DNA of 64,000 bases, taken from positions 186,001-250,000 of the forward strand of contig NZ_JASNJD010000005.1 of assembly GCF_030164425.1 (NCBI RefSeq), given 5' to 3'. The position numbers were made by a program, and so were the translations under genes. This document shows positions 1-64,000 of this stretch, in pieces. Under the pieces are notes generated by a model that saw only the letters and a list, made by a program, of their open reading frames with translations, was not told where the DNA came from and did not search any database. Numbering within the stretch: the stretch's first letter is position 1; every line of letters starts with the position of its first letter. This stretch comes from Pseudodonghicola flavimaris (lineage in GTDB: Bacteria > Pseudomonadota > Alphaproteobacteria > Rhodobacterales > Rhodobacteraceae).

Positions 1-2059
1 CCTCGGCGCAGTTGCGCGGACAACCGGAGACGCCGAGCTTGACCTTGTGCGGCGTCCACGAGCCCCAGAGGATCTGCTCCAGCTTGACCCCGAGACCGGT
101 GCTGTCCTGCGTGCCGAAGCGGCAATGTTCAGACCCGACACAGGTCTTTACCGTCCTCAGCCCCTTGGAATAGGCGTGGCCCGACACCAGCCCGGCGCGG
201 TTCAGATCGGCCCAGATCCCCGGCAGATCCTCGCCCCGCACCCCCAGCAGATCGATCCGCTGGCCGCCGGTGACCTTGACGGTGGGTACGCCGTATTTGT
301 CGGCGGCATCGGCGATGGCACGCAGCTCGTCCGGGGTGGTGATCCCGCCCCACATGCGCGGCACCACCGAGAACGTGCCGTCCTTCTGGATATTGGCGTG
401 GCGACGCTCGTTGACGAAGCGGCTCTGCGGATCGTCGCGATAGTCCAGCGGCCAGTCTGCCAGCAGGTAGTAATTCACCGCCGGGCGGCAGACATGGCAG
501 CCATTGGGCGTGGTCCAGCCCAGTTCCTGCCAGACCGCCGGCTGGGATTTCAGCTCCTGCGCCTTGATCAGGCGGCGCAGATCCTCATGCGTCAGATCGG
601 TACAGCCGCAGACCGGCTGCGCCGCCGGGGCGGCATAGGCGTCGCCCAGCGTCAGCTCCAGCAGCTGTTCGACCAACCCGGTGCAGGTGCCGCAGGAGGC
701 GCTGGCCTTGGTGCAGGCGCGCACCGCCCCCAGATCGCCCGCCCCGCCCTGGATCGCCCCGACGATGGTGCTTTTGCATACGCCGTTGCAGCCGCAGATT
801 TCTGCATCATCCGGCAAGGCTGCAACGGCTGCGAGAGGGTCCGCAGAGCCGCCCCCCTGATAGGCCGGGCCGAAAATCAGCGTCTCGCGCATCTCCGACA
901 CGTCGGTGGCGTCCTTGATATGGCTGTAGAACCAGGCGCCATCGCCGGTATCGCCATACATCACCGCCCCCACCAGGCGGTTGCCCTCCAGCACCAGCCG
1001 CTTGTAGACGCCGCGCGCCGGATCGCGGAAGACGATATCCTCGCGTCCCTCGGCCTCGGCGAAGTCACCGGCGCTGAACAGATCGCAGCCGGTGACCTTC
1101 AGCTTGGTCGAAACCTCCTTGTTGACGAAACGGTCGGCCCGGCCGGTCAGCGTATGCGCCAGCACCTTGGCCTGATCGTAGAGCGGCGCCACCAGCCCGA
1201 AGAGCGCGCCGTCATGTTCGACGCATTCGCCCAGGGCCAGCACATCCGGATCGGAGGTGACCATCTGATCGTCCACCTGCAGCCCGCGACCGACCGCCAG
1301 ACCGGCCTCCTTCGCCAGCGCGACCGAGGGGCGAATGCCCACCGCCATCACCAGCAGGTCGAAGGGCAGCTCGGTGCCGTCATCCAGCAGCAGCGCCCGG
1401 GCACGGCCATCGGGACCGGCGACGATCTCCTTGGACACCGCCTGGCAGAGCACCTTGATGCCCTTGTCCATCAGCGACTTGCGCAGCAGATAGCCGGCGG
1501 CCTCGTCCAGCTGACGCTCCATCAGGTGGCCCATCAGATGCACCACCGTCACCTCGACCCCGCGCGCGGCCATACCGGCGGCGGCCTCAAGCCCCAGAAG
1601 GCCGCCGCCGATCACCACGGCGCGTGCTCCGGGCTGCTCTCCCAGCGCGATCATCGCCTCGGTGTCTTCCAGATCGCGATAGGCGATCACCCCGGGCAGA
1701 TCGTGCCCCGGGATCGGAATGATGAAAGGGTCGGAGCCAGTCGCAATCACCAGCTTGTCATAGGCCACGGCGCCGGCCTCACCGATCACCTGCCGGGCGG
1801 CACGGTCGATGCCGACCACCCGTTCGCCGAACCGGCAGGTCACCCCATGGGCGGCGTACCAGTCGTCGTCATGGGTGACGATGTCCTCATAGGTCTTTTC
1901 GCCCGACAGCACCGGCGACAGCATCAGCCGGTTATAGTTGCCGCGCGGTTCGGCGTTGAACAGCGTCACCTCATAGGCGCCGGGCTCTGCCTCGAACAGA
2001 TGCTCCAACATCCGGCCAGAGGCCATGCCGGCCCCGATCACGACCAGTTTGCGGGTCAT
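1..2059 (-). CDS. nirB: Assimilatory nitrite reductase [NAD(P)H] large subunit, 3' end cut off by the window
   Basis: Reduces nitrite to ammonium in the cytoplasm, taking electrons from NAD(P)H through FAD and Fe-S centres to siroheme. The reverse strand is open from the ATG at 2059 to the window edge, giving about 686 residues of a protein that is usually 800-840. An N-terminal FAD motif (VIGAGMA) is visible, then a BFD-like [2Fe-2S] segment near residues 417-460 (CGCNGVC, CGTC). The nitrite/sulfite reductase cysteine pairs CVGSEHC and CPRNC lie near residues 640-684 and ligate the 4Fe-4S/siroheme centre. Its start overlaps the globin stop codon in an ATGA, so the two are probably translationally coupled. 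nirD and nasA would be expected beyond position 1 but cannot be seen. Confidence 0.95.
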   Translation of the reverse strand, partial: MTRKLVVIGAGMASGRMLEHLFEAEPGAYEVTLFNAEPRGNYNRLMLSPVLSGEKTYEDIVTHDDDWYAAHGVTCRFGERVVGIDRAARQVIGEAGAVAYDKLVIATGSDPFIIPIPGHDLPGVIAYRDLEDTEAMIALGEQPGARAVVIGGGLLGLEAAAGMAARGVEVTVVHLMGHLMERQLDEAAGYLLRKSLMDKGIKVLCQAVSKEIVAGPDGRARALLLDDGTELPFDLLVMAVGIRPSVALAKEAGLAVGRGLQVDDQMVTSDPDVLALGECVEHDGALFGLVAPLYDQAKVLAHTLTGRADRFVNKEVSTKLKVTGCDLFSAGDFAEAEGREDIVFRDPARGVYKRLVLEGNRLVGAVMYGDTGDGAWFYSHIKDATDVSEMRETLIFGPAYQGGGSADPLAAVAALPDDAEICGCNGVCKSTIVGAIQGGAGDLGAVRACTKASASCGTCTGLVEQLLELTLGDAYAAPAAQPVCGCTDLTHEDLRRLIKAQELKSQPAVWQELGWTTPNGCHVCRPAVNYYLLADWPLDYRDDPQSRFVNERRHANIQKDGTFSVVPRMWGGITTPDELRAIADAADKYGVPTVKVTGGQRIDLLGVRGEDLPGIWADLNRAGLVSGHAYSKGLRTVKTCVGSEHCRFGTQDSTGLGVKLEQILWGSWTPHKVKLGVSGCPRNCAE

Positions 2060-2484
2060 TGCAGCGCCTCCCCTTCGGTATAGGCCGCGGCGATCATCAC
2101 GCCGGACAGCAGATCATAGGCCGCGGTCCAGGCGGCTTCGGTCTCTGCGGTGAAGTCATCGCCCAGACCCTTTTCCAGGGTCCTGAGCAGCGAGGCGCCG
2201 ACCTTGGCGTAATCCTCAGGCTGAACACCGTAATCGACATGGCGCACCGCCAGATCGCGGGCCACCGGAGCGATCCGGTCGAGATCGCGCAGCCCGTTGA
2301 CCACCACCCCCAGGGTCGCCATCAGCTTGGCCCCCTGGTCGCGCATGTCTGCCCCGGCGAAATAGGGTTTCACCTCAGGCGCGGTTTCGAACAGATCGGC
2401 ATAGAAAATCTCTGCCGCCGTTTCGCGGATCGGGATCACCTTGGCGAAACTGTCCCGAACCAGGTCTATCTGGGTCTCGTTCAT
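2056..2484 (-). CDS. Single-domain globin of the nitrate-assimilation operon
   Basis: A 142-residue globin without a reductase domain. His82 (in RHVDYGV) is the probable proximal haem ligand and Gln50 lies near the expected distal position. I chose the ATG at 2484 over the GTG at 2493 because GGAG lies 8 bases before it. The gene sits between nrtCD and nirB and overlaps the nirB start by 4 bases. Single-domain or flavo-globins in bacterial nas operons are known to bind or detoxify NO formed during nitrite metabolism; such a role here is inferred from position. Which enzyme would re-reduce it is not apparent. Confidence 0.88.
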   Translation of the reverse strand: MNETQIDLVRDSFAKVIPIRETAAEIFYADLFETAPEVKPYFAGADMRDQGAKLMATLGVVVNGLRDLDRIAPVARDLAVRHVDYGVQPEDYAKVGASLLRTLEKGLGDDFTAETEAAWTAAYDLLSGVMIAAAYTEGEALQ

Positions 2485-2489
2485 CACTG

Positions 2490-4187
2490 TCACTCCGCTG
2501 CGAGGGCCTTGGCGGCCGGTTTCGCCGGCGCGCTCGCGCGCGCGGGGCGGTTGCCGTGTTCGTATTCTTCGAGGAAATCCAGAACCTCCTGCCGGTAGCG
2601 GTAGTAGTCCGGATGCTCCAGCAGCGCCTTGCGGCTGCGCGGACGCGGCAGATCCACATCGGTGATCTTGCCGATGGTGGCCTGCGGCCCGTTGGTCATC
2701 ATCACCACGCGGTCGGCCAGCAGGATCGCCTCGTCGACATCATGGGTGACGCAGATGGCGGTGACCTTGGTCCGTTCCCAGACCTCCATCAGCACTTCCT
2801 GCAGCTCCCAGCGGGTCAGGCTGTCGAGCATGCCGAAGGGTTCGTCCAGCAGCAGAAGCTTGGGGCTGAGTGCGAAGGCGCGGGCGATGCCGACCCGCTG
2901 TTTCATCCCGTTCGACATCGAATGGGCGGGCTTGTCCATCGCATCGGCTAGGCCGACACGCTCCAGATAGTATTCCACCACATCCTCACGCTCCGCCTGC
3001 GAGGCGCGCGGATAGACCTTGTCGACACCGATGGCGACGTTCTCCTTGGCGGTCAGCCAGGGAAACAGGTTCGGCGACTGGAACACCACGGCACGTTCCG
3101 GATCGGCGCCGCGCACCTCGTAGCCGTCCAGCTTGATGACGCCCTTGGAGATCTCGTTCAGCCCGGCGGTCATCGTCAGCACGGTGGATTTGCCGCAGCC
3201 CGAATGCCCGATCAGCGAGATGAATTCGCCGCGGTTGAGCTTGAGGTTGAAATCCTCCACCACGGTCAGCGGCCCCTTGGGGGTGGGATAGATCTTGTGC
3301 AGGTGATCGAAGGTCAGGAAGCGATCGTCGATCAGGCCGCTCTGGGCCTTTTTCACCGCCGCCGGCACCCGGTGGATCGGGGTCACGTCGGGCAGGCTAC
3401 GGCTGCCTTCGGTCTTCGCCGCGATCCCCACATCCATCAGGTAGGAGGTCACCTGAGCCCGGAGCGCCTTGAATGCCTCGTCATGGTTCATGGCGGAGCG
3501 GTCGCGCGGCCGCGGCAGGTGCACCGACACCGGCGCACCCAGGGTGCCATCGGGGTTCAGCGGCACGATACGGTCGGCCAGCAGGATCGCCTCGTCGACA
3601 TCGTTGGTGATCAGGATGCAGGTCTTCTTGTCCTGTTCCCAGATATCCAGGATCTCATCGGCCAGATTGGCGCGGGTCAGCGCGTCGAGCGCCGACAGCG
3701 GTTCGTCCAGCAGCAGGACCTCCGGATCCATCGCCAGCGCCCGGGCGACCGAGACGCGCTGGCGCATGCCGCCGGACAGCTCCGCCGGGCGGCGGCCGGC
3801 GGCGTGCGACAGGCCCACCATCTTGATATAGTGATCCGCCTTGGCGTCCTTTTCCGCCCGGGACAGCTTGGGAAATACGCTGTCGATCGCCAGCAGGATA
3901 TTCCCCTTCACCGTAAGCCAGGGCATCAGCGAATAGGATTGGAACACCAGGCCGCGTTCGGGACCGGGGCCCACGATCGGTTGCCCACGAAAGCTGACGC
4001 GGCCGCGATCGGGGGTCTCCAGACCCGCAATCAGGTTCATCAGGGTCGATTTTCCGGTGCCGGAGAAGCCGAGGATGGCGATGAATTCGCCCTCCTCCAC
4101 CGTCAGGCTGACGTCCTTGAGAACTTCGCTGCGCGACAGACCGGCGCCGAACCCCTTGAACACGTTTTCGAATGTCAGGATGGCCAT
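2490..4187 (-). CDS. Nitrate/nitrite ABC transporter, two ATPase domains fused in one chain (NrtC+NrtD type)
   Basis: Powers nitrate or nitrite uptake through the NrtB permease at the inner membrane. Two complete ABC ATPase domains lie in tandem. The first has Walker A GFSGTGKST near residue 42, signature LSGGM near 142, and Walker B LLLDEP. The second starts near residue 290 with Walker A GHSGCGKST near 330 and signature SMSNGMKQRV, where the usual second Gly is Asn, and Walker B LLLDEPFGMLD. The length of 565 residues fits two fused domains without the substrate-binding tail of cyanobacterial NrtC. The start could be the GTG at 4196, which overlaps the nrtB stop, or the ATG at 4187; neither has a strong ribosome-binding site. 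Confidence 0.9.
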   Translation of the reverse strand: MAILTFENVFKGFGAGLSRSEVLKDVSLTVEEGEFIAILGFSGTGKSTLMNLIAGLETPDRGRVSFRGQPIVGPGPERGLVFQSYSLMPWLTVKGNILLAIDSVFPKLSRAEKDAKADHYIKMVGLSHAAGRRPAELSGGMRQRVSVARALAMDPEVLLLDEPLSALDALTRANLADEILDIWEQDKKTCILITNDVDEAILLADRIVPLNPDGTLGAPVSVHLPRPRDRSAMNHDEAFKALRAQVTSYLMDVGIAAKTEGSRSLPDVTPIHRVPAAVKKAQSGLIDDRFLTFDHLHKIYPTPKGPLTVVEDFNLKLNRGEFISLIGHSGCGKSTVLTMTAGLNEISKGVIKLDGYEVRGADPERAVVFQSPNLFPWLTAKENVAIGVDKVYPRASQAEREDVVEYYLERVGLADAMDKPAHSMSNGMKQRVGIARAFALSPKLLLLDEPFGMLDSLTRWELQEVLMEVWERTKVTAICVTHDVDEAILLADRVVMMTNGPQATIGKITDVDLPRPRSRKALLEHPDYYRYRQEVLDFLEEYEHGNRPARASAPAKPAAKALAAE

Positions 4188-4192
4188 GGCGA

Positions 4193-5275
4193 TCACCGGT
4201 TGTTCGAGAAGGTGAAGAGGGACTGCAGCGCGTACATCACCCGATCCAGCAGAAAGCCGATGATGCCGATGGTCAGAACCGCGACCATGATCTTGGCAAG
4301 CGAGCTGGAGGACCCGTTCTGGAACTCATCCCAGACGAATTTGCCCAGGCCAGGGTTCTGCGCCAGCATCTCGGCGGCGATCAGCACCATCCAGCCCACC
4401 CCCAGGGACAGACGCAGGCCAGTGAAGATCAGCGGCAGCGCCGAGGGCAGCACCAGCTTGGTGATCTTGCTCCAGGTCGACATCTTCAGCACCTTGGAGA
4501 CCGAAACCAGATCCTTGTCGATCGAGGCGACGCCCAGCGCGGTGTTGATCAGCGTCGGCCACAGCGAACAAAGCGTCACGGTGATCGCCGAAACCAGGAA
4601 GGATTTCGCAAACAGCCCGTCGTTGTTGGTATAGAGCGCCGAGACCACCATGGTGACGATCGGCAGCCAGGCCAGCGGCGAGACCGGTTTGAAAATCTGC
4701 ACCAGCGGGTTGATCGCGGCATTGGCATAGGGCGACAGCCCAGCCAGGATGCCCAGCGGGATGGCGATGGCAGAGCCGATCAGGAACCCGAAGAAGACGG
4801 TTTTGATCGAGGTCCAGATCTGATCGTAATAGGACGGCGCACCGGTGAACGGGATGTCCTTGACCTTCTCGGGCTGGCCCTTGTCGATAAAGCGCTGGTT
4901 GCGCGCCTCGACGCGCTGGTAATGGTCGCGCTCCTTCTCGGCCTTGGCGATGGCGTCATGATGCAGGTTCACCGCCTCTTCCCAGACCTGGGACGGGCCG
5001 GGGATCGCCCCGAGCGAGGTCTGGACCCGCGGTGCCAGCGTGCCCCACAGCAGCAGGAAGCCGCAGATCGCCAGCAGCGGCACCCCCAGCAGGCGCCAGA
5101 TTTCCTTGCCCTGGGCGCGGGGATTGTCACCGGCAACGGCGCGCAGGATCGGGGTGATCCAGGCCAGGCCCAGAACCTGGAACCAGGCGTCGGCCTTGTT
5201 GATGCGGGTGAAACGACGTGCCCGGCGAGCCTCTCTTTCGGCGGTACGGGCGTAATCGGGATCGACGGTCGTCAT
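4193..5275 (-). CDS. nrtB: Nitrate/nitrite ABC transporter permease
   Basis: Membrane subunit of the nitrate/nitrite ABC importer, 360 residues. It has a charged N-terminal cytoplasmic stretch, one early membrane segment (LLGVPLLAICGFLLLW), a hydrophilic periplasmic-size insert, and then a BPD-type permease core from about residue 150. The core includes the cytoplasmic loop for ATPase contact (LPSALPLIFTGLRLSLGVGW). GGAG lies 7 bases before the ATG. Its stop overlaps the possible GTG start of the ATPase gene. A 168-base structured gap separates it from nrtA upstream, which may lower its expression relative to the binding protein. Confidence 0.92.
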   Translation of the reverse strand: MTTVDPDYARTAEREARRARRFTRINKADAWFQVLGLAWITPILRAVAGDNPRAQGKEIWRLLGVPLLAICGFLLLWGTLAPRVQTSLGAIPGPSQVWEEAVNLHHDAIAKAEKERDHYQRVEARNQRFIDKGQPEKVKDIPFTGAPSYYDQIWTSIKTVFFGFLIGSAIAIPLGILAGLSPYANAAINPLVQIFKPVSPLAWLPIVTMVVSALYTNNDGLFAKSFLVSAITVTLCSLWPTLINTALGVASIDKDLVSVSKVLKMSTWSKITKLVLPSALPLIFTGLRLSLGVGWMVLIAAEMLAQNPGLGKFVWDEFQNGSSSSLAKIMVAVLTIGIIGFLLDRVMYALQSLFTFSNNR

Positions 5276-5314
5276 TCTCTGGCTCCGTTTCTGAGCGTTG
5301 CTGGTCGTCCTCCC

Positions 5315-5430
5315 CCTCTCTCCTCCCCGGGAGGTGGGAGGAGAGAGGCGCGAAGGTCGCGTTAGGGATCCGGCGGGTCCGATGCGGAAGGAGAAGTCCG
5401 CCGGATCGCACCTCCCCCGGTCGGGGGAGG
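5315..5430. repeat. Three consecutive perfect inverted repeats between nrtA and nrtB
   Basis: Three GC-rich hairpins fill the gap. The first has 13-bp arms at 5315-5327 and 5336-5348 with an 8-base loop. The second has 10-bp arms GATCCGGCGG at 5367-5376 and its complement at 5398-5407, with a 21-base spacer. The third has 8-bp arms CCTCCCCC at 5411-5418 and 5423-5430 with a 4-base loop. There is no U-tract, so this looks more like mRNA-stabilising or REP-like structure than a terminator. It lies just after the nrtA stop on the transcript. Confidence 0.75.
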
Positions 5431-5443
5431 AGGGGAGGCGGGC

Positions 5444-6811
5444 TTAGCCCTGAACCTCGTTTCCGATGACTTTCTGATCGGCCTTCAAACCGATCGGCAG
5501 GCTGTCGAGATAGGCGTTGGGCGACTTGCCGTCATAGGCGATGCCGTCGATGATATCGCCCGCGGGTGTCGGCGCCTTGTAGCCGTCGCTGCTCCAGTCG
5601 AAATCCGCCTCGTTGGCCAGGCCCTCGTCCACCAGCAGGCGCGCGGCCTTCAAGTAGATGTCCGGCTTGTAGACCGATTTGGCGACTTCGTCGTACCAGC
5701 TGTCCGGCTTGGCTTCGGCGATCTGGCCCCAGCGGCGCATCTGGGTCAGATACCAGACCGCGTCGGAGTAATAGGGATAGGTCGCGTTATAGCGGAAGAA
5801 GACGTTGAAATCGGGCACGTCACGCTTGTCGCCCTTCTCGTATTCGAAGGTCCCGGTCATCGAGTTGGCGATCACCTCGGGATCGGCGCCGACGTAGTCG
5901 GGGCGCGACAGGATCTCGACCGCCTCGGCCCGGTTGGCATTGTCGTTCTCGTCCAGCCACTGCGCCGCGCGGATCAGCGCCTTGACCACGGCGAGCGTGG
6001 TGTTGGGATACTGCTCGGCGAAGTCGGCGGTGATGCCGAACACCTTCTCCGGGTTGTTCTTCCACAGCTCGTAATCGGTGATCACCGGCACGCCGATACC
6101 CTTGAACACGGCCTGCTGGTTCCACGGCTCACCGACGCAATAGCCATAGATAGTGCCGGCCTCCAGGGTGGCGGGCATCTGCGGCGGCGGCGTGACCGAG
6201 AGGAAGACATCCGCGCCGATCTGGCCGGTGATGTTGTCGGGGCTGTAATAGCCCGGGTGCAGCCCGCCGGCGGCCAGCCAGTAACGCAGCTCGTAGTTAT
6301 GGGTCGAAACCGGGAAGACCATGCCCATGTTGAAGGGCTTGCCCTCACCCTTGTATTTTTCGACCACCGGTTTCAGCGCCGCGGCCGAGATCGGATGCAC
6401 CGGCTTGCCGTCATCGCCCACGGGAATGTTCGGTTTCATCTCGGCCCACACCTCGTTCGACACGGTGATGCCGTTGCCGTTCAGGTCCATCGAGAAGGGG
6501 GTGATGATATGCGCCTCGGTGCCAAAGCCGATGGTCGCGGCCAACGGCTGGCCGGCCAGCATATGGGCGCCGTCAAGCGTGCCGTCGATGACACCGTCCA
6601 GCAACACCTTCCAGTTGGCCTGCGCTTCCAGCGTCACGAACAGGCCTTCGTCATCGAAGAACCCCTGCTCGTAGGCCACTGCCAGCGGGGCCATGTCGGT
6701 CAGCTTGATAAAGCCGAAGGTCAGTTCGTCCTTTTCCAGATCCAGCATCTCGGCCAGGGCGGGGCTGACGAGGGCTGTGCTGGTAACGAGACCGAGAATG
6801 AGTCGTTTCAT
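5444..6811 (-). CDS. nrtA: Nitrate/nitrite ABC transporter substrate-binding protein
   Basis: Periplasmic binding protein for nitrate or nitrite, 455 residues, NrtA/CmpA family. A Sec signal peptide is visible ([20 protein letters not shown]). The mature part has family hallmarks such as [20 protein letters not shown] and [13 protein letters not shown], which are shared with the nearby cytoplasmic sensor NasS. The ATG at 6811 is preceded by AAGGGACAGGA. Transcription enters through a leader with a terminator and a candidate NasT-binding stem-loop at 6859-6939, so expression is probably controlled by antitermination. No lipobox is seen, unlike cyanobacterial NrtA. Confidence 0.93.
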
Positions 6812-6858
6812 CTGTCCTGTCCCTTAATTTTCTGCCCCGATGCGGGGCGACAAACACG

Positions 6859-6915
6859 AAAAAAGCCGCTGACACGTACTACCCGGGAGGTTGGGGTAGT
6901 CGGTCGAGCGGCTTT
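6859..6915 (-). terminator. Intrinsic terminator in the nrtA leader
   Basis: On the reverse strand AAAGCCGCT (6907-6915) pairs with AGCGGCTTT (6862-6870), and the second arm ends in six U residues. A second stem ACTACCC/GGGTAGT (6894-6900 with 6878-6884) closes the interior. It lies 48 bases before the nrtA start and 160 bases after nasS, where a NasT-controlled terminator is expected. Confidence 0.85.
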
Positions 6916-6939
6916 GCTCAGATATCCCTGTCGAAGGGA
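6906..6939 (-). promoter_or_regulatory. Candidate ANTAR (NasT) target stem-loops overlapping the terminator
   Basis: Reverse-strand GAGC-AAAGCC-GCTC (6906-6919) forms a 4-bp stem with a six-base loop having A at position 1 and G at position 4, the known ANTAR-target pattern (P2). Its loop and 3' arm are the 5' arm of the terminator, so the two folds exclude each other. Upstream, TCCCT-TCGAC-AGGGA (6925-6939) is a possible P1 stem, but its loop is five bases and lacks the A1/G4 pattern, so P1 is uncertain. Confidence 0.6.
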
Positions 6940-7075
6940 AACGTATGTATGTCGCGGCGCCATTACCAAGCGACGGGTTGATCTTGTGCCAGAGCATGCG
7001 GCAAGCGCAAAGCCGCTTTGCATATGCAGCACGATGTTTTTCGTGCAGTGCAGAAAACTGCGCCTTTTTTGGGCG

Positions 7076-8248
7076 TCAGATACCCGAAGGCTCAAAAACA
7101 GAGCCGTCGAAGAACAGATTTGGCGACATCGGCAGGGTGCCGGACCCGGCGGCCAGGGCAGTCGCCGCGGCGAATCCCCCCTCCGGCTTGGCATCGGGCA
7201 GCGGCAGATTCGCGCTGGTTTTCTCCAGCGCCCGGCGGTGCAGATCGGCGCGGAAGGTGCCCCGGGCCGTCGCGATGGCGGTCTGCCGGTCGATGCCGGT
7301 GCGGGCCGCCAGTTGACCGCCGATCCATTCCGCCTGCGACAGCCAGGGGAAGGTGGCGGCGCCGGCGAAGAATTCGACAAACCCCGGAACGCTGCGCTCT
7401 TCGCCGACCTGAGAGATCACCATCCGCCCGGTCAGCGACCGGTCCAGCCACTCCGCCGGCAGATCCAGATATTCCGGCCGGCTCAGCAGTTCGGCGGCCA
7501 GCATGCGGCTGTCGGGATTGCCCAGCCACCGCCCTGCCCGCCAGACGGCGCGGATCAGCCGACCCATCAGCGCGGTTTCCGTTTCGGCCCAGTCGGCGCG
7601 CACCGCCAGCACTTTCTCCGGGGCGAAGGACCAGATCGCCGAACCGGGCAGCAACAACTCTCCCACCCCGTTTTCCACCGCTTGCGAGCCCCAGGGCTCG
7701 CCGACGCAGAAGGCATCGATCTCTCCCGCCTCGATGGCATCGGCCATCAGCGGCGGCGGCACGGTCCGGATATCGACCGCCTGCGGCGCCGGCAGGCCCA
7801 GCGCCGAGAGCCAGTAATAGAGCAGCTCCGCATGCATCGAGAAGGGAAAGGGCACGCCGATGCGCAGCCGGTCACCCAGACCGATCAGCGCGCTGCCCGC
7901 CGCGCGCGCATCGTCGAAGCCAAAGCCATGGCCCGCATCCCGCAGCCGCCGCGCCAGCCCGTTCGACACGCCGATCACATTGCCATTGACCGACAGCACC
8001 GACACTGCCGCCATCTGGCCATGGGCGCCGCCCAGCCCCAGCGCGGTGGCCACCGGCACCGGCGACAGCATGTGTGCCGCATCCACCTGGCCGAAGGACA
8101 GCATATCGCGCAGCGACGACCAGCTGGGCGCGCGCCTGAGATCCAGCGTCAGCCCCTCTTCGGCGGCAAACCCCATCTCCTGTGCCACCACCAGCGGCGC
8201 GGCATCGACCAGCGGGATGAACCCGATGGCAAGCTTGACCCCCTTCAT
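7076..8248 (-). CDS. nasS: Nitrate/nitrite sensor NasS (cytoplasmic NrtA-like)
   Basis: A 390-residue relative of NrtA without a signal peptide, so it should stay in the cytoplasm. In characterised systems NasS holds NasT inactive and releases it when nitrate or nitrite binds. Family sequences such as IGFIPLVDAAPLVVAQEMGF at the N-terminus and DAFCVGEPWGSQAVENG in the middle match the ligand-binding fold. The ATG at 8248 overlaps the nasT stop (ATGA). The nrtA leader begins right after its stop, with small GC-rich stems such as GCACGA/TCGTGC at 7029-7046. Confidence 0.92.
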   Translation of the reverse strand: MKGVKLAIGFIPLVDAAPLVVAQEMGFAAEEGLTLDLRRAPSWSSLRDMLSFGQVDAAHMLSPVPVATALGLGGAHGQMAAVSVLSVNGNVIGVSNGLARRLRDAGHGFGFDDARAAGSALIGLGDRLRIGVPFPFSMHAELLYYWLSALGLPAPQAVDIRTVPPPLMADAIEAGEIDAFCVGEPWGSQAVENGVGELLLPGSAIWSFAPEKVLAVRADWAETETALMGRLIRAVWRAGRWLGNPDSRMLAAELLSRPEYLDLPAEWLDRSLTGRMVISQVGEERSVPGFVEFFAGAATFPWLSQAEWIGGQLAARTGIDRQTAIATARGTFRADLHRRALEKTSANLPLPDAKPEGGFAAATALAAGSGTLPMSPNLFFDGSVFEPSGI

Positions 8249-8829
8249 GACAGCAGCCCCGCCGCCGTCACCAGCGCCTGGGCGACATCGGCCACGCGCT
8301 TGTTCTGATCCATCGCGGTCTTGCGCAGCAACGCATAGGCCTCGTCCTCGCCGATGCCTTTCATCCGCATCAGCATCCCCTTGGCCCGGTCGATCACCTT
8401 GCGCTCTTCCAGCGCGCGTTTGGTCTCGGCCAGTTCGGTGCGCATCCGCTGGAACATCTGGAACCGGGCAATGGCGGCATCCATGATCGGTTTCACCCGC
8501 TGCGGCTTCAGCCCGTCGACCACATAAGCCGACACCCCGGCCTCGATCGCCGCCGCCGACAGGCCGTCGTCCGAGCGGTCGACGAACATCGCCACCGGCC
8601 GGTCCAGCGGCCCGGAGGCCAGCGCCAGCTCCTCCATCATGTCGCGGGAGGGGTTTTCGATATCCAGCAGCACCACATCGGGATTGCGCGCCTGGATCTG
8701 CCGCGCCAGCCCGCGCTGATCGGCAATCACGTGGATGTCGTAGTTGCCGGCGGCGCGCAGGCTGTCGACCAGCAAGGAGGCGCGGTCGCGGTCTGTTTCG
8801 ACGACAACGATGGAAAGCGGCGTGGCCAT
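8245..8829 (-). CDS. nasT: ANTAR-domain transcription antiterminator NasT
   Basis: A 194-residue RNA-binding regulator. Residues 1-125 form a receiver-like domain (IVVVETDRDRASLL, VVLLDIENP). The C-terminal 60 residues are an ANTAR domain (RALEERKVIDRAKGMLM, then EDEAYALLRKTAM). In known systems NasT binds paired hairpins in nas leaders and prevents termination, and NasS inhibits it. Gene order nasT-nasS-leader-nrtA here matches that model. The ATG is at 8829; 279 bases of non-coding DNA separate it from the divergent nitronate monooxygenase gene. Confidence 0.93.
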   Translation of the reverse strand: MATPLSIVVVETDRDRASLLVDSLRAAGNYDIHVIADQRGLARQIQARNPDVVLLDIENPSRDMMEELALASGPLDRPVAMFVDRSDDGLSAAAIEAGVSAYVVDGLKPQRVKPIMDAAIARFQMFQRMRTELAETKRALEERKVIDRAKGMLMRMKGIGEDEAYALLRKTAMDQNKRVADVAQALVTAAGLLS

Positions 8830-9108
8830 GCGGTGCGAGAACCCGTGCTGAGCGGCGGGCAGAACCCGCAGAGATGACTTTCAACATAGGATATCCCCTG
8901 ATCCGGGAAAGAAAAGTCGCGCCCCCGTCCCCGGCTTCGCCACCTTCCGTCTGGTCGCCGCTCAGGGAATAACCACACGCTCATCCCAGAGTTTCACGCA
9001 ACGTCGGGCTTGCCGGATACCGGGTGATGACTGACAACCGCCTCAGGGAGGCGCCGTGCGGAACCCCGTTCCGCAACCGGCGCAGTGAGGAACGAAAGGA
9101 TTTCCCCC

Positions 9109-10098
9109 GTGACGATGCCCCTGGCTTTCAAGCACCTGCGCCTGCCGCTGATCGGCAGCCCGCTGTTCATCATCTCGAACCCGGATCTCGTGATCGCCCA
9201 GTGCAAGGCGGGCGTCGTCGGATCGTTTCCGGCGCTGAACGCGCGTGAAAAGGAGGGCGAGCCGATCGAGCTGGAGCGCTGGCTGCAGCGGATCACCGAA
9301 GAACTGGACCGCCATAACCAGGACAACCCGGATCGGCCCGCCGCCCCCTTCGCCGTCAACCAGATCGTGCACCGCTCGAACAGCCGGCTGGAGCGGGATG
9401 TGGAGCTCTGCGTCAAATACAAGGTGCCGGTCTGGATCACCTCGCTCGGCGCGCAGACCTGGGTGAACGATGCCGCCCATTCGGTGGGGGCGCTGACCTT
9501 CCACGATGTGATCAACAACAAATTCGCCCGGAAGGCGGTGGAAAAAGGCGCCGACGGGCTGATCGCCGTCGCCGCCGGTGCCGGCGGCCATGCCGGCGCG
9601 CTGTCGCCCTTCGCGCTGGTGCAGGAAATCCGCGACTGGTTCGACGGGCCGCTGTTCCTGTCCGGCGCCATTGCCCGTGGCGACAGCATCCTCGCCGCCC
9701 AGGCCATGGGTGCGGACGGCGGCTATGCCGGTTCCGCCTTCATCGCCACCGAAGAGGCCAACGCGGTCGAAGGCTACAAGCGGATGATCGTCGACTACGC
9801 GGCGGACGATATCGTCTATTCCGACCTCTTCACCGGTGTCTGGGGCAATTACCTCAAACCCTCGATCACCGCCGCGGGAATGGATCCGGACAATCTGGAA
9901 CGCTCCGACCCCTCCAACATGGATTTCGGCGAAACCCGCGAAAAGCCGAAAAGCTGGAAGGAAATCTGGGGCTCCGGCCAGGGCATCGGCGCGGTTCACG
10001 ATGTGGTGCCTGCCGCCGATCTGGTGGCACGGCTGGAACGCGAATACCTCACCGCACAGGACCGGCTGGCCCATACGCTGGGCTGGACCCGGGCATAA
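9109..10098 (+). CDS. Nitronate monooxygenase (FMN-dependent, 2-nitropropane dioxygenase family)
   Basis: Oxidises alkyl nitronates with O2, releasing nitrite and a carbonyl compound. The TIM-barrel protein of 329 residues shows the N-terminal PLIGSPLFIISNPDLV segment, AAGAGGHAGALSPFAL (flavin/catalytic region with His) and GAIARGDSI with GADGGYAGSAF for phosphate binding. I chose the GTG at 9109 because AAAGGA lies 8 bases upstream; the ATG at 9115 is the alternative. It is divergent from nasT. The nitrite it makes could feed NirB, which is inference from position. Two small hairpins (9040-9052 and 9057-9075) lie just upstream. Confidence 0.85.
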   Translation: MTMPLAFKHLRLPLIGSPLFIISNPDLVIAQCKAGVVGSFPALNAREKEGEPIELERWLQRITEELDRHNQDNPDRPAAPFAVNQIVHRSNSRLERDVELCVKYKVPVWITSLGAQTWVNDAAHSVGALTFHDVINNKFARKAVEKGADGLIAVAAGAGGHAGALSPFALVQEIRDWFDGPLFLSGAIARGDSILAAQAMGADGGYAGSAFIATEEANAVEGYKRMIVDYAADDIVYSDLFTGVWGNYLKPSITAAGMDPDNLERSDPSNMDFGETREKPKSWKEIWGSGQGIGAVHDVVPAADLVARLEREYLTAQDRLAHTLGWTRA

Positions 10099-10107
10099 CC
10101 GATCACA

Positions 10108-10130
10108 GCGCCCGCCTGTTCGGCGGGCGC
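10108..10130. terminator. GC-rich hairpin between convergent genes
   Basis: GCGCCCGCC (10108-10116) and GGCGGGCGC (10122-10130) form a 9-bp stem around a 5-base loop. It lies between the 3' ends of the nitronate monooxygenase and acyl-CoA ligase genes. No clear U-tract follows on either strand. Confidence 0.55.
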
Positions 10131-10150
10131 CTTGCGTTGGGCCATCCGGT

Positions 10151-11812
10151 TCAGGCCGGTTCCAGCTCTGCCGCGATCTCGGCCCGCAGCGCCTTGCGGT
10201 CCAGCTTGCCCACCGGAGTCTTCGGCAGCGCCTCGCGGAACTCCAACCCACGCGGGATTTCATGCCGGCCCAGCTTGTCGGCCAGAAAGGCCTGCAGCTC
10301 TTCCAGCGTGAAGGGAGGGGCGCCGGGATTCAGCACCACCAGCACCCGGGCGCTTTCACCGCGATAGGAATCCGGCACACCGATCGCCATCGCCTCAGAC
10401 ACCGACGGGTGACGGTGCACCGCATCCTCGATCACCACCGGATAGACGTTGAAGCCACCCGACAGGATCATGTCCTTCTTGCGGTCGACCAGATAGAAGA
10501 ACCCGTCGCTGTCCATATGGGCGATATCGCCGGTCAGGAACCAGCCATCGTGAAAGGCGGCCGCCGTCTCCTCCGGCCGGTTCCAGTAGCCCCGGGTCAC
10601 ATTCGGCCCACGGATCGCCATCTCTCCATCCTCACCCACCGGCAGGTCGCGACCGGGATCGGCCGGATCGACGATGCGGATGTCCAGACCCGGCAGCGGA
10701 ATACCGATGGTGCCGCGTTTGTCCCCGGGCACATCGGGCGGCATGTTGGTCCCCGCCGGCGCGGTTTCCGTCATGCCCCAGCCGCCGCGCAGCTTCAGCC
10801 CGGTCAATTGGCGGATCTTCTCGAACACCTCGACCGGCAGCGGCGCCCCGCCCGAACCGATGAAATCCAGCGAGGAGAGATCGCGCGTCTCCACCCCCGG
10901 CTGACGCAGGATCGCGATCCACATGGTCGGCACCCCGGTCAGGATATTGATGCCGAACCGTTCGATATCGTCCAGCGCCTGGGCGGCATCGAAACGCGGC
11001 CGCAGATGCAGGGTCAGCCCGTCGCAAAGCCCGCGCAGCAACTGCGTCGACAGCCCCAGGATGTGAAACACCGGCGAATAGAGCAGCGAATGCTTGCCAG
11101 CTTCGCGTGCCGGTTCGCCCTTGAGGAATTCGCGATAGATATTGACCGAGGCGGCGATATTGGCGTGGCTCAGCACCGCGGCCTTGGGCCGGCCGGTGGT
11201 GCCACCGGTATATTGCAGCAACGCCACATCCTCGGGGGCGGGCCAGTCCGGCTCCCAGGCGGCGCCCTCATGCCCGGCCCAGAAGGCGGCGAGCGGCGTG
11301 GCACCATGCGACACCCCCTCGCCCCGGATCAGCACATCGGGGCATTGCACCACCGGCGGCAGCGCACCATATCCGGCCGCCGCCACCAGCGGACCGGAGA
11401 ACTCCGGCGCGGTCAGCGAAATCACCAGCTTGGCGCCGCTGTCGGCCAGCTTGTGGGCGATCTCGGCGGCGGCATCCAGCGGGCTGAGGTGGGTCACCAC
11501 CAGCCCCGCCGCCATGGCGCCGAAGAAAAACACCGGATGCCAGGGGCAGTTCGGCAGATGCAGCGCGATACGGTCGCCCGGCCGCAGCCCCCGCGCCCTG
11601 AGCGCCGCCGCCGCCTGCGCCGCCTGCGCCCGCATTCCGCCATAGGTGATCTCCTCCCCGGCGTATTCGATCAGCACCCGGTCGCTGTGAATGGCAAAGC
11701 CCTGGTCCAGCATCCGGGTCAACGTGGTCACCGGCGGCACGAAATCGGGCACCACGCCCGCAGAATAATAGGCATGCCACGGCCGTTGGCCGGGCTTGGG
11801 CAAATCTGTCAT
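10151..11812 (-). CDS. AMP-forming acyl-CoA ligase (long-chain fatty-acid-CoA ligase type)
   Basis: Activates a carboxylic acid, probably a fatty acid, to its CoA thioester with ATP. The 553-residue chain has the adenylate-forming motifs in order: YTGGTTGRPKAAVLSH (P-loop-like), GGWGMTETAPAG, LTGDIAHMDSDGFFYLVDRK, and the C-terminal lysine region ETP-like PKTPVGKLDRKALR. The ATG at 11812 follows GGGAGGA. It stands alone, with no beta-oxidation genes beside it, so the substrate cannot be deduced. The 257 bases upstream (11813-12069) show no recognisable feature. Confidence 0.85.
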   Translation of the reverse strand: MTDLPKPGQRPWHAYYSAGVVPDFVPPVTTLTRMLDQGFAIHSDRVLIEYAGEEITYGGMRAQAAQAAAALRARGLRPGDRIALHLPNCPWHPVFFFGAMAAGLVVTHLSPLDAAAEIAHKLADSGAKLVISLTAPEFSGPLVAAAGYGALPPVVQCPDVLIRGEGVSHGATPLAAFWAGHEGAAWEPDWPAPEDVALLQYTGGTTGRPKAAVLSHANIAASVNIYREFLKGEPAREAGKHSLLYSPVFHILGLSTQLLRGLCDGLTLHLRPRFDAAQALDDIERFGINILTGVPTMWIAILRQPGVETRDLSSLDFIGSGGAPLPVEVFEKIRQLTGLKLRGGWGMTETAPAGTNMPPDVPGDKRGTIGIPLPGLDIRIVDPADPGRDLPVGEDGEMAIRGPNVTRGYWNRPEETAAAFHDGWFLTGDIAHMDSDGFFYLVDRKKDMILSGGFNVYPVVIEDAVHRHPSVSEAMAIGVPDSYRGESARVLVVLNPGAPPFTLEELQAFLADKLGRHEIPRGLEFREALPKTPVGKLDRKALRAEIAAELEPA

Positions 11813-12069
11813 GCAAGGTTCCTCCCTCGCCGGCAGAGTGCCGGTCAGAGGGGTTCAGATCCAGTCTTTCCTTGCCCCGGGCCCTCTGCCCAGTGCCGGC
11901 CCGCGGCTCGGCCCGGCGGCCGACCACGTCGCGGCAGACCACCGCCGCATCCGGTAATTCCCCGGGATAAAACCGAAAAACCGGCAGAATCCCCGGGACG
12001 CCAGCGCCAGGACAGACGCGGCCATCCCGTTCAAAATCGCACGATGTTGTGACGCCGCGTTGCGCCGGA

Positions 12070-13332
12070 TCAGTTCGCCGCCGCCATCAGCAGCGGCAGT
12101 TCCGCCGCCCCCGCGCGATACCAGGCGACGATCCGGGCACGCTCCGCCGGCTCCATCCAGGTCAGGTTCGCCGGCGGCATCGCCTGGCTTGCCCCGGCCT
12201 GCAGAAAGATCTGCCGCGCGTGATGGGCGATATCCGCCGGCGTCTCCAGCAGCACGTTCTTGGGCGCGTGGTGGATTCCATCCCAGCCCGGCTCGCGCGC
12301 GTGGCACATCGAACAGCGGCCCATCACGATATCGGTGACGTCCTCGAACCCCTCCGCTTCGGCGAAGACGGTTTCGATCCGGGTCAGATCGCGCGCCTCG
12401 CTCTCCTCGTAGTTGTCCTGCTCCAGCGGCGCCAGAGACAGCGCCATGATCGCGATGAACAGCAGCGCCGTCACCCCCCAGGTCCAGACCGGGCTGCCTT
12501 TGCGCGCGTGGCGGGTGTTGAAATAATGCCGGATCGTCACCCCCATCAGGAAGACCAGCGCCGCGATCACCCAGTTGTACGCAGAGGCGAAGGCGAGCGG
12601 ATAGTGGTTCGACAGCATCAGGAAGATCACCGGCAACGTCAGATAATTGTTGTGGGTCGAGCGCAGCTTAGCGATCCGGCCGTATTTCGCATCCGGCGTG
12701 CGGCCCGCTTTCAGGTCGGCCACCACGATCTTCTGATTGGGGATGATGATCATGGCGACATTCGCGGTCATGATCGTCGCAGTGAAGGCCCCCAGATGCA
12801 GCATCACCGCCCGCCCGGTGAAGATCTGGTTGTACCCCCAGCCCATCGCCACCAGCAGCAGGAACAGCAGGATCATCAGCACGGTGGGCTTTTCCGCCAG
12901 CCCGGATTTGCACAGCAGGTCATAGACGATCCAACCGACGGTCAGCGAGGCGGCGGAGATCAGGATACCCTGCCACTGGCTCAACTCCAGCTTGTGGGCA
13001 TCGATCAGATAGAGCTCCGCTCCCGCCCAATAGACCACCATCAGCAGCGCCGCGCCGGAGAGCCATGTCATGTAGCTCTCCCATTTGAACCAGGTCAGAT
13101 GCTCCGGCATATGCTCGGGGGCGACCAGATATTTCTGGATGTGATAGAAACCGCCGCCATGGACCTGCCATTCCTCGCCATAGGCGCCCTTCGGCAGATG
13201 CGGCGCCTGCCGCAGACCCAGATCCAATGCGATGAAATAGAACGACGATCCGATCCAGGCGATTGCGGTGACCACATGCAACCAGCGGATGGCAAATCCC
13301 AGCCAATCCCAAATGATAGCCACATCCAGCAT
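12070..13332 (-). CDS. puuD: Membrane-bound urate hydroxylase with C-terminal cytochrome c domain
   Basis: Oxidises urate to 5-hydroxyisourate and passes electrons towards the respiratory chain instead of making H2O2. The 420-residue protein begins with membrane helices (WLGFAIRWLHVVTAIAWIGSSFYFIAL) and has several more to about residue 310. A cytochrome c motif CSMCH lies at residues 340-344. A Met (AMPPANL) that could be the axial ligand follows. GGAGG lies 6 bases before the ATG. It is divergent from the LysR gene, and uraH, uraD, puuE and allA for the following steps lie within 4 kb. Confidence 0.92.
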   Translation of the reverse strand: MLDVAIIWDWLGFAIRWLHVVTAIAWIGSSFYFIALDLGLRQAPHLPKGAYGEEWQVHGGGFYHIQKYLVAPEHMPEHLTWFKWESYMTWLSGAALLMVVYWAGAELYLIDAHKLELSQWQGILISAASLTVGWIVYDLLCKSGLAEKPTVLMILLFLLLVAMGWGYNQIFTGRAVMLHLGAFTATIMTANVAMIIIPNQKIVVADLKAGRTPDAKYGRIAKLRSTHNNYLTLPVIFLMLSNHYPLAFASAYNWVIAALVFLMGVTIRHYFNTRHARKGSPVWTWGVTALLFIAIMALSLAPLEQDNYEESEARDLTRIETVFAEAEGFEDVTDIVMGRCSMCHAREPGWDGIHHAPKNVLLETPADIAHHARQIFLQAGASQAMPPANLTWMEPAERARIVAWYRAGAAELPLLMAAAN

Positions 13333-13441
13333 CGCGTCCCTCCGGCACCGTTGTTTTTCCGCAGCCTACTCCGGTTGCGTATTGTCAAGTATCCGCGGAA
13401 AGCGCCAAGATGCTTCAAATAAAAACGAACAATGATGCCCG

Positions 13442-14344
13442 ATGGCCTACCTGGACAACATCCAGACCTTCGTCAGAGTCTATGAATTGGGCAATATGTC
13501 CGCCGCCGCCCGCGATCAGCGCATCTCGGCTGCTGTGGCCTCGGCCCGGGTGTCCCAGCTCGAGGATCACCTGAACGTCCGGCTGTTCCAGCGCACCACC
13601 CGCACCCTGCACCCCACCGAACAGGGCCATATGTTCTATCGCGGCGCCTGCAAGATCCTCGAGGCGGTGGATGCGGCCGAAGCCGAGATCTCCAATGTCA
13701 CCATGACCCCGCGCGGATCGCTGTTCGTCGCCGCGCCGCTGGGGCTGGGACGCCGGCTCATCGCGCCGAAACTGCCGGCGTTCAAAGAGAAATATCCGCT
13801 GATCGACATCCGGCTGCGGCTGTCGGACCGCAAGCTCGATCTGGCGGCGGAAGGGCTCGACATGGCTTTCTTCCTCGGCATCCCGGAAGATTCCGCGCTC
13901 AGGATGCGCAAGATCGCCGATTGTCCCCGGGTGCTCTGCGCCGCGCCCGCCTATATCGCCCGACGCGGCAGCCCGGCGGACGGGGCGGCGCTGGTTCGCG
14001 ACAAGCACGACTGCCTCAACCTGCGCTATCCCGGCGCGCCGGAATTCCAGTGGCCGCTGCAGACCGCGGAGGGGATCAAGCGGGTCTCGGTCCAGGGTCC
14101 GTTCGAGAGCGACGATGGCGATGTGCTGACCGGCTGGGCGCTGGACGGGCACGGCATCATCCTGAAACCGGTCTTCGAAGTGGCCGAACACCTGAAATCC
14201 GGCGCACTGGTGCCGGTGGCCACGGCCGAACCGCCGGTGCCGATCCAGCTGGCCTGCCTCTACATGCACCGCCGGCGGCAGGACCCCAAGACCCGGCTGC
14301 TGATCGATTTCATGGCCGATCACATTCAGGCAGCGCTGAAATAA
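13442..14344 (+). CDS. LysR-family transcriptional regulator, probable purine-catabolism regulator
   Basis: A 300-residue LysR-type protein. Residues 1-60 form the winged helix-turn-helix (SAAARDQRISAAVASARVSQLEDHL, then RLFQRTTRTL), followed by an effector-binding domain from about residue 90. It is transcribed away from puuD across a 109-base gap and ends convergent with uraH. That position suggests it senses a purine intermediate and controls these genes, but the ligand is unknown. The ATG at 13442 has no strong ribosome-binding site. Confidence 0.87.
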   Translation: MAYLDNIQTFVRVYELGNMSAAARDQRISAAVASARVSQLEDHLNVRLFQRTTRTLHPTEQGHMFYRGACKILEAVDAAEAEISNVTMTPRGSLFVAAPLGLGRRLIAPKLPAFKEKYPLIDIRLRLSDRKLDLAAEGLDMAFFLGIPEDSALRMRKIADCPRVLCAAPAYIARRGSPADGAALVRDKHDCLNLRYPGAPEFQWPLQTAEGIKRVSVQGPFESDDGDVLTGWALDGHGIILKPVFEVAEHLKSGALVPVATAEPPVPIQLACLYMHRRRQDPKTRLLIDFMADHIQAALK

Positions 14345-14377
14345 CCGCGGCAGCACCCGGACCCGCCCACGGAATTT

Positions 14378-14459
14378 GAGTATTTTTGCAGAGAAGAAGG
14401 CACGGGCGCACGGCCCGGAGATCCGGGCGTTTGCCTGCTTCTTCTCTGTTCAAATACTC
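14378..14459. repeat. Long interrupted inverted repeat between convergent genes, two copies of a terminator-like element
   Basis: GAGTATTT (14378-14385) plus CAGAGAAGAAG (14389-14399) are repeated in reverse complement as CTTCTTCTCTG (14438-14448) plus AAATACTC (14452-14459), with only the three bases between them differing. A smaller stem GCCCGG/CCGGGC (14413-14428) sits in the centre. Each arm lies downstream of one gene, lysR or uraH. A related sequence follows secB at 59363-59385. Confidence 0.75.
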
Positions 14460-14505
14460 ACTTCACCGACATCGACGCCGGCGCGCGCGCCGCGACCCGG
14501 GCGGA

Positions 14506-14859
14506 TCAGCTGCCGCGATAGGTGGAATAGCCGAAGGGCGAGAGCAGCAGCGGCACGTGGTAATGGCTGGCCTCCGACAGGCCGAAGCGGATCGGGATCA
14601 GGTCGAGAAACCGGGGCGGCTCCCCCGCCGGGCCGGTGCCGTCCAGATAGGCGCCGACGTGGAACAGCAGCTCATAGGTGCCCGGCTCGAACTCCGCCGC
14701 CGGCAGGATCTGCTCATCCGTGCGGCCGTCGGCATTGGTGATCAGCGTTTTCAGCAGGACCCGCGCCGCCCCGTCGATGCGGTAGAGCTCGATCATCAGC
14801 CCTTCGGCCGGGACGCCACGGGCGGTGTCCAGAACATGCGTCGTCAGATAGCCGGCCAT
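14506..14859 (-). CDS. uraH: 5-hydroxyisourate hydrolase
   Basis: Hydrolyses 5-hydroxyisourate to OHCU, the second step of urate breakdown. It is a transthyretin-like protein of 117 residues with the N-terminal [14 protein letters not shown] motif (catalytic His), a central Arg-containing strand, and the C-terminal signature YSTYRGS. Length and ends match the bacterial family. It is divergent from puuE-uraD over a 159-base region that holds a palindrome. Confidence 0.95.
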
Positions 14860-14945
14860 GTCGCATCCCTTTTCCGATCCGGTGTCTTTGCCTTGTTTTT
14901 ACGCAAGTTGCCGTCCTGCCGCACCCTCAAATTGGCTACAACTCC

Positions 14946-14961
14946 TTCAGGATTTCCTGAA
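14946..14961. promoter_or_regulatory. Palindrome in the uraH / puuE-uraD divergent promoter region
   Basis: TTCAGGA-TT-TCCTGAA is a perfect 7-bp inverted repeat, the size of a dimeric regulator site. The same 10-mer AAATCCTGAA recurs at 19523-19532 in the allE/dctP divergent region. It is a candidate operator for a shared purine regulator. No protein assignment is possible from sequence alone. Confidence 0.4.
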
Positions 14962-15018
14962 AACTCAAGCCCGCCATTCTGGTGTACCAAGGCCGGGTGC
15001 ACAGCAGGAGACGACCAG

Positions 15019-16434
15019 ATGACACGCTACCCCCGTGACATGCGCGGCTATGGGGCGCAGGCCCCCGATGCGAACTGGCCCGGCGGTGCCAAGGTTGCGG
15101 TGCAATTCGTGCTGAACTACGAGGAAGGCGGCGAAAACTGCATCCTGCACGGCGATGCCGCGTCAGAGGCCTTCCTGTCCGATATCGCCGGCGCCGCCCA
15201 GTGGCCCGGGCAGCGGCACTGGAACATGGAATCGATCTATGAATACGGCGCCCGCGCCGGGTTCTGGCGGCTGCACCGGCTGTTCACCGGCGCCGGCATC
15301 CCGGTGACGATCTATGGCGTCGCCACCGCCCTGGCGCGCAGCCCCGAACAGGTTGCCGCGATGCAGGACGCGGGCTGGGAGATCGCCTCCCACGGGCTGA
15401 AATGGGTCGAACACAAGGACATGCCCGAGGCGGAGGAGCGCGCCGCGATCGCCGAGGCGATCCGCCTGCACACCGAGGTAGTGGGGGAGCCGCCACGCGG
15501 CTGGTACACCGGGCGCTGTTCGGCCAATACCGTGCGGCTCACCGCCGAGACCGGGCAGTTCGACTATATTTCAGATACCTATGACGACGATCTGCCCTAT
15601 TGGCTGGAGGTCGGCGACCGCGATCAGCTGATCATCCCCTATACGCTGGAAGCCAACGACATGCGCTTCGCCACCGCGCCGGGCTATATCACCGGGGAGC
15701 AGTTCTTCACCTATCTGCGCGATGCCTTCGACGTGCTCTATGCCGAGGGTCAGGCCGGCGCGCCGAAAATGATGAACATCGGCCTGCATTGCCGGCTGAT
15801 CGGGCGGCCGGGCAAGCTGGCCGGGCTGAAGCGCTTCATCGACTATATTTCCGAGTTCGCGGACGTCTGGACGCCACGGCGCATCGACGTCGCCCGCCAT
15901 TGGGCCGCGCATCACCCGCACAGGCGCTGGGACCGGCCGAGCCGGATGGGACGCGACAGTTTCGTCGCCACATTCGGTGGCATCTACGAACATTCCCCCT
16001 GGATCGCCGAGCGGGCCTTTGACCTTGAGCTGGGACCGGCACATGACAGCGCGGTAGGGCTGGCCAATGCGCTGGCCCGCGCCTTCCGCTCCGCCAGTGC
16101 GGAGGAACGCCTGGGCGTCTTGCGGGCCCACCCCGATCTGGCGGGCAAGCTGGCGGCAGCCAGGCGGCTGACGGCGGAAAGCACCGCAGAGCAGGCCAGC
16201 GCCGGGCTCGATGCGCTGACCGATGCGGAGCGGGAGCAGTTCACCCGGCTGAACGCCGACTATGTGGCGAAACACGGCTTTCCCTTCATCATCGCGGTGC
16301 GCGATCACGACAAGGCGGGGATCCTCGACGCGTTCAACCGTCGCATTGCCCAGGACAGCGCCGGCGAATTCGCCGAGGCCTGCCGCCAGGTGGAACGGAT
16401 CGCCGGGCTGCGGCTGAAGGATCTGCTGCCATGA
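15019..16434 (+). CDS. puuE-uraD: Bifunctional allantoinase (PuuE) and OHCU decarboxylase (UraD) fusion
   Basis: A 471-residue fusion. Residues 1 to about 305 are a metal-independent allantoinase of the polysaccharide-deacetylase fold (MTRYPRDMRGYG, GWEIASHGLKWVEH, PRGWYTGRCS). Residues from about 310 to the end are OHCU decarboxylase (GRDSFVATFGGIYEHSPWIAERAF, LRAHPDLAGKLA, FPFIIAVR). The decarboxylase makes (S)-allantoin from OHCU, and the allantoinase opens it to allantoate, so the fused enzymes are consecutive. I chose the ATG at 15019 because CAGGAG lies 8 bases upstream. It is followed by allA and a nucleobase permease in the same direction. Confidence 0.93.
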   Translation: MTRYPRDMRGYGAQAPDANWPGGAKVAVQFVLNYEEGGENCILHGDAASEAFLSDIAGAAQWPGQRHWNMESIYEYGARAGFWRLHRLFTGAGIPVTIYGVATALARSPEQVAAMQDAGWEIASHGLKWVEHKDMPEAEERAAIAEAIRLHTEVVGEPPRGWYTGRCSANTVRLTAETGQFDYISDTYDDDLPYWLEVGDRDQLIIPYTLEANDMRFATAPGYITGEQFFTYLRDAFDVLYAEGQAGAPKMMNIGLHCRLIGRPGKLAGLKRFIDYISEFADVWTPRRIDVARHWAAHHPHRRWDRPSRMGRDSFVATFGGIYEHSPWIAERAFDLELGPAHDSAVGLANALARAFRSASAEERLGVLRAHPDLAGKLAAARRLTAESTAEQASAGLDALTDAEREQFTRLNADYVAKHGFPFIIAVRDHDKAGILDAFNRRIAQDSAGEFAEACRQVERIAGLRLKDLLP

Positions 16435-16480
16435 GGGGTGGCGCGTTTCCCGTGAAACATCGCCGCGGGGACGCCCGGCG

Positions 16481-16972
16481 ATGACCGTAATCCGGACCGA
16501 ACCGCTGACCGCCACCGCCTTTGCCCCCTTCGGCGACGTGATCGCGCTGAAGAACACCCCCGACAGGATCATCAACCAGGGGCTTTGCGGCCGGCACCAC
16601 GATCTGGCTCGGGTCGAGACCGATGCCGAGGGACGCACAGGCATCAGCCTGTTCGACGCCGAACCGCGCGCCCTGCCCTATCGACTGGAGATGATGGAGC
16701 GGCACCCGCTGGGATCCCAGGCATTCCTGCCGCTGTCGCCAACCTCTTTTCTGGTCATTGTCGCGGCAGATGCGGGCGGACGGCCCGCTACGCCGCGTGC
16801 TTTCTTGACCGCTCCGGGACAGGGGATCAACCTGCTCAGAAACGTCTGGCACGGGGTTCTGACCCCGCTCAGCCGCCCGGGGCTCTTCGCGGTGATCGAT
16901 CGCATCGGCCCCGGCGACAACCTGGAAGAATACTGGTTCGACACGCCCTACCGCGTCGAGACCGGCCCCTAA
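16481..16972 (+). CDS. allA: Ureidoglycolate lyase
   Basis: Splits ureidoglycolate into glyoxylate and urea, the last step of the ureide route. The 163-residue cupin-like protein shows typical AllA sequence: LTATAFAPFGDVIA, the Arg-containing SLFDAEPRALPYRLEMMERHPLGSQAF, and the His-containing VWHGVLTPL. The ATG at 16481 lies 46 bases after the puuE-uraD stop, so the two are probably cotranscribed. Confidence 0.92.
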   Translation: MTVIRTEPLTATAFAPFGDVIALKNTPDRIINQGLCGRHHDLARVETDAEGRTGISLFDAEPRALPYRLEMMERHPLGSQAFLPLSPTSFLVIVAADAGGRPATPRAFLTAPGQGINLLRNVWHGVLTPLSRPGLFAVIDRIGPGDNLEEYWFDTPYRVETGP

Positions 16973-17048
16973 GACCAAGACAGAAGACCGCGACCCAAAC
17001 GCAATAAACCGACCGGGTACACCCCGGCGCCCGACAAGGAGGGAAGAA

Positions 17049-18500
17049 ATGGCCGATATCGGCAGCAGCGCAGAAATGCGCGATCCGAATTACACGCCGC
17101 CGCTCGCGGTGGCGATTCCCCTGGGGATCCAGCATGTGCTGGCGATGTTCGTTTCCAACGTGACGCCGGCGATCATCGTCGCCGGGGCGGCCGGCTTCGG
17201 CTTCGGATCGAACAGCCCGGATTTCCCGGAGCTGCTCTACATGATCCAGATGGCGATGCTGTTCGCCGGCATCGCGACACTGTTCCAGACCATCGGCATG
17301 GGCCCGGTCGGCGCCCGGCTGCCGGTGGTTCAGGGCACCTCCTTCGCCTTTATCCCGATCATGATCCCGCTGGTCGCCGGCAAGGGCGTGGACGGGCTGG
17401 CGGCGCTGTTCGGCGGGGTGCTGATCGGCGGTCTGTTCCATGCCTGCCTGGGGATGGTGATCGGCAAGATCCGCTTTGCCCTGCCGCCGCTGGTCACCGG
17501 GCTGGTGGTGACGATGATCGGTCTGGCCCTGGTCAAGGTCGGTATCGAATACGCCGCCGGCGGGGTGCCGGCCAAGGCCAGCGGCAACGCCAGCTATGGC
17601 GGTCTGCTCAGCTGGTCCGCGGCGCTGGTGGTGATCTTCGTGACGCTGGCGGTGAAATTCTTCACCCGCGGCATGCTGTCGATCTCGGCAGTGCTGATCG
17701 GCATCATCGTCGGCTATGTCTATTGCATCCTGGTCGGCATGCTGCCGGTGGCCAAGATCGCCGGCAGCTGGAACAACGCCGCCGTCTTCGCGCTGCCGCA
17801 GCCGTTCAAATACGGGTTCGAATTCTCCGCCGCCGCCATCATCGGCTTCTGCCTGATGGCCTTCGTCTCGGCGGTGGAGACGGTGGGCGATGTCTCCGGC
17901 ATCACCAAGGGCGGCGCCGGGCGCGAGGCCACCGACAAGGAGATCGCGGGCGCCACCTATGCCGACGGTCTGGGCACCGCGATCGCCGGCGTCTTCGGCG
18001 CGCTACCCAATACGTCGTTTTCGCAAAACGTCGGGCTGATCGCCATGACCGGGCTGATGAGCCGCCACGTGGTGACCTTCGGCGCGATCTTCCTGATCGT
18101 CTGCGGCCTGATCCCCAAGGTCGGCGGCGTCATCCGCACCGTCCCGATCGAGGTGCTGGGCGGTGGTGTCATCGTGATGTTCGGCATGGTGGTGGCCTCC
18201 GGTATCTCGATGCTGTCGGATGTCGTGTGGAATCGCCGCAACATGGTGATCTTCGCCGTGGCGCTGTCCTTCGGCCTGGGCCTGCAGCTGGAGGTGATGA
18301 ACCTGCCCGCCGGCGCGCCCAACGCGCTGCAGCACCTGCCCGATACGCTGCGCATCCTCGGCGCCTCCGGCATCCTGCCGGCCGCGCTGATCGCCATCGT
18401 GCTGAACCTGATCCTGCCCGAGGATCTGCCCGAGGAGGCCACCGAAGAAGTCTCCGGCGGGCTGGCCGGTCATGGCAAGGGGTCGCTCGCCGGGGAGTGA
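17049..18500 (+). CDS. NCS2-family nucleobase:cation symporter, probably urate/xanthine
   Basis: Takes up a purine base across the inner membrane. The 483-residue polytopic protein has the QH motif in the first helix (GIQHVLAMF) and the NAT signature SFSQNVGLIAMTG. QN...TG is the pattern of xanthine and urate carriers, whereas uracil carriers usually have EN...TR. A strong ribosome-binding site AAGGAGGGAAG precedes the ATG. It is the last gene of the puuE-uraD operon and is closed by a strong terminator. Urate is the likeliest substrate given its neighbours, which is inference. Confidence 0.88.
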   Translation: MADIGSSAEMRDPNYTPPLAVAIPLGIQHVLAMFVSNVTPAIIVAGAAGFGFGSNSPDFPELLYMIQMAMLFAGIATLFQTIGMGPVGARLPVVQGTSFAFIPIMIPLVAGKGVDGLAALFGGVLIGGLFHACLGMVIGKIRFALPPLVTGLVVTMIGLALVKVGIEYAAGGVPAKASGNASYGGLLSWSAALVVIFVTLAVKFFTRGMLSISAVLIGIIVGYVYCILVGMLPVAKIAGSWNNAAVFALPQPFKYGFEFSAAAIIGFCLMAFVSAVETVGDVSGITKGGAGREATDKEIAGATYADGLGTAIAGVFGALPNTSFSQNVGLIAMTGLMSRHVVTFGAIFLIVCGLIPKVGGVIRTVPIEVLGGGVIVMFGMVVASGISMLSDVVWNRRNMVIFAVALSFGLGLQLEVMNLPAGAPNALQHLPDTLRILGASGILPAALIAIVLNLILPEDLPEEATEEVSGGLAGHGKGSLAGE

Positions 18501-18525
18501 GCCGCCGCGCCTCAGTCGGACACAG

Positions 18526-18563
18526 CGACGCCCGCCATCCGGGAAGATGGCGGGCGTCGTTTT
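18526..18563 (+). terminator. Intrinsic terminator after the purine permease
   Basis: A perfect 14-bp stem (18526-18539 with 18546-18559, core CGACGCCCGCCATC) with a 6-base loop is followed by TTTT. It separates the permease from the convergent allE gene. Confidence 0.88.
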
Positions 18564-18603
18564 CGCTGCAGGCGGTCGTCGCAGCGCCTGTCGGGCGGCG
18601 CCG

Positions 18604-19422
18604 TCACAACGGCATATGCCGGTTCACATCCTTGTAAAGCAGATAGCGGAACGGCCCGGGCCCGCCAGCATAGCAGGCCTGCGGGCAAAATGCGCGCAGC
18701 CACATGAAATCGCCGGCCTCGACCTCGACCCAATCCTGATTGAGCCGATAGACCGCCTTGCCCTCCAGCACATAGAGCCCGTGTTCCATCACATGGGTTT
18801 CCGCGAAGGGGATCACCGCGCCCGGCTGCAGGGTGACGATATTGACATGCATGTCATGGCGCAGATCGACAGGATCGACGAAACGGGTGGTCGCCCATGT
18901 CCCCCCGGTGCCCGGCATGGCAATGGGCGCGTGATCCGCCTCATGCGTGACGAAGGCCTCCGGCCAGGCCAGCCCCTCTACCGGTTGATAGGCCTTGCGC
19001 ACCCAATGGAACCGTGCCGGCCCCTGCCCTGTTGCCCTGACTGCCCAGTCGGCCCCGGCGGGCAGATAGGCATAGCTGCCCGGCCGCAGATCATGCGCGG
19101 TGCCGGCCACCGTCAGGCGCAGCGTCCCCTGGACCACGAACAGAACCGCCTGGGCGCGCGGATCGGTCTCTGGCCGGTCGCTGCCCCCACCGGGCTGAAG
19201 CTCGGCGATGTACTGGGAAAACGTCTCGGCAAAGCCGGAGAGCGGCCGCGCCATCACCCAGAACCGCGCGCCCTCCCAGAACGGCAGGAAGCTGGTGACG
19301 ATATCGCTGAAACACCCCTTGGGGATCACCGCATAGGCCTCGGTGAACATGGCGCGGTCGGTCAGAATCTGGGTCTGCGGCGGCAGCCCGCCGCTGGGAG
19401 CGTAGTAGCGCGGATCGGTCAT
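18604..19422 (-). CDS. allE: (S)-ureidoglycine aminohydrolase
   Basis: Removes ammonia from (S)-ureidoglycine to give ureidoglycolate, the AllA substrate. The 272-residue bicupin protein has the family N-terminus YYAPSGGLPPQTQILTDRAM and a C-terminal cupin with metal-ligand pattern ETHVMEHGLYVLEGKAVYRL. It also shows the typical FMWLRAFCPQACYAGGPGPFRYLLYKDVNR ending in pieces. It is convergent with the permease and divergent from dctP. An allantoate amidohydrolase to supply ureidoglycine is absent from the window. Confidence 0.9.
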   Translation of the reverse strand: MTDPRYYAPSGGLPPQTQILTDRAMFTEAYAVIPKGCFSDIVTSFLPFWEGARFWVMARPLSGFAETFSQYIAELQPGGGSDRPETDPRAQAVLFVVQGTLRLTVAGTAHDLRPGSYAYLPAGADWAVRATGQGPARFHWVRKAYQPVEGLAWPEAFVTHEADHAPIAMPGTGGTWATTRFVDPVDLRHDMHVNIVTLQPGAVIPFAETHVMEHGLYVLEGKAVYRLNQDWVEVEAGDFMWLRAFCPQACYAGGPGPFRYLLYKDVNRHMPL

Positions 19423-19583
19423 CGGGCGGGCCCTCTCCTGGAGACGTCCCCCGCATCAAAGGCGGATCGCCGGGGCAATCCAACCGCTTTCCCTATCGGC
19501 AATGGCTGAAAGACCGGTCGGAAAATCCTGAAAATCTCGGGGCGCTGGATCGCGACAGCCATTTATGGCAATAATGTTGCCCT

Positions 19584-19598
19584 AAATTCCCGGAATTT
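19584..19598. promoter_or_regulatory. Palindrome in the allE / dctP divergent region
   Basis: AAATTCC-C-GGAATTT is a perfect 7-bp inverted repeat 86 bases before the dctP start. A second sequence 52 bases upstream, AAATCCTGAA (19523-19532), matches the uraH/puuE region palindrome. The 261-base gap has no coding potential and probably holds promoters in both directions. Confidence 0.35.
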
Positions 19599-19683
19599 TT
19601 TGCGATATGTCGTATGTGCACGGCTTGCTCCTCAGGAATGCAAAGGCTACCACCCTGCTGTTCGAAATCTGGAGGAGAGTGTC

Positions 19684-20673
19684 ATGAGTATGCTCATTCG
19701 TGGCGGCGCCATGCTGGCCCTGGCCGCAGCACTGCAAATCGGCGGCACCGCCGCCAGCGCGCAAACCGAGGTGAAGATCGGCTATGCGCTGTCGCCGACC
19801 TCGCATTACGGGGTTGCCGCGAAGAAATGGCAGGAAGTCGTCGAGGCCGAAACCGACGGTAAATTCGTGTTCAAGCACTTCCCCTCCTCCGGTCTGGGCG
19901 GCGAACGCGAAGTGATCGAGGGGCTGCAGATCGGCACCGTCGAGGCGACCATCGTCTCCTCCGGTACGCTGGCCAACTTCGTGCCTGAAACCGGCGTCTT
20001 CGACATCCCCTTCATGTTCCGCGACCTGGGCCATGCCCGCCGTGTGCTGGACGGCCCGATCGGGTCGGAGATCCTGGCCAAATTCGACGATGTCGGCCTG
20101 CACGCACTGGGCTGGGGCGAACAGGGCTTCCGCCACATCACCAACAACCGCAACGCCATCCACACCCCCGCCGACATGGCCGGGATGAAGCTGCGCACGA
20201 TGGAAAACCCGGTCCATCTGGAGGCCTTCACCGTGCTGGGCGCCGCGCCCACCCCGATGGCCTGGCCGGAAGTCATCAGCTCGCTGCAGCAGGGCGTGAT
20301 CGACGGGCAGGAAAACCCGCTGTCGGTGATCGTCTCGGTCAAGCTCGACGAAGTGCAGAAATACCTGACCCTGTCGGGCCACGTCTATTCGCCGGCGATG
20401 CTGCTGGTGTCCAAACCGTTCTGGGAAGGTCTGTCGGACGAGGACAAGGCCGCCTTTGAAAAAGGCGCGGCCGAGGCCGTGATCGCCATGCGCGGCTATG
20501 TCGACGATGTCGAGGCCAGCGGTGTCGAGACCCTGCGCGAACGCGGCATGGAGATCAACGAACTGACCCCGGAAGAAAAAGCCGGTTTCCTCAAGGCCGT
20601 CGCCCCGGCCTATGAGACCTATTACAAGACCTACGACAAGGCGCTGATCGACAGCATCATCGCGACCGAGTAA
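19684..20673 (+). CDS. dctP: TRAP transporter periplasmic solute-binding protein
   Basis: Captures an organic acid in the periplasm for the DctQM permease. The 329-residue DctP-family protein has a signal peptide with probable cleavage after ASA (residue 26). The conserved Arg region GMKLRTMENPVH normally binds the substrate carboxylate. I chose the ATG at 19684 since GGAGGAGA precedes it. The substrate is not known; the adjacency to allE suggests a ureide-pathway or related carboxylate, which is inference. An 11-bp hairpin follows the gene and may favour its expression over dctQM. Confidence 0.9.
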   Translation: MSMLIRGGAMLALAAALQIGGTAASAQTEVKIGYALSPTSHYGVAAKKWQEVVEAETDGKFVFKHFPSSGLGGEREVIEGLQIGTVEATIVSSGTLANFVPETGVFDIPFMFRDLGHARRVLDGPIGSEILAKFDDVGLHALGWGEQGFRHITNNRNAIHTPADMAGMKLRTMENPVHLEAFTVLGAAPTPMAWPEVISSLQQGVIDGQENPLSVIVSVKLDEVQKYLTLSGHVYSPAMLLVSKPFWEGLSDEDKAAFEKGAAEAVIAMRGYVDDVEASGVETLRERGMEINELTPEEKAGFLKAVAPAYETYYKTYDKALIDSIIATE

Positions 20674-20693
20674 TCGGCGGTCTTTCAGGCTCC

Positions 20694-20725
20694 GGAGCGG
20701 CGCGCAGCAACGCGCCGCTCCTTCT
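20694..20725 (+). terminator. Strong hairpin between dctP and dctQ, terminator or attenuator
   Basis: GGAGCGGCGCG (20694-20704) and CGCGCCGCTCC (20711-20721) form a perfect 11-bp stem with loop CAGCAA, followed by TTCT. It lies 20 bases after the dctP stop within the operon, so partial termination or 3' protection of the dctP message is likely. Confidence 0.7.
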
Positions 20726-20747
20726 CTATTCAGGTAGATGCGAAATC

Positions 20748-21266
20748 ATGCGCCATCTCGAACGTCTCTTCGTCACGCTGAACGGCGCCGCCGTGATCCT
20801 GCTGCTGGCAGGCATGGCCGGGGTTGTCGGCACCAATGTGGCGCTGCGCTATCTCACCAACAACTCCCTGCCCTGGGCGGATGAGGCGGCGCGCTACATG
20901 ATGATCTGGATGACCTTCGTCGGCGCCGGGCTGGCGTTGCGCGGCGGCATGCATGTCGCCATCACCAACCTGCAGGATTCCCTGCCGAAGCCGGCACAAC
21001 GGCTGCTGCGTGGGCTGATCGTGCTGCTGCTGCTGGTCTTCTTCGGCTTCATGGTCTGGGTCAGCTGGCAATACATGCAGCGGATGCAATACCAGAAAAC
21101 GCCGGCGCTGCGGCTGTCGTTCAAGTACATCTACGCGGCGATGCCGATCGGCTTCGGCCTGTTGATCCTGCATCTGCTGCTGATCGCCCGGCCCTTCATC
21201 GGTGCCGGACATTACAAATCCCACGGTCACGAGACCGACGCGATGCCCGGTGGCGCCAATGGCTGA
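20748..21266 (+). CDS. dctQ: TRAP transporter small membrane subunit
   Basis: Four-helix membrane protein of 172 residues that pairs with DctM. Helices are visible at about residues 10-35, 48-66, 85-110 and 125-150. The conserved NNSLPWADEAARYMMIWMTFVGAG region is typical of DctQ, with the Trp-Ala-Asp-Glu-x-x-Arg part intact. Its stop overlaps the dctM start (ATGGCTGA). Confidence 0.92.
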   Translation: MRHLERLFVTLNGAAVILLLAGMAGVVGTNVALRYLTNNSLPWADEAARYMMIWMTFVGAGLALRGGMHVAITNLQDSLPKPAQRLLRGLIVLLLLVFFGFMVWVSWQYMQRMQYQKTPALRLSFKYIYAAMPIGFGLLILHLLLIARPFIGAGHYKSHGHETDAMPGGANG

Positions 21267-22542
21267 AATCCTGTTTCCCGCCCTTTTCGTCCTGCTGGCG
21301 CTGGGGGTTCCGGTCGCCTTCGCCATGGCGATCTCAGTCTTCGTCGCGCTGAGCTTCGGCAGCACCTATCCGCATCTGGTGGTGGTGAAGGAAATGTTCG
21401 CCGGGCTCGACAGCTTTCCGCTTCTGGCGGTGCCCTTCTTCGTTCTGGCGGCCGAGCTGATGACCGGCGGCGGCATCACCCAGACCCTGCTGCGCTTCGT
21501 ATCGCAGTTCGTCGGCCATCTGCGCGGCGGGCTCGGCTATGCCAACGTGATCTCCTCGACCCTCTTTGCCGGCATCTCCGGATCGGCGCTGGCCGACGCG
21601 GCCGGACCCGGGGCGATGATGATCCGGATGATGGAAAAGGGCGGCTACAAGAAATCCTATGCCGGGGCGCTGACCATCTCCAGCGCGGTGGTCGGGCCGA
21701 TCATCCCGCCGTCGATCACCATGATCATCTACGCCATGCAGGACGAAAACACCTCGGTCGGCGCGCTGTTCATGGCCGGGATCATTCCCGGGCTGCTGCT
21801 GTCGGCCGGCACGCTGGCCGGCAACTGGTACGTCAGCCGCAAGCGCGATTACCGCAGCGACGAGGCCCGCCCGCCGATGGCGGAAATGGTGCGCACCAGC
21901 TTCTACGCGATGCCGGCAATCTTCCTGATCGTCCTGATCATCGGCGGCATCCGCAGCGGCGTCTTCACGCCCACCGAAGCCTCGGTCATGGCGGTGTTCT
22001 ATGCCCTGCTCTGCGGCGCCTTCGTCTATCGGTCGCTCAGCCTGCGCAACCTGCCCGGCATCATCCTGCGCGCCGCCCTGGTCAGCACCGCGGTTCTGCT
22101 GATCCTCGGCGCCGCCCGGGCCTTTGCCTGGGTGCTGGTGATCGAGGGCATCCCGCAGTTCCTGGCCGAAACCATCATCGCCTGGGACCTGTCGCCGATC
22201 CTGTTCCTGCTCGCGGTCAACCTGCTGCTGCTGGCCTTCGGCCTGTTCATGGACCCACTGCCCGGCGTCATGATCCTGGTGCCGATCCTGGCCCCGATCA
22301 GCGCCGCGCTGGGAATCGCGCCGGAGCATTTCGCCATCGTCGTCATCGTCAACCTGACGCTGGGTCTGGCGACGCCGCCGGTGGGCAGCCTGATCTTCGT
22401 CGTCTCCTCGACCGTGCACCTGAAACCCGGGGCGCTGATCCGCGAGATGCCGCCGTTCTTCCTGATGAGCTTCATCGTGCTGATGCTGCTGACCTTCATC
22501 CCGGCGCTCTCCACCTGGCTGCCGCATGTCAGCGGCTTCTGA
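21259..22542 (+). CDS. dctM: TRAP transporter large membrane subunit
   Basis: The transport channel of the TRAP system, 427 residues, with about 12 hydrophobic helices. DctM hallmarks include ALGVPVAFAMAIS, ISGSALADAAGPGAMMI and SSAVVGPIIPPSITMIIYA. I chose the ATG at 21259, which overlaps the dctQ stop by 8 bases and gives the normal family length. The 154 bases after it hold a weak 5-bp hairpin (22562-22578) and nothing else recognised. Confidence 0.93.
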   Translation: MAEILFPALFVLLALGVPVAFAMAISVFVALSFGSTYPHLVVVKEMFAGLDSFPLLAVPFFVLAAELMTGGGITQTLLRFVSQFVGHLRGGLGYANVISSTLFAGISGSALADAAGPGAMMIRMMEKGGYKKSYAGALTISSAVVGPIIPPSITMIIYAMQDENTSVGALFMAGIIPGLLLSAGTLAGNWYVSRKRDYRSDEARPPMAEMVRTSFYAMPAIFLIVLIIGGIRSGVFTPTEASVMAVFYALLCGAFVYRSLSLRNLPGIILRAALVSTAVLLILGAARAFAWVLVIEGIPQFLAETIIAWDLSPILFLLAVNLLLLAFGLFMDPLPGVMILVPILAPISAALGIAPEHFAIVVIVNLTLGLATPPVGSLIFVVSSTVHLKPGALIREMPPFFLMSFIVLMLLTFIPALSTWLPHVSGF

Positions 22543-22696
22543 ACGATCCAATTGACGTAAAGGCCGCTTGTTCCGGCCGGGGCGCCTGAGCTAGTCTCAG
22601 GGTTGAGTTACCCCGGCGGCGGTCCCTCGCCAGCCATGCCCGAAACGCGCCTGCCCCACTCCTCCCCGGGCGGGTCCCTGTCATGTTGGCGAATGT

Positions 22697-23407
22697 ATGA
22701 GTAGCGAATTCTTCGACCTATTTCAGCGTGCGCAGATCATTAACCTGCCCGAACGCGAAGACCGCCGGATGGAGCTGCGGGACGAGCTGGACCGGGCCGA
22801 TGTCACCATCGACGGCCAGAAGATCGCGTTTTTCAGCGCGGTCAAACCCGACAGCGCCGGCGATTTCCCCTCGATAGGGGCGCGCGGCTGTTTTCTCAGC
22901 CACTTGGGGGTGCTGCGGGCGGCCCGGGACGCCGATCTCGACCTGCTGCTGATCCTGGAGGACGACGCCCATTTCGGCAGGACCTTCCTGCGGCAACAGA
23001 GATCCGCGATGACGGCACTGGACGGGATCGACTGGGATATCTTCTATGCCGGCTACACACCGCTGGCCGAGCTGATCCCGACCGGCCCCATCACCGCGAT
23101 TCCCGCCGATTTCCCGCTGCAGACCTCGCATGCCATGGCGCTGCGCAAACCGGTCATCGCCGCCGCCATCCCCTATCTCGAAGCGATCCTGGCCCGACCC
23201 GCCGGCTCGCCCGAAGGCGGACCGATGCATGTCGACGGGGCCTATAACTGGTTCCGCGCTGCCTATCCGCAGTTCCGCACCGTGGTGGCGACACCGCAGC
23301 TGATCACCCAGCGCGCCTCACGCTCCGATATCACCCCGGGCGCCGGCTGGCGCGAACGGCTGCCGCTGACCGGCTGGCTGCGGCGGCTGAAGAACCGCAG
23401 CGCCTGA
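22697..23407 (+). CDS. Glycosyltransferase family 25 (LPS-type) protein
   Basis: Probably adds a sugar to a surface polysaccharide or LPS. The 236-residue protein has the family-25 signatures IINLPEREDRRMEL at the N-terminus, GARGCFLSHLGVLRAA near residue 57, and the acidic LLILEDDAHFG near residue 77. It stands alone between the TRAP genes and tRNA-Thr, so its glycan is unknown. The ATG at 22697 has no strong ribosome-binding site. Confidence 0.82.
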   Translation: MSSEFFDLFQRAQIINLPEREDRRMELRDELDRADVTIDGQKIAFFSAVKPDSAGDFPSIGARGCFLSHLGVLRAARDADLDLLLILEDDAHFGRTFLRQQRSAMTALDGIDWDIFYAGYTPLAELIPTGPITAIPADFPLQTSHAMALRKPVIAAAIPYLEAILARPAGSPEGGPMHVDGAYNWFRAAYPQFRTVVATPQLITQRASRSDITPGAGWRERLPLTGWLRRLKNRSA

Positions 23408-23494
23408 GCGCCGGCCCATCCGGACGCGCAAGCCCGCCGACGGAATGTGCGGAAGATCGATCTGATCGGGAAACCGGCCCCGAGGGCCGGAAAG

Positions 23495-23570
23495 TGGTGC
23501 CGCTGAAGGGACTCGAACCCCCGACCCCATCATTACGAATGACGTGCTCTACCAGCTGAGCTACAGCGGC
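23495..23570 (-). tRNA. tRNA-Thr (anticodon CGU), 3' CCA encoded
   Basis: The reverse strand folds as a 76-base cloverleaf. The acceptor stem is GCCGCTG/CAGCGGC, the D arm GCTC...GAGC, the anticodon loop TTCGTAA with anticodon CGT, the T loop TTCGAGT, and ACCA forms the 3' end in the DNA. It reads ACG codons. Confidence 0.95.
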
Positions 23571-23616
23571 CCTGGTGCGCAGCGCTTTAGCACTGCGACG
23601 CCGGGCAGGAAAGGGG

Positions 23617-25143
23617 TTATTTGCGCTCTTCCTGCGCCTCCGGGGTTTCTGCGCCGGGGTCTGTGACCTCAGTCGGATCGGCGGCCCCCGCAGGCGGGAT
23701 CACCTCCGCTTCGGCGACCTCTTCCACCCCTGCCTCCTCTTCCGGCGTCCCGGCGGTCTTGTCCGCCAGCGCGCCGGTGATCAGCGGCAGCAGGGTCGCA
23801 CCGGTGGCGCCGGTGATTTCCGGCGACGGCGGCGATTTCCAGCTGAGCGTATCGAAGGCATGGCAGTTGCTGCAGAAGGGCGCCCATTCGGAATGGAGCT
23901 GACCACAGTTGTCGCAGACCCACTGCGGCCCGCGCGGTGCATTCAGCGCCCGGGCCAGCCAGCCCTGGACCACCGCGTCCGAGGCGCCCTCGCCGCGTTC
24001 GATCGCCGCCATCAGGGTCAGCGACCGGGCGTCGGGAGCATTCTCCACCAGATCGCCCAGAGCGCGCCGGGCCTCGGGAAAATCTTCCGCCACGATGTTC
24101 AGCTCCGCCAGCAGCAGCCGGGTTTCGGCGTGATGCGGGTGGATACGGGTCAGCGCCTGGAACCGCTTGACCCGCTCGGCCGGTGTCTCCTCCGGGGCGA
24201 TGGCGGCAAAGGCGGCGGCCAGATCGGGGTGCGGCTGCGCTTCCCAGGCCTTTTTCAACACCCGCACCGCCAGCTTCGGCTTGTTCTCAGCGACATAGGC
24301 GCGCGCGGCCAGGGCGGCCGCGGGCACCAGATCGGGGGACAGCTTGTTCGCCTCGATGGCACGTTCGCGGGCCTCGATCGAGATATCCTCGCGGGCGACG
24401 TCGCGCGCTTCCGACAGGGCCAGAACCGCATCGCGACGCTTGTAGACGTCGCGGGGCAGGGCGCCGGCCTTCAACTTGGCGGTCAGGGTGCGGCGGGCGC
24501 CGGCCCAATCCTCGGCCCGGGCCTGCAGATCCAGCAGCACGTCCTGGGTTTCCTCGTGCCGCGGCCGCAGCGCCAGCGCCTTTTCGGCCAGCTTGCGGGC
24601 GGTCTCGGTATCGCCTTCGGCCAGCTTCTGTTTCATGATACCGCGCACCCCGACAAAACGGGTGGCATCGTTGCCGATCAGCCGTTTGTAGGTTTCGGTG
24701 GCCTTGCGGGTATCGCCGGCCATCTCGGCCGCCTGGGCGGTCAGCAGATCGGTCAGCTCGGGCTTTTCCAGATAGCGCGCGGCGCGGGCCGCCTTGGCCA
24801 TGGCCAGCCGCCCCTCGCCCGAGGCCAGCGCCATCATGCCATCGGCCAGCGCCTGATAGCCGCGCCGTTCGCGCCCCTTGTCGAAGAACCGCGACAGCGC
24901 GGTTTCATCGCCGTTGAGGAATTTCCACGTCGCCACCAGTAGCGAGGCCAGTTTCAGCCCCAGCCAGACCAGCGCCACCAGGACGATCAGCCCGATCACC
25001 GATTGCAGCGGCCCGAGGGTGAATTCGGTGCCGGCCACGGTGATCTGGACCCCGCCGCTCATTTCCAGCAGCAGCCCGGCCCCGAAGGCGAGCGCGGCCA
25101 CCACGGTGACGAAGATCAGGATTTTCAGCAGCGACCACAGCAT
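23617..25143 (-). CDS. hemY: HemY-like TPR membrane protein with C-terminal zinc-ribbon-like motif
   Basis: A 508-residue inner-membrane protein of the HemY N-domain family, linked to haem synthesis only by gene neighbourhood. Two N-terminal helices (about residues 5-27 and 45-70) precede a long run of TPR-like helices (for example GDTRKATETYKRLIG). Near residue 410 comes WVCDNCGQLHSEWAPFCSNC, two CxxC pairs 15 residues apart as in a rubredoxin or zinc ribbon. A Pro/Glu-rich tail follows. It is the last gene of hemD-mitofilin-hemY. It is not the protoporphyrinogen oxidase also called HemY. Confidence 0.85.
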   Translation of the reverse strand: MLWSLLKILIFVTVVAALAFGAGLLLEMSGGVQITVAGTEFTLGPLQSVIGLIVLVALVWLGLKLASLLVATWKFLNGDETALSRFFDKGRERRGYQALADGMMALASGEGRLAMAKAARAARYLEKPELTDLLTAQAAEMAGDTRKATETYKRLIGNDATRFVGVRGIMKQKLAEGDTETARKLAEKALALRPRHEETQDVLLDLQARAEDWAGARRTLTAKLKAGALPRDVYKRRDAVLALSEARDVAREDISIEARERAIEANKLSPDLVPAAALAARAYVAENKPKLAVRVLKKAWEAQPHPDLAAAFAAIAPEETPAERVKRFQALTRIHPHHAETRLLLAELNIVAEDFPEARRALGDLVENAPDARSLTLMAAIERGEGASDAVVQGWLARALNAPRGPQWVCDNCGQLHSEWAPFCSNCHAFDTLSWKSPPSPEITGATGATLLPLITGALADKTAGTPEEEAGVEEVAEAEVIPPAGAADPTEVTDPGAETPEAQEERK

Positions 25144-25153
25144 GTCAGGCCCC

Positions 25154-26533
25154 TCAGTTCGTGTTCAGGCTTTGCGCCAGCGTATCCGCGGCGGCAATGG
25201 CATTGACCCGCAGGCGGGCCAGGGCAATCCAGTCGGCCATGGCGGCACGGGCGGACTGGGGCAGGGTCTCGACCTCGTCCAGCGCGCCGGCGAGATGACC
25301 GGCGGTCAGCGCCGCCTCGGCCCGGGACAGGATCGCATCGGGATCGTCGCCCTCCCGCGGGGCCACGGACCGGGCTCCCAGCTGGCGCTGCAGAAAGGCG
25401 GTGAGGCTGCGGTCGGTGCCCCTGGTTTCGGCCCGGGCGGCGGCCAGCGCGTCACGGGCGGCCGGCGCGAAACCGTCACCCAGCGCGGCCATGGTGACCA
25501 CCCCGTCATTCGCCGCGGCAGAGAGCGCATCGGGCACGGTGACACCACCGTTGCGCAGTTCCGTCAGCAGCCCGGCATAGGGGGCCCCGCTGTCGAGGGC
25601 GGCACGCAGTTCCGCCAGCGCGGTGCGGTTGGCGGCCAGCTGGGCGGCCTCGGCGGCGCGGGTCTCGGTGGCGCGGGCCTCCTCGACCATCTTTTCGACC
25701 TCGGCCCGTTGCTGCGCCAGCGAGTCCTGCAGCGCGGCAAGCTCGCGTTCATAGGCAGCGACGGCCTCGGGCGCGGCGCCCTCGGACAGCGGCCGCGTCT
25801 CCAGTTCGGTCAGGCGGCTCTCCAACGCGGTCAGCCGCTCGCCCAGGGGCGAGACGCCGGACGTCAGATCGTCCACGGCGGTGCGGGCGGCCTCCGCCGT
25901 CGCGGCTGCGGCGCTCACCTGGGTCTCAAGCGGGCCGAGATCGGGCTTGGCCGCGGCCAGATCGGCCTGCAGCGCGGCGATCGCCTTGGCCTGATCGGCC
26001 AGCCGGCTTTCCAGCGCGGCGGTGGCAGTGCCGGATTTCAGTGCCGCGGGCAGATAGGGGTCGAGCACCTCGGTCCGGGCGGCAGCGAACCCGAGGATCG
26101 CGGCCACGACACCGCCGATCAGCGCCGGCAGGAAACCGCCGCGCTTTTCGATGATCCGTTCCACCGGCGCCGGCGCCAGCAGGCTGTCGGCCGGGTCGGG
26201 CTCAGCGGCGGGGGGCTCTGTCGTTTCGACATCTTGCATCTCAACCGACGCGGCTTCGGCTTCGGCTTCGGCTTCGGCTTCGGCTTCGGCTTCGGCTTCG
26301 GCTTCGGCTTCGGCTTCGGCTTCGGCTTCGGCTTCGGCTTCGGCTTCGGCTTCGGCTTCGGAAGCCGTCTCGGCGCTCAGCTCTTCGGCGTCAACGCTGT
26401 CCGCCGTCTCGTCATCCTGACCGGGCTGATTTTCAGCGGCCTGATCGGCCTCGGTCTCGGTTGCCGTCTCCGGGTCGACCTTCGGCTTGCCGTCGGTCTC
26501 AAGCTCGGGGTTCGGATCGGTCTTATCGGCCAC
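25154..26533 (-). CDS. Mitofilin-family (COG4223-type) membrane protein with Glu-Ala repeat
   Basis: A 459-residue protein with an acidic N-terminal cytoplasmic region of about 135 residues, one membrane helix (FLPALIGGVVAAILGFAAA) and a long coiled coil (ALESRLADQAKAIAALQADL and following). A helical C-terminal domain completes it. This layout is that of alphaproteobacterial mitofilin relatives found between hemD and hemY. The N-terminal region contains about 18 Glu-Ala pairs from a hexanucleotide repeat. The start is a GTG preceded by GAGAGGA. Its function here is unproven; membrane organisation or haem-pathway scaffolding has been proposed for the family. Confidence 0.85.
   Translation of the reverse strand: MADKTDPNPELETDGKPKVDPETATETEADQAAENQPGQDDETADSVDAEELSAETASEAEAEAEAEAEAEAEAEAEAEAEAEAEAEAEAEAEAASVEMQDVETTEPPAAEPDPADSLLAPAPVERIIEKRGGFLPALIGGVVAAILGFAAARTEVLDPYLPAALKSGTATAALESRLADQAKAIAALQADLAAAKPDLGPLETQVSAAAATAEAARTAVDDLTSGVSPLGERLTALESRLTELETRPLSEGAAPEAVAAYERELAALQDSLAQQRAEVEKMVEEARATETRAAEAAQLAANRTALAELRAALDSGAPYAGLLTELRNGGVTVPDALSAAANDGVVTMAALGDGFAPAARDALAAARAETRGTDRSLTAFLQRQLGARSVAPREGDDPDAILSRAEAALTAGHLAGALDEVETLPQSARAAMADWIALARLRVNAIAAADTLAQSLNTN
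26252..26359. repeat. Hexanucleotide microsatellite (GGCTTC)18 inside the mitofilin-like gene
   Basis: Eighteen perfect tandem copies of GGCTTC on the + strand, read as GAAGCC (Glu-Ala) by the gene. The unit is six bases, so gain or loss of copies keeps the frame and only changes the length of the acidic tract. Confidence 0.97.
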
Positions 26534-26588
26534 CCTGAAATCCTCTCCGATTCACAATCAAATATTCCGCGCAATCTGCCGAAGCACC

Positions 26589-27332
26589 CTACTGCGCGCC
26601 GCCCGGGCCCTCAACCCGGCAGGACCGCTCCGCCAATCTTTCGACGACGACGGCCATTCCGGCGGCATCGGGGGTTTTCGCCACCTCAAGCGCCGCAGCC
26701 CCCAGATTTTCAACGGGTTCTGCTGCCGCCGGGCTGATCGCACCCAGAAACAGAGGCGCGGCGGGCCTGGCGGCATCGCCACAGATATCGGCAAAATGTC
26801 GCGCCGTGCGCGGCGAAAACAGCGGCACGATCACCGGCTCTGGGCCGGCGAGGGCGGCCTGAGCCGCCGGGCTCAGCGGCAACAGTACCTGATCGTAGAC
26901 CACCGCCGCGCCGGTCTCGATGCCTGCGGCGGTCAGTCGCCCGGCGATCTCGCCCCGCGCGTGGGCGCCACGCAGGTGCAAAAGTGGTGCCACCGGGCGC
27001 GCATCGGTCAGCGCCGCGACCAGATGGTCGGCATCGGGACAGGTCAGTACCACCTGCCAGCCGGCATCCTGCGCTGCCTCGGCCGTGGTGCGGCCGACAC
27101 AATAGGCCGGCAGGCTCCGGATGGTGGCGGCAGGCAGATCGGCGAAGCGCACGCCATTTGCGGAGGTGAAGATGACACCGGCGACACCGGCCAGCGCGAT
27201 CCGCGCCTGGCATGGCACGATCTGCATCAGCGGCGCCCGGATCAGCGCCAGCCGCGCCCGCAGCGCCGGGTCCAGGGCAGCCACGAAACGGTCCGCCGCA
27301 TCAGGCGGGCGGGTCATCAGGAGCGTCGCCAT
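26589..27332 (-). CDS. hemD: Uroporphyrinogen-III synthase
   Basis: Closes hydroxymethylbilane into uroporphyrinogen III for haem, siroheme and cobalamin. The 247-residue protein begins [20 protein letters not shown], which fits the family's LLLTRP start. It contains the mid-protein segments [13 protein letters not shown] and [18 protein letters not shown] and the C-terminal [17 protein letters not shown] chose the ATG at 27332 by homology; an upstream extension would collide with tsaD signals. It is divergent from tsaD over 73 bases and leads the mitofilin-hemY operon. Confidence 0.9.
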
Positions 27333-27405
27333 CGGGTCCCCGGGATTGTTTGCCAGCATCCGGAGTGTTACCTGCCAGAGCATATGGAGACAACGGCCCG
27401 GACCG

Positions 27406-28500
27406 ATGGCGCAGAAACTTACCGTATTGGGGCTGGAAAGCAGCTGTGACGACACCGCCGCCGCCGTGGTGCGGCAGGGCGGGCAGGGGGCGGAGATCCT
27501 GTCTTCCGTCGTTTATGGCCAAACCGAGCTGCACAGCGCCTTTGGCGGCGTGGTGCCGGAGCTGGCTGCGCGGGCGCATGCGGAGAAGATCGACCTCTGC
27601 GTCGCCGAGGCGCTGGACCGCGCCGGCCTGACACTCGGCGATCTGGACGCGGTGGCGGTGACCGCCGGGCCCGGTCTGATCGGCGGGGTTCTGGCCGGGG
27701 TGATGTGCGCCAAGGGGATCGCCGCCGCCACCGGTCTGCCCCTGGTCGGCGTCAATCATCTGGCCGGCCATGCGCTGACCCCGCGGCTAACCGATGCGGT
27801 CAGCTTTCCCTATCTGATGCTGCTGGTGTCCGGCGGCCACTGCCAATATCTGATCGCCCGTGGCCCGGAGGAGTTCACCCGCCTGGGCGGCACCATCGAC
27901 GACGCCCCGGGAGAGGCCTTCGACAAGGCCGCCCGCATCCTTGGCCTGCCGCAGCCCGGCGGCCCCTCGGTCGAGGCGGAGGCAGCGAAGGGCGATCCCA
28001 GGCGGTTCCGGTTGCCCCGGCCGCTGCTGGACCGCGACGATTGCAACCTGTCGTTTTCCGGGCTGAAGACCGCGCTGCTGCGGGCGCGCGACCAGATCGT
28101 GACGGAAAAGGGCGGGCTGACGCGCGCCGACCGCGCCGATCTCTGCGCCGGGTTCCAGCAGGCGATCGTCGATGTGCTGGCCAGCAAGACCCGCCGGGCG
28201 CTGGGGATCTACCTGCAGGAGGCGCCGGCGGTGCCGGTTCTGGCGGTTGCCGGCGGTGTCGCCGCCAACAGCGCCATTCGCACCGGGTTAGAGACGGTTT
28301 GCGCCGATCTGGGTGTGCAATTCACCGCGCCGCCCCTCAAGCTTTGCACCGATAACGCAGCGATGATCGCCTATGCAGGCATCGAACGTTTCGCCCGCGG
28401 CGAACAGGACGATCTGACGCTGGCGGCCCGGCCCCGCTGGCCGCTGGACCGGCAGAGCCCGGCGCTGCTGGGTGGTGGCAAGAAGGGGGCCAAGGCATGA
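27406..28500 (+). CDS. tsaD: tRNA N6-threonylcarbamoyladenosine transferase TsaD
   Basis: Transfers the threonylcarbamoyl group to A37 of ANN-reading tRNAs with partner TsaE, whose gene lies at 40.8 kb in this window. The 364-residue ASKHA-fold protein shows the N-terminal [15 protein letters not shown], metal-binding HLAGHALT, and [12 protein letters not shown] and [10 protein letters not shown] motifs. The ATG at 27406 gives the standard length. Its stop overlaps the gpsA start (ATGA). Confidence 0.96.
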
Positions 28501-29459
28501 GCGTTTCGGTTCTGGGCGCCGGCGCCTTCGGCACCGCGCTGGCGATCTCCCTGGCGGGCAAGGGGCCGGTGACGCTCTGGTCGCGGTCCGCCGATCATGT
28601 GGCCGAGATGTCGGCGGCGCGTGAAAACACCCGGCGGCTGGCCGGCATGCGCTTTCCCGCCGATCTACGGCTGAGCGCAGATCTGGGGCAGGCGGCGCTG
28701 AACCCGATCCTGTTACTGGCGGTGCCGATGCAACAGCTGCGCGGCATGCTGGAGCAGCATCGCCCGGCGCTGACCGGCAAGGTACTGATCGCCTGCTGCA
28801 AGGGGATCGAGCTTGCCACCGGCCTAGGCCCCATCGAGGTGATGCGCGAGGCCTTGCCGGAGGCCGACCATGCGCTGCTGACCGGCCCCAGCTTTGCCGC
28901 CGATATCGCCAAGGGGCTGCCGACCGCGCTGACGCTGGCCTGCAGCGATGCGGATCTGGGAAAATCCCTGCAACAGAGCCTGAATACCGCGACGCTGCGG
29001 GTCTATCGCACCACCGACACGCTGGGGGCGGAGATCGGCGGCGCGCTGAAGAACGTCATCGCCATCGCCTGCGGTGCGGTGATCGGCGCCGGGCTGGGCG
29101 ACAGCGCCCGCGCCGCGCTGATGACCCGCGGCTATGCCGAGATGCAGCGCATGGCGCTGGCATTGGGGGCGCAGGCGGAAACGTTGGCGGGGCTTTCGGG
29201 CTTCGGCGATCTGACGCTAACCTGCACCTCGACCCTGTCGCGCAATTACCGGCTGGGGCTGGCGCTGGGGCGGGGTGAGGGGTTCGATCCAGCAGTCACC
29301 GTCGAAGGCGCCGCCACCGCCCGTGCCACCGATGCCAAGGCCCGCGCCATGGGGCTGGAAATGCCGATCACCGCTTGCGTGGTCGGGCTGTTGGACGGAA
29401 AACTGACCCTGGATGCGGCAATGACCGCGCTTCTCACCCGACCGCTCAAGGAGGAATGA
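28497..29459 (+). CDS. gpsA: Glycerol-3-phosphate dehydrogenase [NAD(P)+]
   Basis: Reduces dihydroxyacetone phosphate to sn-glycerol 3-phosphate for phospholipid synthesis. The 320-residue cytoplasmic enzyme has Rossmann motif [10 protein letters not shown] at residues 7-16 and the catalytic region [13 protein letters not shown] with the conserved Lys. [14 protein letters not shown] follows further on. The start overlaps the tsaD stop. The next gene begins 2 bases after its stop. Confidence 0.96.
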
Positions 29460-29461
29460 CA

Positions 29462-29728
29462 ATGCTGATCGCCCTGATCGCCCGCGACAAGACCGGTGCG
29501 CTGCAGATCCGCAAGGACACCCGCGAGGCCCACCTGGCCTATCTGCAATCGACCGGCGTGGTATCGCAGGCGGGCCCGCTGATTGTCGATGGCGACATGG
29601 CCGGGTCGCTGGTGATCCTCGACGTCGCCGACATGGCCGCAGCCGAGGACTGGGCGGCGAACGATCCCTATGCCAAGGCGGGCCTGTTCGACAGCGTCGA
29701 GCTGATCGAATGGAAGAAGGTGATCTAA
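29462..29728 (+). CDS. YCII-family protein
   Basis: A small protein of 88 residues with the YCII ferredoxin-like fold sequence: MLIALIARDKTGALQIR, then HLAYLQ and a C-terminal NDPYAKAGLFDSVELIEWKKV. The family is widespread with no fixed reaction; a His-Asp pair is thought to be the active site. GGAGG lies 7 bases before the ATG at 29462. The stop TAA overlaps the next ATG, so it is cotranscribed with tsaD-gpsA and the EVE gene. Confidence 0.85.
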   Translation: MLIALIARDKTGALQIRKDTREAHLAYLQSTGVVSQAGPLIVDGDMAGSLVILDVADMAAAEDWAANDPYAKAGLFDSVELIEWKKVI

Positions 29729-30150
29729 TGGCCTATTGGCTGTTCAAATCCGAACCTTCGACCTGGGGCTGGGACGATCAGGTCTCCAAGGGGGCCGCGG
29801 GCGAGGAATGGGACGGCGTACGCAACTATCAGGCGCGTAATTTCATGCGGGCGATGAAAGTCGGCGACAAGGGGTTCTTCTATCATTCCCAGAAGGAAAA
29901 GGCGATCGTCGGGCTGGTCGAGATCTGCGCCGAGGCGCATCCCGACAGCAAGGCCGATGATCCGCGTTGGGACTGCGTCGATATCCGTGCGTTAGAGCCC
30001 GTTCAGCATCCGGTGACCCTGGATCAGATCAAGGCGGAACCGGAGCTGGCCGATATGGTTCTGGTCAGAAACTCCCGCCTGTCGGTGCAGCCGGTGACCG
30101 AGGCGGAGTGGCGTCATATCTGCAAGATGGCCGGCGTCTCCGCCGACTGA
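29728..30150 (+). CDS. EVE-domain protein
   Basis: A 140-residue protein that is a single EVE (PUA-like) domain. MAYWLFKSEPSTWGWDD opens the domain, EWDGVRNYQARNFMRAMKVGDKG follows, then FYHSQKEKAIVGLVEI and a C-terminal LVRNSRLSVQPVTEAEW. EVE domains are thought to recognise modified bases in DNA or RNA. Its place behind tsaD, a tRNA-modification gene, and its overlap with the YCII stop suggest a housekeeping RNA-related role, which is inference. Confidence 0.88.
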   Translation: MAYWLFKSEPSTWGWDDQVSKGAAGEEWDGVRNYQARNFMRAMKVGDKGFFYHSQKEKAIVGLVEICAEAHPDSKADDPRWDCVDIRALEPVQHPVTLDQIKAEPELADMVLVRNSRLSVQPVTEAEWRHICKMAGVSAD

Positions 30151-30153
30151 GGC

Positions 30154-30183
30154 AACGGGCGCGCGCCCCGGGCCGCGCCCGTT
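30154..30183. terminator. Bidirectional hairpin between the EVE and DUF2853 genes
   Basis: AACGGGCGCG (30154-30163) and CGCGCCCGTT (30174-30183) form a perfect 10-bp stem with a 10-base loop, between two convergent 3' ends. Confidence 0.6.
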
Positions 30184-30195
30184 CCGGTCACGGGA

Positions 30196-30537
30196 TCAGT
30201 CGTAGACCGTTTCCTTGCCGAAATGCTTGGCCAGCATATAGTAAATCACCGCGCGATATTTATGCCGCTCGGACTTCCCGTAGGTTTCGATCGCCTGGGC
30301 AATCGCATCGTCCAGTTCCGGCCCGTCTTCCAGGCCCAGTTTCCGGATCAGGAAGTTCTTCTTCACCGTCTCGACCTCACCCGGCTGGGTGGCGGCCACG
30401 GTGGAGGCATCGGCATCATAGATGGCCGGGCCGCAACCGATGGTGACCTTGGTCAGAAGCTCCATATCCGGCTCCATCCCGCATTTCTTTCTCAGATCGT
30501 CGGCATATTGCGCGATCAGATCGTCACGTTTTCCCAT
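30196..30537 (-). CDS. DUF2853 family protein
   Basis: A 113-residue protein of the DUF2853 family: MGKRDDLIAQYADDLRKKCG at the start, TIGCGPAIYDADASTVA in the middle and ERHKYRAVIYYMLAKHFGK at the end. No function is known. It is predicted soluble and mostly helical. GGAGGA lies 5-6 bases before the ATG. It is a single gene, with 252 bases of non-coding DNA upstream holding a terminator for the next gene and nothing else recognised apart from two EcoRI-type GAATTC sites at 30663-30680. Confidence 0.82.
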   Translation of the reverse strand: MGKRDDLIAQYADDLRKKCGMEPDMELLTKVTIGCGPAIYDADASTVAATQPGEVETVKKNFLIRKLGLEDGPELDDAIAQAIETYGKSERHKYRAVIYYMLAKHFGKETVYD

Positions 30538-30748
30538 CAGGCGTCCTCCAGAGTTCAGGCGTCTTTGCCCTCGCGCAGCGGTGCGACTGCGCCACCGCGA
30601 AGGTCCGGCGCCGCCGATCCACCGTCGCAGCCATAAGACAGTATTCCGCCCCGAACCGAAATGAATTCCGAATTGAATTCTGAAATGACGTCGGGGCGAC
30701 TGCGAAATCCGAAGACCGCCGAAACTCTTCCCCGCGCCACAAGAGAGA

Positions 30749-30777
30749 AAATGGGGTAGCATTCCGCCACCCCATTT
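30749..30777 (-). terminator. Intrinsic terminator of the phytase-like gene
   Basis: On the reverse strand AAATGGGGT (complement of 30769-30777) pairs with ACCCCATTT (30749-30757), with an 11-base loop and a following TTCTCTC tract. It lies 12 bases after the stop codon of the gene ending at 30790. Confidence 0.8.
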
Positions 30778-30789
30778 CAGGCCAATCGC

Positions 30790-32139
30790 TTATTTCGCGG
30801 CCAGCAGTTCCGGCACCGACAGCAGGATGAATTCGTTGTTGGCGGCGACGCCCGGTTCCCGCCCGCCGGAAAACGGCAGGTTGTTGTCGTTGGCGACCAG
30901 GATATGGGTGTCGTCCACCGCGATCACATCCTCGATGGTGAAGAAGGGGAAGCTGAACGGGCCTTCGGCAGGCTTCATGCCGTCCAGCGCCAGGCCGTTC
31001 GGATCAGCGATGTTCAGCAGGTCGATATAACCGATGCGGCGCATGAAGCCGTCAGCATCGATATCGGCGGTATCGACCAGCACGATATGCTTCACCTTCG
31101 CCGGCCGCGGATAGCAGCCAGAGGTATCGGTGGCGCCATCGGCACAGGCGCGGGCGGCATCGCCTTCGCCGTTGTCGCGTTCGATCACCAGCGCGCGGGT
31201 GTCGTCGATGAAGTTGAAATCGCCGATCGCGGTGGCGCCTTCGGCCAGGGCGAACTTCACGCTCTTGCCGGTCCATTCCGCCGTGTTGGTGTCGAATTGG
31301 ATGACCCGCAGGAAGTTGCCCTCAGGCTTGCCATCCTCGCCCAGGATGGGTTTTTCCAGCATCGCCCAGAGCAGACCGGTGTTCGGCTGCAGCGCCATGC
31401 CTTCATAGCCGCCGGAACGTTGCACCTGGAAATCCTTGCCGGCGGTGGCGGGGACATAGACGCTGTAGGTGTCGGGGCCGTGCAGTTCCTTGCCGTCCAG
31501 CACCGTCGGATAGACCGCCTTGACCACGCCATCCAGCCCGGCGCGGATGATATAGGGGCCGAATTCGTCGCCGATCCAGACCTCGCCGTTCAGCACCTGC
31601 ATCGATTCCGTGTCGAAATCGGCGCCGGTCAGATAGCGGCTGTCGGTGCCTTCATAGGCGATGCGGAAGGGCACCTTGTGATCGGGATCGGACAGGAAGA
31701 TGGTGTCGCGCCGTTCGACCGTGCCAGTTTCGAAATCGGGCGCCATCTTGTGGAAGAACAGCATCGCGTCGGGGCTGTTGCGCTTGTTGCCGAAACCGTT
31801 GTCGGTCAGCGTATAGATGCTGCCGTCTTCCGCCGGGGTCATGGCGAAACCGGACATGCCCTGCATCGGCTGGCCGATGAACGGCAGATAGAGGCCGGTG
31901 CCATGGGCGCCATAGGCCTTGCCGGTATTGCCCTCGACGGTCATCGGCGCGTCGTTGCGGGCCTTGCCGGTGAATTTGCCCGAGACCCAGGCATCCTGCG
32001 GCGCGTCGGCCGGCGGCGTGATCAGCGTCAGCGCCGGGATGGCGGCGTGACCGGCCAGCGTGGCGGGAAAGCTGTCTTCGGCCAGGGCCGGCGCGGCAAA
32101 GGCGCTGGCCAGCGCAAGAACGGAGAACGAAAGGCGCAT
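30790..32139 (-). CDS. Secreted esterase-like phytase-family protein
   Basis: A 449-residue exported protein of the 'esterase-like activity of phytase' family (COG4222 type). A clear signal peptide MRLSFSVLALASAFAAPALA precedes a beta-propeller-like domain with repeated Asp/Gly-rich strands (EDGSIYTLTDNGFGNK, VWIGDEFGPYI, GYEGMALQPNTGLLWAM). The substrate is unproven; phosphate-ester or phytate hydrolysis is suggested by family name only. It is a single gene with its own terminator. Confidence 0.85.
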   Translation of the reverse strand: MRLSFSVLALASAFAAPALAEDSFPATLAGHAAIPALTLITPPADAPQDAWVSGKFTGKARNDAPMTVEGNTGKAYGAHGTGLYLPFIGQPMQGMSGFAMTPAEDGSIYTLTDNGFGNKRNSPDAMLFFHKMAPDFETGTVERRDTIFLSDPDHKVPFRIAYEGTDSRYLTGADFDTESMQVLNGEVWIGDEFGPYIIRAGLDGVVKAVYPTVLDGKELHGPDTYSVYVPATAGKDFQVQRSGGYEGMALQPNTGLLWAMLEKPILGEDGKPEGNFLRVIQFDTNTAEWTGKSVKFALAEGATAIGDFNFIDDTRALVIERDNGEGDAARACADGATDTSGCYPRPAKVKHIVLVDTADIDADGFMRRIGYIDLLNIADPNGLALDGMKPAEGPFSFPFFTIEDVIAVDDTHILVANDNNLPFSGGREPGVAANNEFILLSVPELLAAK

Positions 32140-32350
32140 CTTGAGTATCCTTTTGGATGTCGTGATGCGGTGCAGCTACGCCGGGCAGGTAACAGGCGAA
32201 TGGCTGTGATATGTCGGTTCTGTAATCTCGCCACCCGCCGCATGATATTTTGACGTGCAATGTAACTATCTGACATCTTGTAGAAATGTCGATTTTGTCC
32301 AGAGCTGGCCCGAAGCTGATCGGCTCACCACATCAAGAAAGGCGCAGCCT

Positions 32351-32770
32351 ATGAGGGAAGACATCACCACCGGCGGCTGCCTTTGCGGCGCCATCCGCTT
32401 CACCATCGCGGGCCCCTTCGAACACTTCTTTCTCTGCCATTGCTCCCGCTGCCGGAAGGCCACCGGCAGCGCCCATGCGGCGACGCTGTTTTCCAATACC
32501 GCGCGGCTGGATTGGCTGTCGGGGCGGGAGCTGGTCCGAACCTTCCAGCTGCCCGGCACCCGCTATCAGAAAAGCTTTTGCAGCCACTGCGGATCGCCGG
32601 TGCCGAACCTGCGCCGGAACGGCGGGCAGATCGTGGTGCCGGCCGGAAGTCTGGAAACGGTGCCGATACTGAGGCCCGAGGCGCATATCTGTTTCAGCGA
32701 CCGCGCCGGATGGGAGGAGGCGGCGGAAACCGCCCCCCGGATCGACGGCCTGCCAGGCGGGCGCCCATAG
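32351..32770 (+). CDS. GFA-family zinc protein
   Basis: A 139-residue protein of the glutathione-dependent formaldehyde-activating (GFA) fold. Zinc-binding cysteines are seen in GGCLCGAIRF near residue 10, CHCSRCRKATGSAH near residue 35 and SFCSHCGSPV near residue 80. The sequence fits the broad GFA/Mss4-like group better than true formaldehyde-activating enzyme, so the substrate is unknown. I chose the ATG at 32351. It shares a bidirectional terminator with ahcY. Confidence 0.88.
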   Translation: MREDITTGGCLCGAIRFTIAGPFEHFFLCHCSRCRKATGSAHAATLFSNTARLDWLSGRELVRTFQLPGTRYQKSFCSHCGSPVPNLRRNGGQIVVPAGSLETVPILRPEAHICFSDRAGWEEAAETAPRIDGLPGGRP

Positions 32771-32772
32771 AA

Positions 32773-32798
32773 AAACGCCCCGCGATTGCGGGGCGTTT
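32773..32798. terminator. Bidirectional intrinsic terminator between the GFA gene and ahcY
   Basis: AAACGCCCCGC (32773-32783) and GCGGGGCGTTT (32788-32798) form a perfect 11-bp stem with loop GATT. A-rich and T-rich flanks give a U-tract in both directions. Confidence 0.9.
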
Positions 32799-32820
32799 CC
32801 AGCGACCTGAGGTCGATTGA

Positions 32821-34215
32821 TCAGTAGCGGTAGTGTTCCGGCTTGAACGGACCCTCGGGCTTCACGCCGATATAGGCGGCCTGTTCCGGGGTCAGCTGGG
32901 TCAGCTTGGCGCCGACCTTGGCCAGGTGCAGGGCCGCGACCTTTTCGTCCAGATGCTTGGGCAGCACGTAGACTTCGTTCTTGTACTGGTCGCCCTTGGT
33001 GAACAGCTCGATCTGCGCCAACGTCTGGTTGGTGAAGCTGGCCGACATCACGAAGGACGGGTGACCGGTGGCGTTGCCGAGGTTCAGCAGGCGGCCTTCG
33101 GACAGCAGGATGATCCGGTTGCCGCTCGGCATCTCGATCATATCCACCTGGTCCTTGATGTTGGTCCACTTGTGGTTCTTCAGCGCCGCGACCTGGATTT
33201 CGTTGTCGAAGTGGCCGATGTTGCCGACGATGGCCATATCCTTCATCTCGCGCATATGCTCGATGCGGATGATATCCTTGTTGCCGGTGGTGGTGACGAA
33301 GATATCGGCCGAGGAGACGACGTCTTCCAGCAGCACGACCTCGAAACCGTCCATGGCGGCCTGCAGGGCGCAGATCGGATCGGCCTCGGTCACCTTGACG
33401 CGGGCACCGGCACCGGCCAGCGACGCGGCAGAGCCTTTGCCGACATCGCCATAGCCGCAGACCACGGCGACCTTGCCGGCCATCATGGTGTCGGTGGCGC
33501 GGCGGATGCCGTCGACCAGCGATTCCTTACAGCCGTATTTGTTGTCGAACTTCGACTTGGTGACGGAATCGTTGACGTTGATGGCGGGGAAGGGCAGGTG
33601 GCCTTTCTCCATCATCTGATACAGGCGATGCACGCCGGTGGTGGTTTCTTCCGACACGCCCTGAATCATATGGCGCTGCTTGGTGAACCAGCCCGGGCTG
33701 GCCTCCAGCCGCTTCTTGATCTGCGCGAACAGCGCGACTTCCTCTTCCGAGGTGGGAGTGGCGATCAGATCGGTTTCGCCTTCCTCGACCCGGGCGCCCA
33801 TCAGGACGTAGAGCGTGGCGTCGCCGCCGTCGTCGAGGATCATGTTGGCGCCGCCCTCTTCGAACTGGAAGATGCGGTCGCAATAGTCCCAGTATTCCTC
33901 CAGCGTTTCACCCTTGATGGCGAAGACCGGGGTGCCGCCCGCGGCAATCGCGGCCGCAGCATGATCCTGGGTCGAGAAGATGTTGCACGAGGCCCAGCGG
34001 ACATCGGCGCCCAGGGCCACCAGCGTCTCGATCAGAACGGCGGTCTGGATCGTCATGTGCAGCGAGCCGGCAATCCGCGCGCCCTTCAGCGGCTGTGCGG
34101 CGCCGTATTCCTCACGCAGCGCCATCAGGCCCGGCATTTCGGTTTCAGCGATATCGAGCTCTTTGCGGCCGAATTCGGCCAATGCGATGTCCTTGACGAT
34201 ATAGTCGGATGCCAT
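32821..34215 (-). CDS. ahcY: Adenosylhomocysteinase
   Basis: Hydrolyses S-adenosylhomocysteine to adenosine and homocysteine, keeping the methylation cycle running. The 464-residue cytoplasmic enzyme has the NAD-binding motif [13 protein letters not shown]. It also has substrate-binding blocks ([14 protein letters not shown]-like [25 protein letters not shown]) and the C-terminal Lys-x-x-Tyr-Arg-Tyr end (KPEHYRY). It stands upstream of regA in other Rhodobacterales as well. The 165-base upstream region shows no riboswitch I can recognise. Confidence 0.97.
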
Positions 34216-34380
34216 GTGTGCGAATTCCCTGAATGTCAGCGCTTTGAGGGCCAGATAGCATTCGCGGGGCCTGTGGACAATGGTCCGGGTCCCAAAGCCG
34301 CAGCCCCCGTTGCGTCGCGGCAGCCATTGGGTACATAAGCGGCACCCGAGTCCGACCCTCCCGATTCAAGGTGACCCCCG

Positions 34381-34974
34381 ATGAAACAGCCCCGCGCCTG
34401 GCAACGCATGCTTTCGGGCCGCAGACTCGATCTGCTCGACCCAACCCCGGTCGATATCGAGATCGAGGACATCGCCCATGGTCTGGCCTTCGTGGCGCGG
34501 TGGAACGGTCAGACCCAGGGCGATTTCGCCTATTCGGTGGCCGAACATTCGCTGCTGGTCGAAACGATCTTTGGCCGGATCGCGCCCAATGCGCCGGTGA
34601 AATGGCGGCTGGCGGCGCTGCTGCACGATGCGCCGGAATATGTCATCGGCGACATGATCTCGCCGGTGAAGGCCGCGGTGGGCGCCAGCTATGGCGAGCT
34701 CGACGCGCGGCTGACGGCGGCGATCCATATCCGCTTCGGCCTGCCGGCGGCGCTGCCGGCCTCGGTCAAGCGGCAGATCAAACGGGCCGACCGGATCAGT
34801 GCCTGGATGGAGGCGACGCGGATCGCCGGGTTTTCCGAGTCCGAGGCGAACCGCTTCTTCGGCCGGCCCGATCCGGCGCTGACCGAGGGGCTGAACATCC
34901 GCCTGCGGCCGCCGGTGGAGGTGCGCACGGATTTCACCGCCCGCCACGCCGCCCTGCTGGCGGCGCTGGGTTAA
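34381..34974 (+). CDS. HD-domain (YfbR-like) phosphohydrolase
   Basis: A 197-residue HD-domain protein. Metal ligands are visible in FAYSVAEHSLLVE (His) and LLHDAPEYVIGD (His-Asp), with a later Asp in KRADRISAWMEA. The family includes 5'-nucleotidases such as YfbR; the exact substrate is not known. Its stop codon overlaps the convergent GT61 stop by four bases, so no terminator separates them. Confidence 0.85.
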   Translation: MKQPRAWQRMLSGRRLDLLDPTPVDIEIEDIAHGLAFVARWNGQTQGDFAYSVAEHSLLVETIFGRIAPNAPVKWRLAALLHDAPEYVIGDMISPVKAAVGASYGELDARLTAAIHIRFGLPAALPASVKRQIKRADRISAWMEATRIAGFSESEANRFFGRPDPALTEGLNIRLRPPVEVRTDFTARHAALLAALG

Positions 34975-36182
34975 TCCTGCGCCGCTGCGGTTTCGGCCCC
35001 GGCCTCACGCTCGGCCCGGCGGGCCCGGCGGGCTTCCCGCATCGCCCGGACCCGGCGGCGGACGTATTCCGGCGATTCCACGAAATCGTCGTTGCCTCCC
35101 AGCCCCTTGTCCTTCAGCACCTGTTCGCGTTCCGCATCGCTCAGCGTCGGCCAGCTCAGCCCCGGACGCACGAAGCCCTTTTCGCCCAAGACCCGGGCCA
35201 GAACGCCATGGTCGATCTCTCCGAACGACAGGCGGTTGGATTTCTTCTGTGTCGATTTCACCCATTCGGTGCGCAGCGCGTTGATCACCAGCGGGGTGGA
35301 GCCGCAGAAATGCGCCACATTGCCGGCCAGCAGATTGTTGGCGCCGGACTGGCGCCGCAGGATCATCGCAACCGGCTGATCCGGACGACCCACCATGGCG
35401 AAGAGATGCAGAGCCGAGCCATCCGCCGCAATCACCTTCTTCGCCGCCTTGTAGCGCGCCAGCTGGGTGGCGATGTCATGCTCCTGCGGATGGAAGATCT
35501 CATAACCTTCCGCCTCCAGCAGGGTTTCCAGCTGCTCCTCGCCCAGGAGCCCGCCCTTGCCGAGCCCGAGCTTGGAGCGGGAGATGTAGAGTTTCTCGGG
35601 ACCCTCCGGCGCCACATCCAGCGCAAACCGGCTGTGGATCGCATCGCGGAACTTCTGCGTGCCGGCGGTGATCTTGCCCAGACCGAAGCCCTGACCGGGC
35701 ACCACCAGCTCTTCGACCTGCATCGGGGCGGTGGCGACACGGATCGGCAGGCCCGGCGCCATCTGGCCGATGAAATCGCGCTGGAACCCGCGCACCATAT
35801 CGCCCACTGCCGGCCGTTTCGGGATGAAGAGAATGCCATCGACCGGTTGGTCGATCTCGTTCAGCGCCCAGAGCCGCGACGAGCTTTCCACCAGGAAATG
35901 GCCGAAATGCGCCCAGAGCACCCCGCCCCACAGCCAGCGCCCCGGCAGCGTGTCGGAAATGGTGGCGGGCTGCGCCGGCTCGGTGGTCAGCGGCCGGTAT
36001 TTGCGCCACAGCGCGCCTTCGGGACAATAGCGGCCCGCGGCATCCAGAACCCCGGCGGGCTGGACAAAGCTGCTTTCCTCGGGCGGCACCACCACGGCGT
36101 TTTCCAGCGTGACGATGGTTCCCGACCAGCCGCCTTCAGGCAGAGGCTGGCCCTCCGGCCCGAACTGCTCCTCCTCGGCCAT
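34971..36182 (-). CDS. Glycosyltransferase family 61 protein
   Basis: A 403-residue DUF563/GT61 protein. The family core is LWGGVLWAHFGHFLVESSSRLWAL near residue 85 and the later KLYISRSKLG and KKVIAADGSALHLFAM. The C-terminus is highly charged (Arg/Ala/Glu). I chose the ATG at 36182 because AAGGAGG lies 4-5 bases upstream. It starts 11 bases after regA, so it is probably cotranscribed with this redox regulator. The glycan it acts on is unknown. Confidence 0.85.
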   Translation of the reverse strand: MAEEEQFGPEGQPLPEGGWSGTIVTLENAVVVPPEESSFVQPAGVLDAAGRYCPEGALWRKYRPLTTEPAQPATISDTLPGRWLWGGVLWAHFGHFLVESSSRLWALNEIDQPVDGILFIPKRPAVGDMVRGFQRDFIGQMAPGLPIRVATAPMQVEELVVPGQGFGLGKITAGTQKFRDAIHSRFALDVAPEGPEKLYISRSKLGLGKGGLLGEEQLETLLEAEGYEIFHPQEHDIATQLARYKAAKKVIAADGSALHLFAMVGRPDQPVAMILRRQSGANNLLAGNVAHFCGSTPLVINALRTEWVKSTQKKSNRLSFGEIDHGVLARVLGEKGFVRPGLSWPTLSDAEREQVLKDKGLGGNDDFVESPEYVRRRVRAMREARRARRAEREAGAETAAAQD

Positions 36183-36193
36183 GGGGCCTCCTT

Positions 36194-36748
36194 TCAGCGG
36201 GGGCTGCGCTTTGCCAGAATGCGTTGCAGCGTACGGCGGTGCATGTTCAGCCGCCGCGCGGTTTCCGAGACGTTGCGATCGCAGAGCTCGTAAACCCGCT
36301 GGATATGTTCCCAGCGCACGCGATCGGCGCTCATCGGGTTTTCCGGCGGCGGCGGCATCTCGTCCCCGGTGGCGAGCAGCGCATTGGTGATATCGGTGGC
36401 ATCGGCCGGTTTCGACAGGTAATCGGTGGCGCCGATCTTGACCGCGGCCACGGCGGTGGCAATCGCGCCATAGCCGGTCAGCACCACGGTACGGCAATCG
36501 GGGCGTTTCTCGCGCAGCACCTCGACGACATCGAGCCCGTTACCGTCCTCAAGCCGCAGGTCGACCACCGCATAGGCCGGCGGCCGCGCCGTCGCAATCG
36601 CCTTGCCGGCCGCGACGGAACCGGCGGTCTCGACATCGAACCCACGCTTTTCCATCGCCTTGGCCAGCCGCCGCAGAAACGGCTCGTCATCATCGACCAG
36701 AAGCAGAGATCTGTCCGCTCCCAACTCACTCTCTACAGGCGCGGCCAT
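36194..36748 (-). CDS. regA: Redox response regulator RegA/PrrA/ActR
   Basis: Global redox response regulator that controls respiration, photosynthesis, and carbon and nitrogen genes when phosphorylated by RegB. In the 184 residues, Asp63 (VVDLRLEDGNG) is the phosphorylation site with VLTGYG and LSKPAD completing the receiver. A short Pro linker (EMPPPPENP) leads to a Fis-type helix-turn-helix (NVSETARRLNMHRRTLQRIL). Size and order match the family. senC and regB lie immediately upstream. Confidence 0.96.
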   Translation of the reverse strand: MAAPVESELGADRSLLLVDDDEPFLRRLAKAMEKRGFDVETAGSVAAGKAIATARPPAYAVVDLRLEDGNGLDVVEVLREKRPDCRTVVLTGYGAIATAVAAVKIGATDYLSKPADATDITNALLATGDEMPPPPENPMSADRVRWEHIQRVYELCDRNVSETARRLNMHRRTLQRILAKRSPR

Positions 36749-36871
36749 TGCTACTCCTCAGCAGTGCTCTTTTTCTTGTTAAGTATCAATATTACTCAGG
36801 CGGAAAGAAAGATCAAAGAGCGAAACGGATCGCCATGCCAGCGGCCATCGCGACCCAAAGTCACATCCCGA

Positions 36872-37492
36872 TCACATCTTATCCAGAAAACAGCCGATCT
36901 TATCGGCCATTTTCTCGGGCGTTTCATCGCGGCGGAAGAATTCCACGAAACCGTCCTCCGGCAGCACCAGATAGGAAAATGTGGAATGGTCGATGAGATA
37001 ATAATCATCATCGCCCGGCTGCCGCTTGTAATAGGTCTTATAGGCGAGGCTGGCGGCCTTCACCTGTTCCGGGCTGCCGGTCAGGCCGATCATCCGCTCA
37101 TGCAGGTTGTGGGCGAAATCGCCGACCACTTCCGGCGTGTCGCGTTCCGGATCGATCGAGATGAAGACCGGCGTCACCATCTGGCCGCGGCTTTCCAGCA
37201 CGTCGATGGTCTCGGCGTTGCGGGCATTGTCCAGCGGGCAGACGTCGGGGCAGTAGGTATAACCGAAATAGAGCAGCGACGGACCGGTGATCACATCCTT
37301 ATCGGTCACCGTCTCGCCCTTGGAATTGACCAAGGTGAAGGGGCCGCCGATCTGCGACGGGCCGCCGGCCACCTGGCTGCTGCGGCATTCGGCGAACCGG
37401 TCCTGGGAACCGACGGGACGGCTGATCAGCCAGATCGCACCCAGCGCGACGATGGCGACAACGGCGGCGATGATCGCATAGAGACGGGTCAT
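36872..37492 (-). CDS. senC: SCO1/SenC/PrrC copper protein
   Basis: Membrane-anchored copper chaperone needed for cytochrome oxidase assembly, and linked to RegB signalling in Rhodobacter. The 206-residue protein has one N-terminal helix (YAIIAAVVAIVALGAIWLI) and then a thioredoxin-like domain. The copper ligands are Cys81 and Cys85 (TYCPDVCPLDNA) and His169 (IDHSTFSY). I chose the ATG at 37492. It is divergent from regB over 87 bases and lies 123 bases before regA. Confidence 0.95.
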   Translation of the reverse strand: MTRLYAIIAAVVAIVALGAIWLISRPVGSQDRFAECRSSQVAGGPSQIGGPFTLVNSKGETVTDKDVITGPSLLYFGYTYCPDVCPLDNARNAETIDVLESRGQMVTPVFISIDPERDTPEVVGDFAHNLHERMIGLTGSPEQVKAASLAYKTYYKRQPGDDDYYLIDHSTFSYLVLPEDGFVEFFRRDETPEKMADKIGCFLDKM

Positions 37493-37579
37493 GACGGGCC
37501 TTTGGTCTGAGATGTGTTGATCCTCAAGGCCGGGAGACCTATCACCATTCCCAGCCAATGCAACAGACTTAGGCCGATC

Positions 37580-38977
37580 ATGCCGGAAGCCAACGCAGAG
37601 ATCTGGCGGGGCCAGGAACGCAGCAGCTGGGTCCGGTTGCGCACCCTGATCCTGGTCCGCTGGGTCGCCATCATCGGCCAGATCGCGGCCATCACCGCCG
37701 CCCAGCACATGTATCATCTGCAGCTGGAACTGGGGCTATGCTACCTCGCCATCGGGGTGGCGGTGGTGGGCAATCTGATCTTCACCTTCGGCTTTCCCGA
37801 GAACAAGCGGCTGTCTGAGTTCGAGAACTTTCTGATGATGCTGTTCGACCTGCTGCAGCTGGCCTTTCTGCTGTTCGTCACCGGCGGTCTGAACAACCCC
37901 TTCGCCATGCTGATGCTGGCGCCGGTGACGATTTCCGCCAATGTGCTGGGGTTGCGGTCGACCCTGTTCATCGGCGGCACCGCCATCGTCCTGGTCACCC
38001 TCCTGGCCGAGTTTCACCTGCCGCTGCGGATGGAGGAAGGCTTCATCCTGCGCATCCCGCAGCTCTTCGTTTTCGGCAACTGGACTGCCATCATCATCGC
38101 AGCGCTTTTCATGGGCGCCTACTCCTATCGTATTAATTCTGAAATGGAATCCATGTCCGCGGCGCTGGCCGCGACACAGATGGCGCTGACCCGGGAACAG
38201 AAGCTGACCGATCTCGGCGGCGTCGTCGCCGCCGCCGCGCATGAGCTGGGAACGCCGTTGGCGACGATCAAGCTGACCAGCGCCGAGCTGATCGAAGAGC
38301 TCGACGATCTGCCCGAACTGCGCGAGGACGCGGAGCTGATCCGCGATCAGGCCGACCGCTGCCGCGACATCCTGCGCAACATGGGCCGCGCCGGCAAGGA
38401 CGACCTGCAGATGCGCCAGGGCCCGCTGAGCGCGGTGGTCCACGAGGCTGCCGAACCGCACCTGCATCGCGGCAAGGAGGTACATTTCAGCGAGGCCCCC
38501 GGCGAGGGCGGCAGCGTCCAGCAGCCGGCGATCCTGCGGCTGCCGGAACTGATCCACGGGCTGCGCAATCTGATCCAGAACGCGGTGGACTTCGCCGGCG
38601 CCAATGTCTGGGTCGAAACCCGCTGGAACGATGACCGGATCTGGGTCCGGATCCTGGATGACGGCAGCGGCTATCCGCCGCAGGTGATCGGCCGGATCGG
38701 CGACCCTTTCATGCGGCACCGGCGCGGCTCTGCCGACAGTACCAGCCGCCCGGAGTACGAGGGCATGGGGCTCGGTCTCTTCATCGCCAAGACGCTGCTG
38801 GAACGCTCCGGCGCCAGCCTGAGCTTTGCCAATGGCACCGATCCCGAACAGCGCAGCAGCACCCGGCGGGAACAAAGCGGCGCCATCGTCACCGTGGTCT
38901 GGCCGCGCGGCAAGATCGATGCGCAGAGCGGTGAATTCGCCCTGACCCCCGGTCTCAATCCGCCGATAGACGTCTGA
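37580..38977 (+). CDS. regB: Redox-sensing histidine kinase RegB/PrrB
   Basis: Membrane histidine kinase that phosphorylates RegA under low oxygen. The 465-residue chain has six N-terminal helices and the quinone-site motif GGLNNPF. The H-box is AAAAHELGTPL with His221, a cysteine at 261 lies in DRCRDIL, and ATPase motifs follow (NLIQNAVDFA, DDGSGYP, GMGLGLFI). The 40-residue spacing from His to Cys equals that of the characterised R. capsulatus RegB redox cysteine. I chose the ATG at 37580 by length and homology. Confidence 0.96.
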   Translation: MPEANAEIWRGQERSSWVRLRTLILVRWVAIIGQIAAITAAQHMYHLQLELGLCYLAIGVAVVGNLIFTFGFPENKRLSEFENFLMMLFDLLQLAFLLFVTGGLNNPFAMLMLAPVTISANVLGLRSTLFIGGTAIVLVTLLAEFHLPLRMEEGFILRIPQLFVFGNWTAIIIAALFMGAYSYRINSEMESMSAALAATQMALTREQKLTDLGGVVAAAAHELGTPLATIKLTSAELIEELDDLPELREDAELIRDQADRCRDILRNMGRAGKDDLQMRQGPLSAVVHEAAEPHLHRGKEVHFSEAPGEGGSVQQPAILRLPELIHGLRNLIQNAVDFAGANVWVETRWNDDRIWVRILDDGSGYPPQVIGRIGDPFMRHRRGSADSTSRPEYEGMGLGLFIAKTLLERSGASLSFANGTDPEQRSSTRREQSGAIVTVVWPRGKIDAQSGEFALTPGLNPPIDV

Positions 38978-39054
38978 CACCGCCCCGCCGCAGCTGTGCC
39001 GCCCCCTGACAACGGGGGCGAGGGACCTGTCACGCCGGCGCGTTAACTTTGTGG

Positions 39055-39070
39055 TTAAGGTTTTACTAAC
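39055..39070 (+). promoter_or_regulatory. Candidate CtrA-type site upstream of the DivL-like gene
   Basis: TTAA-GGTTTTA-CTAAC resembles the CtrA consensus TTAA-N7-TTAAC with one mismatch and lies 62 bases before the gene. A neighbouring TTAA-N8-TTAA (39043-39058) has one base too many. A GC hairpin CGCCCCC/GGGGGCG (39000-39020) between regB and this site may end regB transcription. Confidence 0.35.
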
Positions 39071-39131
39071 CATTTTGTCACAAAGCTGGCAGAAAGATGG
39101 AGAGCATTGGCATCAGACCCGGACACCTGGC

Positions 39132-40712
39132 ATGAGCGACATCCCCTTCACCGATCTGGCCGCCCTGGCGCTGATTGCGCTGGCGAGCGCGGCACTGGCG
39201 ATCCAGTGGCTCAGCCCGCGGCGTTCCGCCGCCGCTCCCGTCCCGACACTGGCCGAGCTGGCCGATGCCCAGGCCAGCGCCACCCCCGGCGGGCTGAACG
39301 ACGATCCGGTGTTCCTGTTCGACGGTCAGGAGCTGATCGAGGCATCGTCGAGCGCGCAGGTGCTGGTCGGCGAGGCCGGCGACATGCTGACCTGGGACCG
39401 GCTGCGCCGGCAGCTGCTGCCCGATTTCCCCGCCTTTCCCGTCGATCCGGCGCAGGTGCGCGATGCCGGCCGGCTGACAATTCCGGCCATCGACGGCGAC
39501 CCGCAGGGAGAGGCGCTCTGCGAATGGATCGATGGCATCACCCGGGTACATCTGCGCGCCGGCACACCGCTGAGCGCCGGCGATCTGCCGCTGATCGCGC
39601 AGGAGCTGGACATCCTGCGCAGCGCCACCAATGCGGCGCCCTATCCGGCCTGGCGGGTCGACGCCAAGGGGCAGGTGACCTGGTGCAACACCGCCTATGC
39701 CCGGTTGTTGCGCAAGGTGCGCGGCCGCGATGCCGATACCGCCCAGCCGCTGTTTCCCGATCTGCCCCAGGGGCTGAGCGAGAAACGGCGGCTGCGCCAG
39801 CCGATCGTGCTGGAGGATGCGGTGCACAAGCTGTGGTACGATCTTTGGGTGATCCCGCAGAAGCGCGGGTCGCTGTGCTATGCGGTGGATGTGAACGCGG
39901 TCGTCGATGCCGAGGCGGCGCAACGCAATTTCGTCCAGACCCTGGCCAAGACCTTTGCCCAGCTGTCGATCGGCCTGGCGATCTTCGACCGTAACCGGCA
40001 GCTGGCGCTGTTCAACCCGGCCCTGATCGACCTGACCGACCTGCCCGCCGATTTCCTGTCGTCCCGGCCCAGCCTGCTGACCTTTTTCGACCGGCTGCGC
40101 GACAGCGCCATGATGCCGGAACCGAAGGATTACGCCGGCTGGCGCCAGCGGCTGGCCGATCTGGTCGAGGCGGCCTCGAACGGTCCCTATCAGGAAACCT
40201 GGTCGCTGCCCTCCGGCTCGGTCTATTCGGTCAGCGGCCGGCCGCATCCCGATGGCGCCGTCGCCTTCCTGATCGAAGACATCACCGCCGAGATCACCCT
40301 GACCCGCCGGTTCCGCGCCGAGCTGGAGCAAAATCAGGCTGTGCTCGACGCGCTGCCCGAGGCGGTCGCCGTCTTCACCCCGGATGGCACGCTCAGCTTC
40401 TGCAACGCCGCCTATCGCAAGCTCTGGGGCGTCGATCCCGACCGCAGCTTCGCACAATATACCGTCGTCGATGCAGCCCGAGACTGGCAGGATCGCAGCC
40501 TGCCGACCCCGGCCTGGGGCCAGCTGCGCGATTTCGTCTCTGTCGGCGGCGCCCGCAGCCCCTGGCAGACCGAGGTGCCGTTGCGCGGCGGCGGCCGGCT
40601 CGGGTGTCAGGTGCAGCCGATCCAGAACGGCGCCACCATGGTCCGCTTCGACAGGCTGGCCGAAACCGGGGACAAACAGCCGGGACACACCCGGTCCAGC
40701 GCCGAAAGCTGA
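39132..40712 (+). CDS. PAS-domain sensor without kinase domain, DivL-like
   Basis: A 526-residue protein with one N-terminal helix (FTDLAALALIALASAALAIQWL) and at least three PAS-like segments, near residues 195-260, 295-400 and 425-510. Typical PAS starts are seen, such as AAPYPAWRVDAKGQVTWCNTAY and ALPEAVAVFTPDGTLSFCNAAY. There is no histidine H-box or ATPase domain. Rhodobacterales carry a DivL homologue near regB that acts in the CckA-ChpT-CtrA pathway, and this gene fits in place and form. The identification rests on my recall of family architecture rather than a search. Confidence 0.7.
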   Translation: MSDIPFTDLAALALIALASAALAIQWLSPRRSAAAPVPTLAELADAQASATPGGLNDDPVFLFDGQELIEASSSAQVLVGEAGDMLTWDRLRRQLLPDFPAFPVDPAQVRDAGRLTIPAIDGDPQGEALCEWIDGITRVHLRAGTPLSAGDLPLIAQELDILRSATNAAPYPAWRVDAKGQVTWCNTAYARLLRKVRGRDADTAQPLFPDLPQGLSEKRRLRQPIVLEDAVHKLWYDLWVIPQKRGSLCYAVDVNAVVDAEAAQRNFVQTLAKTFAQLSIGLAIFDRNRQLALFNPALIDLTDLPADFLSSRPSLLTFFDRLRDSAMMPEPKDYAGWRQRLADLVEAASNGPYQETWSLPSGSVYSVSGRPHPDGAVAFLIEDITAEITLTRRFRAELEQNQAVLDALPEAVAVFTPDGTLSFCNAAYRKLWGVDPDRSFAQYTVVDAARDWQDRSLPTPAWGQLRDFVSVGGARSPWQTEVPLRGGGRLGCQVQPIQNGATMVRFDRLAETGDKQPGHTRSSAES

Positions 40713-40753
40713 TCGCGCTTGCAGCCCCGGGGAGCGGTCGCCATTGTGGCGCC

Positions 40754-41239
40754 ATGACGCCACCGCCCCTGACCCTTTCGCTTGCCTCCCCCGAGGCCAC
40801 CGCCGATCTGGCCCGCCGGCTGGGCGCCCTGCTGCACCCCGGCGACAGCCTGCTGCTGGAGGGCGATATCGGCGCCGGAAAGACCCATTTCGCCCGCGCG
40901 CTGATCCAGTCGCTGCTGCCCGTTCCAGAAGACGTGCCCTCTCCGACTTTCACCCTGGTGCAGACCTATGAGGGCGCGCCGGGCGAGATCTGGCATGCCG
41001 ACCTCTACCGTCTCAGCGATATCGGCGAGATCGAGGAGCTCGGCCTGACCCAGGCGATGGAAGAGGCGATCTGCCTGATCGAATGGCCCGACCGACTGGG
41101 CGATCTGGCGCCGCCCACCGCGCTGCGGTTGCACTTCGCCGCCGTCGCGGATAGCGAAGACGCCCGCCTGCTGACGCTCGACTGGACCGGATCCGGCTGG
41201 GCCACCCGGCTGGCGCCCCTGCAAGAGACATTCCAATGA
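40754..41239 (+). CDS. tsaE: tRNA threonylcarbamoyladenosine biosynthesis ATPase TsaE
   Basis: ATPase partner of TsaD in making t6A in tRNA. The 161-residue protein has Walker A LEGDIGAGKTHFARAL near residue 40, the PSPTFTLVQTYE motif, and WHADLYRLSD with IEWPDRLGDL further on. The ATG at 40754 lies 41 bases after the DivL-like gene. Its stop overlaps the amgK start (ATGA), which begins a run of five overlapping genes. Confidence 0.95.
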   Translation: MTPPPLTLSLASPEATADLARRLGALLHPGDSLLLEGDIGAGKTHFARALIQSLLPVPEDVPSPTFTLVQTYEGAPGEIWHADLYRLSDIGEIEELGLTQAMEEAICLIEWPDRLGDLAPPTALRLHFAAVADSEDARLLTLDWTGSGWATRLAPLQETFQ

Positions 41240-42243
41240 CCGATCGCGCCCCTCTCGCCACCGCCTTTGTCGCCGGCACCCGCTGGGCCGGCGCCGCCCG
41301 CGCGCCGCTTGCCGGCGATGCCTCCAACCGCCGCTATGAACGGCTGCGCCAGCCGCAGACCGGCCAGCCCGCGGTGCTGATGGATGCCGCGCCCGAGCGG
41401 GGAGAGGATGTCCGACCCTTCATCGCCATCGACAGGTTCCTGCGCGATCAGGAACTGAGCGCGCCCGAGATTTACGCCGAAAACGTCGAACATGGCTTTC
41501 TGCTGCTGGAGGATCTGGGCGACGATCTCTATGCCCGGGTGCTGGAGCGCGACCCGGAGGCGGAGCTTCTGCTCTACCGTCACGCCACCAACGTTCTGAT
41601 CGCGCTCGCCGACACGACGCCGCCGGCGCTGCCGGTCTACGGGCCAGAGAAGATGGCGGAACTGTCCGGGCTGGCCTTCAGCAAATATCGCAAGGCGGTG
41701 CTGGGCGACGAGGCCCCCGAGGTGCTGAGCCGCTTCCTGCACCGGTTCGAGAACATCCTGACCGATTGCACCGGCGGCACTCAGGTGATCTGCCTGCGCG
41801 ATTATCACGCCGAAAACCTGCTTTGGCTGCCCGACCGCGTCGGGCTGGCCCGTGTCGGGCTGCTGGATTTCCAGGACGCGATGCTGGGGCATCCAGCCTA
41901 TGATCTGGTGTCGCTGCTGCAGGATATCCGACGTCAGGTCTCCCCGGCGGTCGAGATCGCCATGCTGCAGCACTACATCGCCGCCACCGGCTGCGACGAT
42001 CACGCCTTCCGCACCGCCTATGCGGTGCTGGGGGCACAGCGGAACCTGCGCATCCTGGGTGTTTTCGCCCGGCTGACGACGGACTACGGCAAACCACATT
42101 ATGCCGACATGATCCCGGCGGTCTGGGCCCATGTGAAGCGCAATCTGGAACACCCGGCGCTGGCGCCACTGGCCGACATGCTGATCGACGCGCTGCCAGC
42201 GCCGACGCCCGAGGTCATCGCCGGGTTGAAATCCGCGTCATGA
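41236..42243 (+). CDS. amgK: Amino-sugar kinase AmgK (N-acetylmuramate/N-acetylglucosamine kinase)
   Basis: Phosphorylates the anomeric position of MurNAc or GlcNAc during cell-wall recycling. The 335-residue aminoglycoside-phosphotransferase fold shows PLAGDASNRRYERL (nucleotide-binding loop), LLLEDLGDDLYARVL, and the catalytic block CLRDYHAENLLWL with LLDFQDAMLGHPAYDL. Fused-start overlaps with tsaE and murU show one operon. Pairing with the next gene, a MurU-type nucleotidyltransferase, supports the AmgK assignment. Confidence 0.88.
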   Translation: MTDRAPLATAFVAGTRWAGAARAPLAGDASNRRYERLRQPQTGQPAVLMDAAPERGEDVRPFIAIDRFLRDQELSAPEIYAENVEHGFLLLEDLGDDLYARVLERDPEAELLLYRHATNVLIALADTTPPALPVYGPEKMAELSGLAFSKYRKAVLGDEAPEVLSRFLHRFENILTDCTGGTQVICLRDYHAENLLWLPDRVGLARVGLLDFQDAMLGHPAYDLVSLLQDIRRQVSPAVEIAMLQHYIAATGCDDHAFRTAYAVLGAQRNLRILGVFARLTTDYGKPHYADMIPAVWAHVKRNLEHPALAPLADMLIDALPAPTPEVIAGLKSAS

Positions 42244-42950
42244 TCCGCCGCACCCCCAACCGCACGCCGCAGGCCGCGATGCTGTTCGCCGCCGGCTTCG
42301 GCACCCGCATGGCGCCGCTGACGCAGGACCGTCCGAAACCGCTGATCCCGGTGGCGGGCCGACCGCTGATCGATCACGCGCTGGATCTGGTGCGGCCCCT
42401 GGGTCTGGCCCGCATCGTGGCCAACCTGCACTATCGGGCCGAGATGCTGGAGGCGCATCTGGCGCCGCTCGGCGTGCGCACCTCTGTCGAAACGCCCGAA
42501 ATCCTCGATACCGGCGGCGGACTGCGGCAGGCGCTGCCGCTGCTGGGGCCCGGGCCGGTGTTCACCCTGAACAGCGATGCGATCTGGTCCGGCCCCAATC
42601 CGCTGGAACTGTTGCGCGCGGTCTGGGACGGCAACCGGATGGATGCGCTGCTGATCGGCATCGCGCCGGAGCGCGCGCTGGGGCACAAGGGCGCCGGCGA
42701 TTTCACCGCCGATGCCGAGGGTCGGGTGCTGGCACGTGGCCCGGGGCTGATCTATGGCGGCGCGCAGATCCTGACCCCAACGCTGCTGGACCAGGTGCCG
42801 GACCGGGTGTTTTCCCTGAACAGGGTCTGGGATCTGATGCAGGCGCGGGGGCGGCTCTTCGTGCTGGAGTATCCCGGACAATGGTGCGACGTCGGCCATC
42901 CCGGCGGCATCGCCCTGGCCGAATCCCTGCTTGCCGAGACCTATGTTTGA
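42240..42950 (+). CDS. murU: Sugar-1-phosphate nucleotidyltransferase MurU
   Basis: Makes UDP-MurNAc from MurNAc-1-phosphate, bypassing de novo synthesis and MurA. The 236-residue nucleotidyltransferase has the N-terminal AAMLFAAGFGTRMAPLTQDRPKPLIPV signature (in parts), the VFTLNSDAIW metal site and the C-terminal GQWCDVGHPGGIALAE. It overlaps amgK at its start and addB at its end. Confidence 0.88.
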   Translation: MIRRTPNRTPQAAMLFAAGFGTRMAPLTQDRPKPLIPVAGRPLIDHALDLVRPLGLARIVANLHYRAEMLEAHLAPLGVRTSVETPEILDTGGGLRQALPLLGPGPVFTLNSDAIWSGPNPLELLRAVWDGNRMDALLIGIAPERALGHKGAGDFTADAEGRVLARGPGLIYGGAQILTPTLLDQVPDRVFSLNRVWDLMQARGRLFVLEYPGQWCDVGHPGGIALAESLLAETYV

Positions 42951-45876
42951 TCCGGACGACACCCCGCGTGTCTTCGCCCTGCCCTGCGGGGTGGATTTCC
43001 CCCGCGCGCTGATCGACGGGCTGCTGGCGCGGATGGCCGGGCAACCGCCCGAGGCGCTGGCGCGGGTCGAACTGGTGGTGAACACCCGCCGCATGGCCCG
43101 GCGGATCCGCGATATCTTCGACGCCGGTCCGCCGCGGCTCTTGCCCCGGGTATCGCTGCTGACCGATCTGGGGGAAAGCGCAGCGCTCGACCGGTTGCCG
43201 CCGGCGATCCCGCCGCTGCGCCGGCGGCTGGAACTGACGCAGCTGATCTCGGCGCTGCTGGACAAACAGCCCGACCTGGCGGCGCGCGCCTCGCTTTACG
43301 ATCTGGCCGACAGCCTGGCCGGGCTGATCGACGAAATGCAGGGCGAAGGCGTCTCGCCAGAGGATATCCGCACGCTCGACGTCAGCGATCTTTCCGGTCA
43401 CTGGGCGCGGGCACAGACCTTTATCGGCATCGCCGAGGATATGGTCGGCAGCGAGGACGGCGCGCTCGACCCGCAGGCGCGCCAGCGCCGGGTGGTGGAG
43501 GATCTGATCGCCCGCTGGCAGGTCGCGCCGCCGGATCACCCGGTGATCCTGGCCGGCTCCACCGGGTCGCGCGGCACCACGATGATGCTGATGCAGGCGG
43601 TGGCGCATCTGCCGCAGGGGGCGCTGGTGCTGCCGGGCTATGATTTCGACCAGCCCGCTGCGGTCTGGGCCAGCCTGGAACGGGCGCTGACCTCGGAAGA
43701 TCATCCGCAGTACCGGTTCCGCAAGCTGCTGGACGTGCTGGACATGGCCCCCGATCAGGTCGGCCGCTGGACCGGAGAGGATCCGCCCGCGCCGGCGCGC
43801 AACCGGCTGATCTCTCTCGCGCTGCGGCCGGCACCCGTGACCGATGCCTGGATGGCCGAAGGCCCCGGGCTGACCGATCTGGACCGCGCCACCGCCGATC
43901 TGACCCTGGTCGAGGCGCCGAGCCCGAGAGAGGAGGCGCTGGCCATCGCCCTGCGCCTGCGGCAAGCGGCAGAGACCGGGCAATCGGCGGCGCTGATCAC
44001 CCCGGACCGGATGCTGACCCGTCAGGTCACCGCGGCGCTGGAACGCTGGGACATCATCCCCGACGACAGCGCTGGCCAGCCGCTGCACCTGTCGCCGCCG
44101 GGCCGGTTCCTGCGCCATGTCGCCGACCTGTTCTGCCAGCGGCTGACCGGCGAGACGCTGCTGACGCTGCTGAAACACCCGCTGACCCATACTGGCATCG
44201 ACCGTGGCGATCACCTGCGGTTCACCCGCGATCTGGAACTGGACCTGCGCAAGCATGGACCCGCCTTTCCCGACGCCGCCGGCTTCGCCCAATTCGCCTC
44301 ACGCCACGATCCCGAGGCGATGGCCGGCTGGATCGCCTGGCTGAGCGACACCTTTTGCGACCGGCCGCGGTCCGGCCCCCGGCCACTGGCCGATTGGGTC
44401 GCCGATCTGCGCGCCCTGGCCGAGAGCATTGCCGCCGGCCCGACCGCAGACAGCGGTGAGCTCTGGCAGAAGAACGCCGGCATCAAGGCGCTGTCGGTAA
44501 TTGATGCGCTGGACCGCGAGGCCGGTCACGGCGGCGCGCTGGGGCCACGCGATTTCGCCGATCTTCTGACCGCGCTGCTGCAGGGCGAAGAGGTGCGCGA
44601 CCGCGACGCGGCCTTTGGCGGCATCATGATCTGGGGCACGCTGGAGGCCCGGGTGATGGGCGCCGACCTGCTGATCCTCGGCGGGCTGAACGAAGGCAGC
44701 TGGCCGGAACCCGCCAGCCCCGATCCCTGGCTGAACCGGCAGATGCGCAACCGCGCCGGCCTGCTGTTGCCGGAACGGCGGATCGGCCTGTCGGCGCATG
44801 ACTTCCAGCAGGCGATCGCCGCACCGGAGGTCTGGCTGACCCGGGCGCAACGCTCCGACGATGCCGAAACCGTGCCGTCGCGCTGGCTGAACCGGCTGGC
44901 GAACCTTCTGGCCGGGCTGCCCGATCAGGGTGGCCGGGCGGCGCTGAAGGAAATGCGGGCGCGCGGTCGGGTCTGGCTGCACTGGGCCCGGGCGCTGGAG
45001 GCGGTGACCCCGGTGGCGCCGGCACCGCGCCCCTCGCCGCGGCCGCCGGTCGCCGCCCGGCCCGACCGGCTGAACGTGACCGAGATCAAGCGGCTGATCC
45101 GCGACCCCTATGCGATCTATGCCCGCCGGGTGCTGCGGCTGTCGCCGCTCGACCCGCTGGTGCAGGAACCCGATGCGCTGCTGCGCGGCACCGTGCTGCA
45201 CGAGGTGTTCGAGAAATTCCTGCGTGACGATCTCGGGGCCGGCGCCCTCCTGAGCCGGGAGGCGCTGATGGCCCGGGCACGGCAGGTGCTGGAGGAAAAC
45301 GTGCCCTGGCCCACCGCCCGCACCCTGTGGCTGGCGCGGCTGAACCGGATCGCGGAGGCCTTCCTCGCCGCCGAGGCGACGCGTCAGGAGGCCGCCGTCT
45401 CCATCGCCTTCGAACAAGGCTCTAAACTGACGATTTCGCCCCCCGGCGTCACCTTGCTGGGCCGCGCCGACCGGATCGACATGGATACGCGCGGGGCGCT
45501 GACGCTGTACGATTACAAGACCGGATCGCCACCGACACGCGACCAGCAGGCCAAGTTCGACAAGCAGCTGCTGATCGAGGCCGCGATGGCGGAGGAGGTG
45601 GGCTTTGGCACGCTGGCCCCGGCACATGTGAACGGCGCGGTCTTCGTCGGCATCGGTGCCAGTTACAAGGAGGTGCCGGCGCCGCTGGACGAGGAGCCGC
45701 CAGCGCAGGTGCTGGAGGAGCTGCGCAAGCTGCTGATCGCCTACCACCAGCCCGATCAGGGCTATACCTCACGCCGGATGCTGTTCAAGGACAGCGATCA
45801 GGGCGATTACGACCACCTCGCGCGGTTCGGCGAATGGGACCGCGCAACAGAGCCTGACCCGGAGGATCTGACATGA
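42943..45876 (+). CDS. addB: Double-strand break repair protein AddB (alphaproteobacterial type)
   Basis: Nuclease subunit of the AddAB helicase-nuclease that resects broken DNA ends for RecA. The 977-residue chain has an N-terminal inactive-helicase-like part (RVFALPCGVDFPRALI). A C-terminal RecB-type nuclease follows: LNVTEIKRLIRDPYAIYARRVL near residue 710, GTVLHEVFEKFL, LGRADRIDM and LYDYKTGSPP with the active-site Asp and Lys. I chose the ATG at 42943, overlapping the murU stop; an upstream TTG is less likely. It overlaps addA by four bases. Confidence 0.95.
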   Translation: MFDPDDTPRVFALPCGVDFPRALIDGLLARMAGQPPEALARVELVVNTRRMARRIRDIFDAGPPRLLPRVSLLTDLGESAALDRLPPAIPPLRRRLELTQLISALLDKQPDLAARASLYDLADSLAGLIDEMQGEGVSPEDIRTLDVSDLSGHWARAQTFIGIAEDMVGSEDGALDPQARQRRVVEDLIARWQVAPPDHPVILAGSTGSRGTTMMLMQAVAHLPQGALVLPGYDFDQPAAVWASLERALTSEDHPQYRFRKLLDVLDMAPDQVGRWTGEDPPAPARNRLISLALRPAPVTDAWMAEGPGLTDLDRATADLTLVEAPSPREEALAIALRLRQAAETGQSAALITPDRMLTRQVTAALERWDIIPDDSAGQPLHLSPPGRFLRHVADLFCQRLTGETLLTLLKHPLTHTGIDRGDHLRFTRDLELDLRKHGPAFPDAAGFAQFASRHDPEAMAGWIAWLSDTFCDRPRSGPRPLADWVADLRALAESIAAGPTADSGELWQKNAGIKALSVIDALDREAGHGGALGPRDFADLLTALLQGEEVRDRDAAFGGIMIWGTLEARVMGADLLILGGLNEGSWPEPASPDPWLNRQMRNRAGLLLPERRIGLSAHDFQQAIAAPEVWLTRAQRSDDAETVPSRWLNRLANLLAGLPDQGGRAALKEMRARGRVWLHWARALEAVTPVAPAPRPSPRPPVAARPDRLNVTEIKRLIRDPYAIYARRVLRLSPLDPLVQEPDALLRGTVLHEVFEKFLRDDLGAGALLSREALMARARQVLEENVPWPTARTLWLARLNRIAEAFLAAEATRQEAAVSIAFEQGSKLTISPPGVTLLGRADRIDMDTRGALTLYDYKTGSPPTRDQQAKFDKQLLIEAAMAEEVGFGTLAPAHVNGAVFVGIGASYKEVPAPLDEEPPAQVLEELRKLLIAYHQPDQGYTSRRMLFKDSDQGDYDHLARFGEWDRATEPDPEDLT

Positions 45877-48800
45877 GCGCGCGGGACGAGGCCACCGAAC
45901 GCCAGGTCCAGGCGGCGCGGCCCGATGCCTCCACCTGGCTGGCGGCGAATGCGGGATCGGGCAAGACCCGGGTGCTGACCGACCGGGTGGCGCGGCTGTT
46001 GCTGGCGGATGTGGAACCGCAGCATATCCTCTGCCTCACCTATACCAAGGCGGCGGCGAGCGAGATGCAGAACCGGCTGTTCAAACGGCTGGGCGAGTGG
46101 GCGATGCTGGCCGATTCCGCGCTGCGCGACCAGCTGACGGCGCTGGGGACCGAAGGCGCCGTCACCGCAGAGCGTCTGGCCCATGCCCGCACGCTGTTTG
46201 CCCGGGCGATCGAAACCCCGGGCGGGCTGAAGATCCAGACCATCCACTCTTTCTGCGCCTCCCTCCTGCGGCGGTTCCCGCTGGAGGCCGGGGTGAGCCC
46301 GCAGTTCACCGAGATGGAGGATCGCGCCGCCAGCCTGCTGCGTGCGGAGATCGTCGAGGATTTCGCCGATGGGCCTCAGGCCGGGCTGATCGCCGATCTG
46401 GCGGATCATCTGACCGATACCGATTTCGACAAGCTGACCGCCGCGATCACCGACAAGCGCGCCGGCTTTGCCGAGCCGCTGCAGCGGAACGGCCTGCTGG
46501 CGCTGTTCGGCCTGCCCGCCGGCTACGATGCCGCCGCGCTGGAGGCGGAGGTGTTTCTGGGCGGCGAGGCAGAGCTGATCCGCGAGCTCTCTGCCGTGCT
46601 GATGGGTGGCAAGGCGACCGATCAGAAGAATGGTGCCGCGCTCTCGGCCCTCGGGGCACCGGGACTGGCGATCCTGCCGGAGCTGGAGCGGATCTTCCTA
46701 ACCGGCGCCAGCGCGAAAGAGCCGTTTACCGCCAAGTTAGGGTCTTTTCCGACCAAGGCGCTGCAAAAGGATCACCCCGATCTGATGGATCGGCTGGAGC
46801 CGCTGATGCTGCGGGTGGAGGCGGCGCGATCCCGTCGCCTGGGGCTGGAAGCGGTGGCGAAATCCGAAGCGCTCCACGCCTTTGCCGCCCGCTTCCTGCC
46901 GGAATACGACCGCCGCAAACAGCTGCGCGGCTGGCTCGACTTCGACGATCTGATCCTGAAGACCCGGCAGCTTCTGAACGATCCCGGGGTGGCGGCCTGG
47001 GTGCTCTATCGTCTCGATGGCGGCATCGACCATATTCTGGTCGACGAGGCGCAGGACACCAGCCCCGAACAATGGGACGTGATCGAGAAGCTCGCACAGG
47101 AGTTCACCAGCGGGCAGGGGGCCCGGGCGGATGTGGAGCGCACCATCTTCGTCGTCGGCGACAAGAAACAGTCGATCTATTCCTTTCAGGGCGCCGATCC
47201 CGATGCCTTCGACCGGATGCAGGCGGATTTCGCCGCCCGGCTGGAGGGGCGGGGCGACGGGCTGCAGGATCTGACGCTGGAATTTTCCTTCCGGTCATCG
47301 CAGGCGATCCTGCATCTGGTCGATCTGGTGTTCGAGGGGCGCGAGGCCGCCGGATTCCACAAGGGATCGCTGCACCGGGCGTTCAAGGTGGATCTGCCCG
47401 GCCGGGTCGATCTCTGGCCGGTGGTGGAGAAGGTCGAGGACGACGACGACCGCGACTGGACCGATCCGGTCGACCGCCCGGGCGCGCGGCACCACACGGT
47501 GGTGCTGGCCGACCGTATCGCCCGGGAAATCGGCGACATGATCGCGCGCGGCGAGACGGTGCCGGTCGACGGGCCGGAGTCCGGAACCTATCGCCGCCGG
47601 CCGGTACAGCCCGGTGACGTGCTGATCCTGGTACAGCGACGGTCGGAGCTCTTTGCCGAGATCATCCGCGCCTGCAAGGCCGCCGGTCTGCCGATCGCTG
47701 GCGCCGACCGGCTGAAGGTGGGGGCAGAGCTGGCGGTGAAGGATCTGGCGGCGCTGCTGCGATTCCTGGCGACGCCGGAGGACAGCCTGTCACTGGCCAC
47801 GGTGCTGAAATCGCCGCTGCTGGGCTGGACCGAACAACAGCTGTTCGACCTGGCCCATCGACGCACGCGCCCCTATCTGTGGCAGGCGCTGCGCGACCGG
47901 GCGGAGGAGTTTCCTGAAACGCTGGCTGTCCTCAACGATCTGCGCAACCAGACCGATTTCCTGCGCCCCTATGACCTGATCGAGCGGATCCTGACCCGGC
48001 ATGACGGCCGCCGCCGCCTGCTGGCGCGCCTGGGAACCGAGGCGGAGGACGGCATCAACGCGCTGCTCTCGCAGGCGCTGGCCTATGAACGCAGCGCCAT
48101 TCCCAGCCTCACCGGCTTTCTCGCCTGGATGGAAACCGACGATCTGGAGATCAAGCGCCAGATGGGCAGCGCCGGCAACATGATCCGGGTGATGACCGTG
48201 CATGGCGCCAAGGGGCTGGAGGCGCCCATCGTCATCCTGCCCGACACCGGCAAGCGGCAGCCGCCGCGGATGGATGACATCATGATGGCGGAGGAGACGC
48301 CGCTGTGGCGCACCGCCGCCGACCGCATGCCACCGGTGCTGGAGGCCGCCCGCGACGCCGCCCAGTCGCGGCAGCTGAACGAACGCCTGCGACTGCTCTA
48401 TGTGGCTCTGACTCGGGCGGAAAAGTGGCTGATCGTCGCCGCGGCCGGCGATTTGGGCAAAGCCGGCGACAGCTGGTATCAGATCACCGAGGCGGCAATG
48501 AAACGCGCCGGTGCGGTGGAACATCCGATGCCCGGCGGCCCCGGGCTGCGCTTTGCCCATGGCGATTGGGACGCGGCGGATCCGGTCGCCCCGGAAACCG
48601 GGGCAGAGCTGCCGCCGCCGCCGCCCGATTTCCTGAAGCGCCCGGCCGCGCCCCGGGCCGAACCGCTGGCGATCCTCAGCCCCTCCGACCTGGGCGGGGC
48701 GAAGGCTTTGCCGGGCGATGACGGGCTGGATGAGGCGACCGCCAAGGCGCGCGGCACCGCGCTGCACCTGCTGCTGGAGCATCTGCCCGGGCGGCCGGAG

Positions 48801-49259
48801 GCCGATCGCGCCACACTGGCCGCCGGCCTGCTGCCCGATCTGGAGCCGTCCGACCGCAACGCCCTGCTGGCCGAGGTGACGACGGTACTGACCGCCCCAG
48901 ATCTCGCCCCGGTCTTCGCCGCCGAGGCGCTGGCCGAGGTGCCGGTGACCGCGCGCCTGGGGCCGGAGCGACGGCTGCACGGGGTGATCGACCGGCTGAT
49001 CGTCACCCCCGACAGGGTGTTGGCGGTGGACTTCAAGACCAACGCCACGGTGCCCGACCGCCCCGGTGCCTGTCCCGACGGGCTCTTGCGGCAGATGGGC
49101 GCCTATGCGCTGGCGCTGGCGCAGATCTACCCCGATCGCAGGATCGACACCGCCATCCTCTGGACCCGCACTGCGGTGCTGATGCCGCTGCCCGCGGATC
49201 TGGTCCGGGCCAGCCTGTCGCAATCAGGTTACCTTGACGATGCCCCCGCCGGCTCCTAA
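45873..49259 (+). CDS. addA: Double-strand break repair helicase AddA
   Basis: UvrD-like helicase with C-terminal nuclease, partner of AddB. In 1128 residues it shows Walker A LAANAGSGKTRVLTDRVARL near residue 25, the DEAQDTSPEQWD motif (II) near 390, KQSIYSFQGADP (III), VMTVHGAKGLEAPIVIL (V), LRLLYVALTRAEKWL (VI), and a nuclease domain near residue 1030 (GVIDRLIV, LAVDFKTN). The start overlaps the addB stop. trxA follows 36 bases later. Confidence 0.96.
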   Translation: MSARDEATERQVQAARPDASTWLAANAGSGKTRVLTDRVARLLLADVEPQHILCLTYTKAAASEMQNRLFKRLGEWAMLADSALRDQLTALGTEGAVTAERLAHARTLFARAIETPGGLKIQTIHSFCASLLRRFPLEAGVSPQFTEMEDRAASLLRAEIVEDFADGPQAGLIADLADHLTDTDFDKLTAAITDKRAGFAEPLQRNGLLALFGLPAGYDAAALEAEVFLGGEAELIRELSAVLMGGKATDQKNGAALSALGAPGLAILPELERIFLTGASAKEPFTAKLGSFPTKALQKDHPDLMDRLEPLMLRVEAARSRRLGLEAVAKSEALHAFAARFLPEYDRRKQLRGWLDFDDLILKTRQLLNDPGVAAWVLYRLDGGIDHILVDEAQDTSPEQWDVIEKLAQEFTSGQGARADVERTIFVVGDKKQSIYSFQGADPDAFDRMQADFAARLEGRGDGLQDLTLEFSFRSSQAILHLVDLVFEGREAAGFHKGSLHRAFKVDLPGRVDLWPVVEKVEDDDDRDWTDPVDRPGARHHTVVLADRIAREIGDMIARGETVPVDGPESGTYRRRPVQPGDVLILVQRRSELFAEIIRACKAAGLPIAGADRLKVGAELAVKDLAALLRFLATPEDSLSLATVLKSPLLGWTEQQLFDLAHRRTRPYLWQALRDRAEEFPETLAVLNDLRNQTDFLRPYDLIERILTRHDGRRRLLARLGTEAEDGINALLSQALAYERSAIPSLTGFLAWMETDDLEIKRQMGSAGNMIRVMTVHGAKGLEAPIVILPDTGKRQPPRMDDIMMAEETPLWRTAADRMPPVLEAARDAAQSRQLNERLRLLYVALTRAEKWLIVAAAGDLGKAGDSWYQITEAAMKRAGAVEHPMPGGPGLRFAHGDWDAADPVAPETGAELPPPPPDFLKRPAAPRAEPLAILSPSDLGGAKALPGDDGLDEATAKARGTALHLLLEHLPGRPEADRATLAAGLLPDLEPSDRNALLAEVTTVLTAPDLAPVFAAEALAEVPVTARLGPERRLHGVIDRLIVTPDRVLAVDFKTNATVPDRPGACPDGLLRQMGAYALALAQIYPDRRIDTAILWTRTAVLMPLPADLVRASLSQSGYLDDAPAGS

Positions 49260-49295
49260 CTTTTCGGCAAGCCGCTTTCACTCAGGAGTCACGCA

Positions 49296-49616
49296 ATGAC
49301 CACCGTCGCCGTAACCGACGCCACTTTCGATCAGGAAGTGAAACAATCCGATATCCCCGTCGTGGTGGATTTCTGGGCCGCCTGGTGCGGTCCCTGCCGG
49401 CAGATCGCCCCCGCTCTGGAAGAGCTGGCGGCCGAATACGAAGGCAAGATCAAGGTCGCCAAAGTCGACGTGGACAGCAACCCGAACACCGCCGCCGCCA
49501 TGGGCGTGCGCGGCATCCCGGCGCTGTTCCTGTTCAAGGATGGCCAGGTCGTGTCGAACCGCGCCGGCGCCGCGCCGAAGGCCTCGCTGCAAAGCTGGAT
49601 CGACGAGTCGATCTGA
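49296..49616 (+). CDS. trxA: Thioredoxin
   Basis: Cytoplasmic disulfide reductase of 106 residues. It has the WCGPC active site ([20 protein letters not shown], near residue 32) and the cis-Pro segment [12 protein letters not shown]. The placement after addA is common in this group. It may share the addA transcript or have its own promoter in the addA end. It is closed by a strong terminator. Confidence 0.97.
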
Positions 49617-49647
49617 GCCGGACCAGTCGGACCGAATAGCGAATGTC

Positions 49648-49675
49648 AAAGGGGTGCCCGGTGGCACCCCTTTTT
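49648..49675 (+). terminator. Intrinsic terminator after trxA
   Basis: AAAGGGGTGCC (49648-49658) and GGCACCCCTTT (49663-49673) form an 11-bp stem around CGGT, followed by a run of five T in total. Confidence 0.93.
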
Positions 49676-49717
49676 CTTTGGCTATTTCCGTGTGACGTGG
49701 GGGGGGTGCGCCGGTTC

Positions 49718-50167
49718 TTACGCCTCGATCTCGGTGATCATGTCGACCCGGGTGGCATGCCGGCCGCCTTCGAATTCGGCGTTGAGGAAGGCGTCCACGA
49801 TATCCAGCGCCAGGCCTTCGCCCACCACCCGCGCCCCCAGCGACAGCATGTTGGCGTCGTTGTGCTGCCGGATCATACGGGCGGAGAAGCTGTCGGAACA
49901 GACACCGCAGCGGATGCCCTTGACCTTGTTCGCCGCCATCATGATGCCCTGACCGGTGCCGCAGAGGATGATGCCGAGCCCGCAATCGCCGGAGGCGACA
50001 CGCCGTGCCGCCGCCTCGCCGTGCTTGGGGTAATGCGTGCTCTCCGCCGTCACCGGACCGATGTCGACCACCTCCCAGTCCTGCGCCGCAAGATGCGCCG
50101 CGATGGCCTGACGCAGCGCGATGGCGGCGTGATCACTGGAAAGAACGATGCGTTTGTTGGTCGTCAT
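49718..50167 (-). CDS. rpiB: Ribose-5-phosphate isomerase B
   Basis: Interconverts ribose 5-phosphate and ribulose 5-phosphate; some RpiB also act on allose or galactose 6-phosphates. The 149-residue protein has [13 protein letters not shown] at the start (catalytic Asp-His) and the anion-hole loop [18 protein letters not shown] with catalytic Cys. [15 protein letters not shown] follows. I chose the ATG at 50167. Confidence 0.94.
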
Positions 50168-50300
50168 GGCGAAGCCGTCCCGTTTTCCGAGGCATGTGGA
50201 TATCCGCGTTTGGCCGAATGTCGATCCCGCTGTCAAGCGGTCCGGGGCGATCGGGGCGCGGCGCCGGCTGTCCGATCCGGTTTCCCCGCGATGGGCTGCC

Positions 50301-51212
50301 TCAGACCGGCCAGCCCGCAGCTCGCAGCCGCGCGGCGATCTTGGCTTTCGCCTCCGGCCGACCGGCGTTGATCGACATCCGCTGCCAGAACCAGTGCAGG
50401 AAACCGGCGTAGTCCGGCGTGAGGAGCGGCCCGGCGGCCAGCGCCGCCTCGGCCCCCATCTGGCGCGCATCGGCGGCGATATGGCCGAAATCCGCCCCTG
50501 CAAACAACACCACGGGCTTTTCGAAGAAATAGCCGTTGAAGGCGGCGGAGGAATTTTCCGTCACCACGTAGTCGCAGCCCCGCAGCAGCGTCTCCATCTC
50601 TCCCAGCCGGACGGACAGGCCCGGTGTGCGATGTTCCAGCTGCACCAGCTCCGTCAGCTCCACCTCGGAATAGCGTTCCTTGGGGTGCAGCGCCGCGATC
50701 ACCGGACGATCGGTGCTGGCGCAGACTTGCCGCAGCATGTCGAGCGGCGCGCAGAGCTGGAACGACCGATGCTGCAGCAGCCAGCCCTGCAGCGGCACAT
50801 AGACGAAACCGTCGCGGCGCGCCTGTGTCGCCGCGGTGCCGAAAAGCCGCTTGCGCCAATGACCGAAGAACCGCTCCACCTCCTTGCGGGGCACGTCGGT
50901 GGCGACAAACGGGCTCTGCGCCACGGCCCATTCCCAGCGCTTGCCGCTCTGCTCGATGGCCCAGAACGGGTAGTGATAGACCCTGCGAATGGTCAGCGCC
51001 CGGTCATGCGTCGGCTCTGCCATGTGAAAGATCGCGAAATCGTCCCGCGTGCCAGAGGCGCGGCGGGCCGCCTCGCTATCGGGGCGATAGACCGGGGTCA
51101 GGCCGGCCTCGGTCACCACCTCGGCGATCAGGCGCAGGAAATTATGCTCTCCCGCCTGCGCGCTGCGGCGCAGATCGTCCTCCAGATAGAATGCCACCGT
51201 CTTCGCGCCCAT
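50301..51212 (-). CDS. Uncharacterised polysaccharide-biosynthesis-like protein
   Basis: I do not recognise this gene firmly. The 303-residue protein (from the ATG at 51212; a GTG near 51233 or ATG at 51308 are alternatives, and none has a clear ribosome-binding site) looks soluble. It contains the segment [29 protein letters not shown] in parts, like the Ser-Ser, Glu-x-Lys-Pro-Val motif of capsule-type glycosyltransferases. [18 protein letters not shown] and [12 protein letters not shown] earlier resemble the same group. It is divergent from hslV. A role in surface glycan synthesis is possible but unproven. Confidence 0.6.
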
Positions 51213-51279
51213 GTCGCGCAGGCTAATCGGCACGGGGCGCCACGACAAGCGGACAGCGGGGGCGGGGTGTCGGGGGCCG

Positions 51280-51311
51280 CCCTTGTGCCAAGGCGGTGTG
51301 CCGTCCATATA
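51280..51311 (+). promoter_or_regulatory. Candidate heat-shock (RpoH) promoter of hslVU
   Basis: CCCTTG (51280-51285) and CCATATA (51305-51311) resemble the sigma-32 -35 and -10 elements, with a spacer near the long end of the normal range. Transcription would begin about 20 bases before the hslV ATG. HslVU is a heat-shock operon in many proteobacteria. Confidence 0.4.
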
Positions 51312-51335
51312 GAGCGCAACGATCAGGAGGCGCAG

Positions 51336-51893
51336 ATGAGCGAAGAGAGCTTTCCCGGCTGGCACGGCACCACCATCATCGGGGTCCGCAAGGGCGGCCA
51401 GGTGGTTGTCGCCGGCGACGGCCAGGTGTCGCTGGGCAATACGGTGATCAAGGGCACCGCCCGCAAGGTGCGCCGGCTGCGGCCCGGCGGCCATGAGGTG
51501 GTGGCCGGTTTCGCCGGGTCGACGGCGGATGCCTTCACCCTGCTGGAACGTCTGGAAGCCAAGCTGGAGGCGACCCCCGGCCAGCTGGCCCGCGCCGCGG
51601 TGGAACTGGCCAAGGACTGGCGCACCGACAAGTATCTGCAAAAGCTGGAGGCGATGCTGATCGTCACCGATGGCACCGATCTCTACGTCATCACCGGCGC
51701 CGGCGACGTGCTGGAGCCCGAACATGATGTCACCGCCATCGGCTCGGGCGGCAACTACGCGCTGGCGGCGGCCCGGGCGCTTATGGACAGCGATCTGACC
51801 GCCGAAGAGATCGCCCGCAAGGCGATGGCGATCGCCGCCGATATCTGTGTCTTCACCAATGGCAACGTGATCGTGGAGACGATTAGCGGGTAG
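51336..51893 (+). CDS. hslV: ATP-dependent protease peptidase subunit HslV
   Basis: Proteolytic core of the HslUV (ClpQY) protease in the cytoplasm. The 185-residue protein has catalytic Thr12 after an 11-residue propeptide ([15 protein letters not shown]), longer than the single Met removed in E. coli. [18 protein letters not shown] and the C-terminal [14 protein letters not shown] are typical. CAGGAGG lies 5 bases before the ATG. A 16-bp palindrome starts on the first base after its stop codon. Confidence 0.96.
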
Positions 51894-51932
51894 GAAACTT
51901 CGAAGTTTCTTACCCAAGATTCTTCGAAGAAT
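51894..51932. repeat. Two perfect palindromes sharing the core CTTCGAAG between hslV and hslU
   Basis: GAAACTTCGAAGTTTC (51894-51909) and ATTCTTCGAAGAAT (51919-51932) are each perfectly self-complementary and have the same central 8 bases. They fill most of the 73-base gap between the genes. No U-tract follows, so they are more likely an operator pair, an mRNA structure or a small dispersed repeat than a terminator. Confidence 0.8.
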
Positions 51933-51966
51933 TTTGGACCCCGACCCAGAGGCCAAGAGGACAGAC

Positions 51967-53274
51967 ATGACCAACCTGACCCCCCGCGAAATCGTGTCCG
52001 AGCTGGACCGCTTCATCATCGGCCAGAAGGACGCAAAGCGCGCCGTGGCGGTGGCCCTGCGCAATCGCTGGCGGCGCAAGCAGCTTTCCGACGACCTCAA
52101 GGACGAGGTCTATCCCAAGAACATCCTGATGATCGGGCCCACCGGTGTCGGCAAGACCGAGATCAGCCGGCGGCTGGCGAAACTGGCCCGGGCGCCCTTC
52201 ATCAAGGTCGAGGCCACCAAGTTCACCGAAGTCGGCTATGTCGGCCGAGACGTGGAACAGATCGTCCGCGATCTGATCGACAGCGCCATCGTGCAGACCC
52301 GCGAATGGATGCGGGACGAGGTCAAGGCCCGGGCCCAGGCCGCTGCAGAGGATCGGGTGATCGAGGTGATCGCCGGTGAGAACGCACGCGAAGGCACCCG
52401 CGAGATGTTCCGCAAGAAGCTGAAGTCGGGCGAGCTCGACGATACCGAGATCGAGCTGGACGTGGCCGATACCGCCAACCCGATGCCGATGTTCGACATC
52501 CCCGGCCAGCCCGGCGGCCAGATGGGCATGCTGAACCTGGGCGATATCTTCGGCAAGGCCTTCGGTGGCCGCACCACCCGCAAGAAGATGACCGTCGCCG
52601 ACAGCTATGAGGTGCTGATCGGCGAAGAGGCAGACAAGCTTCTGGACGATGAAACCGTCACCCGCACTGCGCTGGAGGCGGTGGAGCAGAACGGCATCGT
52701 CTTTCTCGACGAGATCGACAAGGTCTGTGCCCGGGCCGAAACCCGTGGCGGCGACGTTTCCCGCGAGGGGGTGCAGCGCGACCTGCTGCCGCTGATCGAG
52801 GGCACCACCGTCAGCACCAAGCACGGGCCGGTGAAGACCGACCACATCCTGTTCATCGCCTCCGGCGCCTTCCATATCGCCAAACCCTCGGATCTGTTGC
52901 CGGAACTGCAGGGCCGGCTGCCGATCCGGGTCGAGCTGCAACCGCTGACCGAAGAGGATTTCGTCCGCATCCTGACCGAGACCGACAATGCGCTGACCCG
53001 GCAATATACCGCGCTGATGGGCACGGAAGAGGTCACCGTGAGCTTTACCGAAGACGGCATTCACGCGCTGGCGCGGATCGCGGCCGAGGTGAACCAGTCG
53101 GTGGAGAATATCGGGGCGCGGCGGCTCTATACCGTGATGGAACGGGTGTTCGAGGAGCTGTCCTTCACCGCCCCCGACCGGTCTGGCGAAACGGTCACAG
53201 TCGATGCGGAATTCGTCGACAAGAACCTCGGGGCGCTGGCGAAATCCACCGATCTCAGCCGCTACGTGCTATAG
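51967..53274 (+). CDS. hslU: ATP-dependent protease ATPase subunit HslU
   Basis: AAA+ unfoldase that feeds HslV. In 435 residues it shows [17 protein letters not shown] at the start, Walker [16 protein letters not shown] near residue 57, the pore-loop region [13 protein letters not shown], and the Ile-domain insertion at about 110-230. Walker B is [10 protein letters not shown], and the C-terminal tail ends LSRYVL, which contacts HslV. I chose the ATG at 51967. Confidence 0.97.
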
Positions 53275-53340
53275 ACCCTCCAGAGGGCCCCGCCGCGTCA
53301 CCGCCGAGGCCCGATCACCACAGGCGGCGAGGGGCACGAC

Positions 53341-54453
53341 GTGGACCGCAGACAGATGATGCTGATGCTGGGAGCGGGCGGCGTCAGCGCCTGCACCGAC
53401 AGGTTTCATGCCCCGCTGCAACCGGAGGCCGCCAGTATCGGCAGTATCCGGGAGGTCTTTGTCGCCACCCAGCGGGTCCCGGATCCGGGCGGCTGGTTTA
53501 CCACCGCGCGCTCGGACCAAACCCATTATCTGGATCTCGGCGTCTCGATCCCGCCGGACCGGCAGCGGGGCCAGATCCGCAACGGTTTCGATCGTCCCGA
53601 TCCCCACCGCGATTTCGCCATCGCCACCCGGCGCGATCTAGCCGACCGCCACGCCTTTCGCCGAGATCTGGCCCGGGCGCTGCAGCAATCGCCCGCCGAC
53701 AGCCGCGAAATCGTTCTCTACATCCATGGTTACAACAACAGCTTCTTTGACGGCGTCTTCCGCACCGCGCAGATGGGCTATGATTTCAACCTGCCGGCGG
53801 TGACGGTACATTACGCTTGGCCCAGTGCGACCCATCCGCTGGGCTATACCTATGACCGTGACAGCGTGCTGTTCTCGCGCGACGGGCTGGAACAGCTGCT
53901 TTACGATCTGAAGGCCGCCAATCCCCGCCGTATCCTGCTGGTCGCCCATTCGCTGGGAACCATGCTGCTGATGGAGACGCTGCGGCAGATCGAAATCGCC
54001 CGCCCGGGCTGGAGCAAAGCGACGCTCGGCGGGGTGGTGCTGATCTCTCCCGATCTGGATATCGAGGTATTCCGGATGCAGGCGCAGCGGTTCCGGGCGC
54101 TGCCGCAGCCCTTTGCCATCTTCACCTCGAACCGGGACAAGGCGCTGGCGCTGTCGGCCCGGATCAACGGCGCCGCCGCCCGGCTGGGCAATATGACCGA
54201 TCCCGAAGAGCTGGCGGATCTGCCGGTGCTGCTGATCGACGTCAGCGAATTCGGCGCCCGCGGCAACAATCACTTCACGGTGGGCACCTCGCCGGCGCTG
54301 ATCTCGCTGCTCAACAACTCCGCGCTGCTGGACAGCGCCTTTCAGTCAGACCGATCTGCCCGATCGGGGCTGCTGCCCGGGACCGTGCTGACGGTGAGAA
54401 ACACCACCCAGATGATCCTGTCGCCCAACCTGCTGCGTGCGCCCACCTTGTGA
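53341..54453 (+). CDS. DUF900-type alpha/beta hydrolase, probable lipoprotein
   Basis: A 370-residue alpha/beta hydrolase of the DUF900 group. The nucleophile elbow AHSLGTML and oxyanion segment LYIHGYNNSF are visible, with a His candidate in GARGNNHFTVG near the end. The N-terminus MDRRQMMLMLGAGGVSAC has a lipobox-like VSAC after a short hydrophobic stretch, so it may be a lipoprotein. The start is the GTG at 53341 after GAGGGG; ATG 53356 is an alternative. The substrate is unknown. It may ride on the hslVU transcript, since 66 bases separate them. Confidence 0.82.
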   Translation: MDRRQMMLMLGAGGVSACTDRFHAPLQPEAASIGSIREVFVATQRVPDPGGWFTTARSDQTHYLDLGVSIPPDRQRGQIRNGFDRPDPHRDFAIATRRDLADRHAFRRDLARALQQSPADSREIVLYIHGYNNSFFDGVFRTAQMGYDFNLPAVTVHYAWPSATHPLGYTYDRDSVLFSRDGLEQLLYDLKAANPRRILLVAHSLGTMLLMETLRQIEIARPGWSKATLGGVVLISPDLDIEVFRMQAQRFRALPQPFAIFTSNRDKALALSARINGAAARLGNMTDPEELADLPVLLIDVSEFGARGNNHFTVGTSPALISLLNNSALLDSAFQSDRSARSGLLPGTVLTVRNTTQMILSPNLLRAPTL

Positions 54454-54456
54454 CGC

Positions 54457-54488
54457 AGCGGCCAGCATCACCATTCCTGCGGGCCGCT
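54457..54488. terminator. Weak inverted repeat between convergent genes
   Basis: AGCGGCC (54457-54463) and GGCCGCT (54482-54488) could form a 7-bp stem with an 18-base loop between the DUF900 and amidase genes. No clear U-tract is present. Confidence 0.35.
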
Positions 54489-54498
54489 TGCATTGTCA

Positions 54499-55719
54499 TC
54501 AATCGCTCTCGGCTCCGAGCAACGCTGGCAGGGCCGCCAGCAGAAATTCGTCCCGATAATGCCCCGCGGCAAAGGAGAGCCCGACCGGGCACCCCTCGAC
54601 CGTGAGCAAGGGAGCCGAGATCTCGGGCAACCGGGCGACCCCGGAAAATGCGGTCAGGGTCATCGTCGGCTCGTAAAACCCCCTTACCGCATCGAGCGTG
54701 GTGAGGGATCCTTTCAGCGGGGCGATGCACGGGGTGGTGGGAAAACAGATCACCGTTCCCTCGGGCAACGCGGCATTGATCCGGTCGAACAACCATTCAC
54801 AGCGCGTCAGGCTCTCCAACGCCGCGATCCGGTCGAAATCCCGAACATTGCCATAGGCCATGGACAAGGTGCCCCCCAGCTCAGGTCGGGCAGTTTCGAT
54901 CCAGTTACCGAGTGTGCTTTGAAATTCCGCCGTCTGCAAATCGCGCAGCGCCTTCAGGTTACAATCGCTCAGAGGGATATCTTCCCCGACGATCTGCGTG
55001 AAACGGATCGGCTCAGCCCTGATCCCGGTTCGCCGCGCAATCCTGTCCAGCGCCATGTGAACCTGCGCCTGCACCGCCTGATCGGCGCGTTCGACCCCGT
55101 CGATCAGCACCAAAAGACGGCGCAGCGGCGCGGCCGGTTTCGGCACGCTGCGCAGCAATACCCGCGCGATCGCGTTCAGATGCCCAAGCCTGGATGCGAG
55201 TATGCCCACCGTGCTGACGCTGGGCATGAAGGGCAGCACCCCGGCCTCGGAAATCCGGTGAAGCGACGGGCGCATCCCCCAAATCCCGCACAGGCTCGCC
55301 GGAACCCGCACGGAGCCGCCGGAATCCGTTCCGATCGAGAAATCGGCCAGGCCGTTGGCGACCGAGGCCGCCGATCCGCTTGAAGACCCACCGGGAATCC
55401 GGTCAGGCGCGCGGGCGTTGCGCGGTGTGCCGAAGAACTGGCTTTCGCCATCGAGACTGTAGGTCAGCTCATCCGCCACTGCCTTGCCAACACACTCCGC
55501 CCCCGCGGCCAGAAGCTGGTCAACGCAAAGCGCATTCTGCACCGGCGCCGGGTGGCTTTCACGCCAGGCCGGGCTGCCATAGGAGGTGCGGTGCCCCGCA
55601 ATATCGATGTTATCCTTCACGGTGAACCGCAGCCCGCTGAGCGGACCGGGCTTCACCGCCGGCAAATCAAAACGTTCGACAAGCGCGCCAAAGGGATCGG
55701 GGGAGAGATTTACGGTCAT
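54499..55719 (-). CDS. Amidase-signature family enzyme
   Basis: Hydrolyses an amide of unknown identity. The 406-residue protein has the Ser-cisSer-Lys triad: Lys35 in FTVKDNIDI, a Ser of IPGGSSSGSAAS near 112, and Ser136 in GTDSGGSVRVPAS. It is not a GatA by context, since no gatB or gatC is nearby. I chose the ATG at 55719 over an upstream TTG. It lies between hslU/DUF900 and smr, in the middle of otherwise conserved housekeeping order, and its third-position GC appears a little lower than its neighbours, so it may be a later insertion. Confidence 0.85.
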   Translation of the reverse strand: MTVNLSPDPFGALVERFDLPAVKPGPLSGLRFTVKDNIDIAGHRTSYGSPAWRESHPAPVQNALCVDQLLAAGAECVGKAVADELTYSLDGESQFFGTPRNARAPDRIPGGSSSGSAASVANGLADFSIGTDSGGSVRVPASLCGIWGMRPSLHRISEAGVLPFMPSVSTVGILASRLGHLNAIARVLLRSVPKPAAPLRRLLVLIDGVERADQAVQAQVHMALDRIARRTGIRAEPIRFTQIVGEDIPLSDCNLKALRDLQTAEFQSTLGNWIETARPELGGTLSMAYGNVRDFDRIAALESLTRCEWLFDRINAALPEGTVICFPTTPCIAPLKGSLTTLDAVRGFYEPTMTLTAFSGVARLPEISAPLLTVEGCPVGLSFAAGHYRDEFLLAALPALLGAESD

Positions 55720-55821
55720 GCCTGATGAGATACCCCGAAGGATCGGGCCCGCCAATGCGCAACTCAGGGTCCGAAAGCCCCCTGAGGAGAGACGACGGAT
55801 CGGACGATTTCTCCGGGAATT

Positions 55822-56424
55822 TCAGCGGCTGCGACGCAGATAGACGTAATAGGCGCCCTCGCCGCCGTGGCTGATATGGGCCGGTGTCACCTGCAGCACC
55901 ACCTGCGACAACGGCGGCATCGTCAGCCATTGCGGCACATTGTGTTTCAGCACGCCGCGCGGTGTCGGGATCGGGCCATCGTCCTTCGCCCGCTTGCCCT
56001 TGCCGGTGATCACCAGAACCAGCCGCCGGCCCGAGGCATGCGACGACAGGATGAACCGGGTCAGCGACGGATGCGCCCGGTCCAGCCGCATGCCATGCAG
56101 GTCGATCCGGGCCTCGGGACTGAGCTTGCCGCGCTTCATCCGGGTGAACGCCTTGTGATCCATCTTCACCGGCTGCCCGGCCAGGCGATCGGCCAGCGCC
56201 GGTTTCAGATCATGACGCAGCCCGCCGCCCAGGCTGGTCTGGCCCAGACGAAAGGGTTCGAACCGGTGATCGACCGCCGGTGTCTGAGGCACGGACTTGA
56301 TCTTCGGCTTGGCCGCCGGCGGTTTCGGATGCTCCGCCCGGTCGGCCGGGTGCATCCGCTCCGCCTTGGCGGTGACCCGCCGCCAAAGCTCCAGATCCTC
56401 AGCCGAAATCCTGCGCCGTGCCAC
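55822..56424 (-). CDS. Smr-domain protein
   Basis: A 200-residue protein with a basic, Pro-rich N-terminal half and a C-terminal Smr (MutS2-type) domain. The domain starts at ARIDLHGMRLDRAH near residue 105 and contains LVLVITGKGKRAKDD and a final GGEGAYYVYLRR. Smr domains bind or nick nucleic acid; the target here is unknown. The start is a GTG. Only 3 bases separate it from the mltA stop, so it is cotranscribed with timA-mltA. Confidence 0.88.
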   Translation of the reverse strand: MARRRISAEDLELWRRVTAKAERMHPADRAEHPKPPAAKPKIKSVPQTPAVDHRFEPFRLGQTSLGGGLRHDLKPALADRLAGQPVKMDHKAFTRMKRGKLSPEARIDLHGMRLDRAHPSLTRFILSSHASGRRLVLVITGKGKRAKDDGPIPTPRGVLKHNVPQWLTMPPLSQVVLQVTPAHISHGGEGAYYVYLRRSR

Positions 56425-56427
56425 TGC

Positions 56428-57483
56428 TCACGCCCCCCCGTCGGGCAAAAGCGCATAGGCACGCTGGATCGGCATCAGCACCAGCAGGCGACCCGGATCG
56501 CGCATCCGCCCGGCGATCTCTCCGGCACTGTCGCCGGTGCCGAAGAAGACATCGGCGCGCTGCGCCCCCTTGATCGCGGACCCGGTGTCCTGCGCGATCA
56601 TCAGGCGGCGGAACCGCGCCTCACCATCGGTTTCCAGCCAGACCGGCGCCCCCAGTGGCACGAAGGCCGGATCCACCGCCACACTGCGCAGCGGCGTGAT
56701 CGGCCGGTTCATCGCACCAAGCGGGCCCAGCTCGTCGCCGACATGGCGAATCTCGCGGAAAAACACGTAGGATGGGTTGTGATAGAGCAGCTCCTGCCCT
56801 GCCACCGGGTTGCGCCGGACCCAGTTGCGGATGACCTGGGCGCTGACCTGATGTGCTGCGTAAATGCCGCGCCGCACCATCTCCACCCCGATCGAGCGAT
56901 AGGGCTGGCCATTGGCGCCGCCATATCCCACCCTGAGGGCATGGCCGTCCTGCAGGTGAATCCGGCCGGATCCTTGGATTTGCAGGAAAAACAGCTCAAC
57001 CGGATCATCTACCCAGGCAATCTCCAGCCCGCGGTTCTCCATCACACCGGAGGTCAGGATCTCGCGCCGGGTCAGCCAGGGCGATTGTGCCCGCGCTTCC
57101 GGCGGCATCCTGTAGAGCGGGTAGCGGAACCGGTCGGTCGGAAAGCGGGAGCCTTCCAGCTCCGGTTCGAAATAGCCAGTGAACAGCGGTCGCTGATCGT
57201 CGGTGATCAGAACCGGGCGGAAAAACAGTTCGAAGAACGCCCGAGCGCTTTGGGGTTTCTGCTGCTGCGCCAGGGCACAGAGACTGTGCCAGTCCGGATC
57301 CTGCATGTCGGGGCAGGTTTCCAGAAACACGTCAAGCGCGGCGGCATGGTCGTCCTCTGCCCAGCCGTCAAGCTGATCGAACCGCAGGATCTCGTGGCGC
57401 GGCTCCGGATCCGCCGATGCGCCGCTGCCGGGCGCCATCGTCACGGCAGCAGCCAGAAGCGCGGCCCGGAGCGCAAAGCTCAT
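56428..57483 (-). CDS. mltA: Membrane-bound lytic murein transglycosylase A
   Basis: Cleaves peptidoglycan glycan strands in the periplasm, forming anhydro-muropeptides. The 351-residue protein has a signal peptide (MSFALRAALLAAAVTMAPGSGASA) without an obvious lipobox. The MltA core shows LFTGYFEPELEGS, FFLQIQGSGRIHLQDG, NPSYVFFRE and the 3D-domain IAQDTGSAIKGAQRADVFFG with catalytic Asp residues. Its start overlaps the timA stop (ATGA). Confidence 0.93.
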   Translation of the reverse strand: MSFALRAALLAAAVTMAPGSGASADPEPRHEILRFDQLDGWAEDDHAAALDVFLETCPDMQDPDWHSLCALAQQQKPQSARAFFELFFRPVLITDDQRPLFTGYFEPELEGSRFPTDRFRYPLYRMPPEARAQSPWLTRREILTSGVMENRGLEIAWVDDPVELFFLQIQGSGRIHLQDGHALRVGYGGANGQPYRSIGVEMVRRGIYAAHQVSAQVIRNWVRRNPVAGQELLYHNPSYVFFREIRHVGDELGPLGAMNRPITPLRSVAVDPAFVPLGAPVWLETDGEARFRRLMIAQDTGSAIKGAQRADVFFGTGDSAGEIAGRMRDPGRLLVLMPIQRAYALLPDGGA

Positions 57484-58136
57484 GCGTCCGTGGCGACAAG
57501 CAGCCAGTTCGGATCCGGGCTGCCCATGGTGCGGGCGAAGGTCCAGGTATCCTTCTGGCGCTTGACCGACGTGGGGCTGCCTTCGACGATCTCACCGGCG
57601 CTGTTGCGCACCACCGAGGTCAGCTCACCAACAAAACGCATGGTGATCTCCGCCCGGTTGCTGTCGGTGTCGAAGGTTGCATCGGCAATCGCGGTTTCCC
57701 GCACCCCGATGAACTCCGCCTCGATCTTCAGGCCCTGATCCTCGCGCGCAGCGATGCCATCGACGAAGCTCTCGTAGACATCCGGCGCCAGGAAAGGCTG
57801 GATATCGGAGATATTGCCATGCTCATAGCCCATCAGGATCATCTCATAGGCGCCACGAGCGCCCTGAACGAACTCCGAAACCGAAAACCCGGGCTCGACC
57901 CGCTTCATCGCAGTGAGCGCCTCGGCCTGCGGACCCTCTTCGCTGACATGATCGGTAATGTCGCGGTCGGGGCCCCCTTCGATCACTTCGAAGTCGGGGC
58001 GTGCCGGTTTCTCGGGCTGCTGCGGCGCCTTGGGTTTTTCAAATCCCTCGCGGGTTCCCAGCACGCTTTTCAGCCGCAGGATCAGGAAGATGGCAATGCC
58101 GGCCAGCACCAGAAGCTGAATCAAAGGTGAATTCAT
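57480..58136 (-). CDS. Tim44/TimA-family membrane adaptor
   Basis: A 218-residue inner-membrane protein with one N-terminal helix (LIQLLVLAGIAIFLILRL), a Pro/Lys-rich linker and a Tim44-like (NTF2-fold) domain from about residue 75 to the end (GAYEMILMGYEHGNISDIQPFLAPDVYESF). Bacterial TimA relatives are suggested ancestors of mitochondrial Tim44. The function in this organism is unknown. It is divergent from fxsA and overlaps mltA. Confidence 0.88.
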   Translation of the reverse strand: MNSPLIQLLVLAGIAIFLILRLKSVLGTREGFEKPKAPQQPEKPARPDFEVIEGGPDRDITDHVSEEGPQAEALTAMKRVEPGFSVSEFVQGARGAYEMILMGYEHGNISDIQPFLAPDVYESFVDGIAAREDQGLKIEAEFIGVRETAIADATFDTDSNRAEITMRFVGELTSVVRNSAGEIVEGSPTSVKRQKDTWTFARTMGSPDPNWLLVATDA

Positions 58137-58150
58137 TTGGTCCTCTTGTC

Positions 58151-58201
58151 AGGTGAGGGGCTTTGTAAGGCGACCCGTTGGGTCCTATGTAGGTGAGGGG
58201 C
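58151..58201 (+). repeat. 11-bp direct repeat in the timA / fxsA divergent region
   Basis: AGGTGAGGGGC occurs at 58151-58161 and again at 58191-58201, start-to-start distance 40 bases, about four helical turns. It could be a paired regulator site. The 108-base gap contains nothing else recognised. Confidence 0.4.
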
Positions 58202-58244
58202 AGGGCTTAGTCCACTGTTCCGCGCAAGTGAAAGGAGCCCTTGA

Positions 58245-58781
58245 ATGTACCTGTTTCTGGCCTTTCTGGCCGTTCCGATCATCGAAATCGCCCTGTTTAT
58301 CCAGGTCGGCGGGTTGATCGGACTGTGGCCGACCCTGGCGATCGTGGTGTTGACCGCGGTGCTGGGCAGCTGGCTGATGCGCAGCCAGGGACGGCTGGCA
58401 ATGGGGCAGTTGCGGCAAAGCTTCTCCACTCTCGACGACCCGACCGAACCGCTGGCGCATGGGGCGATGATCCTGATCGCCGGTGTATTGTTGCTGACGC
58501 CCGGGTTTTTCACCGATGCGACGGGATTTGCCCTGCTGATCCCGCCAGTGCGGCGCTGGGTGTTCCGGTTCGCCCGGTCCCGCGTCAGTGTGGCGCGGTT
58601 CCAGATGGGCGGCGCGACGATGTATCAGGCCGGGTTCCAGTCCGGCCCCGGGCCGCGGCCACCGCATCCGGCCCGAGGCGATGACATCATCGATGGCGAG
58701 TTCACCGAGGTGACACCGGACAAACCCCGCCGCGGACCGCCCTCCGGCTGGGTCGAAGGCCCCGACCGCAGGCAGGATTGA
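58245..58781 (+). CDS. fxsA: FxsA family membrane protein
   Basis: A 178-residue inner-membrane protein with FxsA-type hydrophobic segments (LFLAFLAVPIIEIALFIQVGGLIGLWPTLAIVVLTAVLG in parts, and LIAGVLLLTPGFFTDATGFALLIPP). A soluble C-terminal tail follows, ending in a DDIIDGEFTE motif. FxsA in E. coli counters phage exclusion by F plasmid; its normal role is unknown. AAAGGAG precedes the ATG. secB follows by 53 bases. Confidence 0.9.
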   Translation: MYLFLAFLAVPIIEIALFIQVGGLIGLWPTLAIVVLTAVLGSWLMRSQGRLAMGQLRQSFSTLDDPTEPLAHGAMILIAGVLLLTPGFFTDATGFALLIPPVRRWVFRFARSRVSVARFQMGGATMYQAGFQSGPGPRPPHPARGDDIIDGEFTEVTPDKPRRGPPSGWVEGPDRRQD

Positions 58782-58834
58782 GCTGGACCGGGCAAGCTGG
58801 TAAGCAGGGTCAAACCGATATCAGGGAGACCTCC

Positions 58835-59329
58835 ATGTCCGAAAACGGTGCCGACGCCCCGCAGCAACCTCAGGTGCAGATGAAGATCCTGGGCCAGTAC
58901 ATCCGCGATCTGTCGTTTGAAAATGTCATGGCGCAGCGTGGCGCCTCGGGCGAGGTTCAGCCCGACGTCAGCGTGCAGGTGAATCTGGACGCCAAGAAGC
59001 GCCAGGCGGACAACCAGTATGAAGTGATCATCAAGCTGAAGATCGAATCCAAGGCCAAGGGCATGGATGACGTGCTCTTCATCCTGGAGATCGAATATGT
59101 CGGCCTGTTCCTGATCCAGGGTGTGCCGGAGGACCAGTTGCATCCCTTCCTGCTGATCGAATGCCCGCGGATGCTGTTCCCCTTCCTGCGCCGCATCGTC
59201 AGCGACGTGACCCGCGACGGCGGTTACCCGCCGCTGAACCTCGACAACATCGACTTCGTCGCAATCTATCGCAACGAGCTGGCCCGCCGTCAGGCGGCCG
59301 CCCAGGCACAACAGCCGGCCGACGCGTAA
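58835..59329 (+). CDS. secB: Protein-export chaperone SecB
   Basis: Tetrameric cytoplasmic chaperone that keeps preproteins unfolded and delivers them to SecA. The 164-residue protein has the SecB core ILGQYIRDLSFENV near residue 19, the LEIEYVGLFLIQGV strand and LLIECPRMLFPFLRRIVSDVTRDGGYPPLNL (in parts). I chose the ATG at 58835 after AGGGAGA. Neighbouring fxsA, dnaQ and coaE are in the usual near-origin order. Confidence 0.96.
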   Translation: MSENGADAPQQPQVQMKILGQYIRDLSFENVMAQRGASGEVQPDVSVQVNLDAKKRQADNQYEVIIKLKIESKAKGMDDVLFILEIEYVGLFLIQGVPEDQLHPFLLIECPRMLFPFLRRIVSDVTRDGGYPPLNLDNIDFVAIYRNELARRQAAAQAQQPADA

Positions 59330-59338
59330 CCGTCGCCA

Positions 59339-59385
59339 GCGGGGGCGCTGCCCCCGCACTCCGGGATATTTTCAACCAGAAAAAG
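59339..59385 (+). terminator. Hairpin plus conserved AT-rich tail after secB
   Basis: GCGGGGGC (59339-59346) and GCCCCCGC (59350-59357) form a tight 8-bp stem. It is followed by ACTCCGGGATATTTT...CAGAAAAAG (to 59385), which resembles the elements at 14378-14399 and 14438-14459. It lies between the convergent secB and dnaQ. Confidence 0.65.
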
Positions 59386-59445
59386 ACCCGGCCGGAAGAG
59401 ACAGAGGGCGTCCGATGAAACCGGGCGCCCTTTTGCTTTTCCGGC

Positions 59446-60132
59446 TCAGCCGCGGCGCCACAGTGGACTGTCGCCGAGCTTGTCCAGAAACGCCTCATGC
59501 GCGGCCTGTTCGGCCGCGGTGATCCGCGGCGGCAGCGACACCGGGCGCGGTTTCGGGCGCCAGTCGCTGTCGGTATCGGCCGGGCCGCGACTTTGTTCGA
59601 CATTCAGCGCGAAATCGGGCTGCCGGCCGCCGATCAGTTCCAGGTAGACATCGGCAAGGATTTCAGAGTCGAGCAGCGCGCCGTGCAGCGTCCGGGCGGA
59701 ATTGTCGATGCCAAACCGCCGGCACAGGGCATCTAGCGAGACCTGGGCGCCGGGAAACTTCTTGCGGGCGATGGCCAGCGTATCGATCGCCTGCTCCCAG
59801 GGGAGCTCCGGCAGCCCCATCCATTTCAGCTCGGCATTGAGGAATTTCATGTCGAAACTGGCATTGTGGATCACCAGTTTGGCATCGCCGATGAAATCCA
59901 GAAAGGCCTGGCCAACCTGGGCAAACACCGGTTTGTCACTGAGGAATTCCTCGCTCAGCCCATGCACGCGGAAGGCGTCTTCGGGCATGTCGCGCTGCGG
60001 GTTGATATACTGGTGATAGGTGTTGCCGGTCACCATGTGGTTGTGCAGCTCCACCGCGCCGATTTCCACGATACGGTCGCCGGCATGCGGATCGAAGCCG
60101 GTGGTTTCGGTGTCGAGTACGATTTCACGCAT
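59446..60132 (-). CDS. dnaQ: DNA polymerase III epsilon subunit
   Basis: Proofreading 3'-5' exonuclease of the replicative polymerase. In 228 residues the exonuclease motifs are DTETTG (Exo I, residues 7-12), [14 protein letters not shown] (Exo II) and [18 protein letters not shown] (Exo III, His-x4-Asp). A C-terminal tail (DFALNVEQ and after) should bind the alpha subunit. The start overlaps the coaE stop by 8 bases. Confidence 0.96.
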
Positions 60133-60718
60133 GCGGCAGGCTCCTTCGGATCGCAGCCACGATCTCGCGCACCTGGGCGCGGGCGTGGTCGGGCGTATCG
60201 GTGATCACCACATAGTCGGCGCGGGCGCGTTTGTCCGCATCCGGCATCTGTTTGTTGCGGATCTGCTCGAACTGCGCCCGGGTCATGGTGCCGCGCGCCA
60301 TCACCCGGGCCTCCTGCACCTCGGGCGGGGCGGAGACGGTGACGGTGGCGTCCATCTGCGTCTCTCCGCCACCCTCGAAGAGCAGCGGGATGTCGAAGAC
60401 CACGATATCGGTCGTCGCGGTTTCCCGGAACCGGGCGCGGTCCTCTGCCACCAGCGGGTGAACGATCGCCTCGATCCGCTTCAGCGCGCCGGGCTCTGCG
60501 GCAATGATGCGTTTTAGCACATCGCGGCTGACCGCCCCGTCGATCACCGCCTCGGGGAAGGCGGCCTGCATCGGCGCAACGGCGGCGCCACCGGCGGCAT
60601 AGAGACGGTGCACCGCCGCATCCGCATCCCAGAGCGCGCAGCCCTCGTCGACGAACATCTGCGCCGTGGTGCTCTTGCCCATACCGATGGAGCCGGTCAG
60701 GCCGAGAGAGAAACTCAT
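60125..60718 (-). CDS. coaE: Dephospho-CoA kinase
   Basis: Last step of coenzyme A synthesis. The 197-residue P-loop kinase has [17 protein letters not shown] at the start, [16 protein letters not shown] and [12 protein letters not shown]. It overlaps both aroE (4 bases) and dnaQ (8 bases), so maf-aroE-coaE-dnaQ form one operon directed away from the putative origin. Confidence 0.96.
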
Positions 60719-61548
60719 GCCAGCACCGCCTGGCGGGTGGCCTCGTCGACCTCAGGACGCTGACCGAACCAGCGTTCGAACCCGGGCACCGCCTGCCAGA
60801 TCAACATGCCCAGCCCGTCGACGGTGGTGGCGCCAGCCGCGTCAGCTACCTGAAGAAGGTGCGTTTTCAAAGGGTTATAAACCAGATCGGTGACCACGGT
60901 GCGACCATCGATCCCATCCAGTGGCACCCGCAGTTCGGGTTTCCCCAGCATCCCGAGCGAGGTGGTGTTCACCACCAAGCCGGCCTCTTCGACGATATTG
61001 CCCGCCTGTACCCAATCAACCACATGCAGACGCTGGCCGAAATCCTCGCGCAGCTGATCGGCGCGGGTGCGGGTACGGTTGGACAGCAGGATTTCAGGCA
61101 CGCCGGCATCGAGCAGGGCAGAGATCACTGCCCGTGCCGCGCCCCCGGCGCCGAGGATTGCCGCAGGCGCGGCCGTCGGATCCCAGCCGGGCGCGCCACG
61201 GCGGAGGTTCTCCATGAAGCCGTAGCCATCGGTGTTATCGGCGATGATCTTGCCCTCCGCCGCGAAGGTCAGGGTGTTTGCGGCGCCGATCAGGGTGGCG
61301 CGATCGGTGACCTGATCGGCGATGCTCAACACCTTTTCCTTGTGGGGAATGGTGATATTGCAGCCGACAAAGCCCATTTTCGGCATCATCCGCAGCACCG
61401 CCTCTAGATCGTCTGCGGCGACTTCCATCGGTATATAGTGCCCGGCGATCCCGTAGGTCTTCAGCCAGTGGCCATGCAGCAGCGGCGATTTCGAATGGGC
61501 GATGGGGCTGCCGATCACCCCAGCCAGCGGAATTCGGGTTGCAGTCAC
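60715..61548 (-). CDS. aroE: Shikimate dehydrogenase
   Basis: Reduces 3-dehydroshikimate with NADPH in aromatic amino-acid synthesis. The 277-residue enzyme has GVIGSPIAHSKSPLLHGHWL at the start, CNITIPHKEKVL with the catalytic Lys, and DNTDGYGFMENL. The NADP-binding GAGGAARAV and the final LVYNPLKTHLL complete it. The start is a GTG that overlaps the maf stop (GTGA). Confidence 0.96.
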   Translation of the reverse strand: MTATRIPLAGVIGSPIAHSKSPLLHGHWLKTYGIAGHYIPMEVAADDLEAVLRMMPKMGFVGCNITIPHKEKVLSIADQVTDRATLIGAANTLTFAAEGKIIADNTDGYGFMENLRRGAPGWDPTAAPAAILGAGGAARAVISALLDAGVPEILLSNRTRTRADQLREDFGQRLHVVDWVQAGNIVEEAGLVVNTTSLGMLGKPELRVPLDGIDGRTVVTDLVYNPLKTHLLQVADAAGATTVDGLGMLIWQAVPGFERWFGQRPEVDEATRQAVLA

Positions 61549-62144
61549 GAGTCGATCTCTCCCCTCAGCATCAGAAAGTTCAGAAGCTCCAGCAGCGGCA
61601 GGCCCAGGACATTGAAATAGTCGCCGTCGATCCGGGTGAACAGGCACACACCCTCTTCTTCGAGCTTGTAGCCGCCAACCGCCTGGCGAATGCTGTCCCA
61701 GTTGCGCGCCACGTAATCGGCGAGATAGCCGTCAGAGGCCTGGCGCATGCTCAGCCGCACCTGTCCGATATGACGCCATTCCGGCTGGCCGTCGCGGCAG
61801 ATCACCGCAGCCGACAGCAGCTTGTGCTGTTTGCCGCGCATCGCCTTCAGCTGATCCAGCGCCTGGTCCGGGCTCTCGGGTTTGGACAACAGACGACCGT
61901 CGAACTCCAGAACCTGATCGCAGCCCAGCACCAGCGCGCCGGGGTGCTTTTCGCTGACCTTGCGCGCCTTCAGTTCTGCCAATGTGTCGGCGATGTCGCG
62001 GGGCGGGGCGGTCTCGGCCAGAAGGGCGGCTTTCACCGTCTCCTCATCCACGCGGGCGGGCCGGATCTCGACCGCGACACCGGCATTTTGCAGCAGGCGG
62101 GCGCGAATTTGGGAGCTGGAGGCCAGGATCAGGGGGACAGACAT
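61545..62144 (-). CDS. maf: Maf-family nucleoside triphosphate pyrophosphatase
   Basis: Hydrolyses non-canonical or canonical nucleoside triphosphates to monophosphates. The 199-residue protein has LILASSSQIRARLLQNAGV at the start (P-loop-like), VDEETVKAAL, GCDQVLEFDGRLLSKPESPDQAL with the catalytic Asp, and GGYKLEEEGVCLFTRIDGDYFNVLGLPL (in parts). It is the first gene left of the putative origin. Its start codon lies within a DnaA-box-like sequence (62144-62152). Confidence 0.94.
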   Translation of the reverse strand: MSVPLILASSSQIRARLLQNAGVAVEIRPARVDEETVKAALLAETAPPRDIADTLAELKARKVSEKHPGALVLGCDQVLEFDGRLLSKPESPDQALDQLKAMRGKQHKLLSAAVICRDGQPEWRHIGQVRLSMRQASDGYLADYVARNWDSIRQAVGGYKLEEEGVCLFTRIDGDYFNVLGLPLLELLNFLMLRGEIDS

Positions 62145-62554
62145 GTGGAAAACCCGGTGAAAGAGCCGCGGACAGTACCGGAATGGTTCTAGGCAATCTG
62201 GCCGGGCACGCAAGCCCCGGGGGAAAACCCGGCAGTTTCGGCTGAGTCGCCCTGCAACAATCCCGGCTGGATAAGGATAACCGGGATCCGCGGGACGACT
62301 CGGGTTGTCCTGAATAATCCCGGAGTTATCCCCAGAGGTTAACGATTTTATGAAATCGTAAGTCTCTAGTTTAAAAGAACAAAGGTTATTTTTCCCGGGG
62401 ACCTCTGACAGGTGCACGATTTCTGTCCCCATGGTGGATAACTGGCCGGACAGATGAATAATCCACCGATGTCGCACCCCCTACTTAATCATCATCCTTT
62501 CTTCTTTTCTTTCTTATTATTAGGAAGACACCACCCGAGCGGCGCGAGGCAGCC
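62145..62554. other. Probable chromosomal replication origin (oriC region)
   Basis: A 410-bp non-coding region between maf-aroE-coaE-dnaQ-secB and hemJ-rho, the known place of oriC in alphaproteobacteria such as Caulobacter. DnaA-box-like 9-mers (consensus TTATCCACA) with one mismatch are TTTTCCACA (62144-62152, minus), TTATCCCCA (62326-62334, plus) and TTATCCACC (62433-62441, minus). Two-mismatch copies are at 62266-62274, 62272-62280, 62305-62313 and 62459-62467. Two AT-rich tracts (62339-62395 and 62485-62523) stand out from the GC-rich genome. The first is flanked by inverted CAGAGGT/ACCTCTG (62333-62339, 62401-62407) and holds the hairpin ACGATTT/AAATCGT (62342-62359). Confidence 0.8.
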
Positions 62555-63004
62555 ATGAGCGATTTCCTGATCATCCTGTATCCCTGGATTAAATCCCTGC
62601 ACGTCATGGCAGTGCTGTCCTGGATGGCTGGGATCTTCTATCTGCCGCGGCTTTACGTCTATCACGTGGAACAGGCTGAGAAGGTGAACGGGGCACCTGA
62701 AATCTTCTTCACCATGGAAGAGAAGCTCTATCGCTTCATCATGCATCCGGCGATGTATGTGACCTGGGTTTGCGGGCTGCTTCTTGTGATCACCCCGGGG
62801 ATCGTCGACTGGACCCGGGTCTGGCCCTGGACCAAAGGCATTTCCGTGATCGCGATGACGCTGTTTCACCTCTGGCTGGGACAGCAGGGCCGGAGGTTCC
62901 GGGCGGGTGAGAATACCCTGACCGGGCGCCGCTATCGGATGATGAACGAGGTTCCGACGCTGCTGATGGTGGTGATCGTGCTGTCGGTGATCGTGAAGTT
63001 CTGA
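62555..63004 (+). CDS. hemJ: Protoporphyrinogen IX oxidase HemJ
   Basis: Membrane enzyme that oxidises protoporphyrinogen IX to protoporphyrin IX, replacing HemG/HemY in most alphaproteobacteria. The 149-residue protein has four hydrophobic helices, with conserved His16 in WIKSLHVMAVLSWMAG and a second conserved region RFIMHPAMYVTWVCG. The C-terminus is NEVPTLLMVVIVLSVIVKF. It is the first gene right of the putative origin. A 6-bp stem GCGACT/AGTCGC (63050-63070) lies after it, without a U-tract. Confidence 0.93.
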   Translation: MSDFLIILYPWIKSLHVMAVLSWMAGIFYLPRLYVYHVEQAEKVNGAPEIFFTMEEKLYRFIMHPAMYVTWVCGLLLVITPGIVDWTRVWPWTKGISVIAMTLFHLWLGQQGRRFRAGENTLTGRRYRMMNEVPTLLMVVIVLSVIVKF

Positions 63005-63155
63005 TTGTCGCTTCGATGCGCCGATCAGATCCAGATTTGACTCAGCTCTGCGACTTCACTATGTAGTCGCGCAACTCGCCCGTCCGGGCGGCGTATTTTC
63101 CAGAAGTCGATGATCACAGCCTCCGCGTCCAGCGGGGTTCAAGGACCATAGTATC

Positions 63156-64000
63156 ATGACCACCGAATCCCTGAATCTCTCCGACCTCAAGGCCAAGAGC
63201 CCGAAGGATCTTCTGGCGATGGCCGAGGATCTGGAGATCGAAAACGCCTCGACCATGCGTAAGGGCGAGATGATGTTCCAGATCCTGCGCGAACTGGCCG
63301 ATGAAGGCTGGGAAATCGGCGGCGATGGCGTGCTGGAAGTGTTGCAGGACGGATTCGGCTTTCTGCGCTCGCCTGAGGCGAACTATCTGCCGGGCCCCGA
63401 TGACATCTATGTCAGCCCGGACATGATCCGGCAGTATTCGCTGCGCACCGGCGACACCGTCGAAGGGCAGATCAAGGCGCCGAACGAAAGCGAACGCTAT
63501 TTCGCGCTGACCAATGTCACCAAGATCAACTTCGAGCCGCCCGAAAAGGCCCGTCACAAGATTGCCTTCGACAACCTGACGCCGCTTTATCCCGACGAAC
63601 GGCTGAAGATGGAGATCGAGGATCCGACGGTCAAGGACCGTTCGGCCAGGGTGATCGACCTGGTCGCCCCGATCGGGAAAGGCCAGCGGTCGCTGATCGT
63701 GGCGCCGCCGCGGACCGGTAAGACGGTTCTGTTGCAGAACATCGCCCATTCGATCGAGAAAAATCACCCCGAGTGCTATCTGATCGTCCTGCTGATCGAT
63801 GAACGGCCCGAAGAGGTGACCGATATGCAGCGTTCGGTGAAGGGGGAGGTGGTGTCCTCGACCTTCGACGAACCGGCAACCCGCCACGTCGCTGTGTCGG
63901 AGATGGTGATCGAGAAAGCCAAGCGCTTGGTCGAGCATAAACGAGATGTTGTGATCCTTCTCGACTCGATCACCAGACTTGGTAGGGCGTTCAACACCGT
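63156..64000 (+). CDS. rho: Transcription termination factor Rho, 3' end cut off by the window
   Basis: RNA-dependent helicase that ends transcription. The visible first 281 residues include the N-terminal domain ([18 protein letters not shown]), the cold-shock-like RNA-binding domain ([16 protein letters not shown] near residue 63), Walker [13 protein letters not shown] near residue 185, and Walker [19 protein letters not shown] at the window edge. About 140 residues are missing. The 151-base leader upstream contains the small hairpin noted for hemJ. Confidence 0.97.

Follow-up and report, generated by a model that had tools for sequence, protein, structure and literature searches.

A candidate chromosomal origin between maf and hemJ of Pseudodonghicola flavimaris with a conserved triplet array next to a DnaA box

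Introduction

A close described counterpart of the element reported here is the basal unwinding system (BUS) at the oriC of Bacillus subtilis, in which DnaA reads the bases of short DnaA-trios. In B. subtilis DnaA, residue Asn187 touches the trio adenine, whereas Arg202 and Glu228 touch the guanine, and an exchange of the central A for T or G leads to slower strand separation and worse growth than an exchange for C (PMC10721633). According to the same source, these trio-reading residues are not universally conserved, and Pelliciari et al. (2023) consider it possible that a variety of sequences is recognized among DnaA homologues. The spacer lengths of published BUS peak at 10–13. In the BUS survey of Pelliciari et al. 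(2021; PMC8287927), no trios were reported for 15% of the searched origins, and deviant motifs without the middle adenine were suspected. A further triplet repeat is known from the oriC of Thermotoga maritima, where the so-called eTrio is part of the unwinding element and is essential for single-strand binding (PMC10316083). Within the Alphaproteobacteria, the Cori of Caulobacter crescentus is flanked by hemE and COG1806 (PMC1914354), and oriCs of Rhodobacteraceae have been predicted with Ori-Finder from skew and boxes (PMC6699656). Among the papers listed in literature searches, judged by their titles and the opening parts of their abstracts, a triplet array of the kind described below did not appear for Alphaproteobacteria.

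Here, we analyzed a stretch of 64,000 nucleotides from P. flavimaris (G000:C55:186001–250000, hereafter the window), which belongs to a genome of 5.31 Mb in 60 contigs. All positions refer to the window unless a contig is named. An initial annotation, made from the letters of this DNA, had proposed a small origin with weak DnaA boxes and two AT-rich tracts between maf and hemJ.

Results

Location and Neighborhood of the Candidate Origin

The candidate oriC is the intergenic gap at positions 62145–62554, to which no strand is assigned. It is bordered on the left by maf (61545–62144, minus strand, Pfam PF02545), with aroE, coaE, and dnaQ on the same side, and on the right by hemJ (UPF0093, 62555–63004, plus strand, Pfam PF03653), which is followed by rho (63156–63998, plus strand, Pfam PF07497 and PF07498), a gene that continues beyond the window end. 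The genes on both sides read outward, as had been described initially. The order maf–gap–hemJ–rho recurs within the Rhodobacteraceae and was found in 26 of the 30 loci examined, the window's own locus counted, and among these 26 syntenic loci the gap measures about 360–480 nt in 24 and about 1.2 kb in two.

The cumulative GC skew, calculated over the whole contig of 316,573 bp, reaches its minimum at position 61,980 (C55:247,980), which is 165 bp left of the gap. The initial annotation had suggested such an analysis of the full chromosome as a check on its placement of the origin, and on this one contig the minimum lies beside the gap rather than away from it. Two perfect parS sites (TGTTTCACGTGAAACA) are located 3.2 and 5.1 kb right of the gap at C55:251,747 and C55:253,655, corresponding to window positions 65747 and 67655 just past the window end; in a scan that allowed at most one mismatch, no further parS was detected on the 316-kb contig. 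On the same contig, 20 DnaA-box sites have no more than one mismatch. Their densest cluster is formed by the three sites of the gap within 298 bp, where the contig rate would predict about 0.03 such boxes per 414 bases. The region from 62478 to 62530 has an A+T content of 68%, as is looked for in an AT-rich unwinding element, whereas the 2-kb bins of the window have a G+C content of 58–71%. Since the skew minimum, the parS pair, and the kept gap with its neighbors agree with each other and are all independent of the boxes, the maf–hemJ gap is very likely the chromosomal oriC, and the assignment made initially from its position beside maf, hemJ, and rho is supported.

Sampled skew values from relatives gave a mixed picture. 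In the complete genome of the relative G266, the skew changes from −0.093 just before hemJ to +0.060 just after it (20-kb samples), with exceptions away from hemJ such as a value of +0.081 at 1.73 Mb in a mostly negative arm. In G035, a member of the Rhodobacteraceae with hemJ at 3.52 Mb, no skew switch at hemJ was seen in 20 samples. The sampled skew of contig G035:C1 flips its sign several times, which points to chromosomal rearrangement or to a faulty assembly.

An origin linked to dnaA was also considered and rejected, as dnaA is located 177 kb away on the same contig (C55:71,245). Two GANTC sites occur in the 410 bp of the gap at positions 62244 and 62297, where 0.35 would be expected from the window average; judged by these motifs, CcrM-type methylation could mark the origin. 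Far from the origin, near the contig start, an exact DnaA box is found 12 bp from another that has no more than one mismatch (C55:289–309).

The usual alphaproteobacterial origin neighbors PPSR and hemE are gone from the origin of this genome. PF03618 (PPSR/COG1806) has no match in G000 and hemE is found on a separate contig (C60), so an ancestral hemE–ori–PPSR arrangement was probably remodeled to hemJ–ori–maf in the Rhodobacteraceae.

DnaA Boxes and the Middle AT-Rich Tract

An exact TTATCCACA does not occur anywhere in the 64-kb window, which is in line with the initial annotation. Three boxes differ from it by one mismatch each, namely TTTTCCACA at 62144–62152 on the minus strand, TTATCCCCA at 62326–62334 on the plus strand, and the inverted box TTATCCACC at 62433–62441 on the minus strand. 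All three had been recognized before, including the overlap of the first with the maf start codon, and this box starts one base left of the start that had been given for the region. Four further boxes with two mismatches had been counted, where we find three: two overlapping weak box-like sites on the minus strand (62266 and 62272, together 62266–62280, two mismatches each) and the forward anchoring box TAATCCACC at 62459–62467 on the plus strand, which is part of the family profile of 103 loci presented below. Close to the maf start, 20 of the 26 syntenic loci, again with the window's own counted, have a minus-strand box that differs by no more than one mismatch. In the genus mate L003, an exact TTATCCACA occupies the place where the window has TTATCCCCA. 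The TTATCCACC box corresponds to a conserved block rich in G, which is located around −44 to −38 in the profile.

The middle AT-rich tract (62336–62394, no strand) contains a hairpin (62334–62367) and is accompanied by CAGAGGT/ACCTCTG repeat arms at 62333–62339 and 62401–62407; this arrangement had been described correctly, as had the presence of a second, T-rich tract against hemJ. A direct sequence comparison with L003 revealed that neither the CAGAGGT arms nor the hairpin are retained in this genus mate. Because of this loss, the middle tract is disfavored as the main unwinding element. The features highlighted initially, which are the weak boxes, the CAGAGGT repeats, and the hairpin tract, are the less conserved parts of the gap, and its conserved core is the hemJ-side tract, which had been missed as such.

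A Conserved Block at the hemJ End

The best-conserved part of the gap is its hemJ end, where a 13-nt spacer separates a forward DnaA box from a nearly G-free triplet array, to which a T-rich tract is joined. We compared 115 loci, comprising 113 Rhodobacteraceae (own locus included) and two from outside the family. In 103 of them the region upstream of hemJ conforms to a single ungapped profile, which is located 50–96 nt before hemJ and has 13 nt between box and array. The 12 loci that scored under 13, ten from the family and both non-family loci, were dropped from the 103-locus counts, and all 103 fitting loci belong to the family. In order, the profile is composed of inverted box-like sites, the forward box TAATCCACa, a degenerate second box, and a GC-rich end, and 3' of this end the top strand is nearly G-free for about 40 nt. 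The array has the consensus CTA CAA MAT CAT CAT and is followed by the T-rich tract.

In the window, the 13-nt spacer with its GC-rich end spans 62468–62480 (plus strand), the place at which many relatives carry the degenerate second box. The array CTA CTT AAT CAT CAT CCT follows at 62481–62498 (plus strand; complement 3'-GAT GAA TTA GTA GTA GGA-5'). Array and T-rich tract are covered by a G-free run of 48 nt at 62475–62522 (plus strand), which we propose as the unwinding element. On the contig, no other stretch free of G or free of C exceeds 28 nt.

Among the first 17 array positions, the best-kept are mostly C·G pairs at triplet starts. C is found at the triplet starts (positions 2, 5, 8, 11, 14, and 17) in 82, 83, 53, 99, 92, and 81% of the loci, respectively, and at four or more of these six positions in 97 of 103 loci. 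The proximal trio is 3'-GAT-5' (top strand CTA) in 63 of 103. In triplets 2–5, the triplet start is followed on the top strand by A in 74, 84, 94, and 83 of the 103 loci, respectively (72–91%). The periodicity was also analyzed in the longest G-free run of each locus, which was picked without regard to phase. The period-3 excess of C in this run amounts to z = 14.9 with 106 of 112 family loci, three of the 115 having been left out (the two non-family loci and a family locus whose retrieved sequence did not include maf) and six of the 112 having been dropped for short tracts. For PPSR-side regions of other alphaproteobacterial families the excess is z = 5.2 with 39 of 50 regions, the other 11 being dropped for the same reason. 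These 50 class regions were the 30 best-ranked plus 20 hand-chosen ones of 80 genomes with a PF03618 match.

The Array in Other Alphaproteobacteria

A sequence-only model of 92 positions was built from 46 family loci and searched in 387 genomes of the class. At an E value of 0.1 it matches in 214 of the 387 genomes, mostly weakly, and 173 genomes, among them the family genome G100, have no match at this threshold. Considering the best 25 model hits outside the family, hemE is located on the array side in 23 and maf on the opposite side in 19. The best listed hit of the model lies at most 900 nt upstream of a PF03618 gene in 19 of 27 genomes, these genomes having been paired by hand from the listed matches of the model and of PF03618. 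Because hemE flanks the array in 23 of the 25 hits outside the family, the array goes with the origin and not with hemJ. The second triplet base in other families is about evenly distributed, with 60 C, 59 A, and 54 T in 173 triplets.

In a pattern scan of named genomes, 54 among the 80 matches listed have the pattern at most 150 nt upstream of hemJ, and by title these loci are mostly from Ruegeria, Roseovarius, Tateyamaria, and relatives. The remaining 26 listed loci include two with maf and 24 without maf, hemJ, or rho, some of them from unrelated phyla. One locus, L183 from Acetobacter fabarum, matches the array pattern exactly and has no match to maf, hemJ, or rho in its 8-kb surroundings, so that its match may be due to chance or to an unrelated context.

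Published and Guanine-Anchored Reading of the Trios

The published BUS rule was coded from the text of the paper as at least three (.A.) trios, a box with at most two mismatches, and a spacer of at most 16. With this rule something is found in 97 of the 103 regions compared to 25 in shuffles. In 32 of the 97 regions, the best candidate is the box whose 3' end enters the maf start codon; the first maf codons are probably taken for trios because hydrophobic codons have T at their center. The best candidate is at the array in 21 regions. Runs according to this rule start in the first 12 array positions in 18 of 103 loci, are in phase with the proximal trio in two of 103, and start anywhere inside the array in 30 of 103. 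In the window, the best candidate is again the one at the maf start and no run within the limits of the rule starts in the array: from the box at 62459–62467 it is 13 nt to the CTA triplet, and the nearest run of at least three NAN, comprising five trios, begins at 17 nt. Applied to the whole 316-kb contig, the published rule yields 41 candidates. The rule can be misled, as by the maf start codon.

A second rule anchors the triplets on guanine, i.e., it asks for C at the triplet starts of the top strand and for a box with at most two mismatches within 16 nt. It was derived from the family loci that it scores, this window's included, and with this limit it recovers 80 of the 103 regions, all at the element, compared to 0.8 in shuffles. 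It has a single site in the 316-kb contig, anchored by the box at 62459–62467, where the published rule gives 41, and it has no match in 800 kb of other family DNA that served as a control. The fair figure comes from outside the family, where 15 of 50 regions are found compared to 0.33 in shuffles. When three box mismatches are allowed, 25 of 50 regions of other families are recovered compared to 2.0 in shuffles, at the cost of 18 matches in the control DNA and ten sites in this contig.

Phased with the proximal trio, triplets 2–5 mostly have T at the center of the strand that is equivalent to the one bound by B. subtilis DnaA, and in this window the published rule does not find the three or more 3'-NAN-5' trios of a BUS at the element. 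The register is ambiguous, since CAT repeats shifted by one base read ATC, which has the complement 3'-TAG-5' with a central adenine. It might therefore be that the origin is a canonical BUS in a shifted register, in which DnaA reads 3'-TAG-5' (top strand ATC) and starts either at the degenerate second box or across an extended spacer. Shifted by one, three canonical NAN trios are present at positions 12–20 in 58 of 103 loci, this window included, with the central adenines at positions 13, 16, and 19, and at least three NAN in some register occur in 51 of 103 cores compared to 10.6 in shuffled cores. This reading would also be in agreement with the array-starting runs of the published rule and with those regions in which its best candidate is at the array. 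Moreover, the three TAG repeats required in T. maritima are not directly next to the box (PMC10316083). However, in 20 of the 103 loci, near-pure CAA repeats among them, the array contains no such canonical NAN run at all, the window has no array-starting run under the published rule, and the best-kept bases are mostly those at the triplet starts of the guanine-anchored phase. On balance we consider the shifted canonical register rather unlikely, and the guanine-anchored code appears to be the better reading of the aligned arrays, a preference that is as yet unproven.

The Trio-Reading Residues of DnaA

When the DnaA of G000 was aligned to 8btg, Tyr, Lys, and Glu were found at the positions of Asn187, Arg202, and Glu228, respectively, so that the Asn187 of the BUS system is replaced by Tyr. 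The comparison was extended to 30 family loci and 70 class loci, the latter being the 30 best-ranked plus 40 hand-chosen loci (diverged ones included) from 115 genomes, with one of the 70 loci belonging to the family. At the Asn187 position, Tyr or Phe is present in 58 of the 70 class loci and in all 30 family loci, which together makes 88 of 100. In the remaining 12 class loci, the residue is H (three), N (two), R (two), or S, T, V, Q, or A (one each). Glu228 is retained in 69 of 70 class and all 30 family loci, and Lys replaces Arg202 in the same numbers (69/70 and 30/30). Elsewhere, E. coli has Gln at position 187, the aligned T. maritima chain has Asn, and the A. aeolicus chain has Gln. 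Of the two class genomes with Asn187, G360 has an array that starts with CTA CTA CTT, and that of G310 does not; within the class, the link between residue 187 and the array is accordingly a loose one. As a side observation, G014 and G099 each have 16 Bac_DnaA matches, of which one is a true DnaA and the others are weak, many with identical scores. We assume that these extra matches are probably transposon ATPases of the IstB kind.

A relaxed central base would be compatible with Tyr or Phe replacing the adenine-reading Asn187. Based on arrays and proteins taken together, we tentatively suggest that Alphaproteobacteria may use a deviant DnaA-trio code of the form 3'-GNW-5', in which the central adenine would be dispensable and DnaA has an aromatic residue for Asn. 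This is a possibility that we would put at somewhat under even chances. It would provide a concrete candidate for the suspected deviant trio in a large and well-sampled class, together with a matching substitution in the DnaA pocket.

Discussion

The location, anatomy, and conservation of the element are as observed above, and what follows is projected onto it from the Bacillus BUS. We regard it as likely that the locus is a roseobacter-type oriC in which weak boxes seed a DnaA filament on the guanine-anchored array and the T-rich tract is opened. DnaA would bind a few weak boxes, with one at the maf start, another in the middle, and two at the hemJ end, of which the first is inverted and the second forward. 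Starting from this forward box (62459), DnaA would then form a filament that crosses the 13-nt spacer and reaches a single strand of the array (62481–62498), and the adjoining T-rich tract up to 62522 would be opened for helicase loading. The array would most likely be read as 3'-G-N-[A/T]-5' triplets on the strand that runs 5'→3' toward the boxes, with the guanine contact kept and the central base relaxed.

Apart from the shifted register discussed above, it might be that the array is simply an easily melted tract, or one for helicase or primase loading, that is not base-read by DnaA. The 48-nt G-free run, its T-rich half, and the variable second base in other families would all suit such a function. 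However, neither the period-3 C nor the fixed spacing to the box would be needed for melting alone, which makes a mere melting or loading tract improbable.

It could also be that the strand read by DnaA, or by a different loader, is the top one, where CAW triplets offer a central adenine, with a polarity opposite to that of the boxes. At least three NAN on the top strand are found in 92 of 103 cores compared to 31.6 in shuffles, the top-strand A after the triplet start is frequent in triplets 2–5 of the family, and in B. subtilis DnaD binds the strand opposite the trios (PMC10201434). On the other hand, C, A, and T are about equally frequent at the second triplet position in other alphaproteobacterial families, and B. 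subtilis DnaA is described as binding the trio strand and not its complement. A switch of strands is therefore decidedly improbable in our view.

Finally, that the conserved block is a promoter or leader of hemJ instead of a part of the origin would suit its position shortly before hemJ in the 103 loci and a promoter-like match at 62435–62462, which is not notable against chance (one found, 0.3 expected), but this explanation was rejected as having hardly any probability left, because a similar block is found beside hemE in other families, with maf opposite in 19 of the best 25 hits, and an RNA of the Rfam kind was rejected likewise, with no Rfam match in 61900–62700.

We therefore return to the guanine-anchored array next to a weak box and compare it with the known systems. 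Regarding Caulobacter, with which the initial annotation had recommended a comparison, the setting is alike in that a maf–aroE–coaE–dnaQ cluster adjoins the gap, Cori being compared here by its flanks. Judged by synteny, the gap occupies the place of the hemE/PPSR/maf origin of Alphaproteobacteria, which is also that of Cori (PMC1914354). In contrast to Cori, the gap is flanked by maf and hemJ and not by hemE and COG1806/PPSR. Control of the Caulobacter kind by CtrA and IHF was rejected, as consensus sites are absent from the gap: the CtrA motif TTAA-N7-TTAA with at most one mismatch does not occur in it (one is located elsewhere in the window at 39055), and one form of the IHF consensus, WATCAANNNNTTR, has no match in 61,000–63,500. 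Of the suggested parallel, the maf-cluster setting thus holds, whereas the hemE and COG1806/PPSR flanks and the regulatory sites do not. A similar array is also present in those alphaproteobacterial families in which hemE/PPSR borders the gap.

Compared to the oriCs predicted by Ori-Finder for Rhodobacteraceae, the present description differs in that the accessible text of PMC6699656 describes no unwinding element or triplet array. With the eTrio of T. maritima the locus shares a triplet repeat within the unwinding element. It differs from it in that the bound strand of Thermotoga carries three TAG and its boxes resemble ACCTACCAC, whereas here the corresponding strand has ATG/TTG triplets and the boxes are TTATCCACA-like. 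The differences to the BUS of B. subtilis are that trios 2–5 mostly lack an in-phase central adenine, being 3'-GTW-5' within the Rhodobacteraceae and 3'-GNW-5' in the rest of the class, and that Asn187 of DnaA is Tyr in this genome. With the same BUS the locus shares the box, a spacer of roughly 13 bp with a GC-rich end, a proximal 3'-GAT-5', an array of period 3, and the AT-rich DNA that follows, and by this analogy the maf–hemJ origin may work like a BUS origin.
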